Source: Alphaproteobacteria bacterium (GTDB lineage: Bacteria; Pseudomonadota; Alphaproteobacteria; Rhizobiales; Rhizobiaceae). From it: a DNA stretch of 64,000 nucleotides. The notes beneath the pieces were generated by a model. That model was not told the DNA's origin and did not search any database. It was given only the letters and a program-made list of their open reading frames with translations. Shown piece after piece: positions 1-64,000 of the stretch; position 1 is the stretch's first letter; every line of letters starts with the position of its first letter. The translations under genes and the position numbers were made by a program. Location of the stretch: NCBI GenBank assembly GCA_024742485.1, contig JANSYK010000001.1, forward strand, positions 2,046,001 through 2,110,000, written 5' to 3'.

Positions 1-632
1 GCCTCGATCATCGACCACAGGCGATCATGGGCGGGGTTGTCGGCATCGGTCACGGCCGGCCAATCCATCACTTCATCGAGGCCCGTGGTCATCAGGCTTT
101 CGTTCAGGAACCGCTTCTGGTCGCCGCCGTCGAGATGCGCGCCATGCTCCCACGCAGTTGGCGGGACGGCTGATCCCGGCAACGGAAAGATTTTCAGCGG
201 TGAACCTGCGCGGCGCGCTGCAAGCCAGAATTCAAGTGTGTGCTGCGGCACAACATTGGAAAACTCATGGCTGGCCTCGCATGTCCAGGTGTTGCCGCGC
301 GGCAGAACAAGCGCAGCTTCCCATTCGGGCGTGATATGCGAACTCTCGATATGCTTGTGGACCTCGCCCAGTCCGGGAATCGCGCTGAATTGCTTTCGAT
401 CAACCACATCGCGGGCGGCACCGGCAAAGCTGCCTGCTGGACCCAGAAAGGCAACGCGCCCGCAGCACAGGGCAATCTCTGCATTGTCGATCCAGCTGCG
501 CGTACCCGTATCAAACACACGGCCAAGCCGAATGAGTGTATCGGCCGGTCTGCGGCCGAGTGCCACATCAATCAGGGTCTTTCGGACAGCCGCCTCACCA
601 CTGGCCGTAATGGTCAACTCCGGATCGATCAA
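1..632 (-). CDS. ade: Adenine deaminase, N-terminal part (cut by window edge)
   Basis: Amidohydrolase-superfamily enzyme that would convert adenine to hypoxanthine in the cytoplasm. The reverse-strand reading shows the family's opening: an early LGRVFDTGTRSWID stretch, then PGLGEVHKHIESSHITP, which matches the metal-binding H-x-H-I-E-S-S motif of adenine deaminases (COG1001), and TCEASHEFSNV further on. Only about 210 residues are visible; the C-terminal half lies beyond position 1. I chose the TTG at 632 because AGGAG (643-639) sits 6 nt before it; an in-frame ATG at 701 gives a 23-residue longer product with a poor ribosome site. The gene is divergent from the importer operon at 929, which suggests a shared purine-related role. 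Family call is fairly sure, start less so. Confidence 0.8.
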   Translation of the reverse strand, partial: MIDPELTITASGEAAVRKTLIDVALGRRPADTLIRLGRVFDTGTRSWIDNAEIALCCGRVAFLGPAGSFAGAARDVVDRKQFSAIPGLGEVHKHIESSHITPEWEAALVLPRGNTWTCEASHEFSNVVPQHTLEFWLAARRAGSPLKIFPLPGSAVPPTAWEHGAHLDGGDQKRFLNESLMTTGLDEVMDWPAVTDADNPAHDRLWSMIE

Positions 633-788
633 CAAATGCTCCTGTCTCTTCGGTCGAGAAAACTGATGAAAAAATAGACAATTGGCACGGTTTCTGCCCA
701 TTTCCAACCGGTTGTTGCGCCCACCGAAACCCGGGACGCAGTTTCCCAAAAAATAGCGCCGGTTACCGGGTTAATCTATCTGTGCCGC

Positions 789-818
789 CTTGACGAGCCA
801 TTGCAAGCATCGCTAGGT
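789..818 (+). promoter_or_regulatory. Candidate promoter for the PotDBCA-like operon
   Basis: CTTGACG at 789-795 followed, 18 nt after CTTGAC, by CTAGGT at 813-818 resembles the rhizobial housekeeping consensus CTTGAC-N17-CTATAT. It lies about 110 nt before the start at 929. A 10-bp palindrome CAACCGGTTG at 705-714, next to the divergent gene, is a possible operator. The rest of the 633-928 gap shows nothing else I can support. Confidence 0.3.
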
Positions 819-928
819 TTTCGACTTCGGCGATCCCCCGCTCAAAAGTCAGACCCATCTGCGACAAGGGTCCATCGAAACCACAGGTCCATGTAATCAC
901 GGGCCTGTTCAAAACACAGGATCGAGTT

Positions 929-1948
929 ATGAAATCAATTCTTGCTACCAGTGTGCTGTTTTTCGCTCTGTCGACCGGCCTTTCCCATGCCAAGGACACC
1001 TTCACCATTTCGTGGTGGGGCTACAATGGCGACAAGCTGAACGCCAATATCATCGAACCGTTCAAGAAGATGTGCGACTGCGACATCGTGTTCGAAACCG
1101 GTAACAATGCGGACCGGCTGAACAAGCTCGCCGTACGCAACGGCAAGGGTGTCGATGTCGTGTTTCTAACCGACAGCTATTCCCAGATCGGCATCGAAAA
1201 GGATCTGTTCCAGAAAATCGATCGCTCGAAAATACCCAACGTGAACAAGCTCTGGGACCTGGCGCAGGCACCGCAGGGTGACTACGGACCGGCCTACTCC
1301 GTCGGCCGCGTATCCATCGTCTACGATTCAGACAAGGTCGAGCCGATTACCAGTTGGAATGATCTGTGGCGCAAGGACCTGGCCAACTCCGTATCCCTGC
1401 CCGGCATCACGACAACGGCCGGCCCGATGATGGTGCTGCGCGCCGGCGCCCATGCGGGTGTCGATGCCTATGCCGATCCTGATGCTGCCTTTGCGGCGCT
1501 TGAGGAGATGAAACCCAACATCGTCAAGAACTACAAGACCGGTTCAGAAATGGTCAATCTGTTCTCGACCGGCGAAGTCACCGTAGCGGTGGCACAGGAC
1601 TTCACCTTCGCTTCGCTGAAGGAAGCCGTGCCGAGCATGGTCAATGCCGAACTGACGGACGGTGACATCGCCACGCTGAACACGATCAACATCCCGAAAG
1701 GGGCCGAACATGTGGAACTGGCGCATGAGTTCATCAATTTCGTGCTGTCGACACCTGTTCAGGAAATCGAAGCCAAACAGGGTGTCGATGCGCCGGTTAA
1801 CAAGGAGGTCGTACTGACACCGGAAGAGGCTGCGAACTGGACCTATGGCGAGGAAGAAATTTCCAGCCTGAACCGGATCGATTACGGCAAGCTGAATGCC
1901 GCCAAGGTCGATTGGATCGATCGCTGGAACGAGATTTTCGGCTCCTGA
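929..1948 (+). CDS. Extracellular solute-binding protein, spermidine/putrescine (PotD) type
   Basis: Periplasmic ligand-binding subunit of the ABC importer encoded by the next three genes. The 339-residue product begins with a typical signal peptide (MKSILATSVLFFALSTGLSHA, cleavage near residue 21) and then ISWWGYNGD and a GKGVDVVFLTDSYS segment typical of PotD/PotF-like family 1/6 binding proteins. ATG at 929 has AGGA 7 nt upstream. A strong hairpin follows the gene at 1984-2006. The PotD-type fold alone does not fix the ligand: relatives bind polyamines, thiamine, iron or small amides, and the neighbouring deaminase genes make a nitrogenous base or amide plausible. Confidence 0.85.
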   Translation: MKSILATSVLFFALSTGLSHAKDTFTISWWGYNGDKLNANIIEPFKKMCDCDIVFETGNNADRLNKLAVRNGKGVDVVFLTDSYSQIGIEKDLFQKIDRSKIPNVNKLWDLAQAPQGDYGPAYSVGRVSIVYDSDKVEPITSWNDLWRKDLANSVSLPGITTTAGPMMVLRAGAHAGVDAYADPDAAFAALEEMKPNIVKNYKTGSEMVNLFSTGEVTVAVAQDFTFASLKEAVPSMVNAELTDGDIATLNTINIPKGAEHVELAHEFINFVLSTPVQEIEAKQGVDAPVNKEVVLTPEEAANWTYGEEEISSLNRIDYGKLNAAKVDWIDRWNEIFGS

Positions 1949-1983
1949 TCCTGCTCTGACTGAAGAGCACTTCACGACTTCAA

Positions 1984-2006
1984 GGGGGTGGTCAGGCGCC
2001 ACCCCC
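1984..2006 (+). other. Intercistronic GC-rich hairpin after the binding-protein gene
   Basis: GGGGGTGG (1984-1991) pairs perfectly with CCACCCCC (1999-2006) across a 7-nt loop. No T-run follows, so full termination is unlikely. The position, 35 nt past the binding-protein stop and before the first permease, suggests an RNA stabiliser or partial attenuator that raises binding protein over membrane components. Confidence 0.6.
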
Positions 2007-2024
2007 CGATGAGGGAACCCTGTC

Positions 2025-2852
2025 ATGACCATTCGTCGGCCCGGCTGGATTCTGGTTTTGCCGGCCACCTTGGCGGTCGCACTGTTTCTCGGCATTCCGG
2101 TGCTCGACACGTTTTCGACGACGGTCACCGACAGCACTGGCCTGTTCTCAAACTACGAAAAATTCTTTGACAGCCGCTTTCGCCGCGCCGTCCTGTGGCG
2201 CACCACGGAAATCGCGCTGATCACCACGATCGCTTCCCTCCTGATCGGCTTCGTCACCGCCTATGTCGTGTCGCGGGCGCCCGGCCGGATCAAGAGTATC
2301 CTGATCATTGCCGCGGTGTTCCCGCTGTTGACCGGGGTCGTCGTGCGGTCCTTCGCCTGGCTGGTGATCCTCGGCAAGAACGGCATTCTCAATGACTTCC
2401 TTCTTGCTGTCGGGATTGTCGCGGAACCGCTCTCCATGCTCTACACGGAAGGCGCCGTGATCGTCGCCATGGTTTATCTGTTCGTGCCATTGATGATCCT
2501 GACCATTGTCGGCGTCCTTGAGGGAATTCCGGAAGATCTTCTGCAGGCCTCCGCGTCACTCGGCGCCACGCCGGTAGCCACCTTCTGGCAGGTGGTGTTT
2601 CCTCTGGCGATGCCGGGTCTGATCGTCGGTGCGGTTCTGGTCTTCACCGGTTCGTTTACCTCCTACGCCACGCCGCAACTTCTCGGCGGGGAGCAGCAGA
2701 TGATGATGGGAACCTTCCTTCATCAGCGCGCCATGGTGACATTTGACTGGACCGGCGCGTCGACAATCGCGGTGATCATGACGGTCGTCACCATCCTGAT
2801 CGTGCTGGCAATGGGACGGCTGGCACGCCGTCTCAATCCGGCGGCGGTGTAG
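2025..2852 (+). CDS. ABC transporter permease, PotB type
   Basis: First inner-membrane subunit of the importer, 275 residues with about six hydrophobic helices. The EAA-like cytoplasmic loop is visible near residues 170-190 (EDLLQASASLGATPVATFWQ), the contact site for the ATPase, followed by VFPLAMPGLIVGAVLVF. Length and motif match BinPdT_1 permeases of the spermidine/putrescine class. It starts after the hairpin following the binding-protein gene and is 8 nt from the next permease, so it belongs to the same operon. Confidence 0.87.
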   Translation: MTIRRPGWILVLPATLAVALFLGIPVLDTFSTTVTDSTGLFSNYEKFFDSRFRRAVLWRTTEIALITTIASLLIGFVTAYVVSRAPGRIKSILIIAAVFPLLTGVVVRSFAWLVILGKNGILNDFLLAVGIVAEPLSMLYTEGAVIVAMVYLFVPLMILTIVGVLEGIPEDLLQASASLGATPVATFWQVVFPLAMPGLIVGAVLVFTGSFTSYATPQLLGGEQQMMMGTFLHQRAMVTFDWTGASTIAVIMTVVTILIVLAMGRLARRLNPAAV

Positions 2853-2860
2853 AGCGAGCC

Positions 2861-3655
2861 ATGATGATGCGCACCCGCCCCCATCCGGCCCTGACCGCCT
2901 TCGCTGCCCTTGTGTTTTTCTTCCTGATGGCTCCGCTTGTCATCATTATCGGCGCGTCGCTGTCGGACACCAGTTTCCTGACCTTTCCGCCGCAGGGACT
3001 GACGCTCCACTGGTATGAAAACATTTTCGAGGTGTCGGCCTTCAAGCGTACCATGGTCACCAGTGCTACTCTGGCGCTGGTGGGGACCAGCCTGTCGCTG
3101 CTCGTTGGAATTCCCGCCGCCTACGCCCTCAACCGGTATCGGGTGCAACTGCCGAGCTTCCTCTCCACAGTCTTTGTGTTGCCCATCCTGGTGCCCGAAC
3201 TTGTTCTAGGGTTCTCGATCATGAAATCCGTGACCACCGGGCTGGATTTTCCGATCTTTGCCTCGCTGGTCATCGGCCATGCCCTGCTGGTGCTGCCCTA
3301 TTGCGTTCGCGTGGTGTCAGCGTCGCTTTCCTCCTTCGATTTCTCGATCGAAGAAGCCGCGGTGTCGCTCGGATGCCCGCGCTGGCGCGCCTTTTTCACC
3401 ATCGTTCTGCCCAATGTACGCGCCGGTGTGATTGCCGCATTCATTCTCGCATTGATCACCTCGATCAATGATGTCTCGATTTCGCTGTTTCTGACGGGTC
3501 CCGGAATATCGACTCTTCCCATCCAGCTTCTTGCCCATATGGAGCAGTTTTTCGATCCCACAATTGCCTCGGTTTCCGTCCTGCTGATGCTGGTCACCGT
3601 GGGCGTCATGGCCGTGGTGGAACTGACACTCGGCCTGACCTTTTTGACGAAATGA
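2861..3655 (+). CDS. ABC transporter permease, PotC type
   Basis: Second inner-membrane subunit, 264 residues. It has an N-terminal helix (ALTAFAALVFFFLMAPLVIII) and the EAA loop EEAAVSLGCPRWRAFFTIVL in the second half, as in PotC-like permeases. It would form a heterodimeric channel with the product of 2025-2852. The gaps on both sides are under 10 nt, which indicates translational coupling. Substrate cannot be read from the sequence. Confidence 0.87.
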   Translation: MMMRTRPHPALTAFAALVFFFLMAPLVIIIGASLSDTSFLTFPPQGLTLHWYENIFEVSAFKRTMVTSATLALVGTSLSLLVGIPAAYALNRYRVQLPSFLSTVFVLPILVPELVLGFSIMKSVTTGLDFPIFASLVIGHALLVLPYCVRVVSASLSSFDFSIEEAAVSLGCPRWRAFFTIVLPNVRAGVIAAFILALITSINDVSISLFLTGPGISTLPIQLLAHMEQFFDPTIASVSVLLMLVTVGVMAVVELTLGLTFLTK

Positions 3656-3659
3656 TCCG

Positions 3660-4718
3660 ATGACCGTATCCCTGACCCTCTCCGGTATCACCGCCCATTA
3701 CGGCACCACCAAAGTGCTGGAGGACCTGTCTTTGCAGGTCGAAGAGGGCGAACTTGTTTCCCTGCTCGGCGCATCCGGTTGCGGCAAGACAACAACACTC
3801 AGGCTGGTTGCCGGTTTCCTGCAGCCGACCGCAGGTTCCATTCATCTCGGCGGCCGCGACCTGACCCGGCTGCCGGCCCACACGCGTGATATCGGCCTGG
3901 TCTTCCAGAATTACGCCTTGTTTCCGCATCTGACGATACGCGACAATGTCGCCTTCGGACTGAAGCAGCGTGGCATGGGGTCGGCGGCGCGCGCCAAGCA
4001 GGCCAATGCCATGCTGGAACGGGTGGGATTGGAAGCATTGGCGGACCGAACGCCCGATGCCCTGTCCGGAGGGCAAAAGCAGCGTGTCGCTCTGGCCCGC
4101 GCACTGGTCATTGACCCACCACTGCTGATGTTCGACGAGCCACTGTCAAATCTCGATGCCAAGCTGCGGGTGGAAATGCGCGTGGAAATCCGTCGGCTGC
4201 AACGCGATAATGGCCGCACAGCACTCTATGTGACACATGATCAGGAGGAAGCCTTCTCGATCTCCGATCGTGTCGCCATCATGAATGCGGGTCGCATTCT
4301 CCAACTGGATGCGCCCGAGGTCCTCTATTCCCGGCCGGCGGATGCATTTGTCGCCAATTTCGTCGGCTTTGAAAACATCATTCCGCTTCGCGCCAATGGA
4401 GAGCAAGACAGCGCGATCCGTGCCGAGATGGCCGGTGGTGCGATCCTTGCGCTGCCGCGCGAGCGCTATGAGCCGCCGGCGCAGGATTTCCTCTTTGCAA
4501 CACGTGCCGACGGCCTGATGGTGGCCCGCTCCGGAGAGGGAATTCCGGCCAAGCTGGGGCTGCGAACCTATCTCGGTCGGGCCTACCAGTATCGCTGCGA
4601 GACAGCGGCCGGTGAGATCATCGCCAATGGACCGTTGTCCGATCCACTTGAACCGGGAACGGATGCGGTTCTGATTCCCCAACATGACCAGTGCACGGTA
4701 TTGCCGGCCGACTCATGA
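3660..4718 (+). CDS. ABC transporter ATP-binding protein, PotA type
   Basis: Energising subunit of the importer, 352 residues. Walker A GASGCGKTT is at about 37-45, the Q-loop at VFQNYALFPH, the signature LSGGQKQR at 135-142, Walker B LLMFDEP at 155-161 and the switch histidine in VTHDQEEAF. The C-terminal 110 residues form the TOBE-type regulatory domain expected of the PotA/CysA/MalK group. Its stop codon overlaps the start of the next gene (ATGA at 4715-4718), tying the importer to the catabolic enzymes. Confidence 0.9.
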   Translation: MTVSLTLSGITAHYGTTKVLEDLSLQVEEGELVSLLGASGCGKTTTLRLVAGFLQPTAGSIHLGGRDLTRLPAHTRDIGLVFQNYALFPHLTIRDNVAFGLKQRGMGSAARAKQANAMLERVGLEALADRTPDALSGGQKQRVALARALVIDPPLLMFDEPLSNLDAKLRVEMRVEIRRLQRDNGRTALYVTHDQEEAFSISDRVAIMNAGRILQLDAPEVLYSRPADAFVANFVGFENIIPLRANGEQDSAIRAEMAGGAILALPRERYEPPAQDFLFATRADGLMVARSGEGIPAKLGLRTYLGRAYQYRCETAAGEIIANGPLSDPLEPGTDAVLIPQHDQCTVLPADS

Positions 4719-6028
4719 CCCTGCTTGCCAATGCCCGTATCTTGACCATGGACCCGCAAATGCGGGAAATCCCCAATGGCTGGATCCGCATCGAAAACGG
4801 TCTGATTTCGGAAATGGGCGAAGGGTCCGCTCCGGCGGATTCGTACCTCGACATGGGCGGCGATCTTGTCATGCCGGGAATGGTCAACACCCATTGCCAC
4901 ATGGCGATGACCCTCTTTCGCGGACTGGGCGAGGATGTTGACGACCGGCTCTATCGATACATTCTGCCGCTTGAACGCGAATGTGTAACCGCGCCGGTTG
5001 TCGCCGTCGGATCGCGGCTGGCTGCACTGGAAATGATCCGCGGCGGTGTCACGACGGTGGCGGACATGTACTACTTCGAGGTGGAAGTCGGCCGCGCCAC
5101 GGCAGAAGCCGGCATGCGTGGCATCGTTGGCCAGACGCTGGGTGATTTCGATGCACCCGATCACGATACGTTCGATGAGGCTTTTGCCCTGACCGACGCG
5201 CTGGTGGAGGAGTTTGACGGACACAGGCTCATCACTGCATCGATCGCCCCCCATGCGCCCTACTCCACCGATATTCCGGTCATGGAACGTGTCGCCGCCT
5301 GGGCGGACGACCATCCGGACAATCCCGTTCAGATGCACCTGGCGGAAAGCGACGCCGAGATGGACTGGTGCGCCAGGCACCACAACGCTCGCCCGGTCGA
5401 TGTCGTTGCCCGCGCGGGCCTGTTGCGGCCAGGGCTGATTGCCGCCCATTGCCTCCACATCCATGAGGCCGACAGTGAAAAACTGGCCGCGCATGGTGTC
5501 GGTGTCGCCCACAATGCCCGTTCCAACGGCAAGGCCGGACGCGGCATCGCACCCGTCGAAATGATGCGGGCAGCAGGCGTGCCCGTTGGCCTCGCGACCG
5601 ACGGCGCCATGAGCGGCAACACGCTGGACCTGTTTTCCCAGTTCGCGCCGGCCTCGATGTTCCAGAAAATCCTGGGCCACAGCCGGTCTGTGCTGCCTGC
5701 CGCGCAACTCATCCGCATGGCGACCATCGAGGGTGCGAGTGTGCTTGGCATGGACAAGAAAATCGGCTCGCTCGAACCGGGCAAGGCCGCAGATCTGATC
5801 AGGGTGAGTCTGGACGACCCTCGCGTCCAGCCGGTCTATGACATCTATTCGACGCTGGTCTTCGCGCTGATGGCGAGTGATGTGCAGGCCACCATGGTCG
5901 ATGGCCAATGGCTGATGCGCGAGCGCAGGGTCGAAACGATGGATCAGGCCAAGGTGGTCGCCGACGCCATTCAGGTCGCCGGCGCATTCAATCAGCGGAT
6001 CGGCGCGCTGGACAGGAGCATGCAATGA
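4715..6028 (+). CDS. Metal-dependent amidohydrolase, MtaD/TrzA deaminase family
   Basis: Cytoplasmic hydrolase of the COG0402 group (SAH/MTA deaminase, chlorohydrolase, guanine deaminase relatives), 437 residues from the ATG at 4715. Zinc-site residues are visible: H60-x-H62 in VNTHCHMAM, H180 in APHAPYS, H208 and E211 in MHLAESDAE, H245 in AAHCLH, and D296 in GLATDGAMSGN. The start was chosen for its ATGA overlap with the ATPase gene; an upstream ATG at 4691 is less likely. Its likely job is deaminating or dechlorinating a ring compound imported by the same operon. The exact substrate is not readable. Confidence 0.82.
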   Translation: MTLLANARILTMDPQMREIPNGWIRIENGLISEMGEGSAPADSYLDMGGDLVMPGMVNTHCHMAMTLFRGLGEDVDDRLYRYILPLERECVTAPVVAVGSRLAALEMIRGGVTTVADMYYFEVEVGRATAEAGMRGIVGQTLGDFDAPDHDTFDEAFALTDALVEEFDGHRLITASIAPHAPYSTDIPVMERVAAWADDHPDNPVQMHLAESDAEMDWCARHHNARPVDVVARAGLLRPGLIAAHCLHIHEADSEKLAAHGVGVAHNARSNGKAGRGIAPVEMMRAAGVPVGLATDGAMSGNTLDLFSQFAPASMFQKILGHSRSVLPAAQLIRMATIEGASVLGMDKKIGSLEPGKAADLIRVSLDDPRVQPVYDIYSTLVFALMASDVQATMVDGQWLMRERRVETMDQAKVVADAIQVAGAFNQRIGALDRSMQ

Positions 6029-7422
6029 CCGATATTTCCGATATTCTGGATCATGTGGACGCAACGATCGACGATCGGTTGGAGCGCCTGTTCGATCTCA
6101 TTCGCATTCCCTCGATCTCGACCGATCCGGCATTCGCGGATGATTGCAAAAGGACGGCGCAATGGCTGGCTGCCGATTTGGCAAGCATGGGCGCAGACGC
6201 AACCGTTCGCCCGACAGACGGCCATCCAATGGTTGTCGGCCACGCTCCGAAGGTCTCCGGTCCTCATGTCCTGTTCTACGGACATTATGACGTGCAGCCG
6301 GCCGATCCGGTCGAGCTCTGGGATAGTGACCCGTTCGAACCGGTGTTGCGCCCGCAGCCCGATGGAGAGACCCATATAGTCGGGCGTGGCGCCGCCGACG
6401 ACAAGGGCGCGATGATGACCTTCGTTGAGGCCTGCCGGGCGTATGATGAAACGCGGGGGACCCTACCCCTGAATGTGAGCTTCCTGTTCGAAGGTGAGGA
6501 GGAAAGCGGGAGCGCCAGCCTCGCACCCTTTCTGGAAGCAACAGCCGATGAATTGCACACAGACATGGTGCTGGTTTGCGACACCGATATGTGGGACCGG
6601 GACACCCCCGCCGTGACAACCATGCTGCGCGGTCTTGTGGGACAGGAGATGGTCATCACCTGTGCCGATCGCGACTTGCATTCGGGCATGTTTGGCAATG
6701 CCGCACGCAATGCGGCGCAAGTATTGTCCGATGTCATTGCCAGTCTTCGCGCACCCGACGGTTCCGTGACCATCGACGGATTTTATGACGGCGTCACCGA
6801 TCTCGATCCGGCTATTGCCGATCTGTGGGCGCGGTTGCCGTTCGACCAGGAAAAATTCCTGACCGATATCGGCTTGTCCATTCCGGCCGGCGAGGCCGGG
6901 CGCAGCATCCTGGAACAGGTCTGGGCACGCCCGACCTGCGAGATCAACGGCATCTGGTCCGGCTATACGGAGCCGGGTTTCAAGACCGTGATCCCGGCAA
7001 AGGCAAGTGCCAAGATTTCATTTCGGCTGGTATCAGGTCAGGATCCGCAGAAAATCCGAACCGCCTTTCAGGCCCATGTGCGCAATGCCATTCCGGCCGA
7101 CTGTTCCGTCACATTCGCCGATCACGGCCTGTCTCCTGCAACGTCCATGCCGACCGACGGTACCTTCATGCGAGCGACCCTGGCTGCGCTCAGCGAGGAA
7201 TGGGAGACGGAAGCCGCCATTGCCGGCACCGGTGGCAGCATTCCGATCATTGGAGAATTCCAGCAGCGCCTTGGCGCTGAAGCGTTGCTTGTGGGGTTCG
7301 GCCGTTTCGACAACCGCATCCACAGCCCCAACGAAAAATTCGACCTGTCGAGTTATCACAAGGGCATCCGGTCGTGGGTGCGTATTCTCGATGCGTTGGC
7401 AAAGGCGGTCCGAACCGCGTGA
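6025..7422 (+). CDS. M20 family metallopeptidase (ArgE/DapE/dipeptidase-like)
   Basis: Zinc peptidase or amidase of 465 residues. Visible ligands: H87 and D89 in YGHYDVQPAD, the bridging Asp in GRGAADDKG (about 125-126), the catalytic Glu pair in EGEEESGS (about 158-160), and a late His in IHSPNEKF. The dimerisation domain lies between. It starts at ATG 6025, overlapping the previous stop as ATGA. Members cleave acyl-amino acids, dipeptides or carbamoyl groups; here it probably opens or deacylates a product of the adjacent amidohydrolase. It is the last gene of this operon. Confidence 0.85.
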   Translation: MTDISDILDHVDATIDDRLERLFDLIRIPSISTDPAFADDCKRTAQWLAADLASMGADATVRPTDGHPMVVGHAPKVSGPHVLFYGHYDVQPADPVELWDSDPFEPVLRPQPDGETHIVGRGAADDKGAMMTFVEACRAYDETRGTLPLNVSFLFEGEEESGSASLAPFLEATADELHTDMVLVCDTDMWDRDTPAVTTMLRGLVGQEMVITCADRDLHSGMFGNAARNAAQVLSDVIASLRAPDGSVTIDGFYDGVTDLDPAIADLWARLPFDQEKFLTDIGLSIPAGEAGRSILEQVWARPTCEINGIWSGYTEPGFKTVIPAKASAKISFRLVSGQDPQKIRTAFQAHVRNAIPADCSVTFADHGLSPATSMPTDGTFMRATLAALSEEWETEAAIAGTGGSIPIIGEFQQRLGAEALLVGFGRFDNRIHSPNEKFDLSSYHKGIRSWVRILDALAKAVRTA

Positions 7423-7457
7423 CCTCCCTGTAAAGACCTTTCTGGCTTCAGTGCCGC

Positions 7458-7538
7458 CTAATTCTGCCCGATCTCGATACCATGACGGGTCGCACGACAA
7501 CGGACCGTGGTGCCCGGTTCGAAGTCGTAGTGTTCCAT
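7458..7538 (-). CDS. Candidate 26-residue small protein
   Basis: On the minus strand an ATG at 7538 is preceded by a near-perfect ribosome site (AAGGAGGT ending 3 nt before it), and the frame reads MEHYDFEPGTTVRCRATRH... to a TAG at 7458-7460. It lies downstream of the Dabb gene at the end of the long operon and opposite the end of the M20 operon. It could be a true small protein or the first codons of a decayed gene. I recognise no family. Confidence 0.3.
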   Translation of the reverse strand: MEHYDFEPGTTVRCRATRHGIEIGQN

Positions 7539-7657
7539 GCGACCTCCTTCATCGTCACAAAATGACATGTGAGGAAAACGCCGACCGACGCGGTTTGATC
7601 CAAAAGTACCATCCGTTACGACATGGTTTGATCGGTTTTCGCTGAGATCACGATGGT

Positions 7658-7969
7658 TCAGCCGATCTCCAGATCGGTGACGAATATCCCGTCGGCTCCG
7701 CCTCGACAGGCAGCCACCAGCATGCCGCCCGCACGCACATGGTCCGGGTGGACCTCATAGGCAAGATGCGCCTCGCGGTTTGCGAACGTTACGACGAAGC
7801 CGCATTGATAGGCCTGCGACTTGCGCTCGAAATCACGGTTTGGCCCCCAGGCGAAATCACTCATGCCGTCAACCTTGTCAACCAGCCCGGCAAGTATGGC
7901 CATCGCCTCCCTGATGGCGGGCATTTCATTTTCCGAACGGAGTGACAGGAATACACAATGTTTAAACAT
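7658..7969 (-). CDS. Dabb (stress-responsive A/B barrel) domain protein
   Basis: Small 103-residue ferredoxin-like alpha/beta-barrel protein. The opening MFKHCVFLSLRSE, the central DFAWGPNRDFERK and Y-x-C-x-F-V-V-TFANREAHLAYEVHP segments are the Dabb family pattern (YVH-like motif plus the H-P-x-H loop). The start at 7969 has GGAG 7 nt upstream; an ATG two codons earlier is inside that spacing. It is the last clear gene of the operon beginning at 23288. Dabb proteins are often small cyclases, dimeric binding proteins or accessory catabolic proteins; the role here is unknown. Confidence 0.75.
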   Translation of the reverse strand: MFKHCVFLSLRSENEMPAIREAMAILAGLVDKVDGMSDFAWGPNRDFERKSQAYQCGFVVTFANREAHLAYEVHPDHVRAGGMLVAACRGGADGIFVTDLEIG

Positions 7970-8036
7970 GATCATTCTCCAATGGGGACGTTTGGGCTGG
8001 CGCGGAATGCAGGCAGGCCTTGTTGTGTTTCTGGCT

Positions 8037-9044
8037 TCAGTAGCCGAGGCTGGATTGTCGGGCGACAAGCTCGACCTTCGCGAGTTCCGTGCTCGGCGGA
8101 CGCATGCCGGTCTCGAGCCATTCGAGCATCGTCGTTGCAGTGCGGCAGCCGAAACTGGCAACGTCGCAACGCACGGAACTGAGCCGCGGATAGACGAGCG
8201 CGCATTCTTCAATGTCATCGAAACCGACAAGGCGAAAGTCACTGCCCAGCTTTACGCCGCATTGCGCAAAACCGGAAAGCATGCCGAGCGCCACGAGGTC
8301 GCTAAAACAGATGGCAGCATCGACCCCCGGGACTTTGCGCGCCAGTTTCAGTGCGATGTCGCGGCCGAAGGCGCGTGACGGCCGCCCGTGAAACATCTCC
8401 GGGGCGATACCCTGCTCCGCCATCACCTTGAGATAACCCGACATGCGCTCACGGGTTACAAGGCGATCTTCAAGTCCTCCCACAAAGGCAATGCGTTTTG
8501 CACCGAGTTCGACCAAATGGCGTGCCGCGAGCTGTCCGCCCTTGGCGTAGTCGAGCGAAAAAAACGGAAAAACATCCGTTTGCCCATCCATCATGCGCAG
8601 CACTTGCATCGCCGGAATGCCGGCGCGTTTGATCATCTCGGAGACTGTTCCCCTGTCGCCATAGGCAGGCGAAATGACCAGCGCCGATACGCCGTGCTCA
8701 ATCATGGACGCAATGACCCTTGCCTGGATGTCGGGATCCTCATCGGTGTTGGCAACCACCGTTGCGAACCCATGGCTGGCGAAAGTCATCTGCGCGCTGG
8801 TCGCGAATTCGGTAAAGAAGGGATTGCGCAGATCATTGATGACAAGGCCGATGAGCCCGGCATCAGAGCCGCGCAGATTGGCCGCCGACCGGTTATAGAC
8901 ATAGTTCAGGGCCAGCATGGATTCTTCGACGGTCTCGCGCGTTTCCTTCTTCACCAGCGGGCTGTTCTGCAGGACGAGCGACACCGTCGATTTCGACACA
9001 CCCGCATGCCGTGCCACATCAATGATAGTCGGTCGTTTGCCCAT
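8037..9044 (-). CDS. LacI-family transcriptional regulator
   Basis: 335-residue repressor. The N-terminal helix-turn-helix and hinge are clear (TIIDVARHAGVSKSTVSLVL at about 6-25, YNRSAANLRG hinge near 50-60), followed by a periplasmic-binding-protein-like effector domain (GLIGLVINDLRNPFF, FVGGLEDR, FDDIEECA). It sits near the distal end of the 14-gene operon and is the natural candidate to bind the two palindromes at 23308-23321 and 23341-23354 in that operon's promoter, giving negative autoregulation released by a pathway metabolite. Binding is inferred. Confidence 0.9.
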   Translation of the reverse strand: MGKRPTIIDVARHAGVSKSTVSLVLQNSPLVKKETRETVEESMLALNYVYNRSAANLRGSDAGLIGLVINDLRNPFFTEFATSAQMTFASHGFATVVANTDEDPDIQARVIASMIEHGVSALVISPAYGDRGTVSEMIKRAGIPAMQVLRMMDGQTDVFPFFSLDYAKGGQLAARHLVELGAKRIAFVGGLEDRLVTRERMSGYLKVMAEQGIAPEMFHGRPSRAFGRDIALKLARKVPGVDAAICFSDLVALGMLSGFAQCGVKLGSDFRLVGFDDIEECALVYPRLSSVRCDVASFGCRTATTMLEWLETGMRPPSTELAKVELVARQSSLGY

Positions 9045-9056
9045 TTGTCCCTGTCC

Positions 9057-10217
9057 TCAGTCGATCCCGTGCAGGCGCAGCAACGTTGTCATGCGTTCCA
9101 CCGCAAGATCGGGTTGGGCCAGCAGCCGAGCTCTGTCGGCAAGCCGAAAAACCGACGCGTAGTGGGTGACATCACGCGCCGACTGAAAACCGCCCGGCAT
9201 GATGAAATGGGATTGCGTTCCGTTGAGCCAGGCCAGGAACGCGATGCCCGCCTTGTAGTATTGGGTCGGAGCCCTGAAGATTTCACGCGACAGTGGAACG
9301 GTGGGCGCCAGCAGTGTCCGGTAGGTTTCCATATCGCCCTTCGCCAGCGCCTCGAGCGCCTGGCTTGCGGCCGGCGCAATCGCCGCGAAAATGCCCAGCA
9401 GCGCATGGGAAAAATGACCGCCTTCGCCGGCGATCAGATTGGCATAGTTGAAGTCGTCTCCGGTATAAAGACGCACGCCCTCTGGGAGCCGGGCGCGCAA
9501 TCCTTCCTCATGCGCCTGGTCCAGAAGCGAAACCTTGATCCCGTCGACCTTTGACGGATTGGCGTTGATGATCGCCAGCACCGCATCTGTCGCGACCGCG
9601 ACATCGCCAGAGCCCCAATAGCCGGAGAGCATCGGATCGAACATGTCACCGAGCCAGTGCAGGATCACCGGTTCCGCGGCCTGATCGATCAGTCGGCCAT
9701 AGATGCGGGCATAGGCGTCGCTGTCGGCACCCATCGCCGGAAAGGCCCGCGATGCCATGATGATGATCTGGCCGCCGGCGCCCTCGATGGCTTCCATCTG
9801 CAATGAGTAGGCAGCCATAAGCGCGGCCTCGTCACGCAATTCCGAAAGTTCCGCATGGTCTGTTCCGGCGCCGCAGGCAACACGCGGTCGCATCGGATGG
9901 GCTTTCGCGGCCCGCATTGTTCGCTCGATCAGCTCCTTTGCAGTCAGCCAGTCGACACCCATGCCGCGCTGCGCAGTATCCATCGCCTCAGCAAGTCCGA
10001 GACCCTGATCCCACAGCCAGCATCGAAATCTCAGCGTCGCCTCCCAATCGACCGACGGGCGACCGGTCCATGGATCACGCTCGGCCAGTGGATCGGAAAC
10101 GACATGAGCGGCAGCGAATGCAGTCCGGTTCAAAGGCACATCCGGCGCGCGCGGCACCAATGCGTTGCCGGTCGGGCGATAGTTTTCCAATGTTCCGGCG
10201 CGGGTTGGCAGGCGCAT
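9057..10217 (-). CDS. DUF993 dihydrodipicolinate-synthase-like TIM-barrel protein
   Basis: 386-residue protein beginning MRLPTRAGTLENYRPTG. Its pattern resembles the DUF993 branch of the DapA/N-acetylneuraminate lyase-like class I aldolases. A candidate Schiff-base lysine is K228 in VDGIKVSLLD, followed by the strand EGVRLYTGDDFNYANLI that usually lines the active site. The ATG at 10217 has GAGG 6 nt upstream, better than the ATG at 10229. Flanked by LacI and a GMC oxidoreductase, it probably performs a retro-aldol or dehydration step late in the pathway. The reaction is not known. Confidence 0.72.
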   Translation of the reverse strand: MRLPTRAGTLENYRPTGNALVPRAPDVPLNRTAFAAAHVVSDPLAERDPWTGRPSVDWEATLRFRCWLWDQGLGLAEAMDTAQRGMGVDWLTAKELIERTMRAAKAHPMRPRVACGAGTDHAELSELRDEAALMAAYSLQMEAIEGAGGQIIIMASRAFPAMGADSDAYARIYGRLIDQAAEPVILHWLGDMFDPMLSGYWGSGDVAVATDAVLAIINANPSKVDGIKVSLLDQAHEEGLRARLPEGVRLYTGDDFNYANLIAGEGGHFSHALLGIFAAIAPAASQALEALAKGDMETYRTLLAPTVPLSREIFRAPTQYYKAGIAFLAWLNGTQSHFIMPGGFQSARDVTHYASVFRLADRARLLAQPDLAVERMTTLLRLHGID

Positions 10218-10225
10218 GGCATTCC

Positions 10226-11809
10226 TCACAGTTTGTGATCCTCGCGGATCATGTCAGCCGCCTTTTCGGCAATCATGATCGTGGGTGCATTGGTGTTCGA
10301 AGAATTGACGAAAGGCATGGTTGAGGAATCGCACACCCGCAGCCCTTCGATGCCCTTTAACTGAAGACGTGGATTGACGACGGCTGCCGGATCGTCCTCG
10401 GCCCCCATCTTGCAGCTTCCGACCGGGTGATAGTCGGTTTTGGCATGGCGGTATGCATATTCCCTGATGTCGTCATCGGTCTTGGCCTGCGCGCCGGGAT
10501 GCGCCTCGCCCCGCATGAAATCCTTGAATGCCGGCTGTGCCATGATCTGCCGTGCCAGCTTGAAGCCGGCTACGGACATTTGCACATCATAGTCGTCGCC
10601 CCAATAGTTCGGATCGATCAGCGGCGCCTGTTTCGGATCGTTCGATTTCAACCGCACGGTGCCGCGAGAGCGCGGACGCAGAAACGCGGAATTGAGCGTC
10701 ACGCCATTGCGGATCGGATCGAGCCCGTGTTCAAGCCCGGACCCGGGAAGGAAGTGAAACTGTATGTCCGGCGCCGGCGCATTCTCGTCGGCATACCAGA
10801 AGCCGCCGCCATCGCAGATATTGGAGGCAAGAATGCCGGTGCCAAACATCAAAAACTGTGCGCCGGCAGCCGCCGACATGTACCACGGCTTGTAGCGGTC
10901 AAAGGAATAATCTCCCGAACATTCAGTGACCACGAACACATCCATATGGTCGTGCAGATTATCGCCGACATGGGGGTGATCCATCACGACATCGACCCCG
11001 ACGGACTTGAGGTGATCTGCGGGGCCGATCCCCGAATACATCAGCACACGCGGACTGCCGATCGCTCCGGCGGTCAGGAGAATTTCACGCCCCGCCTCGA
11101 TGCGCGCACCGCCGACCCGCACGGCGACCGCCCGGTCCCCCTCGAATTCGATCTGCTCGACAAGTGCACCGGTGCGCAGGGTAAAGTTGGGGTTCTTGCG
11201 GATCGGCGGGAGATAGCACACGGACGCCGAACTGCGACGGCCGTCCCGGTTGGTGACCTGATAATATCCCAGCCCCGCCTGCTCGGCGCCGTTGAAGTCC
11301 GGGTTGAAGGGCATGCCGGCCTGCTGAGCCGCCCGCACGAAAGCCGTGGTCAGCTTGTGCGGGATCACATCGGAAACCCGCAACGGCCCGCCCTGTCCGT
11401 GATAGTCGTTGACATAACGGTTGTTGTCTTCGGCTTTGACAAAATACGGCAGCACCTCGTCATAGCTCCAGCCATCGCAGCCATGGGCCGCCCAATTGTC
11501 ATAGTCCCAGCGGTTGCCGCGAGTATAGAGCTGCGCATTGATTGATGAACCGCCGCCCAATACGCGACCCTGCGGATACCACACTGCCTTGCCGTTCAGC
11601 CCCTTCTGCGGAACGGTCTCATAACCCCAGCTATGGGATGTTCCGGTCAGTTTGGTAAATCCGGCAGGCACGTGGATCAGCGGGTTCCAGTCGCTTGGGC
11701 CCGCCTCGAGCATCAGTACGGACGCATTGCCCGTATCGACCAGCCGGCGCGCCAGAACGCAGCCTGCGGGCCCGCCGCCGACAATGATGAAGTCATATTT
11801 CTCCGCCAT
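10226..11809 (-). CDS. GMC-family FAD oxidoreductase (choline dehydrogenase-like) 1
   Basis: 527-residue flavoenzyme. FAD-binding GGGPAGCVLARRL at residues 11-23, the GMC signature RVLGGGSSINAQLYTRG near 82-98, and the C-terminal HPVGSCKMG and STMPFVNSSNTNAPTIMIAEKA region with the catalytic His/Asn are all present. Members oxidise primary alcohols (choline, polyethylene glycol, sugars) to aldehydes. Together with the aldehyde dehydrogenase at 18407 it would give an alcohol-to-acid oxidation. It is 8 nt from DUF993 and 9 nt from the SDR gene. Confidence 0.88.
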   Translation of the reverse strand: MAEKYDFIIVGGGPAGCVLARRLVDTGNASVLMLEAGPSDWNPLIHVPAGFTKLTGTSHSWGYETVPQKGLNGKAVWYPQGRVLGGGSSINAQLYTRGNRWDYDNWAAHGCDGWSYDEVLPYFVKAEDNNRYVNDYHGQGGPLRVSDVIPHKLTTAFVRAAQQAGMPFNPDFNGAEQAGLGYYQVTNRDGRRSSASVCYLPPIRKNPNFTLRTGALVEQIEFEGDRAVAVRVGGARIEAGREILLTAGAIGSPRVLMYSGIGPADHLKSVGVDVVMDHPHVGDNLHDHMDVFVVTECSGDYSFDRYKPWYMSAAAGAQFLMFGTGILASNICDGGGFWYADENAPAPDIQFHFLPGSGLEHGLDPIRNGVTLNSAFLRPRSRGTVRLKSNDPKQAPLIDPNYWGDDYDVQMSVAGFKLARQIMAQPAFKDFMRGEAHPGAQAKTDDDIREYAYRHAKTDYHPVGSCKMGAEDDPAAVVNPRLQLKGIEGLRVCDSSTMPFVNSSNTNAPTIMIAEKAADMIREDHKL

Positions 11810-11818
11810 GCCCTCTCC

Positions 11819-12577
11819 TCAAAGCCGTGCGAGCGACAGACCGCCATCGACCGGGATCACCGCTCCGTTGGCAAAGGACATCGCACCTGTTGCCAGCGGA
11901 ACAATTGTTGAACCGATATCGGCAGGTTGCCCCCAGCGGCGGGCCGGCACCAGGCCATCCTCGATGCGCGCGGTATAGGTGTCTTTGATCCCCGCCGTCA
12001 TGTCGGTTTCTATAATGCCCGGCCGCAGCTCGAATACGCCAATGCCGTGAGGTGCGAGACGAATGGCAAAGAGCGACGACATCATCGCGGCACCCGCCTT
12101 CGACACGCAATATTCTGCCCGCTCGATGGAGGCGATGGCGGCACTCACCGAGGTAACGAAAACGATGGAGCGGTAGTGCCCGGCGGGCCTGCCGATCATC
12201 CGCCGTGCCACGTTCTGCGCCAGGAAAAAGGCGCCGCGCAAATTGATGTCGAGCACGAAATCGAAATTGTCCGGCTCCATGTCCAGCATGTCGCCCCGCA
12301 CCTTCGCCGCAACACCTGCATTCGAGACAAGAGCATCGACGGGGCCGAGTTCAGCCTCGATGCGGTCCAGCAGCGCAGCAACGTCCTCTATCTTTGACAG
12401 GTCATGGCGGAAATAACGTGCATCCGGACCAAGCTGGTCCAGTGCAGAGACGACGACCGGATTGTCCGGTGCGCTGCGCGAGGCCAGTGCAAGCGCAAAT
12501 CCGGCTTCCGCCAACGCCTCTGCGATGCCGAATCCGATGCCCTGCTGGCCGCCGGTTATGAGTGCGACGGGTTTCAT
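11819..12577 (-). CDS. Short-chain dehydrogenase/reductase
   Basis: Classical SDR of 252 residues. The cofactor motif is ALITGGQQGIGFGIA near residues 4-18, the NAG motif is in DALVSNAGVA, catalytic Ser is in FVTSVSA, and Tyr/Lys are in AEYCVSKAGA. The C-terminal end PVDGG is standard. The ATG at 12577 overlaps the stop of the upstream GMC gene (ATGA), so the two are coupled. It probably oxidises a hydroxyl of the substrate or a GMC product with NAD(P). The specific substrate is unknown. Confidence 0.86.
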   Translation of the reverse strand: MKPVALITGGQQGIGFGIAEALAEAGFALALASRSAPDNPVVVSALDQLGPDARYFRHDLSKIEDVAALLDRIEAELGPVDALVSNAGVAAKVRGDMLDMEPDNFDFVLDINLRGAFFLAQNVARRMIGRPAGHYRSIVFVTSVSAAIASIERAEYCVSKAGAAMMSSLFAIRLAPHGIGVFELRPGIIETDMTAGIKDTYTARIEDGLVPARRWGQPADIGSTIVPLATGAMSFANGAVIPVDGGLSLARL

Positions 12578-14049
12578 GCGGCAAGGTCCTTTTTGATGGT
12601 GTCGGCGGCGCGCAGCGCCATCGCCGCAACGGTGAGCGCCGGATTGACAGCGGCGGATGTCGGCAGACACGCCGCATCCGTAACGAACAGATTGGGATGG
12701 TCCCAGGACCGGCATTCGGGATCGAGCGCGGACTGCGCAGGGTCCGCTCCAATCCGTATGGTCCCGCATTGGTGGGAAGGCACGCGCCCGTCAAAGAGCC
12801 GCGAAAGCACGATCGGAAAACCGGCAGCGCGCAACGTGCTCTTTGTCATGGCCACCAGCCGCTTATGCGCCACCATGTTTGAGCGTTGCCACAGCAGCTG
12901 GATCTCGCCGCCGTTCAGGACGATGCGACTTTGCTGATCCGGGAGATCTTCGGATATGGCATAAAAATCAACGGCATGACCGGAGACGTAACGGGCAACA
13001 GGCATCGGAAGCGTTGGCACATTGGCTTTCAGAATATCCGGCACGACCCGGCCAAGAAGCTGTACATTGCCGAGCGGCGAACCGCCATTGCCATCCGAAA
13101 GATACCAGTCATTGATGCCAAACGTCTTCTGGTAGATGGAATCGTTGCGAAATCGCGGATCGAAGGCGATCAGGGCACTGGCATTGTGATTCATGAAGCA
13201 CCGGCCCACCTGGTCGGAACCATTGCCAATGTCGGAGGCCAGCAGCAGCGCCGCTGACTGCACCGCACCGGCGCACAACACCACGGTGCCGGGCTTCAGC
13301 CGGTGGGTCTCGCCCTTGCAGCGATAGGTCACTTCGCAAATGCGGCCGTCTTGCGGATGGGCCGACAGACCGGTGACATGCGCGCCTGTGATCAATTCAA
13401 CATTTTCATGGTGGAGTGCTTCTTCCAACCCACAGGTCTCTGCATCCATCTTGCCGCAACGCGTGTCCGGATAGCCGTCCCAGCCCGTCCTGCCGCCGGA
13501 CAGCCACTGGTCGATGTCGACGCCAAGGGGAAGGGTGAACGGATTGGCGCCGGTCTCCTGAAGACGCGCGCGGACGTTTGCGATGGCCGGTTCATCGGGA
13601 ACGGGAGCAAACGGGAACGGGCCGGAATGAGCCGGTTCCGTCGGATCCGATCCGGCTTCGCCCCGGACCTTGTAAAGCTGTTCGGCCGCATCATACCAGG
13701 GCGCAAGCGTGTCATAGGAAAAGGGCCAGGCCGGCGACACGCCTTCCGCATGCTGCATTTCCTCAAAATCCTCGGCCCTGTAACGGATCAGCACTGCGCC
13801 GTAGAGTTTGGAGTTGCCGCCCACATGATAATAATTGCCCGGCGAAAAACGCCGGCCTGTTTCATCCAGCCATGTTTCGTCGGACAAAAAGGCGCTGTTA
13901 CGAAAGATCCGGTTGGGATCGCGCGCCGGGGCATCATCGGGGATGCGTTCGCCGCGCTCGAGGATGACAATCCGCGCTCCAGTCGCAGCCAGCCCGGCGG
14001 CAACCGTGGCGCCACCCATTCCGCTGCCAATAATGACGACATCAGACAT
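12574..14049 (-). CDS. GMC-family FAD oxidoreductase 2
   Basis: 491-residue flavoprotein, distinct from the GMC enzyme at 10226. The dinucleotide fold VVIIGSGMGGATVAAGLAA opens the protein, and FSPGNYYHVGGNSKLYGAVL replaces the classical GMC signature. The C-terminal VPSHQCGTIRIG and DAACLPTSAAVNPALTVAAMALRAAD give the His/Asn pair. This sequence type is closer to sugar- or polyol-oxidising members such as pyranose/gluconate dehydrogenases than to choline dehydrogenase. Two different GMC enzymes around one SDR suggest oxidation at two positions of a polyol-like substrate. Confidence 0.82.
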   Translation of the reverse strand: MSDVVIIGSGMGGATVAAGLAATGARIVILERGERIPDDAPARDPNRIFRNSAFLSDETWLDETGRRFSPGNYYHVGGNSKLYGAVLIRYRAEDFEEMQHAEGVSPAWPFSYDTLAPWYDAAEQLYKVRGEAGSDPTEPAHSGPFPFAPVPDEPAIANVRARLQETGANPFTLPLGVDIDQWLSGGRTGWDGYPDTRCGKMDAETCGLEEALHHENVELITGAHVTGLSAHPQDGRICEVTYRCKGETHRLKPGTVVLCAGAVQSAALLLASDIGNGSDQVGRCFMNHNASALIAFDPRFRNDSIYQKTFGINDWYLSDGNGGSPLGNVQLLGRVVPDILKANVPTLPMPVARYVSGHAVDFYAISEDLPDQQSRIVLNGGEIQLLWQRSNMVAHKRLVAMTKSTLRAAGFPIVLSRLFDGRVPSHQCGTIRIGADPAQSALDPECRSWDHPNLFVTDAACLPTSAAVNPALTVAAMALRAADTIKKDLAA

Positions 14050-14054
14050 CGGAA

Positions 14055-15167
14055 CTAGCCAATCCGCATTTCCGACTTCGGATCGAAGGCAACCGCTTTT
14101 TCCATGTTGATGGCGAAGGGGAAGATATCGCCGGCGTACACATCGACATCGGCGCGAAACCGGCCGGTGACTTCCTTGCCGCCAAACTGACTGACCACGA
14201 ATGTGTCCGATCCGGCAGGTTCGGTGACCTCGACACGTGCTTCAATGCGATGAATGGCGTGGCTCTTCCGGTCCGCACCGTCCTCGTCGGTAATGGCCTC
14301 CGGCCGGATGCCGAGTATGATTTTTTTTCCGTCATGACCGGCCATCTGGTTGCCGGGGGCAAATGGAAGGGAGGCGATTGTGCCATCGGCGAGGCTGATC
14401 CTGGCAACCGCGCCATCGTTTTCCACTCCGATGGTCGCTGGAAACAGGTTCATGGAGGGCGATCCCATGAAACCCGCGACAAAAATATTGGCAGGATTGT
14501 CGTAGATTTCCTTCGGCGTTCCAAGCTGCTGGACATGCCCGCCGAACATCACCGCAATGCGGGTCGACAGGGTCAAGGCCTCGATCTGGTCATGCGTGAC
14601 GTAAACGATCGTCGTGCCGAGTTTCTGATGCAGCTTCTTGATCTCGGTGCGCATGTCGACACGCAGCTTGGCATCAAGGTTGGATAGCGGTTCATCGAAC
14701 AGGAAAACATCCGGATTGCGCACCAGCGCCCGGCCCATGGCCACACGCTGACGCTGGCCACCGGAGAGTTGGCCGGGCTTGCGGTCCAGCAGATGACTGA
14801 TCTGAAGGAGATCCGCCACGTCTGACACTGCCTTGTCACGCTCGGATTTTGCCACGCCATGCATTTCCAGGCCGAAAGCCATGTTCTGGCCGACATTCAT
14901 GTTCGGATAGAGAGCGTAGGACTGAAACACCATGGCGATGTTGCGATCCGCCGGACGCACGCCGTTCATCGACCGGCCCTTGATGGCGATATCGCCGCTG
15001 GTGATATCCTCAAGGCCGGCAATCATGTTGAGCAGCGTGGATTTGCCACAGCCCGACGGGCCGACGAGAACCAGAAACTCACCTTCCTCGATGGAAATGT
15101 CCGTTTCATGCAGCACCTTGACGGAACCGTAGGATTTGGTTGCGTTATTGATATCCAGAAAACCCAT
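14055..15167 (-). CDS. Carbohydrate ABC transporter ATPase, UgpC/MalK type
   Basis: 370-residue ATPase. Walker A GPSGCGKST at about 36-44, Q-loop MVFQSYALYPNM, signature LSGGQRQRVAMG, Walker B VFLFDEPLSNLD and switch VTHDQIEA are intact. The C-terminal TOBE/OB domain contains GIRPEAI, diagnostic of the sugar and glycerol-phosphate importer subgroup. It powers the two permeases and binding protein encoded just upstream. It lies between the importer and the catabolic genes of the operon. Confidence 0.92.
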   Translation of the reverse strand: MGFLDINNATKSYGSVKVLHETDISIEEGEFLVLVGPSGCGKSTLLNMIAGLEDITSGDIAIKGRSMNGVRPADRNIAMVFQSYALYPNMNVGQNMAFGLEMHGVAKSERDKAVSDVADLLQISHLLDRKPGQLSGGQRQRVAMGRALVRNPDVFLFDEPLSNLDAKLRVDMRTEIKKLHQKLGTTIVYVTHDQIEALTLSTRIAVMFGGHVQQLGTPKEIYDNPANIFVAGFMGSPSMNLFPATIGVENDGAVARISLADGTIASLPFAPGNQMAGHDGKKIILGIRPEAITDEDGADRKSHAIHRIEARVEVTEPAGSDTFVVSQFGGKEVTGRFRADVDVYAGDIFPFAINMEKAVAFDPKSEMRIG

Positions 15168-15171
15168 TATT

Positions 15172-16053
15172 CTACCCTTTCACGCTGCCGGCCATGAGGC
15201 CGCGCACGAAGTACCGGCCGGCGACGATGTAGACGAGGAGCGTCGGCAGAGCCGCCATGATCGCTCCGGCAAAATGCACATTGTATTCCTTCACGCCGGT
15301 CGACGACTGAACCAGATTGTTCAGCGCCACTGTCATTGGCTGGCTGTCGAAATCGGAAAAGCTCGCGCCGAAAAGGAAGTCGTTCCAGATATTGGTGAAC
15401 TGCCAGATGATGCAGACAACGGCGATGGGGCCCGATGAAGGCAGCATGATGCGCCGGAAGATCATGAAGAACCCGGCACCGTCGATCATCGCCGCCCGCA
15501 CCAGTTCCGTTGGAAACTGCTGGTAGTAATTGCGGAAATAGAGCGTGGAAAATCCGATCCCGTAAACCAGGTGGACGAAGATCAGTCCGGGAACGGTGCC
15601 AGCTATGCCCATCAGCCCGAGCATCCTGGCCATCGGTATCAGCACCATCTGGAAGGGAATGAAGCAACCGAACAGCAACAGGCCGAACACGATCGTATCG
15701 CCGCGAAACCGCCATTTGGTCAGCACATATCCGTTCAGTGCGCCGAGCACCGTCGAGATCGCCACGGCCGGCACCACCATCAGGATGGAATTCAAGAAAT
15801 AAGGCCGAAGACCAGTCGCATCGACACCGATCTGGGCCGTCGACCAGGCGCTCTGCCACGGAGCAATGGTCCACTGCGACGGCAGCGCCATCATTCCACC
15901 CGACCTGATTTCATCGAGAGGCTTGAGTGAATTGACCACCATGACATAGAGCGGCAGCAGGTAATAAAGACAAAACAGGATCAGGATCGCATAGATAACG
16001 AATCTGGCGCCCGCGCCGGTTCGGATGACATTGCTGGAAGCGTTCGTCGCCAT
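15172..16053 (-). CDS. Carbohydrate ABC permease, GtsC/MalG type
   Basis: About 293-residue inner-membrane protein with six helices. The EAA loop reads ELVRAAMIDGAGFFMIFRRIML, typical of MalG-like permeases, and the protein ends with ARYFVRGLMAGSVKG-like residues as in sugar importers. The preferred start is the ATG at 16053, which overlaps the upstream permease stop (TGATG); an adjacent GTG at 16056 is an alternative. It forms a heterodimer with the product of 16053-16949. Confidence 0.88.
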   Translation of the reverse strand: MATNASSNVIRTGAGARFVIYAILILFCLYYLLPLYVMVVNSLKPLDEIRSGGMMALPSQWTIAPWQSAWSTAQIGVDATGLRPYFLNSILMVVPAVAISTVLGALNGYVLTKWRFRGDTIVFGLLLFGCFIPFQMVLIPMARMLGLMGIAGTVPGLIFVHLVYGIGFSTLYFRNYYQQFPTELVRAAMIDGAGFFMIFRRIMLPSSGPIAVVCIIWQFTNIWNDFLFGASFSDFDSQPMTVALNNLVQSSTGVKEYNVHFAGAIMAALPTLLVYIVAGRYFVRGLMAGSVKG

Positions 16054-16949
16054 CACTTCTTCTCCCGCAATTCGGACCAGATATAGGGCACCATGATCGC
16101 CGCGATCGACATCAGCATGATGGTCGCCGACGCCGCACCGATGCCCATCTGGTTGCGGGTGAAAGTATAGGAATACATGAACGTTGCCGGCAGTTCGGTT
16201 GCGGTTCCCGGACCTCCGCCGGTCAGCGCAATCACCAGGTCGTAGGATTTGATGGCCATATGCGCCAGCACAACGAAGGCTGACATGAAAGCGGGCCGCA
16301 ACTGTGGAATGACGATGCGTCGGTAGAGCGCCCAGTTGGATGCCCCATCGATCTGAGCCGCCTTCAGCACTTCATTGTCGATGCCGCGCAACCCGGCGAG
16401 AAACATCGCCATGACGAAACCGCTGGTCTGCCAGACAGCGGCAATGACGATCGTGTAAATCGCCATGTCGCTGTCCTTGATCCATTCGAAGGTGAAGCTC
16501 TCCCAGCCCCAGCTGCGCACCACCGCCTGAAGCCCGATGCCGGGATCAAGGAACCACTTCCAGGCCGTTCCGGTAACGATGAAACTCAGCGCCATCGGAT
16601 AGAGATAGATGGTGCGGATGAACCCCTCCGCCCGGATTTTCTGATCGAGGAAAATGGCCAGTGCGAGACCGATAACGCAGCTGATGACGATATAGAGCGA
16701 TCCGAAGATCAGCAGATTATCGACCGCTATGCCCCAGGCACGGATGGAAAACAGGCGGGAATAGTTTTGCCAGCCGACAAGCCCGAAACTGGGCAGAATG
16801 CGGCTGTCGGTGAAGGACAGGTAGAAAGTGAAGAAGATGAAGCCATAGACGAAGACCAGAACGATCACGAGGCTCGGGCTGAGCACGATCCTCGGCAGCG
16901 CGTCGCGCAACCAGTCATTGCCGGTCTGGGATCGGACGGTGTTCGACAT
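16053..16949 (-). CDS. Carbohydrate ABC permease, GtsB/MalF type
   Basis: 298-residue inner-membrane protein. The first helix is SLVIVLVFVYGFIFFTFYLS near residue 25, and the EAA loop is EVLKAAQIDGASNWALYRRIVIP in the second half. This is the MalF/UgpA-like partner without the large periplasmic P2 domain. It is separated from the binding-protein gene by a 154-nt structured gap, unlike the tight packing of the rest of the operon. Confidence 0.88.
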   Translation of the reverse strand: MSNTVRSQTGNDWLRDALPRIVLSPSLVIVLVFVYGFIFFTFYLSFTDSRILPSFGLVGWQNYSRLFSIRAWGIAVDNLLIFGSLYIVISCVIGLALAIFLDQKIRAEGFIRTIYLYPMALSFIVTGTAWKWFLDPGIGLQAVVRSWGWESFTFEWIKDSDMAIYTIVIAAVWQTSGFVMAMFLAGLRGIDNEVLKAAQIDGASNWALYRRIVIPQLRPAFMSAFVVLAHMAIKSYDLVIALTGGGPGTATELPATFMYSYTFTRNQMGIGAASATIMLMSIAAIMVPYIWSELREKK

Positions 16950-16973
16950 TGATTTCCCTCCCCTGGACCGTTT

Positions 16974-17062
16974 CCCGTTTTGTCAAAAACGGGATAACGG
17001 TTTCGTCCCTCGATCTTGTTGAAGCATTCAGGTTGTGCCCGTTCAGTCAAAACCTGAATTGC
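16974..17062. repeat. Structured palindromic intergenic element
   Basis: Two inverted repeats stand side by side: CCCGTTTT/AAAACGGG with a 4-nt loop (16974-16993) and TTCAGGTT/AACCTGAA around a longer loop (about 17027-17058). The layout resembles the short palindromic intergenic repeats dispersed in rhizobial genomes. No second copy is present in this window, so repeat status is inferred from form only. Confidence 0.45.
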
Positions 17063-17068
17063 TTTAAC

Positions 17069-17091
17069 GGGGGAGCCGTCAGAGCTCCCCC
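17069..17091 (-). other. Intercistronic GC-rich hairpin after the binding-protein gene
   Basis: GGGGGAGC and GCTCCCCC pair perfectly with a 7-nt loop, beginning 12 nt past the stop of the binding-protein gene on the minus strand. Stem and loop lengths equal those of the hairpin at 1984-2006. There is no T-run, so mRNA stabilisation or partial attenuation is more likely than full termination. Confidence 0.6.
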
Positions 17092-17103
17092 GGATGTTGC
17101 AGC

Positions 17104-18354
17104 TTACTGCGCGATCTCGACAGCGGTAACGAGTTCGGAGACGGCCGTCTCTGAATCATATTCGCCGTTGAAATGCGCGGTGATGACGTCATACATGGCA
17201 TTCTTGACGGAAGCCGGGTTGGCGTGACCATGCGCCGCCGATCCGTACAGATTGCCGGATTTCGAAGCAGCGGCGAGATCTTTCATGCCCTGCTTGCCGC
17301 AGGCATCAAAAGCCTCGTCGGATACATCGACGCGAGCCGGAACGGAGCCCTTCACCACATTGAAGGCCGACTGGAAAGCCGGTGACATGATCGCCTTGGC
17401 CAGCGCGCCCTGTTCGGACGACACCGCATCACCCTGCTTGAACAGTGCAAACTGGTCCGAGTTGAAGGTCACCTGGTCCTGGGTTCCGGGGAAGCGGAAA
17501 CACAGGAAGTCCTTGCCTGGCTCCTTACCGGCATTGATGAACTCGCCCTTGGCCCAGTCGCCCATGAACTGGAAGGCGGCATCGCCATTGATCACCATGG
17601 CCGATGCAAGGTTCCAGTCTCGACCGGAGAAATTGTCGTCCACATAACTGCGGATCACCGACATGCGGTCAAAAGCCTCTTTCATCGTATCCGATCCGAG
17701 CACTTCCGGGTCCAGATCGACGAAGGCCGCCTTGTAGAAATCCGGACCGCCCGTCGACATGGCAACGGCGTCGAAGATCGTTGCATCCTGCCAGGCCTGC
17801 CCGCCATGGGCCACAGCTGTCTTGCCGGCAGCCTTGACCTTTTCCATCGCGGCAACAAGCTCATCCCAGGTCTTGGGTTGGGCAATACCCAGTTCGTCCA
17901 GAACGGCCTTGTTGGCCCATACCCAGTTGGTCGAGTGCACATTGACCGGCGCCGCAACCCACTGGCCGTCATTCTTTGAGAATTTTTGAAGGGCGGCAGG
18001 AACGACGTCATCCCAGCCTTCGGCAGTGGCGATGTCGTTGAGATTGGCAAGCGCGCCCTCCTTTGCCCAGTCGGTGATATCAAAGCCGAGCATTTGAACT
18101 GCGGTTGGCGCATTGCCGGCGGTCACGCGTGCACGAAGCACGGTCATGGCCTGTGTGCCGCCACCGCCCGCAACGGGCATATCCTGCCAGCCGACATTTT
18201 GCGATTCGAGGTCTTTTTTCAGAACGGTCAGCGCAGCGGCTTCGCCGCCCGATGTCCACCAATGGAGAACTTCGACGTCCCCGGCATGCGCATAACTTGC
18301 GGATGCAGCGAGGATGGCGAAGGCCGAGAGTGTTTTTCCGATTTTCAAACGCAT
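17104..18354 (-). CDS. Sugar-type extracellular solute-binding protein, GtsA-like
   Basis: Periplasmic binding subunit, 416 residues. A signal peptide ([24 protein letters not shown]) precedes [19 protein letters not shown], the opening seen in glucose/mannose binding proteins of the SBP_1 family. Conserved stretches [26 protein letters not shown] and GSVPARVDV support this. The ligand is probably a sugar, polyol or glycoside. It is the first importer gene in the operon, 52 nt from the aldehyde dehydrogenase. Confidence 0.88.
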
Positions 18355-18406
18355 GGTTTTCCTCCTGATTTGCGTTGTCTTACGCTGCCGACGATTGCCT
18401 TGTCGG

Positions 18407-19942
18407 TCAACGGTTACTCACCCAGGGTGCGCGCGTGCGGCCAATCCGCATCTGCACGGTTTTCACCTCAAGGTATTCTTCTAGTCCGTAGCGACCGAGC
18501 TCCCGCCCGAGTCCGCTTTCCTTCATGCCGCCAAAGGGCAGCTCGGCAAATCCATCCATCCAGGTGTTGGTCCAGACCGTTCCGGCCCGCACGCGGCGGG
18601 TGAATTCGAGACAGGTGTGGACATTTTCGCTCCACACCCCGGCCGACAATCCGTAGGCAGCGTCGTTGGCAAGAGCAATCGCCTCATCGAATGTGTCGAA
18701 TTGGAGCACCGACAAGACAGGCCCGAATACTTCCTCGCGGGCAATTGCCATGCCGCTTGTCACGCCGGAAATAACGGTCGGCTGATAGAATTGATCCTGC
18801 AACCCGGCCACTGTGAGTGGACCGCCGCCAAGCCGGATGGTTGCACCTTCCGCAACGGCCGTTGTCACATAGGAATCGATCTTGCTTTGATGCTCTGGCG
18901 AAACGATGGCGCCAACCTGTGTATCCGGGTTTAGCGGGTCGCCAAAGGGGACCTTGCGTGACAGCGCAATCACCCGCTCGGTGACTTCCTCCGCCACATC
19001 ACTGTGAACAATGATACGGGAGCCGGAATTACAGCACTCTCCGGCATTGAAATAGATGCCGAAAACGATCGCATCGACGGCGCTGTCGATATCCGCATCC
19101 GCAAAGACGACCTGCGGATTCTTGCCGCCAAGTTCCAGTGAGACCTTTTTCAGCGTGGCAGAGGCAGAAGCGACGATTGACTTTCCAACCGCGGTCGACC
19201 CGGTAAACGACACCATGTCGACATCGGCGTGGGTGGTCATCAGCGCACCGACCGGCTGACCATGGCCCAGGACGATGTTGACAACGCCGGCGGGCAATCC
19301 TGCCTCCAGCAGCAATTCCCCCAGCATCACGGTGGTTGCCGGTGTCAATTCCGATGGCTTGACGATTGCCGTGCAGCCGGCGGCCAATGCAAAGGGCAGC
19401 TTTTGCGAAACGATGAGGAACGGGAAATTCCAGGGCGTGATGATGGAAGCGACCCCGACTGGTTCCTTCAGAACCATGCCGAGCATATCGGATCCAAGGG
19501 CATTGTGACTGTCACCATACAGTGAGCGCGCCAGCGATGCCGCATAGCGCCACAAATCCGCAGCGCCCTCGATTTCCGCCTTGGCCTGGCTGATGGGTTT
19601 GCCGCTCTCAAGGGTTTCCATCAGCGCAATGCGTCCGCGTTCACGATCGATCAGATCAGCCACCCGCAAGAGGAGTGTCGCCCGGTCCTTGCCGCCAAGT
19701 GATGACCACCTTCCATCATCAAAGGCTCGGCGTGCTGCCTTGATGGCGGCCTCCGTCTCGGCGACACCGCCCGATGAAGCCCTTGTTACAAGCACACCAT
19801 GGGCAGGTGAATGACGTTCGAACACACCGCCGTCTGCACTGTCACACCAATTCCCGTCGATCAGGTGTCGCGCGGAAAACGGTTCAGCCGGCAGGGAGGA
19901 CCGGTCAGAAGCCGCAATGAGAGTGAGATCGTGTGTTGTCAT
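18407..19942 (-). CDS. NAD(P)-dependent aldehyde dehydrogenase
   Basis: 511-residue ALDH, betaine-aldehyde/phenylacetaldehyde-like. It has the cofactor segment TPWNFPFLI and the adenosine-ribose lysine in IVKPSELTP, catalytic Glu in LELGGKNPQ, catalytic Cys in [11 protein letters not shown], and [13 protein letters not shown] near the end. It would oxidise the aldehyde made by a GMC enzyme to an acid that the adjacent CoA-transferase could activate. Its start overlaps the enoyl-CoA hydratase stop (ATGA). Confidence 0.9.
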
Positions 19943-20712
19943 GATGACCTGCCGGAAAAATTCGGTTGGCGTTTCTCGCGAAAGGCCAGAACACCCTCGG
20001 CCTTGTCATCGCTGGCCGCGATCATTCCGCCGGCCAGCGCCTCGATCACGGCGGCCCGGTCTTCTCCGACAGCCCCGTGGATCATGTATTTTGCAACTTC
20101 GGTGGCGCGCGGTGACGTTGACAGAACGTTTTGGGCAATGTCGCGGGCAGCCATACGCACATCTTCGGCCGTCTGCGCTGAAAAGCCGAGAGCCAATGCC
20201 CGCTCGGCATTCAGCCGACGCCCGAACACGGCCAGTTCCTTCAACACAGCTTCGGGCAGCAATCGCGCCAGGCGCTGCGTTCCAGACCAGCCCGGCACGA
20301 TCCCGACACCAGCCTCCGGCAACGCCAGGGTGGCATTCGGCGTCATCACTCGAATGTCGCAGGCCGCAGCCAATTCCAACCCACCACCGAAAGCGTGTCC
20401 ACTGATAGCGGCGATCGTTGGCTTTGACAGGCGCGCCAGGCGATCGAATATCCGATGCCCGTTCCGAATCCAGTGACGGGCAAACTCCGTCGGCGACAAT
20501 TCGGACCAGGCATTGATGTCGGCGCCGGCGCAAAATGCCCGATCCCCTTCGGCAGTGACCATCACGACACGGATCGATGCATCGCGCTCCAGCTCGCCGC
20601 AATGGGCGTCAAGTGCGTCAAGCATGGGCAGCGTCAGCGCATTCAGCTTGGCCGGGTTATCGAGGCGGAGCTCGGCCACCGCACCGTCGATGATGAGATG
20701 CAGCCGGCTCAT
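19939..20712 (-). CDS. Enoyl-CoA hydratase/isomerase family protein
   Basis: 257-residue crotonase-fold enzyme. The oxyanion-hole segments are FCAGADINAW and GHAFGGGLELAAACD. Both usual catalytic acids are visible, Glu in GGGLELA and Glu in LPEAGVGIVPG, so hydratase chemistry is possible. It overlaps its neighbours on both sides by 4 nt. With the CoA-transferase it suggests that part of the substrate is degraded as a CoA thioester, which is unusual beside a sugar-type importer. Confidence 0.86.
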   Translation of the reverse strand: MSRLHLIIDGAVAELRLDNPAKLNALTLPMLDALDAHCGELERDASIRVVMVTAEGDRAFCAGADINAWSELSPTEFARHWIRNGHRIFDRLARLSKPTIAAISGHAFGGGLELAAACDIRVMTPNATLALPEAGVGIVPGWSGTQRLARLLPEAVLKELAVFGRRLNAERALALGFSAQTAEDVRMAARDIAQNVLSTSPRATEVAKYMIHGAVGEDRAAVIEALAGGMIAASDDKAEGVLAFREKRQPNFSGRSS

Positions 20713-22283
20713 AAGGTCAGTCCCATCGGTTGTTCATGCAGCAATGGTGTTGGCATCACGGTCGCATTTTCGGCAATTCGCACGCGGCCCTGCGATGCAT
20801 CGGCGATATCGCGTCTGGGGTCGATGCCGGGCATGATCTCGGTGGCAACGAGACCATTGTCTTCCAGACGTATGACGCAGCGTTCCGTGACGTAGAGAAT
20901 ATCCTGCCCGGTTTCGCGCGCACGCCGCCCGGAAAATGTCACATGTTCGACGGCTTCAACCATCTTGGAGAATTTGCCAGGGCTCACGACCCTCAGGCTG
21001 TCTTCCGTCAACTCCATTTGCGCGCCGGCCTCAAACAGGCCGGCGAATACGATTTTTCTGGCGTGGGCCGTGATGTCGACAAAACCACCACAGCCGGCCG
21101 TCAGATAGGGCTTCTTGGCGAGCTTGGAGACATTGACATTGCCGTCGATATCGACTTCCAGAAACGACAGGAAAGACACATCGAAACCGCCGCCTTGAAA
21201 ATAGGTGAACTGGTTGGGTGAAGGCATGAAAGCGTCTGCATTGGACGCGCAGCCGAAGGCAAAGCCTGTCAGCGGTACGCCGCCGACTGCCCCCTGTTCG
21301 ATGGCCCAGGTGACGGCACCGGCATGCCCTTCCTCCAGAAGGATACGCGGCACCATGGCGCAGATCCCGAAACCGAGATTGGCTGTCTGGCCGGATTCGA
21401 GCTCCATTGCAGCCCGACGGGCAATGATCTTCTCGATGCCGTGTTCAGCAAGGGAGAAGCTCGAAAGCGGCCGGATGATCTCACCGGATATTGCCGGATC
21501 ATAGTGGGTCTCGGTGGTCTGCTGCTGGTTCGGGTCAACAACGATCAGATCCACCAGATGTCCGGGCACGCGCACATCATGAGGACGCAGGGATCCGGCC
21601 GCCGTGACCCGCTTGACCTGTGCGATGACCAGCCCACCATGATTGCGCACGGCAATGGCCTGATCGAGACCGCCAAGATAGGCGCCTTCGTGCTCATACG
21701 TCAGGTTGCCATGCTCATCGGCGGTGGTGGCGCGCAGGATGGCCACGTCCGGTTTGAAATTGTCAAAATGCAGCCAGGCTTCCCCGCCGAGTTCGATCCG
21801 CTTGACGATCGGTCTGGCGGCAGCGGCGGCATTCATTGCGCAGCCTTCGCGGACCGGATCGACAAAGGTGTCAAGCCCGACCTTGGTCATTACACCCGGC
21901 CTGCGGGCAGCCACATCGCGGTGCATGTCGAACATGATGCCCGAAGGCACGTTGTAGGCGGCAACCCGGTCTTCGACGATCATGCGCCAGATTTCCGGCA
22001 TCGGCATCGACGATGGACCACTTGGGTAGGAGCCGCCGACAATGGTTTTCAGAAGGCCATCCCTGGCAATGTGATCGACCCCTTTGATGCCGTACATGTC
22101 ACCGGCGGCAATTGGGTGAAGTGTCGTCAGGTTACGCGGATGTCCATCGCGGTCGAACCGCGCACCGATCGCGGCAAGAACCGCATCCGGACAGCCAAGC
22201 CCTGATGAAGAGGAAACCGAAACGACGGCTCCGTCGGCAATGCGGTCGGCGGCCACCTCAGCGCTGACAGTCTTCATGCCCAT
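20709..22283 (-). CDS. Family I CoA-transferase, fused alpha-beta (Pct/YdiF type)
   Basis: 524-residue acyl-CoA:carboxylate CoA-transferase with both half-domains in one chain. The N-terminal half contains the GGSYPSGPSSMP glycine-rich region. The C-terminal half has the catalytic Glu in the expected setting WAIEQGAVGGVPLTG, followed by FAFGCASNADAF. It resembles propionate/acetate CoA-transferases. It probably activates an organic acid formed by the aldehyde dehydrogenase for the crotonase-type enzyme. It begins 3 nt after the Gfo/Idh stop. Confidence 0.87.
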   Translation of the reverse strand: MGMKTVSAEVAADRIADGAVVSVSSSSGLGCPDAVLAAIGARFDRDGHPRNLTTLHPIAAGDMYGIKGVDHIARDGLLKTIVGGSYPSGPSSMPMPEIWRMIVEDRVAAYNVPSGIMFDMHRDVAARRPGVMTKVGLDTFVDPVREGCAMNAAAAARPIVKRIELGGEAWLHFDNFKPDVAILRATTADEHGNLTYEHEGAYLGGLDQAIAVRNHGGLVIAQVKRVTAAGSLRPHDVRVPGHLVDLIVVDPNQQQTTETHYDPAISGEIIRPLSSFSLAEHGIEKIIARRAAMELESGQTANLGFGICAMVPRILLEEGHAGAVTWAIEQGAVGGVPLTGFAFGCASNADAFMPSPNQFTYFQGGGFDVSFLSFLEVDIDGNVNVSKLAKKPYLTAGCGGFVDITAHARKIVFAGLFEAGAQMELTEDSLRVVSPGKFSKMVEAVEHVTFSGRRARETGQDILYVTERCVIRLEDNGLVATEIMPGIDPRRDIADASQGRVRIAENATVMPTPLLHEQPMGLTL

Positions 22284-22286
22284 CGC

Positions 22287-23288
22287 CTAGAGGCCTCCAT
22301 AATCGACGCCGACGGCCTGACCGCTCGTCGCCGCCTCCCGAACCGCAAGAGCCACGGCCAGTGATTTGACACCGTCGACCCCATCAGCCGATGGCTGCCC
22401 CGCACCGGTAACCGCTTGCGTAAAAAGCGAAAGCGACCGGACATAAAGCCCATGATCGGAAAAGGGAACGGTCTGGCGGCCATCCTTGTCATTGAGAAAA
22501 ATCTCGCCAACCGGTCGCTGGGTCATCACATCTCGCGCCATGATCGAAGCCTCGGTTCCGTGCACCTCTATGCCGGAACCGGCGAATGGATGGGTAAAGC
22601 TCTCATGGGTTTGCACCATCGTGCCCGAGGGCATCGTCCAGACCGACATGACGCTGTCTTCGACGCCCTGCCCCATTCCGGATGTGTCTGCCATGGCGAC
22701 CACCTCGAGAGGATCTTCGCCGAGATAGAACCGAACCGTGTCGGCATCATGGACGACGATGTCAGGGATGACACCGCCACCTGCCGCGGCATTGTTGATA
22801 CGCCAGCCCTGAAGATGCTCCGGAAGGTGCACGGCGTGAAAGATACGAACACTGAGCACTTTGCCGAGACGCCCGGATTGAATCAGATCGCGGATCGCCA
22901 AGTGGGACCCGGCATTGCGCAAATGGTGGTTGGTTGCAAACACCAGCCCGGCCTCATTGGCGGCGCTCACCATCTCCGCAGCCTCTGCAAGGCTCATGGC
23001 CAGCGGTTTTTCGCAAAGCACATGTTTGCCCTTGGCAATCGCCGCCATGGCCTGCGGATAGTGCTTTTCATTGGTGGTGGAAATATAGACAGCGTCGATT
23101 TCGGGATCGTTCAAAATGGTGTCGAGGTCACTGGTGCTTTGTGCAATCCCATGCTGTTGCGCATAGGCCGCTCCACGCTGTGGATCGGAACTCATGACCC
23201 ATTTGATATCATTCGCTTCCTGCGAGCGGATCGCGTCAATCACATGTTCTGATGCGATGGTGCTGGCACCGATAAGACCCCATTGCAT
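22287..23288 (-). CDS. Gfo/Idh/MocA-family oxidoreductase
   Basis: First gene of the 14-gene operon, 333 residues. The N-terminal Rossmann motif is MQWGLIGASTIASEHV, and the family signature CEKPLAMSLAEAAEMV appears near residue 90. A C-terminal alpha/beta substrate domain follows (FHAVHLPEHLQGW, GGGVIPDIVVHDADTVRFYLG). Members oxidise a hydroxyl of a sugar, inositol or their acids with NAD(P). The ATG at 23288 fits the family start; an in-frame ATG at 23321 lies inside the proposed operator and is unlikely. Confidence 0.87.
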   Translation of the reverse strand: MQWGLIGASTIASEHVIDAIRSQEANDIKWVMSSDPQRGAAYAQQHGIAQSTSDLDTILNDPEIDAVYISTTNEKHYPQAMAAIAKGKHVLCEKPLAMSLAEAAEMVSAANEAGLVFATNHHLRNAGSHLAIRDLIQSGRLGKVLSVRIFHAVHLPEHLQGWRINNAAAGGGVIPDIVVHDADTVRFYLGEDPLEVVAMADTSGMGQGVEDSVMSVWTMPSGTMVQTHESFTHPFAGSGIEVHGTEASIMARDVMTQRPVGEIFLNDKDGRQTVPFSDHGLYVRSLSLFTQAVTGAGQPSADGVDGVKSLAVALAVREAATSGQAVGVDYGGL

Positions 23289-23307
23289 TCGCGGATCATT
23301 CCTCTTT

Positions 23308-23321
23308 TTGGTACGTTCCAA
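23308..23321. promoter_or_regulatory. LacI-type operator O1
   Basis: TTGGTACGTTCCAA is a 14-bp imperfect palindrome with a central CG, the usual form of LacI/GalR-family sites. It lies downstream of the -10 element of the promoter at 23335-23363 and its centre is 33 bp (about three helical turns) from the second site. Confidence 0.6.
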
Positions 23322-23334
23322 AATTCACTGGCCA

Positions 23335-23363
23335 AAAATATTGGATCGTTCCAAATAAGTCAA
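23335..23363 (-). promoter_or_regulatory. Promoter of the 14-gene catabolic operon
   Basis: Reading the minus strand, TTGACT (23363-23358) is followed by exactly 17 nt and TATTTT (23340-23335). This is a good sigma-70 type promoter about 45 nt before the Gfo/Idh start. The spacer is almost entirely occupied by operator O2. Confidence 0.65.
23341..23354. promoter_or_regulatory. LacI-type operator O2 inside the promoter spacer
   Basis: TTGGATCGTTCCAA is a palindrome of form TTGGAnCGnTCCAA that matches O1 at 12 of 14 positions. It lies between -35 and -10, so a bound repressor would exclude RNA polymerase. The LacI protein encoded at 8037-9044 in the same operon is the obvious candidate. Confidence 0.65.
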
Positions 23364-23454
23364 GTCGCCAACCCGCCGATATACGAGAACGATCCACAGC
23401 CGCGCCATCGAAGCCGGCAGCAGTCCCCACGTCCCGAGATCTGCTATGGCCCGG

Positions 23455-24288
23455 TCAATTGGACCGCGACAGTGTCCGCTTCGTACTTTCCGTGGCTATT
23501 TCCGTGGCTTCGAACACGCGCCTTGCCAGGTCGAGACGTTGAAAGATCTCGTCGTCGGACCGCTCATGATCGTGATGACTCAAATAGAGTGTGCCGACCT
23601 CGGCAGCCTTTGCCGTCAGCGCGGCGTCCTCCCAGGAGGAGTGACCCCAGCCCTTGCGTGGCCCGCGCCTCTCTTCAGGACTATAGGGCGCTTCATGGAT
23701 CAATATATCGGCGCCCTTCGCAAATTCGACAATCGGCGCATCGACACCCCCGTCGGAATGCTCGTGATCGGTGACGATACACACTGATCCGTCAGCGCAC
23801 TCGATCCGGAATCCCACCGCACCGCTCGGGTGGTTCAGCCTGATCGACTGAACACTCAACCCGGCAGACAGGTCCAGCGTCTGACCTGCCGTGATTTCGT
23901 TGAACGTGACCAGACCGGCCTGGGCATCCATGCTGACCGGAAAGTAGGGTGTCTGCATTTGTTCGGCCAGAATGTGCTGCAGGTCCACGCCTTTTTTCCG
24001 TTCGCCGAACAGATGAAACCGGTTTTCCGCGCGAAAGGCCGGGGCAAAGAACGGCAAACCCTGAATGTGATCCCAATGATAATGCGACAGGAAGATACAG
24101 CCACCTGAAGTCGAAGCAGCGCCCCCGTCCAGATGTTGTCCCAAACCGCGGATGCCGGTTCCCGCATCAAAAACGAGAGTGTAGCCCTGGTGCTCTATAC
24201 TGACGCACGTCGTGTTGCCGCCAATTTTCAATGTATCTGTCCCCGGAACGGGTATTGATCCACGCACTCCCCAAAACTGCAATTCCAT
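23455..24288 (-). CDS. Metallo-beta-lactamase-fold hydrolase
   Basis: 277-residue MBL-fold protein. It opens MELQFWGVRGSIPVPG and carries the zinc motif LSHYHWDHIQG (H-x-H-x-D-H), then VTDHEHSD, ADILIHEAPYS and YLSHHDHER as later ligands. It resembles RNase Z/PhnP-like phosphodiesterase relatives rather than antibiotic-hydrolysing enzymes. GGAG lies 10 nt before the ATG at 24288. It is a single gene reading away from MscS. The substrate is unknown. Confidence 0.82.
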   Translation of the reverse strand: MELQFWGVRGSIPVPGTDTLKIGGNTTCVSIEHQGYTLVFDAGTGIRGLGQHLDGGAASTSGGCIFLSHYHWDHIQGLPFFAPAFRAENRFHLFGERKKGVDLQHILAEQMQTPYFPVSMDAQAGLVTFNEITAGQTLDLSAGLSVQSIRLNHPSGAVGFRIECADGSVCIVTDHEHSDGGVDAPIVEFAKGADILIHEAPYSPEERRGPRKGWGHSSWEDAALTAKAAEVGTLYLSHHDHERSDDEIFQRLDLARRVFEATEIATESTKRTLSRSN

Positions 24289-24681
24289 GGATAACACTCT
24301 CCAATTCACCTGACCTCACCGGACACCGAATGAAACGCCGCAAACCCATGCGCTGCATCAAAGCACTGCCTTAACTTCGCCATCGCCATTGCCGCCCCGT
24401 GAGAAGAACATTGCGCCCGGCGTCACGACGTCAAGCCATACGACCATTCTCGACCGTAATCACCGGAGATCGACAGCTCGCTCTTTGATGTAACGACAAT
24501 GCGCCCGGCATGAATTGTTGGACGTCAAAAACGCGGAAATGGAGTGCTCTATCCACAGAAGAAGCGATTTTTCAATGCGCAGCCGAGTCGGATCGTTCTG
24601 ATCCAGCCGATGATTGGGCGGCGGCGTTGATGCCAACTGGGCGCGACCTGGACGCAACCGATGCTTTCGGATCGGGAGGCT
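24289..24681. other. Intergenic stretch, no gene seen
   Basis: About 390 nt between the MBL-fold gene and the mechanosensitive channel gene. Open frames here on either strand lack family-like sequence and ribosome sites. I see no convincing tRNA, terminator or promoter. Confidence 0.5.
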
Positions 24682-26052
24682 TCACGTTCCGCCAAATTCA
24701 TTGGGCGCTCTTTCGTCAAGCAGATCGCCCGCCCCTGTTGCGTCACGTTCCTCTTCGACCCGCTTTTCCAGTTCACGATCTGCTGCCGTGTCCTTGGCCT
24801 CGGCCGATTCAGCCCTGGCGCGGGCTTCAGGATCAACGCCGGAGGGCTCCTGTCGCACAGCATCCTGTGTCACGGGCATGCCAGGCAGGCCATGGGCATC
24901 AAACCGCAGGCGATAGATGGGCTCCGGAAGCGTGAATCCGCTGGCCTCAAGCGACCGTTTCACCAGCCGCATCGCTTCCGAGCGAGCCTTCAGATAGCTG
25001 GTCTCGGTCTGGTCGATCCATCCGGCAAACACCAGCACCACGTTGGAATCGCCGAGATCATCGATCCAGGCATCAGCCGCCGGGTCATCCAGCACGAATG
25101 TCTGGCTTGAGACGGTCTGAAGACCGATCTCCAGCGCGGTGTTCAGATCACTGTCCGCATCGACGCCAACCTTGAAAAGAAAGCGTCGCTGGGGATTGGT
25201 CGAGTAATTGATGATGTTGCTTTTGAATACCGTGGCATTGGGAATCCGGATATGATTGCCAGCCGGTTCCATCAAAATCGTGGCCCTCGATGTCAGGCTG
25301 ATCACGAAGCCCTCATAGCCCTCTATCGCAACATAGTCCTTCGGCCGGAACGGCTGCCGGATGCTCAGCAATATGCTGGCAATGTAATTCTCAACCGTAT
25401 CGCGAACGGCAAATCCGACCGCGAGGCCGACAATACCGGCGGCCCCGAGCAAGGTCCCCAGCAAGGCCGTCGCGCCAAGAATGTCGAGAGCAAGTACACC
25501 ACCGACTACCACAAAGAGAATCCGCACCAATTGCCGGATCAAATCAGCGATGAAGGCGTTCGGAGCGATGCGGTTCCAGGGCCACTCAAGGGCAGCGGTC
25601 AGGAAGCCGGCGGTTCCGACCACAAGCCAGAACAGCAATGCGACCAGCACCAGCGGGATATAGTTGAAGGCCTGGACTGTTCGGTTCTCCAGACGTTCAT
25701 AGACCGGAACCAGACGCTCGGTAACCGAGGTCTCCTCCTCGATCTCATTGGTGACCGCCACGACGCCGTCCACCCGGCTCGCCAGCGCCTGCGCACGATC
25801 GGACAGCTGCACTTCGGCAACGATCCCGCCCAATGTGACAACACCCGATCGCACAACGACCGAAACAGACTGGAGCCCATCGAGTTCGCCGAAAATTTCT
25901 TCGATGCGGGTCTCGATCGCCCGATCGTCAATCGCCGCATCACCGGCGGCAATTGCACTGCCGTTCTGCGCTGTCTGCGCTGTGGCCTGAAACGGCAGCA
26001 CGCTGATGCACAGAGCCACGCAGATCATCAACACATGAGCCAGTCGGATCAC
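24682..26052 (-). CDS. BON-domain mechanosensitive channel (MscS family)
   Basis: 456-residue inner-membrane channel. A signal-like N-terminus (to about residue 25) is followed by a periplasmic BON domain (about 45-112, SVSVVVRSGVVTLGGIV), three membrane segments (about 130-150, 175-200, 203-225), and the MscS pore/beta-domain segment GAAGIVGLAVGFAVRDTVENYIASI. The tail from about residue 405 is charged and probably coiled (repeated EARARAESAEAKD-type sequence). It should release solutes on hypo-osmotic shock. The BON-MscS combination occurs in proteobacteria but is less common than plain MscS. Confidence 0.87.
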   Translation of the reverse strand: MIRLAHVLMICVALCISVLPFQATAQTAQNGSAIAAGDAAIDDRAIETRIEEIFGELDGLQSVSVVVRSGVVTLGGIVAEVQLSDRAQALASRVDGVVAVTNEIEEETSVTERLVPVYERLENRTVQAFNYIPLVLVALLFWLVVGTAGFLTAALEWPWNRIAPNAFIADLIRQLVRILFVVVGGVLALDILGATALLGTLLGAAGIVGLAVGFAVRDTVENYIASILLSIRQPFRPKDYVAIEGYEGFVISLTSRATILMEPAGNHIRIPNATVFKSNIINYSTNPQRRFLFKVGVDADSDLNTALEIGLQTVSSQTFVLDDPAADAWIDDLGDSNVVLVFAGWIDQTETSYLKARSEAMRLVKRSLEASGFTLPEPIYRLRFDAHGLPGMPVTQDAVRQEPSGVDPEARARAESAEAKDTAADRELEKRVEEERDATGAGDLLDERAPNEFGGT

Positions 26053-26177
26053 TCTTGAACCACCCCCTAAAAGGCCCGACCCTAATGGCTTTCACAAGCC
26101 AAGCCAAGCGGCGCATCAGATGATCACAGGCAGTGTTTGACAGAGCGACGTCGGCGTTGAGGACCGGTGTCGGTCGC

Positions 26178-27797
26178 TCAAAGCCCCATGACGAGATCCG
26201 CGCAGCGGTCTCCGAGCATCATGGCGGGCGCGTTGGTATTGCCCGCATTGATGTTCGGGACGGCCGACATGTCGCAAACCCGCAGCTTCTCGACGCCGCG
26301 CACCCGCATTCTCGCATCGAGAACAGCCATCGGATCGCCATCGGCACCCATGCGCGCCGAGCTTGCTGGATGGTAATTGGTCTTCACAAATCGCTTGCAA
26401 TGGGCGCACAATGCCTCATCCGAAAGGTCGCCCGGTGCGGGGATGACCACCTGTTCGATGCGTTGCGCCAATGGATTTTGCGAAAATGCGCGCAGAAAAA
26501 ACCGCTGCCCCTCGATCATGTCCTGCATGTCCGCCGGGTCCTTCAGGAGATTTGGCGAAACGGCCGGCCGTGCCTTCGGATCGGCAGAAGTCAAGCGCAC
26601 CTCGCCGCGAGAGCGCGGCTTGACCACAACCGTGGTGATGGTGAGACCATAATCATCCTCGACAAGGCCCTGACTGTCACGGTCCAGATAGATGATGGGA
26701 ACGCAGAATGCCTGGATGGTCGGATCTGCTTCCGGCTCCACCGGATTGACGAACGCGCCCGCTTCCACACCGGCTGAAGTGACCGGGCCGCTGCCGAACA
26801 GCTTGAACTGCAATCCGTTCTTCAGCATCCTCAGGCCATCGCCCTGTTTGTAATATCCGTATGGGCCATTGGCCTTGGCAGTGATGGGCACTTCGGGATG
26901 ATCGATAAGGTTTTGACCCACGCCCGGCAGGTCCGATTTGCACGCAATGCCATGCTCGGCCAGATGATCGGCTGGACCGATTCCCGATAGCATCAGGATC
27001 TTGGGCGTCACAAGTGCGCCGCTGGAGACAATGATGTCTCCATCGGCGTGGACGGTGTGCACGGCGCCGCTCTTGTCTTCATAGACAACGCCAACGGCTC
27101 TGCCCTGTTCAATGGTGATGGATTGCACTTCGCAGCGCAAACGAACGGTCAGATTGGGATTTTTTTCCTGCGGCGCAACATAGGCATAGGCCGCCGAACT
27201 TCGTTTACCGTTCCGGTTCATGAACTGATAGAAGCCGACCCCGCGCTGCCGGGATCCGTTGAAATCGGTGTTGTACGGTTCGCCGAGTGCCTGAACGGCC
27301 TGAACGAACCAGCGGGAAAACTGGTCGACATAGCCCGGATCGGAGACCATCATCGGCCCATCTGTTCCGTGCAGGCTATTGCACAGCCGGTTGTTGTTCT
27401 CCATGCGAACAAAATGCGGCAGTACGTCATTCCAGCTCCAACCGACCCGATCATTGTTACCGCGAAGGATCTGATCCCATTCATCATAGTCGGCAGGGCG
27501 CCCGCGCATATAGACCTGAGCGTTGACGGATGATCCTCCGCCCAGCACATTGCCTTGGGGAATATCGTGGACGCGGCCGTCAAGATGAGCCTGTGGCGTG
27601 GTCTGGTGGTACCGCATGTATTTCGAACCGTTGATCATCTTGAAGACGCCGGGTGGCATATCGAGGAGCGGATGCCGGTGCGAATACCCGGCTTCCAGAA
27701 GCAGAACCCGGGCGCCGCCTTCGCTGGCCAGTCGCGCAGCGGCAACACATCCAGCCGAGCCGCCACCGATGACAATATGATCAAACGTTTCAGTCAT
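26178..27797 (-). CDS. GMC-family FAD oxidoreductase 3 (choline dehydrogenase-like)
   Basis: 539-residue flavoenzyme. FAD motif IGGGSAGCVAAARLA is at the N-terminus, GMC signature NVLGGGSSVNAQVYMRG near residue 80, and active-site His/Asn in YHPASSARMG and NINAGNTNAPAMML near the C-terminus. The start at 27797 overlaps the stop of the GntR gene (ATGA), so regulator and enzyme are one transcript. It is likely the first oxidation of the pathway whose other genes are transcribed divergently from 28762. Confidence 0.87.
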   Translation of the reverse strand: MTETFDHIVIGGGSAGCVAAARLASEGGARVLLLEAGYSHRHPLLDMPPGVFKMINGSKYMRYHQTTPQAHLDGRVHDIPQGNVLGGGSSVNAQVYMRGRPADYDEWDQILRGNNDRVGWSWNDVLPHFVRMENNNRLCNSLHGTDGPMMVSDPGYVDQFSRWFVQAVQALGEPYNTDFNGSRQRGVGFYQFMNRNGKRSSAAYAYVAPQEKNPNLTVRLRCEVQSITIEQGRAVGVVYEDKSGAVHTVHADGDIIVSSGALVTPKILMLSGIGPADHLAEHGIACKSDLPGVGQNLIDHPEVPITAKANGPYGYYKQGDGLRMLKNGLQFKLFGSGPVTSAGVEAGAFVNPVEPEADPTIQAFCVPIIYLDRDSQGLVEDDYGLTITTVVVKPRSRGEVRLTSADPKARPAVSPNLLKDPADMQDMIEGQRFFLRAFSQNPLAQRIEQVVIPAPGDLSDEALCAHCKRFVKTNYHPASSARMGADGDPMAVLDARMRVRGVEKLRVCDMSAVPNINAGNTNAPAMMLGDRCADLVMGL

Positions 27798-28588
27798 AGC
27801 TGGTCCAGGTCGAAAGTCACGCGGACATATTCCCAAGCTGCCTTGAGATGGTTGGCAAGAGCCTCTTCGGCCGCATCCGGATCACGCTCCACGATCGCCG
27901 AGAAGATGGCCTCGTGACTGCGGAAATTGACAAGATTTCTCTCCGGTGAGCGCAGCATCTTTTCCCAGTGCGGGGCAAGCCAGGATGTGTAGCCTTCGTG
28001 GATGGCGGGAAAAATCGGGTTCTTCGGAATTGTATAAAGAACACCATGAAACGCGACATCGGTCAGATAGAAGGCATCGGAATTGTCGATGGCTCTCTTG
28101 TTGGCTGCCAGAGCCTCCCTCAACTGCACGATATCATCCTTCTGTGCGGCAATAGCGGCCTGCCGGACAAGCGCGCGCTCCAGGAACACGCGGCTGTCAT
28201 AAAGGTTCTTGACGCCGCCCCTCTCGGTCAGAAGATGACGGACAATGCCTCCAACCGCTGTCAGCGCCGTCTCGTAATCGGGCTTCCTGACGACCGGCCG
28301 AAATCTCGGTCTGCTCTCTATCAGGCCACGGCTTGACAATGTCGCAATGGCTTCACGGATCACCGTGCGGCTGGCGCTGAATTGCTCCATGAGTTGACGC
28401 TCGGCTGGAAGGGGCGAGTTGTTTTCAAGCGCGCCAGTGACAATCTGTTCCTCGAGCTTGGCAATCACCGCATCCGCAGCACGCCCGGATTGCGGCATGG
28501 AATGAGCATCTCCACCCGGTTCGACTTCGATTCCGCTCACGCTGCTGTCCTTCCCTGTCCTCCCGACCGCAATTTGCGCAGCGGCCAT
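27794..28588 (-). CDS. GntR-family (FadR/FCD subgroup) transcriptional regulator
   Basis: About 264 residues. The winged helix is near 35-100 (QIVTGALENNSPLPAERQLM then TVIREAIATLSSRGLI), followed by an all-helical FCD effector domain with DSRVFLERALVRQAA and DVAFHGVLYTIPKN, whose Asp/His residues usually bind metal. The ATG at 28588 has AGGG 9 nt upstream; ATGs at 28597 and 28594 touch the ribosome site. It probably represses its own gene and the divergent operon through three related sites (28612, 28697 and 28729). Confidence 0.88.
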   Translation of the reverse strand: MAAAQIAVGRTGKDSSVSGIEVEPGGDAHSMPQSGRAADAVIAKLEEQIVTGALENNSPLPAERQLMEQFSASRTVIREAIATLSSRGLIESRPRFRPVVRKPDYETALTAVGGIVRHLLTERGGVKNLYDSRVFLERALVRQAAIAAQKDDIVQLREALAANKRAIDNSDAFYLTDVAFHGVLYTIPKNPIFPAIHEGYTSWLAPHWEKMLRSPERNLVNFRSHEAIFSAIVERDPDAAEEALANHLKAAWEYVRVTFDLDQL

Positions 28589-28611
28589 TGGCATCATCCC
28601 TATATCGCAAG

Positions 28612-28626
28612 TTTGGTATGATTAAA
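28612..28626. promoter_or_regulatory. GntR operator, site 1 (gntR side)
   Basis: TTTGGTATGATTAAA matches the reverse complement of the perfect site at 28729 at 13 of 15 positions. Lying 24 nt before the gntR start, it fits autoregulation. Confidence 0.55.
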
Positions 28627-28690
28627 AGACGTGTTTATCAAATATTTTCATCGGAAAAGCGCAATTTGGCAAAAAATATTTGAATCATGA

Positions 28691-28720
28691 TTGACATTTG
28701 GTCTGATCAAGTATTTATCT
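28691..28720 (+). promoter_or_regulatory. Promoter of the aldehyde dehydrogenase/YtfQ-type operon
   Basis: TTGACA (28691-28696) is followed after 18 nt by TTATCT (28715-28720). A perfect -35 with a moderate -10, about 40 nt before the start at 28762. Operator site 2 fills most of the spacer. Confidence 0.6.
28697..28711. promoter_or_regulatory. GntR operator, site 2 (promoter spacer)
   Basis: TTTGGTCTGATCAAG is a degenerate copy of the site at 28729 and lies directly between -35 and -10. Confidence 0.5.
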
Positions 28721-28728
28721 TCATAAAG

Positions 28729-28743
28729 TTTGGTCATACCAAA
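28729..28743. promoter_or_regulatory. GntR operator, site 3 (near transcription start)
   Basis: TTTGGTCATACCAAA is a near-perfect palindrome of the TGGTnnnACCA form used by FadR-subgroup GntR regulators. It overlaps the expected transcription start of the plus-strand operon. Confidence 0.65.
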
Positions 28744-28761
28744 CAGGGAGGAGTTGCATCG

Positions 28762-30231
28762 ATGCTCGACATTCGAAGCGGTGAAGATAATGCGGTGGAC
28801 TACGCCATGTTCGTCAACGGCGAATGGCGCTCCGGGCATGGATCCGCCAGGATCGACGTCGAAAATCCGGCAACCGAGACCATAATCGCAACCATTTCCG
28901 ATGGCACCGAGCAGGATGCCCTTGACGCACTGGAAGCGGCGGCAAAGGCACAGCCCGGCTGGGCATCGCGACCGGCCATTGAACGTGGGCGCCTGGTTTC
29001 AAAACTGGCAGATGAAGTGGCCGCACACCGTGAGCAGCTTGCCCGCACCGTCGTTGCGGAACAGGGCAAACCACTCGACCAGGCCATCGGAGAAATCGGT
29101 GCGGTCGAGACCTTCCTGCGCTACGCGGCGGAAAATGCCCGGCGGATCGAGGGCGACATCCTGCCTTCTGACAATGCCAATGAAGAAATCTGGATCAGGC
29201 GGCAACCCTATGGTGTTGTTGTCGGTCTGACCGCATGGAATTACCCGGCAGCCCTTGCTGCCCGCAAACTCGGACCAGCCCTCGTTGCCGGCAACACCTT
29301 CGTGCTGCTGGCACACGAGTTCACACCGATCTCCGGTCTGGAGCTGGCACGTCTTGCGCACGGTATCGGATTTCCCAAGGGCGTCTTAAATGTTGTGACC
29401 GGGCGCGGCCCGGTGATTGGCAGAGCCCTTGTCGAGAGCGAGCTTTCGGATCTGGTCACCATGACAGGCAGCACGCGGGCGGGTTCTGAAATCTACCGGT
29501 CCGGTGCGGACCGTATCAAGGTTCTGCGACTGGAGCTGGGTGGCAAGGCACCGTTTATCGTCATGGAAGACGCCGACGTCGATGCGGCGGTGAGCGCCGC
29601 CATCCAGGCTCGTTACACCAATTGCGGTCAGATTTGCACCTGCAGTGAACGGGTCTATCTCCACCGGACAATCGCCGATGAGTTTACGGACAAATTCGTC
29701 ACGGCCTCTGCTGCCCTGTCGATTGGCGACCCGCTGGAAAATCCTGACATCGGCGCCAAGATCAGCCGAGCCGAAGTCAAGAAGATAGCGGATTTGGTCG
29801 AGCAGGGCGTCAAAGCGGGTGCTGAAACACTGCTGGAAGGTGGCCCGCTGACAACAGGCACATATGACAGGGGATTCTGGTTTTCGCCGACGGTTCTTTC
29901 GGTCGAAAACAATTCATCCCCGCTCATGCAACAGGAGATATTCGGTCCTGTCGTGCCGATCATGAGAGTCGACGACTTTCAACAGGCGATCGATTTGGCA
30001 AACGACACCAAGTACGGGCTTTCAGCCTATCTTTTCACCAAAAACATCAATCGATTGCTGCAAATCCCCCAATCACTGAAATTCGGTGAGATTTACTTCA
30101 ATCGCAGCAATGGAGAACAGGTACAGGGATTTCACACCGGATGGGGCCGGTCGGGACTTGGAGGCGAAGACGGAAAATACGGCTTCGACGGATATCTGCG
30201 CAAGCAGACGATGTATGTCAACGGAACCTGA
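28762..30231 (+). CDS. Aldehyde dehydrogenase (lactaldehyde/glycolaldehyde-type)
   Basis: 489-residue ALDH, first gene of the eight-gene operon. GGAGGAG lies 8 nt before the ATG at 28762. Catalytic Glu258 is in LRLELGGKAP and catalytic Cys292 in NCGQICTCSERV; the cofactor segment is VGLTAWNYPAAL. Oddity: the usual V-x-K-P-S-E-x-T-P cofactor segment reads VLLAHEFTP, so the conserved lysine that contacts the NAD(P) ribose is replaced by leucine. AldA-like sequence suggests oxidation of a short hydroxyaldehyde released by the pathway. Cofactor use may differ from the norm. Confidence 0.87.
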   Translation: MLDIRSGEDNAVDYAMFVNGEWRSGHGSARIDVENPATETIIATISDGTEQDALDALEAAAKAQPGWASRPAIERGRLVSKLADEVAAHREQLARTVVAEQGKPLDQAIGEIGAVETFLRYAAENARRIEGDILPSDNANEEIWIRRQPYGVVVGLTAWNYPAALAARKLGPALVAGNTFVLLAHEFTPISGLELARLAHGIGFPKGVLNVVTGRGPVIGRALVESELSDLVTMTGSTRAGSEIYRSGADRIKVLRLELGGKAPFIVMEDADVDAAVSAAIQARYTNCGQICTCSERVYLHRTIADEFTDKFVTASAALSIGDPLENPDIGAKISRAEVKKIADLVEQGVKAGAETLLEGGPLTTGTYDRGFWFSPTVLSVENNSSPLMQQEIFGPVVPIMRVDDFQQAIDLANDTKYGLSAYLFTKNINRLLQIPQSLKFGEIYFNRSNGEQVQGFHTGWGRSGLGGEDGKYGFDGYLRKQTMYVNGT

Positions 30232-30288
30232 TGGTTCCATTTCATCCGCGGCAATATGGATCACCGCCGCACAACCTTGGAGGAAACC

Positions 30289-31272
30289 ATGAAGAGAAGA
30301 ACATTACTTGCAAGTGTCGCCGCAGCCGGCTTCACGCTGGTAGCCCTGTTGTCGACAGGAATGGCCAGTGACCTGCCGCCGCTCGAAAAGAAAGACCGCT
30401 ACAAGGTCGGCTTTTCGCAAATGGAAAGCAACAACCCATGGCGCATTGCCGAAACCAAATCGTTTCACGACACGGCCGAAGCCTGCAATTGGGATCTGAT
30501 CGCGACGGACGCAGCCGGGTCCGCCGCCAAACAGGTTGCCGATGTGGATTCCATGATTGCACAGGGTATCGATGTGCTGTTCTTGCCTCCGCGCGAAGAA
30601 AAGCCACTGATTCCAGCCGTCATGAAGGCAAAAGCAGCCGGCATTCCGACATTCCTTGTCGACCGCTCGGTTGATCCGGCCGTTGCCAGACCCGGCGAGC
30701 ACTTTGTTGCCTTCCTGGGCTCCGACTTCATCGACCAGGGCCGTCGCGTGGCGGAGTGGACATTGGCCAACTTCAAGGGTGACAAGGGTATCATTGTCGA
30801 ACTTGAAGGAACCACCGGATCCTCGCCGGCCAATGACCGCAAGAAGGGATTTGATGATGTCATGGCAAAACATGACAACATGACCATTGTCGCATCCCAG
30901 AGTGGCGATTTTGCCCGCGATCTCGGTCGCCAGGTGATGGAAACCCTTCTGCAGGCCCATCCGGACGTCAACATCGTCTATGCACACAATGATGAGATGG
31001 CAATCGGCGCCATCCAGGCCCTGGAACTGGCTGGCCGCAAACCGGGTGATGACGTCCTGGTCGTCTCGATCGACGGCACGCGTGACGCCTTGCAGGCGAT
31101 CATCGATGGCAAGATGGGTGTGACAGTGGAATCGTCGCCCTTCTTTGGCCCGCTGGCCTGCGAAACGATGATGCGCTACGCCAATGGTGAAGAGATCGAG
31201 CATTGGGTGCAGGTCAAGGATCGGATCTTCACCGCTGAAAATGCCGCAAATCACATCGACGAGGCATACTAG
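30289..31272 (+). CDS. Sugar-binding protein, YtfQ-like
   Basis: Periplasmic type I (ribose/galactose-like) binding protein, 327 residues. The ATG at 30289 follows GGAGG by 5 nt. After a signal peptide (about 1-27) it carries VGFSQMESNNPWRIAET, FLVDRSVDP, VELEGTTGSSPANDRKKGF and SQSGDFARDLGRQVME, all recognisable from the galactofuranose-binding YtfQ. It serves the ATPase and two permeases downstream. A furanose form of an aldose is therefore a plausible ligand, though YtfQ-like proteins in alphaproteobacteria vary. Confidence 0.88.
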   Translation: MKRRTLLASVAAAGFTLVALLSTGMASDLPPLEKKDRYKVGFSQMESNNPWRIAETKSFHDTAEACNWDLIATDAAGSAAKQVADVDSMIAQGIDVLFLPPREEKPLIPAVMKAKAAGIPTFLVDRSVDPAVARPGEHFVAFLGSDFIDQGRRVAEWTLANFKGDKGIIVELEGTTGSSPANDRKKGFDDVMAKHDNMTIVASQSGDFARDLGRQVMETLLQAHPDVNIVYAHNDEMAIGAIQALELAGRKPGDDVLVVSIDGTRDALQAIIDGKMGVTVESSPFFGPLACETMMRYANGEEIEHWVQVKDRIFTAENAANHIDEAY

Positions 31273-31286
31273 ATCCTCCGAAGCAG

Positions 31287-31313
31287 GAGGGACGGCGAAT
31301 GGCGCCGTCCCTC
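31287..31313 (+). other. Perfect 11-bp hairpin between binding protein and ATPase genes
   Basis: GAGGGACGGCG (31287-31297) pairs with CGCCGTCCCTC (31303-31313) around the 5-nt loop AATGG. The loop contains the in-frame ATG at 31299 and the stem contains a GGAGGG that could be read as its ribosome site. That start would be buried in structure, so the ATPase gene is called from the GTG at 31335. Confidence 0.7.
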
Positions 31314-31334
31314 ATTCAAAAGACGGAGCGGGTC

Positions 31335-32858
31335 GTGCAATCTCTCGTAACAATGAAGACCATCGACAAGGCCTTTTCCGGCGTGCCGGCATTGCGCTCG
31401 GCGGAGCTTGAAATTGTCCCCGGGGAAGTCCACGCGCTCATCGGACAGAACGGTGCAGGCAAGTCGACCCTGATCAAAATCCTGACAGGCGTCTACAGGA
31501 AAGACAGCGGCGACATTCGTCTCCGCGGGGAACCTGCGATGATTTCCAGCCCCGGTGAAGCACAAAAATCCGGCATCGCCACCATCTATCAGGAATTGAA
31601 CCTCGTTCCGCTGCGCACGGTCACCGAAAACGTCATCATGGGATACGAGCCGAAAATGCTGGGCGGTCTCATCAACTGGCGTGCGGCACACCGGCACACG
31701 AGGGAAATATTGTCCCGGTTCGGGATCGATATCGATGTCAAAGCGCCGCTCGGCAGCTATTCCACGGCCATCCAGCAACTTGTCGCCATCGCCCGCGCCG
31801 TCTCTCTTGATGCAAGCCTGGTCATCATGGACGAGCCGACATCGTCACTTGACGACCGCGAAGTCGATATTCTCTTCGGGGTCGTGCGCGAATTGAAGAA
31901 TTCGGGTGTATCTGTCCTTTATGTTTCGCATTTCCTCGATGAGCTGTTCAGGATCTGCGACCGCGTCACCACCATGCGCGATGGCCAAACCGTGGGTACG
32001 CGGAAATTGACCGACACCACCAAGCTCGAATTGATCGCCGACATGCTTGGTCGCAACATTGAAGAAATTGAAGCCGCCGGCATGACCGATTTTGGTGGTG
32101 CGGAGAGGCAACTCGGAGAGACACTGCTTGAGGCCAAGGGCGTCGCGACAGGCCCACGGCTGCACGAATTCGATCTGACGGTGCGCCGCGGTGAAATCGT
32201 CGGACTTGGCGGACTGCTTGGATCGGGACGGACGGAAGCAGCCCGGGCACTGTTCGGCGTCGACGCGCTGACCAAAGGTGAAATCCGCCTCAAGGGAACC
32301 ACCTGGAAACCAGGCAACCCCTCCGATGCGATACAGGACGGGATCGGCCTCTTGACCGAGGACCGGAAGGCCGAGGGCATTGTTCCCGATATGTCTGTCC
32401 GAGAAAACATGACACTGGCTCTCCTCCCCAAACTGACACGAAACGGCCAGATTCAGACAGGACGCGAGAGAGAACTTGTTGAAAGCTTCATCCGAGCGCT
32501 TGGAATCAAAACCGCGAACATGGATCAGCCGATCCGGGAACTGTCCGGCGGCAATCAGCAAAAGGTGCTGCTCGCCCGCTGGCTGGCAACCGAGCCCGAT
32601 CTCCTGATTCTCGATGAACCGACCCGCGGTGTCGATGTTGGCGCAAAGCTGGAAATCCAGGCCATCATTCGAAGCTATGTCGAGCGTGGCTTCGGCGTGG
32701 TCCTGATCAGCTCGGAATTCGAAGAACTGGTCGAGGGGGCTGATCGCATTGTTGTCCTGCAGGACGGGTATTCGGTCACCACCCTACAAAATCCGGGCGT
32801 CACGGAAGATATGCTCGTTCGGGCAATCGCCCATCACCATGAAGCGGGGCACGCCTGA
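31335..32858 (+). CDS. Sugar ABC transporter ATPase, RbsA/YtfR type (two ATPase domains)
   Basis: About 507 residues with two fused nucleotide-binding domains. Domain 1: Walker A GQNGAGKST, signature region YSTAIQQLVAIARAVS, Walker B LVIMDEPTSSLD. Domain 2: degenerate Walker A GLLGSGRTE, signature LSGGNQQKVLLARWL, Walker B LLILDEPTRGVD. This is the standard RbsA/MglA/YtfR design. The GTG at 31335 has GGAG 6 nt upstream; the ATG at 31299 lies in a hairpin loop. Its stop overlaps the next start (TGATG at 32856-32860). Confidence 0.9.
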   Translation: MQSLVTMKTIDKAFSGVPALRSAELEIVPGEVHALIGQNGAGKSTLIKILTGVYRKDSGDIRLRGEPAMISSPGEAQKSGIATIYQELNLVPLRTVTENVIMGYEPKMLGGLINWRAAHRHTREILSRFGIDIDVKAPLGSYSTAIQQLVAIARAVSLDASLVIMDEPTSSLDDREVDILFGVVRELKNSGVSVLYVSHFLDELFRICDRVTTMRDGQTVGTRKLTDTTKLELIADMLGRNIEEIEAAGMTDFGGAERQLGETLLEAKGVATGPRLHEFDLTVRRGEIVGLGGLLGSGRTEAARALFGVDALTKGEIRLKGTTWKPGNPSDAIQDGIGLLTEDRKAEGIVPDMSVRENMTLALLPKLTRNGQIQTGRERELVESFIRALGIKTANMDQPIRELSGGNQQKVLLARWLATEPDLLILDEPTRGVDVGAKLEIQAIIRSYVERGFGVVLISSEFEELVEGADRIVVLQDGYSVTTLQNPGVTEDMLVRAIAHHHEAGHA

Positions 32859-33859
32859 TGTCTGACAATACAATGACAAGCGACAAGCATGGCGCGCCGA
32901 TGAACCAGCAGAGCGTGGTGCGCCTGCTGCGCAACAATGGCGGCATTGTCGCGCTGTTGATCATTCTGGCGTTCAATGCCCTGTTCACGCCCAATTTCCT
33001 GCAAGTCCAGACGCTCTTCGTCAACATCAGCCAGGTGGCAACCATTGCCATTGTCGCCATCGGCATGACGGTGGTCATCGCAACCGCCGGCATCGACCTG
33101 TCGGTTGGTGCAGTGATGGCCCTGGCCGGTGCCCTCGCCCCGCTGATTTTCCAATCCGAATTCGGAACCGCCTATCCCGTTCTGGGGCTGATCATCGCCT
33201 TCGCCGTTCCGCTGCTGGTCGCCGCATTGTGCGGTCTCTTCAACGGGGTCCTGATCAGTTACCTGAATGTCCAGCCGATCATAACCACGCTCATCCTGTT
33301 CATCTCGGGGCGCGGCATCGCTCAGGTCCTGACCAACGGCAATCTGCAGACCTTTTCCAACCCGTCATTCAGTTATATCGGCACCGGCAAGATCCTCGGT
33401 TTGCCTTTCCAGGGCTGGTTGGCGCTTTTGTTGGCCTGCATTGTCTACTGGATTGTCACCCGCACCATATTCGGTCGCTACTTGTTGGCCGTTGGCGGCA
33501 ATGAGCGGGCCGCGAAATTGTCCGGTGCCCCCGTCCGCACTGTTAAGATTGGCGCCTATGTCATTTGCGCCTTCCTGTCCGGTATCGCCGGCCTGATCGT
33601 CGTTGCCATCAATTCGGCATCCGACGCTGCCCGCAATGGCAATCTGATGGAACTGGATGCCATCGCCGCTGCAGTGGTCGGCGGTGCTTTGCTCCAGGGC
33701 GGACGAGCGCCGATCTTCGGCGCTATCCTCGGTGCGGTCATCATCCAGTTGGTGAAATACACGCTGCTAGCAAACGGCGTTGAAGATGAAGTCGCGCTGA
33801 TCGCCAAGGCCATGATCATCGTGCTGGCAGTCTATGTCCAGCAGGCGAGAAAGGAATAG
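32858..33859 (+). CDS. Sugar ABC permease, RbsC/YtfT type
   Basis: 333-residue inner-membrane protein of the BPD_transp_2 family, with 8-10 hydrophobic segments. Typical motifs are IVAIGMTVVIATAGIDLSVGA, the family's most conserved stretch, and AAAVVGGALLQGGRAPIFGA. It begins with a 20-residue hydrophilic extension; internal ATGs give alternative starts. It is coupled by overlap to the ATPase and lies 2 nt from the partner permease. Confidence 0.9.
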   Translation: MSDNTMTSDKHGAPMNQQSVVRLLRNNGGIVALLIILAFNALFTPNFLQVQTLFVNISQVATIAIVAIGMTVVIATAGIDLSVGAVMALAGALAPLIFQSEFGTAYPVLGLIIAFAVPLLVAALCGLFNGVLISYLNVQPIITTLILFISGRGIAQVLTNGNLQTFSNPSFSYIGTGKILGLPFQGWLALLLACIVYWIVTRTIFGRYLLAVGGNERAAKLSGAPVRTVKIGAYVICAFLSGIAGLIVVAINSASDAARNGNLMELDAIAAAVVGGALLQGGRAPIFGAILGAVIIQLVKYTLLANGVEDEVALIAKAMIIVLAVYVQQARKE

Positions 33860-33861
33860 AC

Positions 33862-34854
33862 ATGCCCGGAACCGACGCTTTCGATTTGCGCAGATATCTT
33901 CGCAACGATACCCGCAGCGCCGGGGTCTGGATTGCGCTCGTCGCCCTGATCCTTTTCGGCCTCGCACGCTATGAGAATTTCGGTGGCGCCTACAACATCG
34001 TTTCCTTTCTCAACTACAATTCACTGTTCATCATCATTTCGATCGGCATGTGTTTTGTCATCATGACCGGAGGCATTGACCTTTCGGTGGGATCGGTTGC
34101 TGCGTTTACCTCCGTGGTGGCGGCCTATCTCAGCCCTTACGGGCTCGAAGTCGCACTTCCAGGCGGTGTGCTCGCGGGCATCGCCTTTGGTGCGATCAAC
34201 GCATTTTGCATCATCGCGATGCGAATTCCGCCGTTCATTGCGACGCTGGCAACGATGCTGGCCGCCAAGGGCGGGGCATTGGTGATCAGCGGTGCCCAGA
34301 CCATCTCGGTGGATTGGGGCAGCAACTTCACCAAGCTCGGCATGGAAAAGGCATTCAACATTCTTCCCTGGAGCATTGTCATCGTTGCCCTTGTGGCCGT
34401 GGCCCTGTGGATTGTCCTTGAGCACACCTCCCTGGGCCGGACCGTCCTGGCGATCGGCGGCAGCGAAGACGCTTCCAATCTAATGGGCCTCAAGGTCACC
34501 CGGGCCAAAGCTTTCGTTTATCTGCTCAGCGGCGGCTGTGCCGGTTTGGCCGGCGTCTTCCTCGCTTCCGGTTTTGGTGCCGGACAGCCGCTGGAAGGGA
34601 TCGGCTGGGAACTGTCCGCCATTGCCTCCGTCGTGGTCGGCGGCACACTATTGACCGGCGGGCTCGGTTCCGTCCCGGCAACAGTTGCCGGGGCCCTGTT
34701 GCTTGGGCTGGTCTTCAATGTTCTCAATTTTGAAAACGGCCGTGGAACAATCAGCCTGAGCGCCTATTGGCAAATGGTTATACGCGGTGGCTTCCTCTTT
34801 GTCGTGATCCTGCTGCAGACGCGCATCGGACCGTCACAAAAGGAGGTCGGCTGA
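33862..34854 (+). CDS. Sugar ABC permease, YjfF type
   Basis: 330-residue BPD_transp_2 permease, paralogous to the preceding gene. It carries [20 protein letters not shown] and [20 protein letters not shown]. Having two different RbsC-like permeases with one double ATPase is the YtfT/YjfF arrangement, supporting a heterodimeric channel and the YtfQ assignment of the binding protein. Confidence 0.9.
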
Positions 34855-34858
34855 CGTC

Positions 34859-35956
34859 ATGGCAAAAATCAGTCACATCGAGGCGCGCTATTTTCGCGTC
34901 CCGCTGAGCGAAGTTCTGAGCGATGCAAAACATGGCGATCACTCTCATTTCGAACTGATCACTGCAACGATCCGGCTCGACGACAACACCGAGGGAACGG
35001 GCTACACCTACACTGGCGGGCGGGGTGGCCGCGCCGTTTTGGCGATGATCGAGAATGATCTGGTGCCGTTTCTGGTTGGTCAGGATGCCTCTGACGTTGA
35101 ATCGCTTTATGAAGCAATGCAGTGGCACATTCACTATGTCGGGCGCGGCGGCATTGCGTCTTTTGCCATATCGGCGCTGGATATCGCGCTCTGGGATCTT
35201 CGCGGTAAGGTGCGGGGTGAACCGCTCCGGGTGATGGCGGGCAACGCTGCTGATCGTTGCAAGGCCTATCGCGGAGGAATCGATTTGAATTTTCCGTTGC
35301 CGAAGCTGCTTGATAGCGTGCGCGGCTACCTGGCAAGCGGATTTGGTGCGGTCAAGATCAAGGTGGGACAGCCGGATCTGGCCGACGATGTCGCGCGCCT
35401 CGCGGCGGTTCGCACGCTGATTGGTTCCGAAATTGCACTGATGGCCGATGCCAATTATGCGATGAGTGTCGATCAGGCTATGGCCGCCTGCGAGGCCTTC
35501 AAGCCTTTTGATCTGCTGTGGTTCGAAGAGCCCATTATCCCGGACGACTATGCCGGTTTCGGGCAGATTGCCAAAACCACCGGCATGCCGCTTGCGATGG
35601 GCGAGAATCTGCACACGATCCACGAGTTCGAATTTGCTCTGGCCGAGGCAAGGCTTTCCTATATCCAGCCGGACGCCTCCAATTGCGGTGGTGTGACGGG
35701 CTGGCTGCAGGTTGCATCCCGCGCCCTGGAGGCCGGTGTTCCGATCTGCAGTCACGGCATGCAGGAATTGCATGTGAGCCTCGTCTCCAGCCAGGTCAAC
35801 GCCGGCTGGATCGAGGTTCACTCCTTTCCGATCGACAGCTACACGACACGGCCGCTTGTGATTGAAAACCAGCGCGCGGTCGCGCCGGACACACCCGGAA
35901 CCGGAGTGATCTTCGATTGGGACAAACTCCATACCGCACACGAAACATCAGCCTAG
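34859..35956 (+). CDS. Enolase-superfamily sugar-acid dehydratase (mandelate racemase subgroup)
   Basis: 365-residue enzyme. The catalytic K166-x-K168 is in VKIKVG, metal ligands are D197 (MADANY), E223 (WFEEP) and E249 (AMGENLH), and the D272/H299 dyad is in QPDASNCGG and CSHGMQELH. This is the mandelate-racemase pattern used by racemases and acid-sugar dehydratases. AGGAGG lies 12 nt before the ATG. In an operon with a KduD-like SDR, dehydration of an aldonate to a 2-keto-3-deoxy acid is most likely; racemisation cannot be excluded. Confidence 0.85.
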
Positions 35957-35965
35957 GACCTGACC

Positions 35966-36997
35966 ATGGAAACCACAGCCGCCTTCTATGTTGGCGACCG
36001 ACATTTCACGATTGAACAGATCGACACGAAGCCGCCCGGTCCGGGTGAGATACAGATCGATGTCGCCTATTGCGGAATTTGTGGCACCGACCTGCATGTC
36101 TATCTCGGTCATATGGATGCCCGGGTCGGCAAGCATCGTGTGATTGGCCACGAAATGTCCGGCACCGTCGCGGCACTCGGTGAAGGTGTCAGCGGCTTCG
36201 AGCCGGGACAACCTGTCGTCGTCAGGCCGCTCCATCATTGCGGCCAATGCCCGGCCTGCCAGCGCGGACATCAGCACATATGCCAAAATCTCAAATTCCT
36301 GGGGCTCGACACCCATGGCGCTTTTCAGCAGAAATGGACCGTGCCGGCACATACGCTCCATCATCTGCCAGACGGATTGCCGCTGTCTCATGCCGCACTG
36401 ATCGAGCCGCTGGCGGTTGCCTGTCACGATGTGAAACGTGGCAGGGTGTCGCCAGGCGATGATGTTCTTGTTATCGGCGGCGGCCCAATCGGCATGCTGA
36501 TTGCCATGGTCGCCCGGCAGGCTGGCGGCACCGTTGCGATTTCCGAGATCAATAAAAATCGTATCGCATTCGCGCAGAAACTGGGATTTGCAACACATGA
36601 TCCTGCTGACGGAGATGTTGCTGAAAGCATACTGAAAGCCACTGGAAACAAGGGGGCTGATGTCATTTTTGAAGTCTCCGGCAGCCAACCCGGGGTCTCG
36701 CTGATGACAGCCACTGCTGCAACCCGTGCCAGAATTGTCATGGTTGCCATTCATGCCACCGCACCACAGGTTGATCTCTTTCAGTTCTTCTGGCGCGAAA
36801 TCGAAATGTTCGGAGCGCGCGTCTATGAGCCGCAGGACTATGAAGAAGCGATGGAGCTGCTCGGCGCCGGTGTTATCGATGCCGATGCCATGATCACAGA
36901 CATCAAGCGACTTGACGAGATTGGCGACGCCTTTTCCGACCTGGCAGGCAATCCGGAAGCAATGAAAACTCTGATACAGTGCGGGACGGAGGCTTGA
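35966..36997 (+). CDS. Zinc-dependent medium-chain alcohol dehydrogenase
   Basis: 343-residue MDR enzyme. Catalytic zinc ligands are C36 or C39 in YCGICGTD and H62-E63 in IGHEMSG; structural zinc cysteines are in HHCGQCPACQRGHQHIC. The NAD motif is VIGGGPIGMLIA. It resembles sorbitol/threonine dehydrogenases. It probably oxidises a sugar or sugar-acid hydroxyl. Its position between the dehydratase and SDR makes it part of the same pathway. Confidence 0.88.
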   Translation: METTAAFYVGDRHFTIEQIDTKPPGPGEIQIDVAYCGICGTDLHVYLGHMDARVGKHRVIGHEMSGTVAALGEGVSGFEPGQPVVVRPLHHCGQCPACQRGHQHICQNLKFLGLDTHGAFQQKWTVPAHTLHHLPDGLPLSHAALIEPLAVACHDVKRGRVSPGDDVLVIGGGPIGMLIAMVARQAGGTVAISEINKNRIAFAQKLGFATHDPADGDVAESILKATGNKGADVIFEVSGSQPGVSLMTATAATRARIVMVAIHATAPQVDLFQFFWREIEMFGARVYEPQDYEEAMELLGAGVIDADAMITDIKRLDEIGDAFSDLAGNPEAMKTLIQCGTEA

Positions 36998-36999
36998 TC

Positions 37000-37770
37000 A
37001 TGAGCGTAATGGAAAAATTCGACCTCACCGGAAAAACTGCTCTAGTCACCGGCTGCAAGCGTGGTATCGGACGTGGCATGGCTGAAGCACTGGCGGAGGC
37101 CGGTGCGAACATAATCGGCGTGAGTGCCAGCCTTGAACCGACCGGCAGTGATGTCGAAAAGACCGTCACTGCTCTTGGGCGCCGGTTCAGCGGCTACCAG
37201 TGCGATTTTGCCGACAGGTCATCATTGACGGCATTTGCCACTGCCGTTGTCAAAGACCATCCGGTCATCGACATATTGGTGAACAATGCGGGAACCATCA
37301 AGCGGGCGCCGGCTGCCGACCATCCCGACGAACTTTGGGATGAGGTCATCGAGGTCAACCTTTCGGCGCAATTCGTGCTGACCCGGGAGATCGGTCGCGG
37401 CATGGTCGAACGTGGATCGGGGAAGATCATCTTCACCGCATCCCTGTTGTCTTTTCAGGGTGGAATCACGGTACCCGGCTATTCGGCTTCCAAGGGCGGT
37501 ATTGCGCAATTGACCATGGCCTTTGCCAATGAATGGGCGGCACGGGGAGTCAATGTCAATGCCATTGCACCCGGCTACATCAACACGGACAACACGGAAG
37601 CACTGCGCAATGATCCGGACAGGTCAAAAGCCATTCTTGAGCGCATTCCAGCGGGGCGATGGGGGGTACCGGACGATTTTGCCGGACCGGTGGTTTTTCT
37701 GGCTTCACCGGCATCCAACTACATGCATGGCAGTATCATGACCGTCGATGGCGGATGGATGGGGCGATAG
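37000..37770 (+). CDS. SDR oxidoreductase, KduD-like (2-keto-3-deoxy sugar acid dehydrogenase)
   Basis: 256-residue SDR. GGAGG lies 7 nt before the ATG at 37000. It has the cofactor motif TALVTGCKRGIGRGMA, NNAGTIKR, Ser in FTASLLSFQGG and Tyr/Lys in PGYSASKGG. The NNAGTIKRAPA and GITVPGYSASKGG stretches are close to KduD and to 2-keto-3-deoxy-L-fuconate dehydrogenases. It would oxidise the product of the enolase-superfamily dehydratase. Last gene of the GntR-controlled operon; it converges on the MipA-like gene. Confidence 0.87.
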   Translation: MSVMEKFDLTGKTALVTGCKRGIGRGMAEALAEAGANIIGVSASLEPTGSDVEKTVTALGRRFSGYQCDFADRSSLTAFATAVVKDHPVIDILVNNAGTIKRAPAADHPDELWDEVIEVNLSAQFVLTREIGRGMVERGSGKIIFTASLLSFQGGITVPGYSASKGGIAQLTMAFANEWAARGVNVNAIAPGYINTDNTEALRNDPDRSKAILERIPAGRWGVPDDFAGPVVFLASPASNYMHGSIMTVDGGWMGR

Positions 37771-37843
37771 AGCACTACGGATCTTGACCGCTTCGGCAAA
37801 CCAGCACTTGGATTGGGACTTGCGGCCGCCGTCAATTCCCGAT

Positions 37844-38617
37844 TCAAAAATCCAGATCGAACTTGCGGATCAGGGACAGTTTTCCATTGAATTGATCGAC
37901 CGACCCGGCAGCCACAATGGGTGAATCGGCGGCATCACCAATGAGGCGGCTCCAGCCGGTGGCCACCTCGCCTGCCCAGGCGTCGGAAAAATCGTAGCGA
38001 AGCGCAGCTTCGATACCAACGGATTTAAAGCCGCTTGATGCGTTGTAGGCCGGCAGGTTGAGCGCTGTCGTGGGCACCGAGAAATAGGTGCTCATATATT
38101 GGTCGTCGGCAAAGGATAGCCGCGGTCCGATGGAAATGGTTGTGGCCTGATCGGGTCGCCATATCGCATCGCCTCCGACCTCGCCGACGAATCCGTTGTG
38201 GCCGGTCACGCCAAAACGCGCATTCGTGAAGACGCGGGCATGTTCCCATTCATAGGACAAGGCAAGGCCGAGCTCGAAGCTCCGGTCGACATTCGGAATC
38301 CCGCTAAGTATCGGGTCATCCTGGGCGGTCCGTTCCGATTGTATGCCGAATGACGGTCCGATGGAAAATCCCAGATCGTCTCCATAGCCGAAATTGATCG
38401 CCTTGAATCTCAGGGCCTTCACACGGACAACGACGGACGGCTTGACCTCATATCTGGAGGCGCCTTCATAGGCCGGTTCCACCTTGGCGCCGCCACCCAA
38501 TTCAAGCTTGATATTGTGCTGCTTCGGCGCGTCTTCAGCCTGCGCTCCCGCGACAGCAAAACCAGCCAGAAAAACGCAAAGGGAAGGTACAAACCTCAAT
38601 CGGGTGGATAGAAACAT
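37844..38617 (-). CDS. MipA/OmpV-family outer-membrane protein
   Basis: 257-residue outer-membrane beta-barrel. A signal peptide (MFLSTRLRFVPSLCVFLAGFAVAGAQA) precedes alternating hydrophobic strands, including the family's KLELGGGAKVEPAYEGA opening and SIGPSFGI. The last residues end in aromatic Phe (KFDLDF), the usual Bam signal. GGAG lies 11 nt before the ATG at 38617. MipA relatives scaffold murein hydrolases, but most alphaproteobacterial members have no tested role. Confidence 0.83.
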   Translation of the reverse strand: MFLSTRLRFVPSLCVFLAGFAVAGAQAEDAPKQHNIKLELGGGAKVEPAYEGASRYEVKPSVVVRVKALRFKAINFGYGDDLGFSIGPSFGIQSERTAQDDPILSGIPNVDRSFELGLALSYEWEHARVFTNARFGVTGHNGFVGEVGGDAIWRPDQATTISIGPRLSFADDQYMSTYFSVPTTALNLPAYNASSGFKSVGIEAALRYDFSDAWAGEVATGWSRLIGDAADSPIVAAGSVDQFNGKLSLIRKFDLDF

Positions 38618-38673
38618 GAACTGACGTACTCCAAATCGTTGCCCGGCTATCGGCTGTGCCACTCAGTCCCGCC

Positions 38674-38701
38674 ATATAGGCGGCAATCTGACGGAAGCAA
38701 G
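38674..38701 (-). promoter_or_regulatory. Candidate promoter of the MipA/OmpV gene
   Basis: On the minus strand CTTGCT (38701-38696), 16 nt, then CTATAT (38679-38674). The -10 equals the rhizobial consensus, the -35 matches 4 of 6. The remaining 38702-38970 stretch shows only a short hairpin (GAGGCA/TGCCTC near 38809) and no gene. Confidence 0.45.
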
Positions 38702-38970
38702 TCCTGATCCTTGCAGTTGATCTGCAACATTCCGTTAAAGATGAACCGATTCGACAAGCAACCGCATTTCATCTTTGTTGGTACCCGCAATACCGCCCCG
38801 TGCCAAGAGGCATCTTGCCTCACCATTCGAAACCGATGGCGGCCGGCAAAGCAAACCGCGAAACTAAGCTTTATGAAGACGATTCAACCCGTTGCACCCA
38901 CACCCATGACAGGTGTCGTTTGACTGTACCGATTGCGATGAGCGCTCAAACCGGGCGTCTGATCACCACG

Positions 38971-40188
38971 TCAGGCAACCTGCCGCGACAACGCGCATTG
39001 TGACCACAAATCGGAGAGAGCGTCGGCAAGATGCGCAATGTCGCTGTCGCCATGCAGTGGCGACGGTGTGATCCGCAGTCTTTCCGTTCCCTTTGGTACC
39101 GTCGGATAATTAATCGGCTGAACATAAACGCCGTAGTCATCCAACAGGATATCCGACAGTCTTTTGCACTTCACCGGGTCACCAACCATGACCGGTACGA
39201 TATGGCTGGGATTTGGCATGTGCGGTATTTTTCGGGCGTCAAGCGCCTCCCGCACCTTGGTCACCTGCCGCCTTTGGCGCTTCCGCTCCATTTCGCTGGA
39301 TTTCAGATGCCGGATGGAAGCCGTTGCGCCGGCCGCCAACGCCGGCGGCAGCGCCGTTGTAAAAATGAAACCCGACGCAAAGGACCGGACAAAATCGCAA
39401 AGGGCTGATGAGGCGGCGATGTAGCCTCCCATAACGCCGACAGCTTTGCCCAGCGTACCCTCTATCACGGTCAAACGGTCCATCAGGCCTTCCCGTTCCG
39501 CAATCCCGCCGCCGCGCGGCCCGTAGAGACCGACCGCATGCACCTCATCAAGATAGGTCATGGCCCCGAATTCATCGGCAAGATCGCAGATTTCAGCGAT
39601 CGGTGAAATATCGCCATCCATCGAATAGACGCTCTCGAAGGCAATCATTTTTGGCGCCGCAGGATCGGCTGCGGCCAGTTTCTCCTGCAGATCATCGACA
39701 TCATTATGATTGAAAATGACTTTCTGAGCCCGTGAGTGTCGAATACCCTCGATCATCGAAGCATGGTTCATGGAGTCGGAAAAGACGATCAGTCCGGGTA
39801 TCCGGGAGGCAATCGTTCCGAGAGCCGCCCAGTTGGATACATAGCCGGAGGTAAACAGCAGGGCGGCATCCTTGCCGTGCAGATCGGCCAGTTCCTGTTC
39901 CAGTAGAACGTGATAGTGATTGGTGCCGGATATGTTGCGCGTACCGCCGGCACCGGCGCCACACCGATCGATGGCTTCGTGCATCGCTTCGGTCACTATG
40001 GGGCTCTGCCCCATCCCCAGATAGTCGTTGGAGCACCAGACCGTCACATCCTTCGGACCGCCTTCACAATGTCTGACTGCCGCCGGAAAAGACCCCGCCT
40101 TTCGTTCCAGATCCGCGAAGACCCGGTAATTGCCCTCATCCCGAAGCCCCTTGAGCGCGGTTTGAAAGTGCCGTTCAAAATCCATCAT
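38971..40188 (-). CDS. hemA: 5-aminolevulinate synthase
   Basis: PLP enzyme of 405 residues making 5-aminolevulinate from glycine and succinyl-CoA, the first committed step of haem synthesis by the C4 route typical of alphaproteobacteria. The N-terminus [40 protein letters not shown], the D214-E-V-H cofactor site and the PLP lysine K248 in [10 protein letters not shown] are all hallmarks. The adjacent ATG at 40185 is better spaced (7 nt) from GGAG than the one at 40188. The tspO gene lies just upstream on the same strand. Confidence 0.95.
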
Positions 40189-40287
40189 GTTGCTCCGACG
40201 GTATGATCCTGACCCCTGTCAGGTCGTGAAATTCACAATTCATGTTTCGGCTGTGGCGTCAAGCCGGTGCACTGTCACACGATACCC

Positions 40288-40770
40288 TCATGGCCGTGCC
40301 TGCCCGATATTCGGATTAAGCCGACGGATCGTGAAATTCAACAGAACGGCAATCGTCACCCAGCACAGATAGGGGATGAACAGGACCGACGCCCAGACGG
40401 CGTGCGGCAGGGCGACAACAATGAACGCTGCCACCAGGACCCACAGGATCAAGGCATCGATGAGCGCCAGCTCCATTCGCCTCATCCCGAAAAACAGCGC
40501 AGACCAGAGCAGATTCGCGACCAACTGGAGACCCCACAGCACGATCGCCGCACTCATTCCGGCCTGACGCCAGACAAGCCAGGCTGCAATGACCATCATG
40601 ATGTAAAGTGTCGTCCAGACCATCGGAAAGACCCGGTTGGGCGGGGTCCAGGACGGTTTTGCCAGACTCTCGTACCATGCGCCCGGCTTGAAAATTGCAC
40701 CGCTTGCCGCGGTGACGACCACCATGATGATGAACACATAGATCAATGCGTCACTTCCTTGTCGTTCCAC
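40288..40770 (-). CDS. tspO: TspO/MBR-family tryptophan-rich sensory protein
   Basis: 160-residue inner- or outer-membrane protein with five hydrophobic helices. The WTPPNRVFPMVWTTLYIMM stretch is the family signature and Trp residues are frequent. TspO binds porphyrins and affects tetrapyrrole flow in Rhodobacter and rhizobia. Its position 100 nt upstream of hemA on the same strand supports a tetrapyrrole link and possible co-transcription. Confidence 0.88.
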   Translation of the reverse strand: MERQGSDALIYVFIIMVVVTAASGAIFKPGAWYESLAKPSWTPPNRVFPMVWTTLYIMMVIAAWLVWRQAGMSAAIVLWGLQLVANLLWSALFFGMRRMELALIDALILWVLVAAFIVVALPHAVWASVLFIPYLCWVTIAVLLNFTIRRLNPNIGQARP

Positions 40771-41243
40771 ACTGGCTTCGGTGCATCAACGCTTCGGGAT
40801 CAGCGCGACCGTCCAACCGGGTTGTTCTGCATCATCACACGTTTACCTGTTCCGAGGCTTTTCGTGCCTCGGGCCCGAACCAGGCAGTCTGCGAAATGGA
40901 CCGGGGTCCTGGCGGATCAGTTTCCGGTCGATTGCTCCATCACACCGACCACGCCTTCCACATCGATGGAGCAAGTATGAGAATGTCACAGGACATCAAG
41001 TGAGATCACAATCAGGAGAGGTTCCGCTGCAGCGGTGTTTGAATATTGACACTGCCGGGTCTGGGGCTAGGGTTTTCCAAATCCAGGGTTGTCGGGCCGG
41101 TTTGACCGGACGTCTTCACCCTCGTCTCACACTGAGGCGGGGCATGGATAACCAGTGTCCCGCCGTGGGCGGCGATCTCGGAACACGCAAATCTTGCGGT
41201 CACGGAGCACCGGTTTGGTTGGGAAGGAAATCGGAGGAACCAG
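40771..41243. other. 473-nt intergenic region with hairpin and candidate promoter
   Basis: A perfect 7-bp hairpin CCGAGGC/GCCTCGG with a 7-nt loop lies at 40852-40872, upstream of tspO. TTGACA at 41046-41051 with CTAGGG at 41067-41072 (short 15-nt spacing) is a weak promoter candidate for the cytochrome gene. No gene is supported here. Confidence 0.4.
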
Positions 41244-41693
41244 ATGACGCGACTGATGTTTGCATGCATTGCCTTATTGGGCATCACTGGCTCAGCCCCG
41301 GCGCAAGACCTTGTGGCCGGGGGTGAAAAAGTCTTCAAAAAATGCAAAGTCTGCCACGCCGTCGGCGACGGTGCCAAGAACCGTGTCGGACCCATCCTCA
41401 ACAATGTCTTCGGGCGCCCGGCTGCCACCGTGGACGGCTTCAAATATTCCAGTGTCATGACCGCGTATGGTGAGGCCGGTTTGGTCTGGAACGAAGAAAC
41501 CATATCGGCCTATGTCGGAAATCCAAAAAAATGGCTGGTCAATTCGGCAGCGGAATACAGCCTGGATTGTTCTCAGTTGAAGAAGTGCCGGGGAAAGATG
41601 GCTTTCGCGGGCCTCAAGAAGCCCGACGACGTCACCGCTCTCATCGCCTATCTGCAGACATTCAGCAAAGAAAACGCCGGGGACGGTGGCTGA
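41244..41693 (+). CDS. Class I c-type cytochrome (cytochrome c2-like)
   Basis: 149-residue periplasmic electron carrier. A signal peptide ends near residue 20 (GSAPAQ). Haem attachment is C34-K-V-C37-H38; the distal Met ligand is probably M119 in CRGKMAFAGLKKPDD, the common cytochrome c2 context. Oddity: an extra cysteine pair (C109 and C115 in LDCSQLKKC) precedes the Met ligand and could form a disulphide. GGAGG sits 6 nt before the ATG. Partner oxidase or reductase is not nearby. Confidence 0.9.
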   Translation: MTRLMFACIALLGITGSAPAQDLVAGGEKVFKKCKVCHAVGDGAKNRVGPILNNVFGRPAATVDGFKYSSVMTAYGEAGLVWNEETISAYVGNPKKWLVNSAAEYSLDCSQLKKCRGKMAFAGLKKPDDVTALIAYLQTFSKENAGDGG

Positions 41694-41827
41694 CACCGCA
41701 AAGATCTTCGATCAGGGACGGTGTTCATCGGACAAAAAATCGATTTACAATTTTTGTAGCCATTACCCTTGTCATTCCGCGTGCATTGCTCAAGCATCAC
41801 GTTCAATCGAACGCAAGGGATGCACCA

Positions 41828-42889
41828 ATGATTCGACGTTTCGTGATGTGTCTGGCCCTTTCTCTTTTTGGCTTGGGAACAGGTTTGGCGCAGCAAGATG
41901 ACAGGACCGAGCCAGAGGTTATCCAGGTCCAGTTGCTTGCCTGGCTGGCTGCCCGGCCGCACGTTTCACCGAATTCGCTCGGCGACATGGGGTTTGACCC
42001 GATCTCGCGCGAGCGTTTCGCCGAGGCCTTGAAACATGTGCTCGACGAGAATTGGGCCGAGGCTTTGCCTCTTGCACACCGCATCGGATACGAAATCGTT
42101 TGGTTGCAGGACGGCAATCAACGCTATCTGGTGCTGCAGGAAGATTATCCGCACGGCATAGGGCCGACAGTGGTCATCTCAAAGCAGCCGAAACGCAATG
42201 TCATTGCCGAGGCGCCGCATTCAACCTTCGAACAGGGCACTCCGGAGGAGGCAGCCATCCTGCTCGATCAACTCGGTTTTCGCGCGGCCATTCTTTCCGG
42301 AGCCCACCGGTGCGCGGCGGCAACATTCCTGCAGTGTCGCGGCCACACGGCAGTCTGCGGCGACCGGCCCGGCTCGCCCTATCGCAAGTCGGACGTCGCA
42401 CACAATCCGACGACCCTGTTTCATGTTGCTCATGTGACCCTGACCAATGCCTGGACCAAAGCCAAGGCCATCAGCCTGCACGGCATGCGCAAGCGCGGCA
42501 ATACAATCACCGTCCTGTCGGATGGTTCGCACGCCATGGACGGTCAACAGCAATCGACGGTCAAGGCGATCCGGGACAATTTCCGACGATTGCTTGGTCA
42601 GGGAAAAGGCAACGTCTACAGTTGCAATCACTCCGATGATATCCCGGCTTCCTTTCCTCCGCTTTGTGGAACGACCAATGTGCAGGCCATTGAACTCAAT
42701 GGCGGAACTGCCCAATGCGGTCTGAGCACGGACAACAGCACCGGTCGCTTTGTCCATATGGAGCAAAGCTGGGACATTTTGGGTGAATTTCACCGGCAGT
42801 GGGCGAATCTTGAAGGCACACTCCATGCAGGGCCGATGGTCGAAGCATTGGCCATCGCGTTCCCACAAGACATGCCGGACCAGCCGTGA
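41828..42889 (+). CDS. Secreted protein, possible poly-gamma-glutamate hydrolase-like zinc hydrolase
   Basis: 353 residues with a signal peptide (MIRRFVMCLALSLFGLGTGLAQ). The segment AEAPHSTFEQGTPEEAA places His and Glu as in zinc sites of N-formylglutamate or poly-gamma-glutamate hydrolases, and AILSGAHRCAAATFLQC, HNPTTLFHVAH and VLSDGSHAMDG add conserved-looking His residues. Six or more cysteines suggest disulphides. I do not firmly recognise the family, so the hydrolase idea rests on this motif only. The start at 41828 was chosen for the signal peptide. Confidence 0.55.
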   Translation: MIRRFVMCLALSLFGLGTGLAQQDDRTEPEVIQVQLLAWLAARPHVSPNSLGDMGFDPISRERFAEALKHVLDENWAEALPLAHRIGYEIVWLQDGNQRYLVLQEDYPHGIGPTVVISKQPKRNVIAEAPHSTFEQGTPEEAAILLDQLGFRAAILSGAHRCAAATFLQCRGHTAVCGDRPGSPYRKSDVAHNPTTLFHVAHVTLTNAWTKAKAISLHGMRKRGNTITVLSDGSHAMDGQQQSTVKAIRDNFRRLLGQGKGNVYSCNHSDDIPASFPPLCGTTNVQAIELNGGTAQCGLSTDNSTGRFVHMEQSWDILGEFHRQWANLEGTLHAGPMVEALAIAFPQDMPDQP

Positions 42890-42997
42890 AATGGATCCGA
42901 CCGGTTTTACCGGGTAGCGGCAAGGTTTCAGTTCCGCGCCCGGGCAATGTTTGCTACCTGTCCTTATGGCCAAAGCAACGGCAGCCCGAATACCGCA

Positions 42998-45184
42998 ATG
43001 GTGAAACTCAGCGACCAGATTGAACGGCTTCGTGTGATCAATTCACTGCGTATCGCTCTGGTGATGGTGGTGTGTGTCGCCCTGGCGGTCTTGCTGGATA
43101 TGCGAACCGGTGTGTTCGTGATTTTTCCGGTCCTGGTGATTTCTTTCATGTTCCACGATGAATCGCCGATTGCCGGACTGTCTCTTGTTGCAGGATCGGT
43201 GCTTGGTGCCGCAATCTCCTTCGTGACGATCGATTTCTTCCTGACGGCCCGGCCATTGTTCATGCTGGTGACCCTCGTAGAAATCTGCCTCTTGGGATAT
43301 TGGGCCGCGCAGGGGTTTCACAAACGCTGGCCTGGGGCATTCAGCGCCTTTTTTGCGATTCTGATCGTCGCCGGCGCGGCCTTCGCCGCCATCAGCGGTG
43401 CGGAACTGGGCGAGCAGGTTGCGTTCCACTGGACGCTTGAGATTGCGCTCGGCGTTGCTGTCACATGGCTGATCATGCTGGGCCTCTGGCCATCGCCAAG
43501 CGCGCGCGATCTTGACAATCTGTGTCTTGGGATCGGACGGGAATGTGCCGTTTTGCTGCTCAAGACAGCCAATCGCCTCGAATCCGGGCAACCCATATCC
43601 TATCATCCCAGCCCCGTCAGTCTCATGAATTTCGGCAAATGGCGACACCAGGTCGACACACTCAAATGGCGGTTCAGAGGCGAGCGCCAACACTATGAAG
43701 CGATCCGTCAGCGCATGCGCAATCTGCTGCTGTCCTACGTCAATGTGCGTCATATGGAACGCACGCTGGAGGACATGCCGCGGACCGATGATGTGACCGA
43801 TATCCGGACTGAAATCGCGGCTGTTCTGCGCGGTCTTGCCGATGGGATGGAAAATCCGGGTGACACGAGTGGTCTCGAACCATTGCTGCAGATCATCGAC
43901 CGCCGCCGCGATGCGATTGCACAGAACCTGCGCGAACACAGAGCCGAATTGGAATGGCTCCCGGCCAAGCTGGCGGCCTTCTCCACGGCGGCGCGCGATC
44001 TGCAGCGCGACATCATGACACTTGCCAATCCAGAGCTGTCCGAGGCCCCTTTGCCCGCCGAGGTCCAACCAGCAGAGCCAGGCCTTCCGGTTGCTCAAGA
44101 CAGTGCAAAATCTGCGCTCAAACTGACACTGGGCGTTGCCATCGCGCTTCTCTTGCATTTGATACCATCCATGCCGGCCGGCGCTTATCTGGTGCTCGGC
44201 CTGGTCGTGGTCATGGTGCAGCCGAACCTTGGTAAGTCGCATCTTCGGGTGCGTTTGTGGTTTCCCGGGGTCTTGGCCGGTTCCGCCTACAGCGTTGTCG
44301 GTCTCGCATTGATTTCGGTTGCACCGCATTTCCCATTGTTGATGGCATGGCTCGCTGCCGGATTTCTGATCGGCGCATATGTCGGTGCCGGACATGACCG
44401 TATTTCCTATTCCGGTTTCCAGATCTGTATCGGCATTACGGTCATTCTCGGCATGGCCGCGTTTCCACTCTCATCCGTCATTGTCGCGGAAGAGCGGATT
44501 CTCGGCGCGATAGTCGGTTTTGTCGTGGCGCTCGCTGTGGGGCAGAACATCTGGCCTGAACACCCTGCCGATCTGCTGCGCCGGAGTTTTGCGGATAATC
44601 TTCGGGCCATGCCACCGGTTTTGGCGCGCATTTGTGCCGCCGAAAATCCGGATCCGGCACTCCTCAATGCCCATCTCCAACGTTTGCAAATGGACGTCCA
44701 TAGGGATTTTGCACTGCTTTACGATTACAGTTACATGCTGCCGGGAAAAATCCGTTCCACCTATGATTATCGCTGGATGACACATGCAACCGGTAATATG
44801 TTCCATCAGATGTGGACATTGCACCAGGCGCTTTCGCGCGTCGAAGACCCTGCAATCAGGCGTGAAATGATTGCACCGACGACCATGGCCCTCGAACAGC
44901 TTCGTTCCCTGACCGGGGCTTTGGCCGATGAAATCACGACGGGCGAAACCTCCGCGGGCGGTGTCATTCACGAGCGGCTTCGCGCGCTGGATGACGCCAC
45001 GGAGGACGCCGAACTGCTGCCGGTGGGAGCGGGAGCATCACAGCGCGCACGTTATTTCGGCGTCAACTTCATTCGTGAAATGAGTCGCCAGCTGGCACTG
45101 GTGGCCACGTCCATAGACAGCGAGGATACACCGGCATTGCCACAGACATCACAATTGGCGCAAACCTATGAGGGAGCGAGGTAA
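42998..45184 (+). CDS. FUSC-family (aromatic acid exporter/YccS-like) membrane protein
   Basis: About 728 residues with two blocks of hydrophobic helices (roughly 15-170 and 390-530) separated by a soluble helical region, and a soluble C-terminal part. This duplicated layout is that of fusaric-acid-resistance/AaeB-type exporters. The stop overlaps the start of the membrane-fusion gene (45182-45186), the usual aaeB-aaeA pairing though in reverse order. Start is uncertain: ATG 42998 or ATG 42947, neither with a good ribosome site. Likely exports aromatic or lipophilic acids. Confidence 0.83.
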   Translation: MVKLSDQIERLRVINSLRIALVMVVCVALAVLLDMRTGVFVIFPVLVISFMFHDESPIAGLSLVAGSVLGAAISFVTIDFFLTARPLFMLVTLVEICLLGYWAAQGFHKRWPGAFSAFFAILIVAGAAFAAISGAELGEQVAFHWTLEIALGVAVTWLIMLGLWPSPSARDLDNLCLGIGRECAVLLLKTANRLESGQPISYHPSPVSLMNFGKWRHQVDTLKWRFRGERQHYEAIRQRMRNLLLSYVNVRHMERTLEDMPRTDDVTDIRTEIAAVLRGLADGMENPGDTSGLEPLLQIIDRRRDAIAQNLREHRAELEWLPAKLAAFSTAARDLQRDIMTLANPELSEAPLPAEVQPAEPGLPVAQDSAKSALKLTLGVAIALLLHLIPSMPAGAYLVLGLVVVMVQPNLGKSHLRVRLWFPGVLAGSAYSVVGLALISVAPHFPLLMAWLAAGFLIGAYVGAGHDRISYSGFQICIGITVILGMAAFPLSSVIVAEERILGAIVGFVVALAVGQNIWPEHPADLLRRSFADNLRAMPPVLARICAAENPDPALLNAHLQRLQMDVHRDFALLYDYSYMLPGKIRSTYDYRWMTHATGNMFHQMWTLHQALSRVEDPAIRREMIAPTTMALEQLRSLTGALADEITTGETSAGGVIHERLRALDDATEDAELLPVGAGASQRARYFGVNFIREMSRQLALVATSIDSEDTPALPQTSQLAQTYEGAR

Positions 45185-46056
45185 TGGCGGCACTGCGACA
45201 TGGCGTGACCACCATAAGGTTCTGGGTGTCCCTGGCTTTCTGCCTGATCATTCTGCTTCTCGTCTACTACATCGCATCGGATCGGATCACACCAATGACC
45301 CGGGACGCCTATGTGCAGGCCTTCGTCATTCCGGTCGCACCGCTGGTGTCGGGTGAAGTCACTGAGGTTTTTGTCGAAAACGGCAGCACGGTCGAGAAGG
45401 GCGATCCACTGTTTCGCATCGACCAACGGGCCTTCCAGTTCGAAGTCGACCGCCTTCAGGCCAAACTGGATCAGTTGCAGCTTGAGCTGGGACAGCAGGA
45501 CGGCGCCCCGGACACACAGCATGCTGGCGTGAAGCAGATCAGGGCAGAGTTGGCAAATGCCAGATTGAACTTGCAACAGACCACGGTCCAGGCACCGGAA
45601 GATGGTATCGTCGACAACATGCAGCTCCACGCCGGCGCTTATGCAGCCGTCGGCAGGGCGGTGATGACCCTTGTCGATTCAGGCCGGTGGTGGATCGTTG
45701 CCAACTATGAGGAAAACGCGCTTTCGGTCATCCGCAAGGGCCAGTCCGTGGCATTCGGCCTCTACATGTTCCCCGGACAGGTCTTTTCAGGGACTGTGGA
45801 AAGCATTGGCTGGGGTGTGGAACGTGGCCAGGGATTTGCCACCGGCAACCTGCCGCACATCGCAAATCCGAACCGGTGGATCGCATTCTCACAGAGGTTT
45901 CAGGTGCGTATTGCTCCCTCCGGCCCCATTTCCGAACAACCGCAGAGGGTTGGCGCAACGGCACGGGTTGTCGTGTTCTCCAAAGACACAAATGTGATGA
46001 ATCCTGTCGCCAGAATGTTGATGCGACTCTCTGCAACAACCGACTATCTGTACTGA
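45184..46056 (+). CDS. HlyD-family membrane fusion protein (AaeA/EmrA-like)
   Basis: 290-residue periplasmic adaptor. One N-terminal membrane anchor (about 15-32, SLAFCLIILLLVYYIAS) is followed by a lipoyl half-motif (APLVSGEVTEVFVENGSTVEKGD), a coiled coil (about 85-130) and the second lipoyl half (TTVQAPEDGIVDNMQLHAGAY). It bridges the FUSC transporter to the outer membrane. Start codon overlaps the FUSC stop by 1 nt. Confidence 0.88.
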   Translation: MAALRHGVTTIRFWVSLAFCLIILLLVYYIASDRITPMTRDAYVQAFVIPVAPLVSGEVTEVFVENGSTVEKGDPLFRIDQRAFQFEVDRLQAKLDQLQLELGQQDGAPDTQHAGVKQIRAELANARLNLQQTTVQAPEDGIVDNMQLHAGAYAAVGRAVMTLVDSGRWWIVANYEENALSVIRKGQSVAFGLYMFPGQVFSGTVESIGWGVERGQGFATGNLPHIANPNRWIAFSQRFQVRIAPSGPISEQPQRVGATARVVVFSKDTNVMNPVARMLMRLSATTDYLY

Positions 46057-46088
46057 TCGCAGGCGCAATTGTATCCAACAGTCGAATG

Positions 46089-46112
46089 CGCCCGGGCATT
46101 GCCGGGCGTTTC
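46089..46112 (+). terminator. Rho-independent terminator-like hairpin
   Basis: CGCCCGG (46089-46095) pairs with CCGGGCG (46102-46108) across 6 nt and is followed by TTTCC and TATTT. It lies 33 nt after the HlyD stop and between convergent genes, so it may end the FUSC-HlyD transcript. Confidence 0.55.
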
Positions 46113-46166
46113 CGTATTTCGGGCGAGGTCAATCAAATCCGGACCCGGTGGCGGTTCCTCCCGGCA

Positions 46167-48506
46167 TCATGTATGTTCGGTTGTGATCCTCCCGGTGGCA
46201 ACCGGCGGTGCGGGACGGCGTTCGGCCTTTGCCGCCAACATCGCCCCCAGAACCAGCAACGTTGCAATGGCCGAGATGCCGATGATGGTCGGGATCAATA
46301 TGCCCACCGTGCGATATGGGATCAGCGGCGAAAACACCAATGGCAGGAAGCCGACTCCGAGCACGATCGTGTTGCGCTCAATGGCACGGGCCGGTTCCTG
46401 GTAGACGTCGAGCAGCTTTTCGAGAAGCGACACGGCACCACTGTCCCGAATGCGCGACACGAAGTGGATGGCAAAATCCACGGCCAGCCCGAGACTGAGG
46501 GTCGACAGGACGGCAATCGGCATATCGAAATCGCGACCGATCCAGCCAATGGCGCCATAGATGCCGCCAATTGCAAAGGTGAGCGGGACCATCGACACCA
46601 CTGCCCAGGAGACGGAACGAAACAAAACAATCAGCAGCAGGAACACGGCTATGAAACTGCCGATCAGCGCGTCCAGCATGCCGCTGACCATGCGATCCTG
46701 CCAGACCGCGTTCAGATAGGTCAGACCGAACCAGCCCGAGGATAGCGAAGATGGCGGTTTGTTGCCGGCAAGATAATACGAAACGTCATCCTCCAGTGCT
46801 CTCATCGCCAGATTGTCGCCATCGGCCATGTGGAACCGGATGACCATTTCGTCATGGCCCGGTGTCACGAGTTTGCGAAGATCATCGCCCTTGCCCGCCT
46901 GCTCGATGGCTTCCAAGAGTTGCGCAACACCAATGCGGGTGGTCGGCAGCGGTGCACCCTCCTGATCGCCAGGCGTCCGGTAAACGGACCGCAGCAGGTC
47001 AGGCAGAGCGAAAGTCTTGACGGTGTGGCCCGCATTCCTTGCATAATCAGTCAGTTGATCGACATAGTTCAGCATGTCCGGCTCAAGAAATGCACCCGGC
47101 GCGCCCTTCAGGCTGAGATAGGCTTGATGGGCACCCGCAAACCGGTCCGTCAGAACAACTTCGGCCGTGCGGATGGGGTGTCCTGACGCGAACCAGCGCA
47201 TCGGCGTATCGTTGATCTGGATCCGCCACAGCCCAAGCATCAGGACCAATGCCACAAGCACGAGCCCCGACAGCACCAGCCGCGGATGGCCGAGCGACAG
47301 GTGGGCTGTCCAATGGGTTCCGGCCGCCCGGTTGGCCCGGACTATTTTAGCAATGGCCCCTTCGGGGATTTTGACCAGGGCTGCCGGCACGATCACGACG
47401 GTTGCAAACCAGGCGAGTGCAACGCCGAGTGCTACAAACAGACCAAAAACCTGGACGGGTGGAATGGGTGCCAGGGCCAGCGAGGCAAAGCCGGCCATGG
47501 TGGTGATTGTGGTGAAAAACATGGGCCGCCAGAGAGTTTTCAGGCAGGCACGGATCGTCTGCTTGCGATCCCTGGCCGGGTCATGCCGATCGGCAAATTC
47601 CGACAGGACATGGATGGCATCCATCACCGCGATGGGCATGACGAAAATCGGGATCATGGAACTCATGATGTGAAGTGTGTTGCCGGTCAGCACTAGGGTC
47701 CCCATCGCTCCAATGGTTGCAACCATGGCAATTCCGAGCGGCATTGCTGCCACCCACCAGCTCCTGAAAATCGCGAACAACAGCAGAAAGATCAACAACA
47801 TGGCCGCCGGCGCCGCAACCGCCATCTGGATGAACATTTCGACACCGAATACGGATTGTGCCACCGGCAACCCGGTAATGTTGTAGCTGTTTCCAGCGCC
47901 CAGACCATCAATGTGGACGCTCAGTTCGCCGGCGATCCGGCGACCCTCAGCCTTGTCGGCAATCGGGATGGCGAGTGTCAAAGCACCACCGTCAGCCGAG
48001 ACCATCGTACCGTTCAGCATTGGCAAGGCGAGCATCCGGTCCCGCAGGGCAATGGCGGCGGCCTGGTTCGCCGGCACGTCAGGCATGATGGACACAAGAC
48101 GCGTCACGCCAGTCGCATCCGGTTCGGCGATCTCGATCGTGCCGGGCGCGAATATGTCTTCGGCAATAACACCGTCGATCGTCGCCGCAAAATCGGACAG
48201 CGACTTCACATCGGACAACGCGGTTGGCGTGAAGACACCAAGGGAGGAGCGATCATTCTCGATCGCGATCACGATGGAATCATGCAGCAAAAACCGAGCG
48301 GATTTCTCGCTATTCAACACGCGCGCCGGTTCGCTGACGGACAACATGTTCTCGGGATCGGTATCGATCTTCAGTTTCGACATCGGCGCATCAGGGACAA
48401 CGAACGGCAAGGCGATCGCGAGAAGAATTGCGATGACGGCGACAATGGACGCGCCAAAAACGCGTTTGGGATATTCGATGGCAAAATTGACAATGGAGTT
48501 TTCCAT
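46167..48506 (-). CDS. RND superfamily exporter, MMPL/COG1033 type
   Basis: 779-residue membrane protein with the duplicated RND layout: helix 1 (about 15-35), a long periplasmic loop, a helix cluster near 230-385, a second loop, and a second cluster near 600-770. Conserved pieces include AVMDAIHVLSEFADRHDPARD and LAVDFAIHFVSRIRDSG, the helix 4/10 regions of MMPL exporters that handle lipids, hopanoids or polyketide-like molecules. The start at 48506 overlaps the upstream class V enzyme stop, so the two are coupled. Confidence 0.87.
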   Translation of the reverse strand: MENSIVNFAIEYPKRVFGASIVAVIAILLAIALPFVVPDAPMSKLKIDTDPENMLSVSEPARVLNSEKSARFLLHDSIVIAIENDRSSLGVFTPTALSDVKSLSDFAATIDGVIAEDIFAPGTIEIAEPDATGVTRLVSIMPDVPANQAAAIALRDRMLALPMLNGTMVSADGGALTLAIPIADKAEGRRIAGELSVHIDGLGAGNSYNITGLPVAQSVFGVEMFIQMAVAAPAAMLLIFLLLFAIFRSWWVAAMPLGIAMVATIGAMGTLVLTGNTLHIMSSMIPIFVMPIAVMDAIHVLSEFADRHDPARDRKQTIRACLKTLWRPMFFTTITTMAGFASLALAPIPPVQVFGLFVALGVALAWFATVVIVPAALVKIPEGAIAKIVRANRAAGTHWTAHLSLGHPRLVLSGLVLVALVLMLGLWRIQINDTPMRWFASGHPIRTAEVVLTDRFAGAHQAYLSLKGAPGAFLEPDMLNYVDQLTDYARNAGHTVKTFALPDLLRSVYRTPGDQEGAPLPTTRIGVAQLLEAIEQAGKGDDLRKLVTPGHDEMVIRFHMADGDNLAMRALEDDVSYYLAGNKPPSSLSSGWFGLTYLNAVWQDRMVSGMLDALIGSFIAVFLLLIVLFRSVSWAVVSMVPLTFAIGGIYGAIGWIGRDFDMPIAVLSTLSLGLAVDFAIHFVSRIRDSGAVSLLEKLLDVYQEPARAIERNTIVLGVGFLPLVFSPLIPYRTVGILIPTIIGISAIATLLVLGAMLAAKAERRPAPPVATGRITTEHT

Positions 48507-50008
48507 TAGACAGCCTCCTGCTGCTGATAGGAATGAAATTGAGGTGAGGTGAAACCGGAATTTCCCGTGTTGTGAAAATTGCCGGTGAGTGGATCGGCCC
48601 GATATTGCCGGCCAAATTGGTCGATGGCCTCCGGAAGGCGCGCCACCGCCTGGATGATGATGTCGACGGTTTGGTCATCCATGAGATGACAGAAATTGAG
48701 CCGCGTCCATCCTGGCTTTGCCAGTATCTGGCCTGCGTCAATTTGCTGCCTGATTCTCTCCGAAAGGCGCCGGTCAACATCCAGCAGGCGATGCCCGTAT
48801 GGCCCCGCACAGGAACAGCCTTCACGCGCCTGAATGCCGAACAGATCACTCAACAGCCGGGTCACCAGCCGATGATGAACAACGCCTCCGGCTGCATCTC
48901 GCACCAGAAAGGAAACAATTGGCAGTCGCTTGGCGGTGGGGTGGCCAAGAAGAACGATCCGCTCGCAGTTGCGCCACACGTCCAGAGCCCTTGCCAGGTA
49001 TTGTTGGCCGCGGTGCTCGATGAATTCGGTGCCCACGCTGTCGCGAATGGCAAGCGCCAGGGCGGCCCGCAAATCTCCCAATATGTTGGGCGTACCGGCC
49101 TCTTCCTTCAGCACCAGACTGTCAAAATAGTCATGCGCCCATCCTGAAACATAGGAAACGGACCCTCCGCCGGGGCTGGTTGGCCGCCGTGCCTTGACCG
49201 CGTCCCTGCGGATCACCAGAACACCTGAGCCCGCTGGTCCGCCCGGGAATTTGTGCGGTGAAAAGAACAACGCATCGATCGGTGCGTTCCAGGCCGGCTC
49301 CATGGCCATCGGCAGATAGGGAGCGCCGCAGGCATAGTCCCAGACCGCAAGCGCGCCATGGGCTTTCAACAACCGCGTCACCGCCAGGACATCCGTCAAA
49401 ATACCCGTGACGTTGGAAGCGCCGGAAAACGCACCAATGACGGCGGATCGTCCGGACACCTGATTCAGTGTTCTTTCCAGATCACCAAGGTCGACACCAC
49501 CTTGCGGTGCCTCGTCAATCTCAATGACCTTTGCGCCGGCTTCGCGCCAGGGAAGGATATTGGAATGGTGCTCGTAGGGCCCTGTCAGGACAACGGGACA
49601 ATCGCCGGATTGTCCTCTCGGATCGTCCTTCGATGCAATCCCGAAGAGAAGGGGCAGCCGGTTCACCGCTGCCGTGGCGCCGGAGCCGCAAAAAATGACA
49701 TCGCATTCACTGCCGGCGCCAACCGATGCTGCAATGCGCGCCCTCGCCTGCCGGCGCAACCAGTTCATCCTTTGCCCGCAGGCAGAGACCTCCGTATGCG
49801 AGTTGGCATAGTATGGCAGCGCATGGGAACAGATCCAGTCCTCCACCTGGCTGAGTGCGCGGCCGGATGCGGTGTAATCCGCATAGATGATGCGCTTGCG
49901 ACCAAACGGGGTCTCCATATGGAGATTGGAACCAATCAATCCCTTGCGGAGTTCCACGATGCAATGCGGCAGGTCAAAGGTCGATGGACCGTCCATGTCA
50001 CTGAACAT
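48506..50008 (-). CDS. Aminotransferase class V-fold PLP enzyme (cysteine-desulfurase-like)
   Basis: 500-residue PLP enzyme. PLP lysine K253 is in FFSPHKFPGGP, cofactor Asp is D224 in VWDYACG, and the ring-stacking His is in YEHHSN. A Cys pair (C398, C400) occurs in AREGCSCAGPYGHRLL, the active-site loop position of NifS-like enzymes. It is longer than IscS/SufS (about 400), with an extra C-terminal tail. No Fe-S assembly genes are near; instead it is coupled to the MMPL exporter, so it may make or modify an exported compound or deliver sulphur. Confidence 0.8.
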   Translation of the reverse strand: MFSDMDGPSTFDLPHCIVELRKGLIGSNLHMETPFGRKRIIYADYTASGRALSQVEDWICSHALPYYANSHTEVSACGQRMNWLRRQARARIAASVGAGSECDVIFCGSGATAAVNRLPLLFGIASKDDPRGQSGDCPVVLTGPYEHHSNILPWREAGAKVIEIDEAPQGGVDLGDLERTLNQVSGRSAVIGAFSGASNVTGILTDVLAVTRLLKAHGALAVWDYACGAPYLPMAMEPAWNAPIDALFFSPHKFPGGPAGSGVLVIRRDAVKARRPTSPGGGSVSYVSGWAHDYFDSLVLKEEAGTPNILGDLRAALALAIRDSVGTEFIEHRGQQYLARALDVWRNCERIVLLGHPTAKRLPIVSFLVRDAAGGVVHHRLVTRLLSDLFGIQAREGCSCAGPYGHRLLDVDRRLSERIRQQIDAGQILAKPGWTRLNFCHLMDDQTVDIIIQAVARLPEAIDQFGRQYRADPLTGNFHNTGNSGFTSPQFHSYQQQEAV

Positions 50009-50200
50009 TCGAAATCCCTGTATTCATCAATCGGGTTGTCATCCCACCCCGGTTTCGACAAAGTTTTCGGCTAGAATGCCGCCTCGAAAACTGTGCCGGG
50101 AGCAGTGTTGGCCCCACACCTAGGGGCTGCCGCGATTGATTGCTTGCAGGAATGCTGTAGAATTTGTCCAGATTTCCACGAATATTGGTAACTATATGAG

Positions 50201-51805
50201 ATGATTTACAAATTTGGCATGTTTGAACTTGATGCCGACAAGTTTGAACTGCGAAAACACGACCAGCGGGTGGCTGTGGAACCGCAGGTGTTTTCAATCA
50301 TCCAGTTGCTGATTGAGAACCGTCATCGCATGGTTTCCAAATCCGAACTGATGGACGAGGTCTGGGAAGGACGAATCGTCTCCGAAAGCGCCGTCAGCAG
50401 CCGCATCCGGTCTGCCCGCAGCGCTGTTGAAGACAGTGGAAGCTCTCAGCGCGTCATCCAAACAGTTCATGGAAAGGGCCTTCGCTTCATTGCCGATGTC
50501 GACGCGCGAGAAGGTTCACCGGTGGGCCAATCTCGATCGTCCAGACCAGTTGCAGTGCCTGTTGATCCCGACGAAACAGGAGCGCTGCATCCGACGCGCC
50601 ATGCAAAGGACAAGCCGTCCATAGCGGTGCTGCCGTTCGAAAATCTCAGTGCAAGTGGCGAGGATGGCTTCTTTGCCGCTGGTCTGACCGAGGATGTGAT
50701 CACCAATCTTTCCCGCTTTCGGGATCTCTTTGTGTTTTCGCGCTCGACCACCACCGCCCTTGCCAATGAAGGGATGAGTATCCAGGACTTGCACCGCCGG
50801 CTCGGAAATGATTTTGCGATAGAAGGCAGCGTGCGCCGGTCGCCCACTTCGGTGCGGGTGACAATCAAGCTCATCGATGCCGCTTCGGATGGCAATATTC
50901 TCGTCGAGCGCTTCGAGGACGAATGCACACTTGAGAACATCTTTGAAATACAGGACAGGATCGCCCTGCTCATTGCCGGTCGGATAGCCAATCGCCGCGA
51001 GTTGCTCCGTGAACCGGCCGGTGGCGACACCCACCGGACACGCGCATCAAAGTGGGAAACCTATCACTGGATCGCTCAATTCTACGAATATATGAGAACC
51101 AGGAACGGCGACCTTCATTCATCCGTAAGGAATGGCCTGGGCACTGCGATCTCCGATGATCCGATTTCCAGTGACGGACGTGCCGCACTGGCAGTCGTTC
51201 TCCTTGATGAATATCGATTTGGCATCAACATGCGACCGGGCTATCCGGTCCTCGACGAAGCCTTTGAACATGCAAAACAAGCGATTGCGAACGACACGCA
51301 TAACGCTTTCGCCCACCAGGCGCTGGCCATGGTTCAATACCACAGGAAAGAATTCGACGAATTTCTCGAGGCTTCAGACAAATCCATCACACTCAATCCC
51401 GGAAAGGCGGATGCTCTCGCCGCCTTCGGTTGCTGTTTCTATCTGGCCGGCCATGTTGAAAAGGCCTTGTCCTTTCTTGATGAGGCCATTGACCTTAATC
51501 CTCTGGAAGATGGATCCCCCAGGCTGGTCCGGGCCGGATGCTATTTCATGCAGGACCGGATGGAGGATGCCTGGCGCGAAATCAAGAAGGCGTCGATGCC
51601 CGGCATGATCTGGTACCACGCCTATCTCGCGGCCATCAGTCACGCTGTCGGCCGTCCTGAAAGAGCGGCAGAGGAAATGAAGCTGATCGGCGAACAGTTT
51701 CCCGATTTCATGACACATCTGGAAACCCAAAAGGACGTTTTGAACATCAGCACGGCAATCGACAGGAAGTTCGGTTCGGCCTGGGGCGCAATATTTTCCT
51801 CCTGA
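50201..51805 (+). CDS. Winged-helix regulator with TolB-like and TPR domains (CadC/adenylate-cyclase-associated type)
   Basis: 534 residues. Residues 1-98 form an OmpR-type winged helix (PQVFSIIQLLIENRHRMVSK, AVSSRIRSARSAV, GKGLRFIADV). Residues about 135-265 contain the TolB N-terminal-like module common in such regulators (KPSIAVLPFENLSASGEDGFFAAGLTED). The C-terminal third has TPR-like repeats (AFAHQALAMVQYHRKEFDEF, GCCFYLAGHVEKALSFLDEA). No membrane helix is seen, unlike CadC. It is divergent from the class V enzyme/exporter pair and may control it. Confidence 0.85.
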   Translation: MIYKFGMFELDADKFELRKHDQRVAVEPQVFSIIQLLIENRHRMVSKSELMDEVWEGRIVSESAVSSRIRSARSAVEDSGSSQRVIQTVHGKGLRFIADVDAREGSPVGQSRSSRPVAVPVDPDETGALHPTRHAKDKPSIAVLPFENLSASGEDGFFAAGLTEDVITNLSRFRDLFVFSRSTTTALANEGMSIQDLHRRLGNDFAIEGSVRRSPTSVRVTIKLIDAASDGNILVERFEDECTLENIFEIQDRIALLIAGRIANRRELLREPAGGDTHRTRASKWETYHWIAQFYEYMRTRNGDLHSSVRNGLGTAISDDPISSDGRAALAVVLLDEYRFGINMRPGYPVLDEAFEHAKQAIANDTHNAFAHQALAMVQYHRKEFDEFLEASDKSITLNPGKADALAAFGCCFYLAGHVEKALSFLDEAIDLNPLEDGSPRLVRAGCYFMQDRMEDAWREIKKASMPGMIWYHAYLAAISHAVGRPERAAEEMKLIGEQFPDFMTHLETQKDVLNISTAIDRKFGSAWGAIFSS

Positions 51806-51983
51806 GAACAGAGGCAATAGTGGTTTTCATTGGATGACCGACAATGGCGCGTGATGCCGTCCGTCAATCGTCGCGACACGGAAACAGGCTTCGGGTGCGG
51901 CCAGGCGATCCGGAAGCAATCGCGTTTCGGCGCCGCCATATCAAGTGCGATTGGTCAAAGCACGAGCCTGGTGTGCGGGACGC

Positions 51984-52442
51984 TCAATTCCTGATCGCGA
52001 CATATCCGATTGTCTTGTTGGCCTCATGTTCCATCAATTGCCCGGTGAATGCAGCCCGCAGAAATCGACCAACGTCCATTTGCCGCCAGCCGGCGGGAAT
52101 CTCCTCCAGCCTGTGCCCGCACCGTTCAATCTGTTCCTTCAACTCACCGGAAACGGTGGCGACGATGTCGAATGAACCCACACTGTCCGCATCGAGTTGC
52201 CGCACGGCCCTCATGCCTGAAAATTGCCCCAGCCTCAGTCGAATCTGAGCCGCGATCCGTCTGTGACCGACAAAAACAACATGACCTATAGAGCCGTTTT
52301 CCGACTGCAGTCGTCGCCCGATTTCCTCACCAAGAGGCGGCGGAACAAGGCGACCCAGCACGACACCGGAAACAAAAATCACTGACATTACCAAAAGGAC
52401 CACACTCCAATTCACGGGAGATGACGCGTGGAAACCATCCAA
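51984..52442 (-). CDS. Hypothetical protein with one N-terminal membrane helix
   Basis: 152 residues. A hydrophobic segment (about 10-30, VNWSVVLLVMSVIFVSGVVLG) precedes a basic soluble part of about 120 residues with GHVVFVGHRRIAAQIRLRL. The codon pattern is plausible for a gene, but the ribosome site is weak and I do not recognise a family. It could be a membrane-anchored accessory protein or a non-coding frame. Confidence 0.45.
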   Translation of the reverse strand: MDGFHASSPVNWSVVLLVMSVIFVSGVVLGRLVPPPLGEEIGRRLQSENGSIGHVVFVGHRRIAAQIRLRLGQFSGMRAVRQLDADSVGSFDIVATVSGELKEQIERCGHRLEEIPAGWRQMDVGRFLRAAFTGQLMEHEANKTIGYVAIRN

Positions 52443-52941
52443 TGTGATGCAAATCCCGAAGCCTGTTGGCGATCAGAATGGACACGAGAGGAACGGTCGA
52501 CATTTCGATGGGCGCACCACGTCATGTCAAATCTGCCCGGGATCAAGCGGATTGCACAAATGGTAAAGGCAATTCATTTGCCCGACCACCGGCCTTTCAG
52601 CCCACATCATGATCAGGGACAAGGGTGCGGATACAAAGAGGCGTTAGCGTTTTTTTGAACCAGATGCCACAGGGAAGTTCAGACCGATTTTGCGAAACGC
52701 CTGATCAAAACGCACCTGTTTGAAACCACTTATTGTCTGGCTCAGGTGTTGTTTGGTGACCTTGCCCCCCAGCCAAAGGCCCAAAGAACATGATCGGTGT
52801 TTGGACGACAGGCGATTCTCGACAATGTATTTTTCTCGTCAAACCCCCAGTGGCGTGATGAGGTTTGCATTTGATAGTCGTGGGTGTTTGGCCAATCGGC
52901 AAAACCCTCTTTCCAACGATCTCGAATTCATTCGCATCCGT
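52443..52941. other. About 500 nt without a recognisable gene
   Basis: Composition is more AT-rich than the flanking core genes. A short hairpin GGCAA/TTGCC occurs near 52571 and a run of seven T near 52649, but they are not adjacent. Open frames on the plus strand (52428, 52720) lack family-like sequence. It may be remnant DNA at the left edge of the variable region. Confidence 0.4.
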
Positions 52942-53709
52942 CTAATCTGAGGTCTTCGGGTAAATCACTTCGCTCGGACAAGACCGATGTGTGGCATCCA
53001 TTTCCCTCCTGCAGCCAGACACTTTGGATGTTGATGGATCCACACAGAAGCGAATTTCGGAAAGATATGTGCTGCCACTATCGTCATCGGTGTAACACGC
53101 TATTGCGGGCTTCGCGCCCACAGCGTTCTGTAGGGTACTGACGATCTTCTGTGTTGAAACGGATACGGTATCGCTGGGTTCGATCCCCGCGTCAGAAAGA
53201 ACCTGAGAGACATCCAGTTCCTTTACAATGTTCATGGCGAGCGAGAAATAGTCGGCTTCGGAGGTGACATTGGGGTCGCACGCCAGGGCACATACGCCGT
53301 GTTTCGCCCACTCATGTATCCAGAACCCATCCGAATTTTCATCATCATCCCGTTGGGAATTTGATTCTCCACGCCACGAAAGAAGGTCCGGCCAGTAGAT
53401 GCTTCGTTCCTGTACAAGGTTGGAGACTGCGCTTTCGGAATAGGCCGGACCTTCGCAGCGCGTAATGTCTTCATTCGTTTCACCGTCCGTCGGCCACAAA
53501 CCGTGCACCGTCCAGCCTGTCACCGCCTCCGGAACAACGCAGTCGGCCCTGTTTGTTTCCTTCCGGCAAAATGTCTGTGGCCACTCCATCGACAGCGTGT
53601 AACTCGAAAACCTGGAACACTGGGACGCATCGCTGGCAAACGCCACTGGCGCCATGAAGATGAATGCGAGGCACAGAAAAAAGCCATGCACAGATCTGAG
53701 CGAACCCAT
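52942..53709 (-). CDS. Secreted ribonuclease T2 family protein 1
   Basis: 255-residue secreted RNase. A signal peptide (about 1-25, FFLCLAFIFMAPVAFA) precedes both catalytic signatures: CAS I WTVHGLWP (H69) and CAS II WIHEWAKHGVC (H132, E133, H137). Paired cysteines throughout suggest disulphides and export. It would cleave RNA non-specifically via 2',3'-cyclic phosphates in the periplasm or outside. The start at 53709 fits the signal peptide but has no clear ribosome site. Paralogue lies at 54050-54880. Confidence 0.87.
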   Translation of the reverse strand: MGSLRSVHGFFLCLAFIFMAPVAFASDASQCSRFSSYTLSMEWPQTFCRKETNRADCVVPEAVTGWTVHGLWPTDGETNEDITRCEGPAYSESAVSNLVQERSIYWPDLLSWRGESNSQRDDDENSDGFWIHEWAKHGVCALACDPNVTSEADYFSLAMNIVKELDVSQVLSDAGIEPSDTVSVSTQKIVSTLQNAVGAKPAIACYTDDDSGSTYLSEIRFCVDPSTSKVSGCRREMDATHRSCPSEVIYPKTSD

Positions 53710-54049
53710 GGCGCAGCGTTGCTGATACAGGGAAACAATTCTTGGAACCTTCAAACTCACAACCTCCTGGCCTGGTTGAAAACCGGCGGTGACCGGCACG
53801 GGCCATCTCATAGATGTTTCAATCGGCTAATCGTCACTTGCGTATATTGGTGTTCTCGGATTTGCCATGATATTGATGCTCGGGAAGAGGCGCAGCTCCT
53901 GCACTTTGTGCAGCTTGAACTCCGTTTTCCAAAGGGGCTGCGGCTCTCGGAGAGCGTTTTAGTTAATCCCTGTGCCTCTTCGCTCTGTCTTGCGGCACGC
54001 GCCCAAAAAACTTTGTTTGAATTGCTCCATGAATGGATACGCGCCCGGC

Positions 54050-54880
54050 CTATAGTGTTGCGGGATATACAAACCGTGCCGGGCAGGCAAACTCCTCGAT
54101 ACCCGTAGCCGGACAGTCAATCACGTCCTGTCCACCCGGTGCGACACAAATTCGAATTTCCAGCAGATAGGACATGTTGTTTTCCTTGTCGACATAGCAG
54201 GCAATGTCCGGAATTGCCCCGGTGTGAGGCTTGATCGCATCAATAATCTCATATTCGGAAATGGTTCGACTGTCGTCGGGCGCAATATCGGCCTTGTCCA
54301 GCATGCCGCCAATATCAAACCGGGAGAAAAGGTCGAGCGAGTGTTGAAAATACACATCCTGGGATGTGATGACGTCATCGCACAGTAGCGCACAGGTGCC
54401 GTGTTTTTCCCATTCATGCTGCCACAGCATGACATCTGTGATCACGACATCTTTGGACGCCCTGTCACTCTCGGGAACAAAAATCAGGTTGGGCCATTTT
54501 TGTTTGAGCTGCGGGGTAATGCTGGCGACGGCTTCGGCTGAATAGGGCGTCGCTGTGCAAAAACTCGGATATTTTCCCGGTGTCACATAGTCCGGCCACA
54601 GGCCGTGAATGATCCAGCGATCCACTGTGTCCAGCGTTCCGCAGTTGTTGTGGTCCGGCTCACGTTTGCACTCGGAAGGCGGCCAGACCTGGCTCATCAG
54701 GAAGAAGCCGAAACCGTCGCAGATGGGCGCCTTGTCTGCCAATACCGGCGAAGCACCAAAAAGGGACATAACGACCAAAATCAATCCCGTAAGACTGTTT
54801 GAGCGCGCGAACGCCCCGGGCCGCACCGTATCCGAAGACGATTCCAAGCTTTCCCCTTGAGAGTGTTCGACTGACAACAA
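54050..54880 (-). CDS. Secreted ribonuclease T2 family protein 2
   Basis: 276-residue paralogue of the neighbouring RNase. After a long polar N-region the hydrophobic core LTGLILVVMSLFGASPVLA (about 30-48) looks like a signal peptide. CAS I is IIHGLWP (H92) and CAS II is WQHEWEKHGTC (H155, E156, H160), so the active site is intact. The two T2 proteins are clearly diverged, so the duplication is not recent. It reads away from the membrane protein/reverse transcriptase cassette and shares its 104-nt upstream region. Confidence 0.87.
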   Translation of the reverse strand: MLSVEHSQGESLESSSDTVRPGAFARSNSLTGLILVVMSLFGASPVLADKAPICDGFGFFLMSQVWPPSECKREPDHNNCGTLDTVDRWIIHGLWPDYVTPGKYPSFCTATPYSAEAVASITPQLKQKWPNLIFVPESDRASKDVVITDVMLWQHEWEKHGTCALLCDDVITSQDVYFQHSLDLFSRFDIGGMLDKADIAPDDSRTISEYEIIDAIKPHTGAIPDIACYVDKENNMSYLLEIRICVAPGGQDVIDCPATGIEEFACPARFVYPATL

Positions 54881-54919
54881 AACGGCAATCTGGGATGATC
54901 AATTAATGTAATTGTAACT

Positions 54920-54948
54920 ATGACATACCGACCGGTGGCATGCTAGCG
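54920..54948 (+). promoter_or_regulatory. Candidate promoter of the membrane protein/reverse transcriptase cassette
   Basis: ATGACA (54920-54925), 17 nt, CTAGCG (54943-54948). The -35 matches TTGACA at 5 of 6; the -10 is weak. An AT-rich stretch at about 54899-54920 could serve the divergent RNase T2 gene. Confidence 0.35.
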
Positions 54949-54984
54949 TGGGCCATTGATTGGGTCGCGATAGTATTTTGACAT

Positions 54985-57072
54985 ATGCAAAGAATTGAGC
55001 GCTGGTTCGAATCCGCCGCAAACCGGCAAAATCGCATAACCACGCTCTATTCAAGCCTGGTGTGCAACAAGCTCTTTCCCTATCTGAGATACCGGCTGCG
55101 TTTCCTGGCTGGCTTGCAGATCATCGCATTTGCCGTTCACGTCGCGGAATTCCTCATCCTTCTTGCCCATGCGCCGAAACTGGCGGTTGTCATTGTCCTT
55201 CTGCTGAGAGCCGGATCACCCTTGATCCGCGGTGCCTGGTGGGGCGCCATGGAAGTGCTTCGGGAACGCATTCGCGACATGAAGGGCCCCGGTGCAAAGG
55301 ACCGGTCCGAAAGGGAAATTGCCAATTGGCTGGTTTTGTCCCTGGTGTTGTCCGGCCTGTTGCTGATCGCCGGCCTGGCTTGGATTTCCTGGTCCTTCGC
55401 GCAGACCGGCACCCTGGGCGCGAAACTGGTGCATGTCTACATGGCCTTGATCGTGCTGGAGCTTGTGACGCGCATACCGATCCTGACCATGCATTCGGGT
55501 ATTTACGCGGTTCGGCGCATCTATCGGCCATTTCTGTCAATTCTGCTGCCGACTCTGCTGCAGGGTGCCGCCATTGCAGCGCTCTATCCCGTAATGCAGG
55601 AAGGCGCCCTGATTGTTGGCATCGTTTTGAGTTCGGCCTCGTCGCTGGTCATCAATTACATCTACATCAAGAGAATGTACCGGATCGCGGAACTGCATCC
55701 ACGTTTGCGATGGAACATCCGAAGGTTCCTGTCATTCCTGGCGGGACTACCACCAACAAATCTGTTGTGGTCGACAATGGCGGGATTCCTGATCCGGATC
55801 GACAGTCTGCTGGTGCTGTTTCTGGTTGGACTGGAGAGCCTGAAGGGACATACGATCGACTTGACCGCCGGCCATCCGGAGTGGAACACCCCCGATATCG
55901 GTGTCTTGCTCTACATCATCCTGCCGGCGATACGCGGCTCCTACGAGTGGTCGGTCCTCTTCTATTTCGATTTTGTCCGGCTGCGACGGGTGGTTCTACT
56001 GAGGGACCTTGCACGCCTGTTCATGAGAAAGCTGATCATTGGCGCAATTGGGGTCGGATTGTTTTTCTGGGCGATGGCCGGGATCGTCTTCCTCATTGGC
56101 TTCAGGGATGTTCCGGTGTCATTTCTGTTTGCGTTCCTGCCCTTTTTTCTGGTCAGGTCATGGCTTGCCGTGTTCCAGGTCAGAGCCTTCGCCGACGGCC
56201 GGTTTGCGACGGTTACAGCGAGCATGGGTATTATTATCGCCGGTGTTGTTCTGATCGGAACAGGTGGCTTCGCCAGCATCGGAAGTTTCGTCGAATTGAA
56301 GATCTGCCTGTTTGCAGCCCTCGTCTTTCTGGCGGCCGCCCAGTTCCGTGAAGACCACAAGATGGTGACCGAGACACCTTTTGTATCGCTTGCCGACTGG
56401 TGCCGAAAACTGTCTGGGGAGCCGCAGGCGGTCAATGTCGGCGCTCTGGAGATTGCCCGGTCCACGAGCGACGGGGAAAAATCGAACATTCGCCGGGTCC
56501 TCGAGGAAGGCCTCGGCGAGCGCGGACATTGCGCATGGCGGGACCCGCACGCCATTGTCTATTATCAGCGCCGAAAACCGGTGGAATTCAATCCATTCGA
56601 TCCCCTGTCCATACTGGAAGCCGCATCCGGACTGATCGCACATGTGCACACATTGTCGGCCAATTCGGAAAACGGGAGACAGGCGCTTTCGCAGATGCAT
56701 GCCAGAAACATGCTTGCCAAGCCACCGTCGGAAAAACGCGACACGGACAATGTGTTCCAGACCTTCAAGACGCTATTCCAGGACGGCTCCATGGCAGACA
56801 TAAATGAGCCGAACCGTAGCGATCTCGCTATTGAATTGGGGCGGGACGTGCTCGGCTCGGCCATACCGGCGGCCATCAAGGCCCATGAATCCGGGGAGAA
56901 TTTCACCTGGTGCGGCGAATACCGTGTCTATCCCCTGTCCTTGAACCAGAAATTGCGGGCCATCTTTTTCGTACCGGCAGGCACAGCCACGGAAACCCTT
57001 GCCCACTGGAACAAAACGCTGAAAGAGTGGTCGCTGTCCCAATCCGGCGGCGAAACGAATGGGATGACCTGA
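54985..57072 (+). CDS. Polytopic membrane protein, MOP flippase-like, partner of the reverse transcriptase
   Basis: 695 residues. About 12 hydrophobic helices between residues 40 and 452 (for example 41-60, 64-80, 114-139, 150-168, 183-204, 208-226, 264-282, 350-371, 377-395, 408-428, 436-452), with basic cytoplasmic loops, resemble a MATE/Wzx-like exporter fold. Residues about 455-695 form a soluble domain I do not recognise (HCAWRDPHAIVYYQRRKP, TWCGEYRVYPLSLNQKLRAIFF). Its stop overlaps the reverse transcriptase start (TGATG), so the two are made together. Flippase similarity is by topology, not by a firm motif. Confidence 0.8.
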   Translation: MQRIERWFESAANRQNRITTLYSSLVCNKLFPYLRYRLRFLAGLQIIAFAVHVAEFLILLAHAPKLAVVIVLLLRAGSPLIRGAWWGAMEVLRERIRDMKGPGAKDRSEREIANWLVLSLVLSGLLLIAGLAWISWSFAQTGTLGAKLVHVYMALIVLELVTRIPILTMHSGIYAVRRIYRPFLSILLPTLLQGAAIAALYPVMQEGALIVGIVLSSASSLVINYIYIKRMYRIAELHPRLRWNIRRFLSFLAGLPPTNLLWSTMAGFLIRIDSLLVLFLVGLESLKGHTIDLTAGHPEWNTPDIGVLLYIILPAIRGSYEWSVLFYFDFVRLRRVVLLRDLARLFMRKLIIGAIGVGLFFWAMAGIVFLIGFRDVPVSFLFAFLPFFLVRSWLAVFQVRAFADGRFATVTASMGIIIAGVVLIGTGGFASIGSFVELKICLFAALVFLAAAQFREDHKMVTETPFVSLADWCRKLSGEPQAVNVGALEIARSTSDGEKSNIRRVLEEGLGERGHCAWRDPHAIVYYQRRKPVEFNPFDPLSILEAASGLIAHVHTLSANSENGRQALSQMHARNMLAKPPSEKRDTDNVFQTFKTLFQDGSMADINEPNRSDLAIELGRDVLGSAIPAAIKAHESGENFTWCGEYRVYPLSLNQKLRAIFFVPAGTATETLAHWNKTLKEWSLSQSGGETNGMT

Positions 57073-58421
57073 TGGACATGAAGCCGCTCAATCTGGACGC
57101 TGTTCTGGCAGATCCCGATTTTTACTCGGATGCCATTCAGCGTGTCTTCACAAAGAAAAACCTGCACAACAAGGCCTTTACCGAAGCCCATAAGGGCGTC
57201 AGCTACTATGGCGCTTTCCTTCAGCATCGAAGCCTAGCCCACACCCTCGCGAAAACCGTTTCCCGTGGCGACTATCAGTGTTCGCCCGTCGAGTTGTGGA
57301 TGCTCAGACTGAGAAAGAAGACCCGGGCGGCGCATCTGCCGACCTACACCGACCAGATCGTCGGATCCGTGGTCAGCCGGGTCATTTCGCAAAATGCGCG
57401 AATCATGGGGCAGCCGGGGCTCTATTCCTATTTGCCCGGTGTCAGCAATTACACCGCCATGCAGGATTTCGCGACCTATGTCCGCCGCCACAGGCATCAA
57501 GTCAGCGATCCGCGCCAGCGGGGCCTTTTTGTCCTGCAGTCGGATTTCGAGAAATATGGCGACAATCTCCCGGTTCACCAGGAGGCCTATATCTGGCAGA
57601 GACTGCGCGACGTCATCGACGTCGGCGGCGCCATATCCGATACCAGCTGGAAACTGGTGCAAACACTTGTTCGACCGGTGGTTCACACCAACAGGGATTC
57701 GCACTTTTCGCGCCTGTTCGGCATACCCATGGGCGTTCCGATCGTGCCCATGGTCAACAATCTGGCGGCCTCGCCGCTCGATGAGCTGTTGGCAAAATGG
57801 AACGATGCATTCTATGCCCGCTTCAACGATGATTTCATTATTGCCCATCCGGACCGAAACATCGTTCTGGAGGCAAATCACCAGATCGACGGCCTGCTGG
57901 AACCCCTGGGCGTGCGCCGCAATCAGACGAAAGACATTCTGAGCTATTTCACCGGTTCCGGACGCCATTGTGACGAAGACGCAGAATTTCGACCCTGCAG
58001 CCGGATCGACTTTCTCGGTCTGTCCGTGTCATTCAACGGAACGATGGCGTCAGGCCCGAAGCGCATCACGCGCTTTGCCAGGGAAATCTGCAGACGACTC
58101 GACCGCACGGCAAACGCATTGACCCATATGCAGTTCGACGAGAAGACGCGGCATCTGGTGAACGTGACCAACCGCATGCTGACCAGGGAACACCCCTTCT
58201 CCGCGCCCGGCCTGAAAGGCATTCTGCGCGACACCAACGACCGCGCCTTGCTGAAACAAATCGACTACCAGATCGCCCGCAAGCTGACACAGGTCGCCAC
58301 TGGCCTGAACGGCACCCGCGGATTTCGAAGATTGCCCATCCGCGCGCTTCGGCAGCGTTGGGGATTGATATCCCTCGTGGCGGAGAGGAACTCGCCTTCT
58401 CGAAGCGACAGCGATGATTAG
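57072..58421 (+). CDS. Reverse transcriptase-like RNA-directed DNA polymerase, unusual class
   Basis: 449 residues. An RT-1/2-like segment is AAHLPTYTDQIVGSVVSRVI (about 87-106). Motif A is FVLQSDFEKYGDNL with D158; motif B is FGIPMGVPIVPMVNN (216-230), the GIPQGSPLSP motif with Met and Val substitutions; motif C is YARFNDDFII (248-257), FNDD instead of YADD with both aspartates D253/D254; motif E-like is DFLGLSVS (313-320). A basic C-terminal region of about 120 residues could be a thumb. No group II maturase, endonuclease or retron-specific signature is seen. Start overlaps the membrane-protein stop by 1 nt. Confidence 0.85.
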   Translation: MDMKPLNLDAVLADPDFYSDAIQRVFTKKNLHNKAFTEAHKGVSYYGAFLQHRSLAHTLAKTVSRGDYQCSPVELWMLRLRKKTRAAHLPTYTDQIVGSVVSRVISQNARIMGQPGLYSYLPGVSNYTAMQDFATYVRRHRHQVSDPRQRGLFVLQSDFEKYGDNLPVHQEAYIWQRLRDVIDVGGAISDTSWKLVQTLVRPVVHTNRDSHFSRLFGIPMGVPIVPMVNNLAASPLDELLAKWNDAFYARFNDDFIIAHPDRNIVLEANHQIDGLLEPLGVRRNQTKDILSYFTGSGRHCDEDAEFRPCSRIDFLGLSVSFNGTMASGPKRITRFAREICRRLDRTANALTHMQFDEKTRHLVNVTNRMLTREHPFSAPGLKGILRDTNDRALLKQIDYQIARKLTQVATGLNGTRGFRRLPIRALRQRWGLISLVAERNSPSRSDSDD

Positions 58422-58615
58422 TTTATGTGCCAGACGGGGCGCTCACCAACGGAAAATGCAATTGTCTTGGGAGCACAATCTTCTAAAGCTCAGGGCTCTC
58501 TAATCTTGCAGGTAAATCGCGCTCGCAACAGCGGTCTATTGACGTACTGAATCAATCAGGGCGGTTTCGGGTCGTGCGATCAGGGTTTGAATTAACTGGT
58601 AACGGGAGACCACAA

Positions 58616-58690
58616 ACAACCCGTTCGGCACGAGGTTGTCACCCATGTCTTAGGTACGTTTTGTTACCTATGTGTCCGGGCTGGACACAT
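58616..58690. other. Run of three stem-loops 3' of the reverse transcriptase gene
   Basis: Three inverted repeats follow each other: ACAACC/GGTTGT (58616-58639), TAGGTA/TACCTA (58651-58670) and ATGTGTCC/GGACACAT with a 5-nt loop (58670-58690). They could be a terminator array, part of the tRNA-distal junction, or a structured RNA used by the reverse transcriptase. The 58422-58615 part shows nothing else. Confidence 0.45.
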
Positions 58691-58698
58691 GAAATGAT

Positions 58699-58743
58699 TG
58701 GTAGCGGGAGAGGGACTTGAACCCCCGACACGCGGATTATGAT
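58699..58743 (-). other. 3' fragment of a tRNA gene (probable attachment-site scar, CAT anticodon)
   Basis: Read on the minus strand, the sequence runs from an ATCATAATCC anticodon-loop/stem half (CAT at 58741-58739), through a variable loop and a T-arm with TTCAAGT, to an acceptor half ending CTACCA at 58699. The 5' half of the tRNA is absent: the sequence beyond 58743 does not pair. A bare 3' half ending in CCA is the usual trace left when a mobile element integrates into a tRNA gene; the intact tRNA should lie beyond 64000. Confidence 0.72.
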
Positions 58744-59034
58744 TGAGGCTGGGATTTGATGCAAACTGTCCCTCACCTTTTCAAGCCGTTTCACAGAGCA
58801 ATTGAATTCGTTCAGAAATAGGTCCGCAAACTGTCTCAAACCCAATCAGCCTTTAGTAAACAAGACCATCGAAAAACACACCCCATTGCAACCCAGCAGA
58901 CCATATTCATGGATTGATGAGGTCGAAGTAGATGAGTGCCTAACAATTTTGTCGAATCCAAGTTCCGTTGACGAAATGATGAAATGACCCCAAAAAGGCG
59001 ATTACTCATCCAACGACCATTAGAACATTCAAAC

Positions 59035-61224
59035 TCAATGCCATTGTTTTGGCATCTGAACATCCGGTGGAATTCCGCCATCAAGCTCAACCTGAATGAA
59101 CTTCATGATGCAGTCATTGTCATGATCCAAGCTGTCATCATTGTTCGCATCAGGTCCCACATAGCCGGTGATGTAATTACACAAATGAGGCCATCCTACC
59201 TGGCTTCCTATGGTCTCCCGCGATTTCTTAGATAACAACCATCCCAAGGGCAGCTTGCCCTGTCTGTCATGAATATATGAGATCCGCACAGGGTCATTGA
59301 TGTCGATGAAATCATCACACAATGATGTAGTCTCACCTTCGAGAGGGCAAAAACCCGTCATCCTCGCATTCGCGCGATCAGAGGCCAACCGGCCCCGCCT
59401 GACCCGCGTTGCCAGCAGTGCCCGTATCGGTGAAAGCGTCTCGCCCAAAAACTGGCTACTCTCACCTGGCTGCGTGGTATATTGAAGCGATATCAGACGA
59501 ATATCTGCGCCAGCAGCCAAAGCTATAGGGCGTACGGATTCTATAATATCCATCGCCGTATCAACGCCGGAGTTTTCAAAATACCCGCCGTCAACAAGAC
59601 GAACCTTTTGCGGCAGATCACCCTCGTCCAAAAAATCTGAATTAAGATAAAGCGTTCCTGCCGGCGTGATGTAGGTAAAACGGGCGCTCAAGACTGCAGC
59701 GCTGATCAGACTTAAGCCCTCACCATCTTCAAGATAACGCTGTGTCGTCTGCACCGAGCTTCCTGTCCCAACAAGACTGATGGGTGATGTCGCAACACGC
59801 TGCCCAGTTTCAACATGAGTGGTATTGAGAACAAGTGCTGGAACATCTGCTTCAGGGTCCCAAGCATCTGAGATTGAAACATTCAATTGGCCAGGCGTAA
59901 GACCTTCCCTGTCCCAAGCGGATTTGACGCCATCTTCAAGCGCGCGTGCTCTATCAAACGAACCAATTGGAGCTGGCCAAATCCGCTGCGGTACATCCTT
60001 CATCAAAGTTGCCGCAACAAGGGGAGACAACAAGTCACGCGACAATATTCTATCGGCGGCAGTTTCAATCGGACCGATGGTGCCGTTGCTAATCTTGCAA
60101 GGCTCCAGTCCAGCCCCGTTTGAAACGGCACCATCGTTCTTTGGGTCTATTAGCAAGCCTATAAAAATACTGGAGCCAAGTGATCCTCCAGAAATACCGC
60201 TTATCGCAAAAACATGCCGGGAAAAATTGGGGCACAAATCTTGTATACGGCCAAGAAAACTAGCCGCATGATGAGCCGCATAAATACCGCCACCCTCAGC
60301 AGCAACAACGTAAATCGGGTACTTAACGCCCCGCGACCGATAAGCTTCAAAATCAGGACGACTTTTGAGCCATTCCTCAAAAGCCTGCGGAACCTGCATG
60401 AAGTCTCGATTATTTTGGACGGGAACTGTTCGAACCTTGTGGTTGTCGTTGATGTCCAGGACAGACCACAAAATTCCAACGGCAAAGATAGTCAGCGTCA
60501 GCGGAAACCCGGTGCGCTTTGTAAACAGAGACGACCAACTGAGTAAGAATGTGATCACCGCAATAAACACAGAGGTGAAAAACAATGTTCCCATGAACTC
60601 AGGAATCCGAATTGGAGAAATCAGAACCAACAAAAACAAAACGATGGGAAGAAATTGAGCCGTGCGTACCGCCCAAGTACCGAATGAGCCAATTCCCTTT
60701 TGATATGTTCCCGCCGCGCCAGAAAGGCGGGTTCGGAAAATCACCCAAACAAAAAAAGCGAGGGTTAACGCTATGATTAAACCCCCAACCATTCGAAGAT
60801 AAAAATCATTTTCGCCCGTAATCTGCGCGCCAACGCTGCCCGGTGCGATCAACAAAAACAATCCAAGCGACATACCCGGTGCGATCGAAAAAAGGCGTGG
60901 AAGCCAACGCAGCCAAATCGAACCATTTGTTTGCATATTGAGATCATTCAATCTCACATTTAAAGTCATCCAGCGTGCCGAGTACCACAGCATAAATGTC
61001 AGAAAGCCAATGCCCAGTACTGCCATAATAGCCTGCGGCCAAAGATTGGCTATATCCTCATAAAGCAATCTATAAATCTCGACGATTTGGCCTGGAACCA
61101 CAAACAGCACAACGCTCAATATGGCGATTATCAGCTGTATTTTAAGAAGACGCACCACATGATATGTATTGACAATAAACTCAACGGTTTCATCAAATAG
61201 ATATCGCCAATCAATTTTCGACAC
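59035..61224 (-). CDS. Membrane-anchored patatin-like phospholipase
   Basis: 729 residues. The N-terminal 260 residues hold about seven hydrophobic helices (for example 28-47, 62-80, 145-163, 190-205, 213-230, 240-257). The patatin domain follows: oxyanion loop AEGGGIYAAHHAASFLG (about 309-325), nucleophile Ser345 in ISGISGGS, and catalytic Asp545 in LVDGGYFENSG. It should hydrolyse acyl lipids at the inner membrane. The GTG start has AAGGAG 7 nt upstream. Composition is clearly more AT-rich than the genes before 58.4 kb, consistent with island cargo. Confidence 0.85.
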   Translation of the reverse strand: MSKIDWRYLFDETVEFIVNTYHVVRLLKIQLIIAILSVVLFVVPGQIVEIYRLLYEDIANLWPQAIMAVLGIGFLTFMLWYSARWMTLNVRLNDLNMQTNGSIWLRWLPRLFSIAPGMSLGLFLLIAPGSVGAQITGENDFYLRMVGGLIIALTLAFFVWVIFRTRLSGAAGTYQKGIGSFGTWAVRTAQFLPIVLFLLVLISPIRIPEFMGTLFFTSVFIAVITFLLSWSSLFTKRTGFPLTLTIFAVGILWSVLDINDNHKVRTVPVQNNRDFMQVPQAFEEWLKSRPDFEAYRSRGVKYPIYVVAAEGGGIYAAHHAASFLGRIQDLCPNFSRHVFAISGISGGSLGSSIFIGLLIDPKNDGAVSNGAGLEPCKISNGTIGPIETAADRILSRDLLSPLVAATLMKDVPQRIWPAPIGSFDRARALEDGVKSAWDREGLTPGQLNVSISDAWDPEADVPALVLNTTHVETGQRVATSPISLVGTGSSVQTTQRYLEDGEGLSLISAAVLSARFTYITPAGTLYLNSDFLDEGDLPQKVRLVDGGYFENSGVDTAMDIIESVRPIALAAGADIRLISLQYTTQPGESSQFLGETLSPIRALLATRVRRGRLASDRANARMTGFCPLEGETTSLCDDFIDINDPVRISYIHDRQGKLPLGWLLSKKSRETIGSQVGWPHLCNYITGYVGPDANNDDSLDHDNDCIMKFIQVELDGGIPPDVQMPKQWH

Positions 61225-61409
61225 AAAAACACTCCTTTAGATCACGCAACACTACTGAATACACCGTTGGATAATAAGGAATTTCACAGGTGCATATATG
61301 CCCCATAACTGTTGAAAGCTGCTCTGCTAGAGCGCCAGGAAAACTGTGAATGGCATAGATCTCATTCATTGGGAAAGTAGGTTTCTCAGTGCCATTCTAG
61401 ATCAACCTG

Positions 61410-62498
61410 TTATTCGGCAATCTTGTGGACGATATATACGCTCTCCTTGCGGCAGGTCATTGGATCCGCTTTCCCCGGATCATCACCGTCGATCAAAACC
61501 CATAGATGCTGCTGCGATACCGCGAGCCCTTCTGAGGAAGTCGGCAACACACCTACATTCAGGGGCAGTATCGTTGCACCGTGCGTTAACAAGTCTTCGT
61601 CGAATTTCCACAAGACATGGGACTTCTCGCTATCAATGACAGATCCCGAGATACCCCACACCTTTCCATCGTGGGCTGACAACTCACGGATACCGAACCC
61701 ATTCAGATCCAAAAAGCTGACGGCGTCGAAGGTAAGCTGGTCCGCGTCCCTTTTCTGGCGCAAAACGACGGCTTTGCCATTAACAAGTGGAGCGCGCAAT
61801 CCAATCCAAGTCTCACCGATACCATCGTTAGTGGGAACAAAAACAGCCGCTTCGATGTTGAAAGCTGGATTGGCGTTACAGGCTCGCTCTCGTTCCTGCT
61901 TGTCCGAAAGATCATTTGCCTGACTAGCAAAGTTCTCGCTGACTTCGACGGCATCGCAGACGCTTTGCATAACTGAATCGAGATTATCGCCGAATAGTCG
62001 ATTACATTTGTGCTTTTTAGACCTGACCGCTGGCAACGAGTCAGGAGCAATGCCAGTTGAACTCACCTTCCCTTGCGCAAACACACGGCGCTTGGATCTA
62101 GCTTTGCAGGATTTGTTCCGACTGTGGGACCCAAAAATCAATATTCGATCGTGATCTGTCCGTGCAATTGCCTCTATGTCAGATATCGTGAATGAATCCT
62201 CATCGTCGGGAACAGGGAAGCCATCCAGTGGTAGTTCTCGGCGTCCTTCCAGCCTAACACTCGCTCCGTCATCTTCTATTTGAAACAGAAATAGTCGGTC
62301 TCGTACTTCATTGTCGCCAACCACCAGGCACTCGCCCTTTAGAGGCTGCGGACAATCAATTGCGACTGCTGCTGACGCTTCACACAGGGGATATCCACCA
62401 AGAGACCGCTGAACTTGATCATGGGATCCTGCCTCTGCTGATAAAGTGACCGCAAAACTCATCAAATGCATAAGAATTAGTTCGCGACACCAAGTCAT
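61410..62498 (-). CDS. Secreted protein, DUF3616-like
   Basis: 362 residues with a signal peptide (ELILMHLMSFAVTLSAEA). Segments LVVGDNEVRDRLFLFQIEDD, ISDIEAIARTDHDRILIFGSHSRN and LWKFDEDL match the beta-propeller-like DUF3616 pattern as I know it. Eight or so cysteines suggest disulphides. The ATG at 62498 has GAGAGG 8 nt before it. It lies 185 nt upstream of the patatin gene on the same strand. Function unknown. Confidence 0.65.
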   Translation of the reverse strand: MTWCRELILMHLMSFAVTLSAEAGSHDQVQRSLGGYPLCEASAAVAIDCPQPLKGECLVVGDNEVRDRLFLFQIEDDGASVRLEGRRELPLDGFPVPDDEDSFTISDIEAIARTDHDRILIFGSHSRNKSCKARSKRRVFAQGKVSSTGIAPDSLPAVRSKKHKCNRLFGDNLDSVMQSVCDAVEVSENFASQANDLSDKQERERACNANPAFNIEAAVFVPTNDGIGETWIGLRAPLVNGKAVVLRQKRDADQLTFDAVSFLDLNGFGIRELSAHDGKVWGISGSVIDSEKSHVLWKFDEDLLTHGATILPLNVGVLPTSSEGLAVSQQHLWVLIDGDDPGKADPMTCRKESVYIVHKIAE

Positions 62499-63189
62499 TT
62501 TCAACACCTCTCATTGTTTTAAAACGACATTCTCTCAATGGTTTTCCATGTACTTATATTCAAATCTCACACAGAATACCGAGTTCGCTCTTCTCACCTG
62601 ATGCTGGTTTTTTACTGGGACGCTGGATTGCTATCTGAAGGGCATCCTGGAAATCTACCCGCAGCGAATCAACTAGAGTTTGGTCAACTCGAAATGCACA
62701 CCGTCCTTTCTTTCTGAGTAGTGCCCACCCCGCAAATAAACGGCCGCATTGGCTGACTCCACAAGTTCACGCACAGAACCCTTTGCCCGCACTTTGCTGG
62801 AGTTTTCCCGAGCCATTTCCATGGCGTGCTAATGTCGAAAGCTGACGGTCGATCGGCCAGTGACGACGAGGTCTTGCCAAACAAGCAATTCCTAATTGGG
62901 GCGGCATCAGCTACATCACATCACAACACTGTTGCCCTTCAGGCTCGATCGAGGCGCGCCGGCCTTTCAGGGCGTTCTGGTCTTCTTGGACGCTCAGGTC
63001 TATTGGGACGCTTGGGGCGTTGGCGGTGCCTGGGGAAACTAACACGATCCGCCAGGGACGGTTGAGTGGTTTTGTCGAGAATAGACAACGATTGGGGCAA
63101 TTCAAATCTCCCGGAGATACTGTTTTACCTGCATCAAACCTGGCGACCGCAGCGGTCGACCCGATATGACTCGACCATCGCTTACACAG
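62499..63189. other. About 690 nt without a clear gene, with short tandem repeats
   Basis: Between the DUF3616-like gene and the lipoproteins. About 62970-63023 holds three imperfect 18-bp repeats (units near GGACGCTCAGGTCTATTG), which would encode a GRSGLL-type repeat if translated on the plus strand. No ribosome site or family-like product supports a gene. Confidence 0.4.
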
Positions 63190-63624
63190 TCACTTAGACG
63201 AGCATGTCTTGTGTCTGCCGTTTTCCCGGCATGCTGAAATTCTGGCCGCCGGGCCGGTGGCAAAAATCGTCGCTATACCGCCGGTATTCGCCGAGTTCGC
63301 ATTTGTGTTGAAGGCAGCATATGTAGAGAACGTGTCCTCTTCTCCCTTCGGGAGCTTGTTGGTAGCTACTTCTGACGTAGAGGTTAAAAGATTGACCTCC
63401 CCATCCGTCTCGCTTTTAGCGATTGTTGGAAGTGTAACGAAGTTTACCTCCCGAAATCCGACCGTAATCTCCGGGGCTTGTCCACCGGACACCGAAGAAG
63501 CTGACACACCCAAGGTCCGCGCACTTCCGAAGTAAATTGGAGCATTTTCGTTATAAGAGCCGCACCCCACCAATAGAACAACAACGGGCAGCAGCGAGAA
63601 TATATGGGTCACCCTATTTTCCAT
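63190..63624 (-). CDS. Small lipoprotein 1
   Basis: 144 residues. The N-terminus MENRVTHIFSLLPVVVLLVGC is a lipoprotein signal peptide with lipobox LVGC. The mature part is rich in Ser, Thr, Ala and Gly without recognisable domains. The ATG at 63624 overlaps the stop of the upstream lipoprotein gene (TGATG), which decides the start over the ATG at 63636. Translational coupling suggests the pair works together. Confidence 0.65.
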   Translation of the reverse strand: MENRVTHIFSLLPVVVLLVGCGSYNENAPIYFGSARTLGVSASSVSGGQAPEITVGFREVNFVTLPTIAKSETDGEVNLLTSTSEVATNKLPKGEEDTFSTYAAFNTNANSANTGGIATIFATGPAARISACRENGRHKTCSSK

Positions 63625-63947
63625 CACACGATACATGAGTTCTCAATCCTTTTTGCCATGTCTTCAATCGCCGCAAGGTCAGCTCCTTCGTTCACAAAAA
63701 AAATGACCTGACATCCTTCAAGACAGCTTGTTTTCACATTTGTCACGCCAAGCGCACTTGTCCCGGCTACAGAAGAAAATCCGACAACTTTTACCTCCGA
63801 CACTGAGGGTCCAGACGCACCGCAACCATCGGATCTCTGAGCAGCACCCGGCTTCAAGTCAGATGTGCCAGACACCCCTGCCCCCTGACATCCGCAAACG
63901 AGAATGCTCACAATTAAGAACATCACGGAGCCACTGCAGCTACCCAT
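63624..63947 (-). CDS. Small lipoprotein 2
   Basis: 107 residues. MGSCSGSVMFLIVSILVCGC looks like a lipoprotein signal with the modified Cys near residue 20. The mature part has EVKVVGFSSVAGTSALGVTNV and ends with a helix DLAAIEDMAKRIENSC. An in-frame ATG at 63995 would add 16 mostly polar residues. It overlaps the next lipoprotein gene. No family recognised. Confidence 0.6.
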   Translation of the reverse strand: MGSCSGSVMFLIVSILVCGCQGAGVSGTSDLKPGAAQRSDGCGASGPSVSEVKVVGFSSVAGTSALGVTNVKTSCLEGCQVIFFVNEGADLAAIEDMAKRIENSCIV

Positions 63948-64000
63948 CGCTGACCTGAAAGGAGATTCGGTTCGCACACTCCGAGGCTTACCCATGTCTG

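What the first reader, a model, noticed from the sequence alone, without database searches (positions are those of the whole stretch)
54985..58421. Two-gene cassette: 12-helix flippase-like membrane protein translationally coupled to a reverse transcriptase
The sequence shows a polytopic membrane protein with a 240-residue soluble tail whose stop overlaps the start of a gene carrying RT motifs A, B, C and E. Known bacterial RTs belong to group II introns, retrons, DGRs, CRISPR-associated, Abi or DRT defence systems; none that I can name pairs an RT with a MOP-like exporter. No intron structure, TR/VR pair, Cas gene or retron-specific motif is visible. The tight overlap means fixed stoichiometry, so membrane-located cDNA synthesis, or export or sensing linked to an RT, is a testable idea. 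A role in phage defence is only a guess.
Basis: partly seen in the sequence, partly recalled or inferred. Interest (0 to 1): 0.9.

Follow-up and report, generated by a model that had tools for sequence, protein, structure and literature searches.

The report
Reverse-transcriptase cassette with RNA and RNase
A rare gene cassette shared by distant bacteria joins a DNA-copying enzyme (reverse transcriptase), a small structured RNA, a large membrane protein and an RNA-cutting enzyme that probably acts outside the cell membrane; the combination looks new and may be an anti-virus device, but no function has been tested.

Summary
In detail: a polytopic membrane protein (54985-57072) overlaps by one base a reverse transcriptase (RT) gene with intact catalytic motifs (57072-58421). 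Divergent to the pair lie two RNase T2 genes, and between those a 97-nt structured RNA (53885-53981). All 12 full-length loci examined, in 11 genomes (Rhizobiaceae and actinomycetes, mostly Mycobacteriaceae), carry RNase T2 <- | -> membrane protein -> RT and the same RNA; in the 11 relatives it begins 22-107 bases after the RT stop. Covariation supports its fold (16 of 25 pairs with double changes; 0 of 500 shuffles as good). A model built without the window, and one from actinobacterial sequences alone, both find the window's copy. It has no Rfam match. The RT fits no named class tested (weak DRT9 and group II similarity); the membrane protein matches no family, and flippase kinship was not supported. 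Most likely it is an RT-RNA system of the retron/DRT kind with a new two-part envelope effector (membrane protein plus extracytoplasmic RNase T2). Phage defence is inferred from kinship only; the flanking genes give little support.

The parts
57072..58421 (+). Reverse transcriptase, 449 aa; catalytic Asp 158 (57543-57545), 253 and 254 (57828-57833)
   Evidence: catalytic residues invariant in 12 homologues; dN/dS 0.13 and 0.17 in two pairs of relatives
54985..57072 (+). Polytopic membrane protein, 695 aa, with C-terminal soluble tail of about 244 residues; overlaps the RT start by one base
   Evidence: present in 12 of 12 loci; no convincing match in Pfam, NCBIfam, PADLOC or PDB sequences
54050..54880 (-). 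RNase T2 gene, divergent from the membrane protein gene; signal-peptide-like N-terminus (by eye); true start uncertain (TTG in the listing)
   Evidence: Pfam Ribonuclease_T2 7.4e-45; PDB 1dix (extracellular ribonuclease LE) 1.7e-29; HGLWP and EWxxHG invariant in 13 proteins
52942..53811 (-). Second RNase T2 gene, 30% identical to the first; signal-peptide-like N-terminus (by eye); true start uncertain
   Evidence: Pfam Ribonuclease_T2 2.9e-45; identities
53885..53981 (+). Structured non-coding RNA (closing stem P1, hairpins P2 and P3, U-rich linker before the 3' strand of P1)
   Evidence: Covariance model R1 built from 11 relatives without the window: 49.1 bits, E 2.2e-6 genome-wide, the only hit at E <= 0.1 in the genome; actinobacteria-only model R2: 52.1 bits, E 2.4e-10; z-score of the fold -3.93
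57070..57074 (+). TGATG: stop of the membrane protein gene overlapping the start of the RT gene
   Evidence: the two genes overlap in 12 of 12 loci with the starts that I chose

Best explanation
Shown by sequence: a conserved cassette of four parts - RNase T2, a polytopic membrane protein, an RT overlapping it, and a roughly 98-nt structured RNA - found as a unit in Alphaproteobacteria and Actinomycetes. Inferred: the RT binds the RNA, as in retrons and in the Class 2 'unknown group' systems DRT2, DRT9 and DRT10. The RNA has a U-rich linker (47-67% T) after a stable hairpin and just before the 3' strand of its closing stem; this is the likely template and would give A-rich cDNA. The RT-RNA-cDNA complex sits under the membrane and sets the state of the membrane protein, probably through its soluble tail. 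When a phage or another stress disturbs cDNA synthesis or the complex, the membrane protein changes state (opens or damages the inner membrane). RNase T2, held outside the cytoplasm by a membrane anchor or in the periplasm, then meets RNA, by entering the cell or by acting on RNA that leaves it. The result would be growth arrest or death of the infected cell (abortive infection). The anatomy is near certain (about 0.95); the score below is for the mechanism.
For: All 12 full-length loci have the order RNase T2 <- | -> membrane protein -> RT. Eleven were gathered through the RT alone, so the other parts were not selected for; one (G634 contig 87, L059) was found only through its RNase T2. RNase T2 is scarce: 1-3 genes in each of the 12 genomes searched; 4 of the 7 genomes of loci L012-L018 have only the cassette copy (two of these four are assemblies of 3.3-3.4 Mb that may be incomplete); among 14 named control genomes 2 have any. 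The window's two RNases are only 17-22% identical to those of the 11 relatives yet stand at the same place, which suggests a required function that was refilled. RNA: 16 of 25 pairs change on both sides, 94.9% of cells paired, 0 of 500 shuffles as good; one hit per cassette and none elsewhere at E <= 0.1 in 11 genomes; cross-phylum recovery. Identities of RT and membrane protein correlate at 0.98, RT and RNase T2 at 0.93 (related sequences, not independent points). All three proteins look constrained (dN/dS 0.13-0.32 in two pairs). Precedent, seen in passages: DRT9 = RT + ncRNA with poly-U template, sometimes a SLATT membrane protein (PMC12483538); [quoted passage not shown]
Against: No experiment exists. 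The flanks do not form evident defence islands: of 58 flank proteins from 11 loci few match PADLOC at E <= 1e-8 (first 25 of 51 families displayed): two match a mad2 model, and one helicase in L059 matches GajB and RT-associated-helicase models; its RecQ-like C-terminal part suggests housekeeping UvrD2 (recalled). A ThsA-like SIR2 protein stands near L015 only. No copy was found in plasmid or phage records or viral contigs, only distant RTs. The A-B-A' repeat of DRT10 templates is not above shuffled linkers (P 0.05 at best, 12 rows). No tyrosine is conserved in the last 60 RT residues (4 of 12 have one), unlike DRT9 priming; five tyrosines elsewhere are invariant (18, 45, 68, 120, 248). The role given to RNase T2 has no direct precedent in the listings that I saw. 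Location of the RNase and of the tail is inferred, not predicted by a tool.
Confidence: 0.42

Rival explanations
1. Nucleic-acid transport: the membrane protein carries cDNA (or RNA-cDNA) made by the RT out of the cell, or RNA fragments in, and RNase T2 on the outer face trims or supplies the RNA. The system would serve surface DNA, signalling or RNA scavenging and not defence.
For: A probably extracytoplasmic RNase, a transmembrane protein and a nucleic-acid polymerase in one conserved unit; little sign of defence neighbours.
Against: No kinship of the membrane protein with known transporters or flippases was found; rare and patchy occurrence (4 of 297 genomes of the family; 4 of 351) suits an accessory defence or selfish trait better.
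Confidence: 0.15
2. Addiction or toxin-antitoxin style unit: the RT-RNA complex is the antitoxin, membrane protein and/or RNase T2 the toxin, kept mainly for its own maintenance after horizontal transfer, retron-like in logic.
For: Likely transfer across phyla: the window's RT is nearer to actinobacterial RTs (44-47%) than to those of its own family (40-41%); two different cassettes in one actinomycete genome.
Against: Overlaps with the best explanation; no plasmid or phage copies found.
Confidence: 0.2
3. Defence against RNA phages or RNA elements: RNase T2 cuts RNA at the envelope, fragments are taken in or sensed by the membrane protein, and the RT records or answers with cDNA.
For: RNase probably outside plus RT inside.
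Against: No repeat array of 20 nt or more in 52.5-60.5 kb; the RNA is a conserved, fixed structure.
Confidence: 0.08
4. The RNA element is only a terminator or regulatory structure of the operon and the RT works alone.
For: In the 11 relatives it starts 22-107 bases after the RT stop. In L067 a run of six T follows the 3' strand, and in the window P3 with its T-rich tail is scored as terminator-like, though such matches are no commoner than in shuffles (2 found, mean 1.7).
Against: In the other 10 relatives and the window no T-run follows the 3' strand of P1 (by eye); the T-runs lie inside the structure. Loop sequences are conserved beyond pairing. In the window it lies between the two RNase genes, far from the RT. 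(Odds raised from 0.07 to 0.08 after the L067 and window facts were added.)
Confidence: 0.08

Closest known systems
DRT9 (UG28 reverse transcriptase + ncRNA, sometimes SLATT protein)
   Same: RT with an adjacent structured RNA holding a U-rich stretch; best PADLOC profile for the window RT (2e-17), and 8 of 8 RTs scanned match it at E <= 0.001; occasional membrane-protein partner.
   Different: Weak match, hardly above a generic RT model (61.2 against 59.8 bits); RNA downstream of the RT or elsewhere, not upstream; no conserved C-terminal tyrosine; constant large membrane protein and RNase T2.
DRT10 (UG17 RT + ncRNA + SLATT membrane protein)
   Same: RT, structured RNA and a membrane protein co-evolving with the RT; template placed after a stable stem-loop.
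   Different: UG17 profile only 5.1e-9; the membrane protein (about 700 aa) has no SLATT match; RNase T2 added; no A-B-A' signal beyond chance.
Retrons (RT + msr-msd RNA + effector)
   Same: Closing stem of the RNA resembles the a1/a2 stem (recalled), with hairpins and a possible template inside; effector genes in the unit.
   Different: No [VI]TG in any of 12 RTs; NAxxH in 4 of 12, at residue 107 in three and 348 in the window, neither of which I take for the retron place (recalled); RNA after the RT; no Rfam match.
Bacterial RNase T2 (RNase I family)
   Same: Catalytic motifs HGLWP and EWxxHG invariant; export signals at the N-terminus (by eye).
   Different: Genomic partners; two in tandem here; anchor-like N-terminus in the 11 relatives (by eye).

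Membership tests
Reverse transcriptase (any) | Catalytic Asp in motif A and Asp-Asp in motif C, motif B | tested here: met
   D158, D253, D254, M220-G221 invariant in 12; RT profile matches
DRT9 / UG28 | RT profile of the class | tested here: inconclusive
   PADLOC Drt9 E 2e-17, 61.2 bits over residues 27-326, close to a generic RT model at 59.8 bits
DRT9 / UG28 | ncRNA immediately upstream of the RT, with poly-U template | tested here: not met
   RNA is downstream of the RT in 11 of 11 relatives and between the RNase genes in the window; its linker is U-rich but not homopolymeric
DRT9 / UG28 | Priming tyrosines in the C-terminal tail | tested here: not met
   No tyrosine conserved in the last 60 residues; 4 of 12 RTs have one there
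DRT10 / UG17 | SLATT-domain partner | tested here: not met
   No SLATT match for the membrane proteins of 8 loci in Pfam at E <= 1
DRT10 / UG17 | A-B-A' repeat in the template | tested here: inconclusive
   Direct repeats of 3-6 nt present, but P against shuffled linkers is 0.05-0.68 in 12 rows
Retron | NAxxH and VTG motifs in the RT | tested here: not met
   [VI]TG in 0 of 12; NAxxH in 4 of 12 at residues 107 or 348 (motifs recalled)
Retron | msr-msd RNA and multicopy ssDNA | not testable with these tools
   Needs DNA extraction and sequencing
Group II intron | Intron RNA around the RT and full-length maturase profile | tested here: not met
   No Rfam hit in 50-64 kb; NCBIfam model 57.4 bits against a cut-off of 300
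CRISPR-associated RT | cas1/cas2 or array beside the RT | tested here: not met
   No Cas family among the four neighbours named by Pfam and no direct repeat of 20 nt or more in 52.5-60.5 kb; not every window ORF was scanned. The 27% identical Nostoc plasmid RT is beside cas1 and cas2
DGR | TR/VR repeat pair | tested here: not met
   No direct repeat of 20 nt or more in 52.5-60.5 kb
RNase T2 | Family profile and catalytic motifs | tested here: met
MOP flippase/exporter (Wzx, MurJ) | Sequence-profile kinship | tested here: not met
   hhalign probability 0.14% and 0.32%, six controls 0.08-0.32%; no Pfam or PDB-sequence match
MOP flippase/exporter (Wzx, MurJ) | Fold | not testable with these tools
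   Structure prediction was not accepted
Anti-phage defence system | Protection against phage | not testable with these tools
   Needs plaque assays
Anti-phage defence system | Repeated location in defence islands | tested here: inconclusive
   58 flank proteins of 11 of 12 loci; displayed part of the lists shows mainly ordinary families, two mad2-like matches, one helicase and one ThsA-like neighbour

The most novel reading that the evidence does not exclude
A first trans-envelope reverse-transcriptase system: an RT-RNA complex in the cytoplasm makes a U-templated, A-rich cDNA that passes, or gates, a new type of polytopic membrane protein, and an extracytoplasmic RNase T2 processes or destroys RNA on the far side. 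Nucleic-acid synthesis by an RT would thus be coupled across a membrane to RNA cleavage, an output of a retroelement that none of my paper listings showed.
Probability: 0.25. Interest if true: 0.95.

Novelty: new variant of a known kind. Interest (0 to 1): 0.87.

Why it matters
The RT-RNA systems known to me act by making DNA inside the cell. Here an RT and a new RNA are genetically tied, in two phyla, to a membrane protein of unknown family and to an RNase that probably works outside the cytoplasm. If the parts work together, this adds a new effector logic to retron/DRT biology and a new RNA family. It also gives a direct way to test the idea, raised for DRT9 and DRT10, that cDNA controls membrane effectors.

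Tried and rejected
Flippase kinship of the membrane protein: not supported by profile comparison with Wzx (6 sequences) and MurJ (5 sequences) sets from five genomes, with six control proteins; a fold comparison could not be made. Group II intron, DGR, CRISPR and retron readings: see membership tests. Telomerase-like A-B-A' template: not above chance. Defence-island reading: little support. Of the 77 flank ORFs listed I gave 53 to the scan, plus L015:9578-12118 and four window proteins (58 in all); flanks of L018 were left out, some of these ORFs are probably spurious, and only the first 25 of 51 PADLOC families and 25 of 71 Pfam families were displayed, without the names of the matching members. 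Rows dropped before counting full-length relatives: three partial RT hits, eleven genomes with partial hits, one, one, six viral contigs of 22-29% identity, three phage records, one plasmid record (a CRISPR RT); I took them for other RTs and did not classify them further. Search for viral or plasmid carriers gave no relative. Same-genus comparison of the window's surroundings: 45004-46056 aligns at 74% in one of four genomes, a weaker piece (49056-49887, 64%) in another, a few short pieces, and repeats; no empty site was read. Literature: no paper joining RNase T2 with a bacterial RT appeared (searches listed none; some searches listed two, one and one, not opened and by title on other subjects). 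The UG/Abi survey in NAR 2022 (10.1093/nar/gkac467, recalled) is not held, so a mention there cannot be excluded.
Full report
WHAT IS THERE. The window (contig C154 of an unnamed 6.87-Mb genome) holds a membrane protein gene at 54985-57072 (+, 695 aa) and an RT gene at 57072-58421 (+, 449 aa); stop and start share one base (TGATG). The RT has the catalytic motifs; its best library matches are weak and mixed: PADLOC Drt9 2e-17 and a generic RT 6.4e-17, NCBIfam group II maturase 57.4 bits (cut-off 300), Pfam RVT_1 1.9e-5; the best PDB hit of the family profile is 3.5e-6 (9ioa, 'RNA-dependent DNA polymerase'; I take it to be DRT9, recalled). The membrane protein has no convincing family match.

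RELATIVES. Among 297 genomes of the window's family (own included) full-length RT relatives occur in 4, and the membrane protein in the same 4 (three further RT hits are partial, 24-26% identical, and were taken as other RTs). In the family of M. sediminis 4 of 351 genomes (itself included) have full-length RTs, one more a weak partial hit. Broader samples add no full-length relative: Alphaproteobacteria 12 of 337 with a hit, of which 11 weak and partial and one the window's own; Actinomycetota 2 of 336, M. sediminis itself and one weak hit; membrane protein in Pseudomonadota 1 of 339, the window's own. So the family is rare and patchy.

THE CASSETTE. Profiles of the three proteins against the loci show the same arrangement in all 12 distinct full-length loci: an RNase T2 gene divergent from membrane protein then RT, the last two overlapping. 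Eleven loci were gathered through the RT; one (L059, second cassette of the actinomycete genome G634) was found only because that genome had a second RNase T2. RNase T2 counts: window genome 3 (two in the cassette), four same-genus genomes in which searches found no cassette 1 each, the seven genomes of loci L012-L018 1 or 2 each; 2 of 14 control genomes have any; the three further genomes (G751, G906, G976) were not counted. The catalytic motifs are invariant in 13 RNases. In the 11 relatives the RNase begins with a hydrophobic anchor-like stretch; the two in the window have signal-peptide-like starts (by eye; no predictor was run). The window's RNases are 17-22% identical to those of the relatives and 30% to each other.

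THE RNA. Reading downstream of the RT in the 11 relatives showed a conserved non-coding element, taken as 96-101 nt, whose core starts 22-107 bases after the stop. Its consensus fold: closing stem P1, hairpin P2, two-part hairpin P3 with a tip that in most reads GAGG(C/U)UGCGGCUUUCGG, then a U-rich linker and the 3' strand of P1. Of six relatives folded singly, z-scores run from -1.71 (L015, 12 of 200 shuffles as good) to -3.85, and the lowest-energy fold of L059 lacks P2; the window copy has -3.93. On the 12-row alignment 94.9% of cells pair, 16 of 25 pairs have double changes, no shuffle of 500 reaches this, and slid versions pair at 44-54%; that alignment is fitted to the model and leans towards it, but the unfitted alignment of the 11 relatives also gives 11 of 25 such pairs. 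Model R1 (11 relatives, no window) gives one convincing hit in 50-64 kb of the window, 53885-53981 (+), between the two RNase genes (49.1 bits; the next is 12.6 bits, E 0.36). Over 11 whole genomes it gives one hit per cassette and none elsewhere at E <= 0.1 (150 first-look candidates scored per genome). Model R2, from the eight actinobacterial sequences alone, finds the Rhizobiaceae copies and the window copy and nothing else at E <= 1 in the five sources given. Rfam has no match for it at the gathering scores in four loci and in 50-64 kb of the window. In L067 a T-run follows the element, and P3 of the window copy scores as terminator-like at chance level; elsewhere no T-run follows (by eye).

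CO-EVOLUTION. Pairwise identities of RT and membrane protein correlate at 0.98, RT and RNase T2 at 0.93 (0.90 without the window) (related sequences, so not independent points). dN/dS is 0.13-0.32 for the three proteins in two pairs of relatives. The window's RT is closer to actinobacterial RTs (44-47%) than to those of its own family (40-41%), which points to horizontal transfer or to a separate old lineage.

HOW IT MAY WORK. Precedents, seen in passages only: DRT9 uses an upstream ncRNA with a poly-U template, tyrosine priming and sometimes a SLATT membrane protein (PMC12483538); DRT10/UG17 needs ncRNA, SLATT protein and RT, and its cDNA is proposed to act on the membrane protein (PMC12632851). 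In the myRT paper the terms 'membrane' and 'ribonuclease' do not occur in the main text and 'RNase' occurs twice, in passages that I did not see (PMC8934634). By analogy the RT here should bind the adjacent RNA and copy its U-rich linker, and the product or complex should act on the membrane protein. What has no precedent in my listings is the constant RNase T2 on the outer side. I favour an effector pair (membrane protein plus RNase) released in infected cells, and give trans-envelope nucleic-acid traffic as the bolder alternative.

AGAINST. The displayed family matches of the flanks are mainly ordinary; two flank proteins match a mad2 model, one helicase (L059) matches GajB and RT-associated-helicase models, and only L015 has a ThsA-like SIR2 protein nearby. 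The linker shows no repeat beyond chance; no tyrosine is conserved in the last 60 residues of the RT. Flippase kinship failed. The 2022 UG/Abi survey could not be read.

VERDICT. A real, conserved, at least four-part RT-RNA cassette with a new RNA and a new combination of envelope partners; function untested.

Noticed in passing
window 58616-58744: A stretch of about 130 bases downstream of the RT matches, whole or in part, many places in four same-genus genomes, several at contig ends, so it is a repeat; its last part (58690-58744) looks by eye like the 3' half of a tRNA, though ARAGORN finds no tRNA in the window. Possible insertion or attachment site.
   Followed up: partly
G634 contig 87 (L059) and contig 400 (L013/L060): One actinomycete genome carries two different copies of the whole cassette, each with its own RNA (RT identity 73%).
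   Followed up: yes
L015 9578-12118 (-): ThsA-like SIR2 protein (PADLOC 1.8e-18) about 1.1 kb from the cassette in Mycolicibacterium sediminis.
   Followed up: partly
window 59035-61224 (-): 729-aa protein with N-terminal hydrophobic helices and a patatin-like GISGGS motif by eye; no match in Pfam, PADLOC or NCBIfam at the limits used.
   Followed up: no
window 50201-51805 (+): Winged-helix (Trans_reg_C) regulator with TPR repeats, upstream of the RNase genes.
   Followed up: no
window 60072-60139: Inverted repeat with 21-nt arms at 86% complementarity, which also gives chance-level hits of the RNA model.
   Followed up: no
L002, L003, L004 (Rhizobiaceae loci): The same 425-aa amidohydrolase-like ORF lies downstream of the cassette in all three; two of the scanned flank proteins, not named in the output, match Adenine_deam_C. 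The cassette seems fixed at one site in that genus.
   Followed up: no
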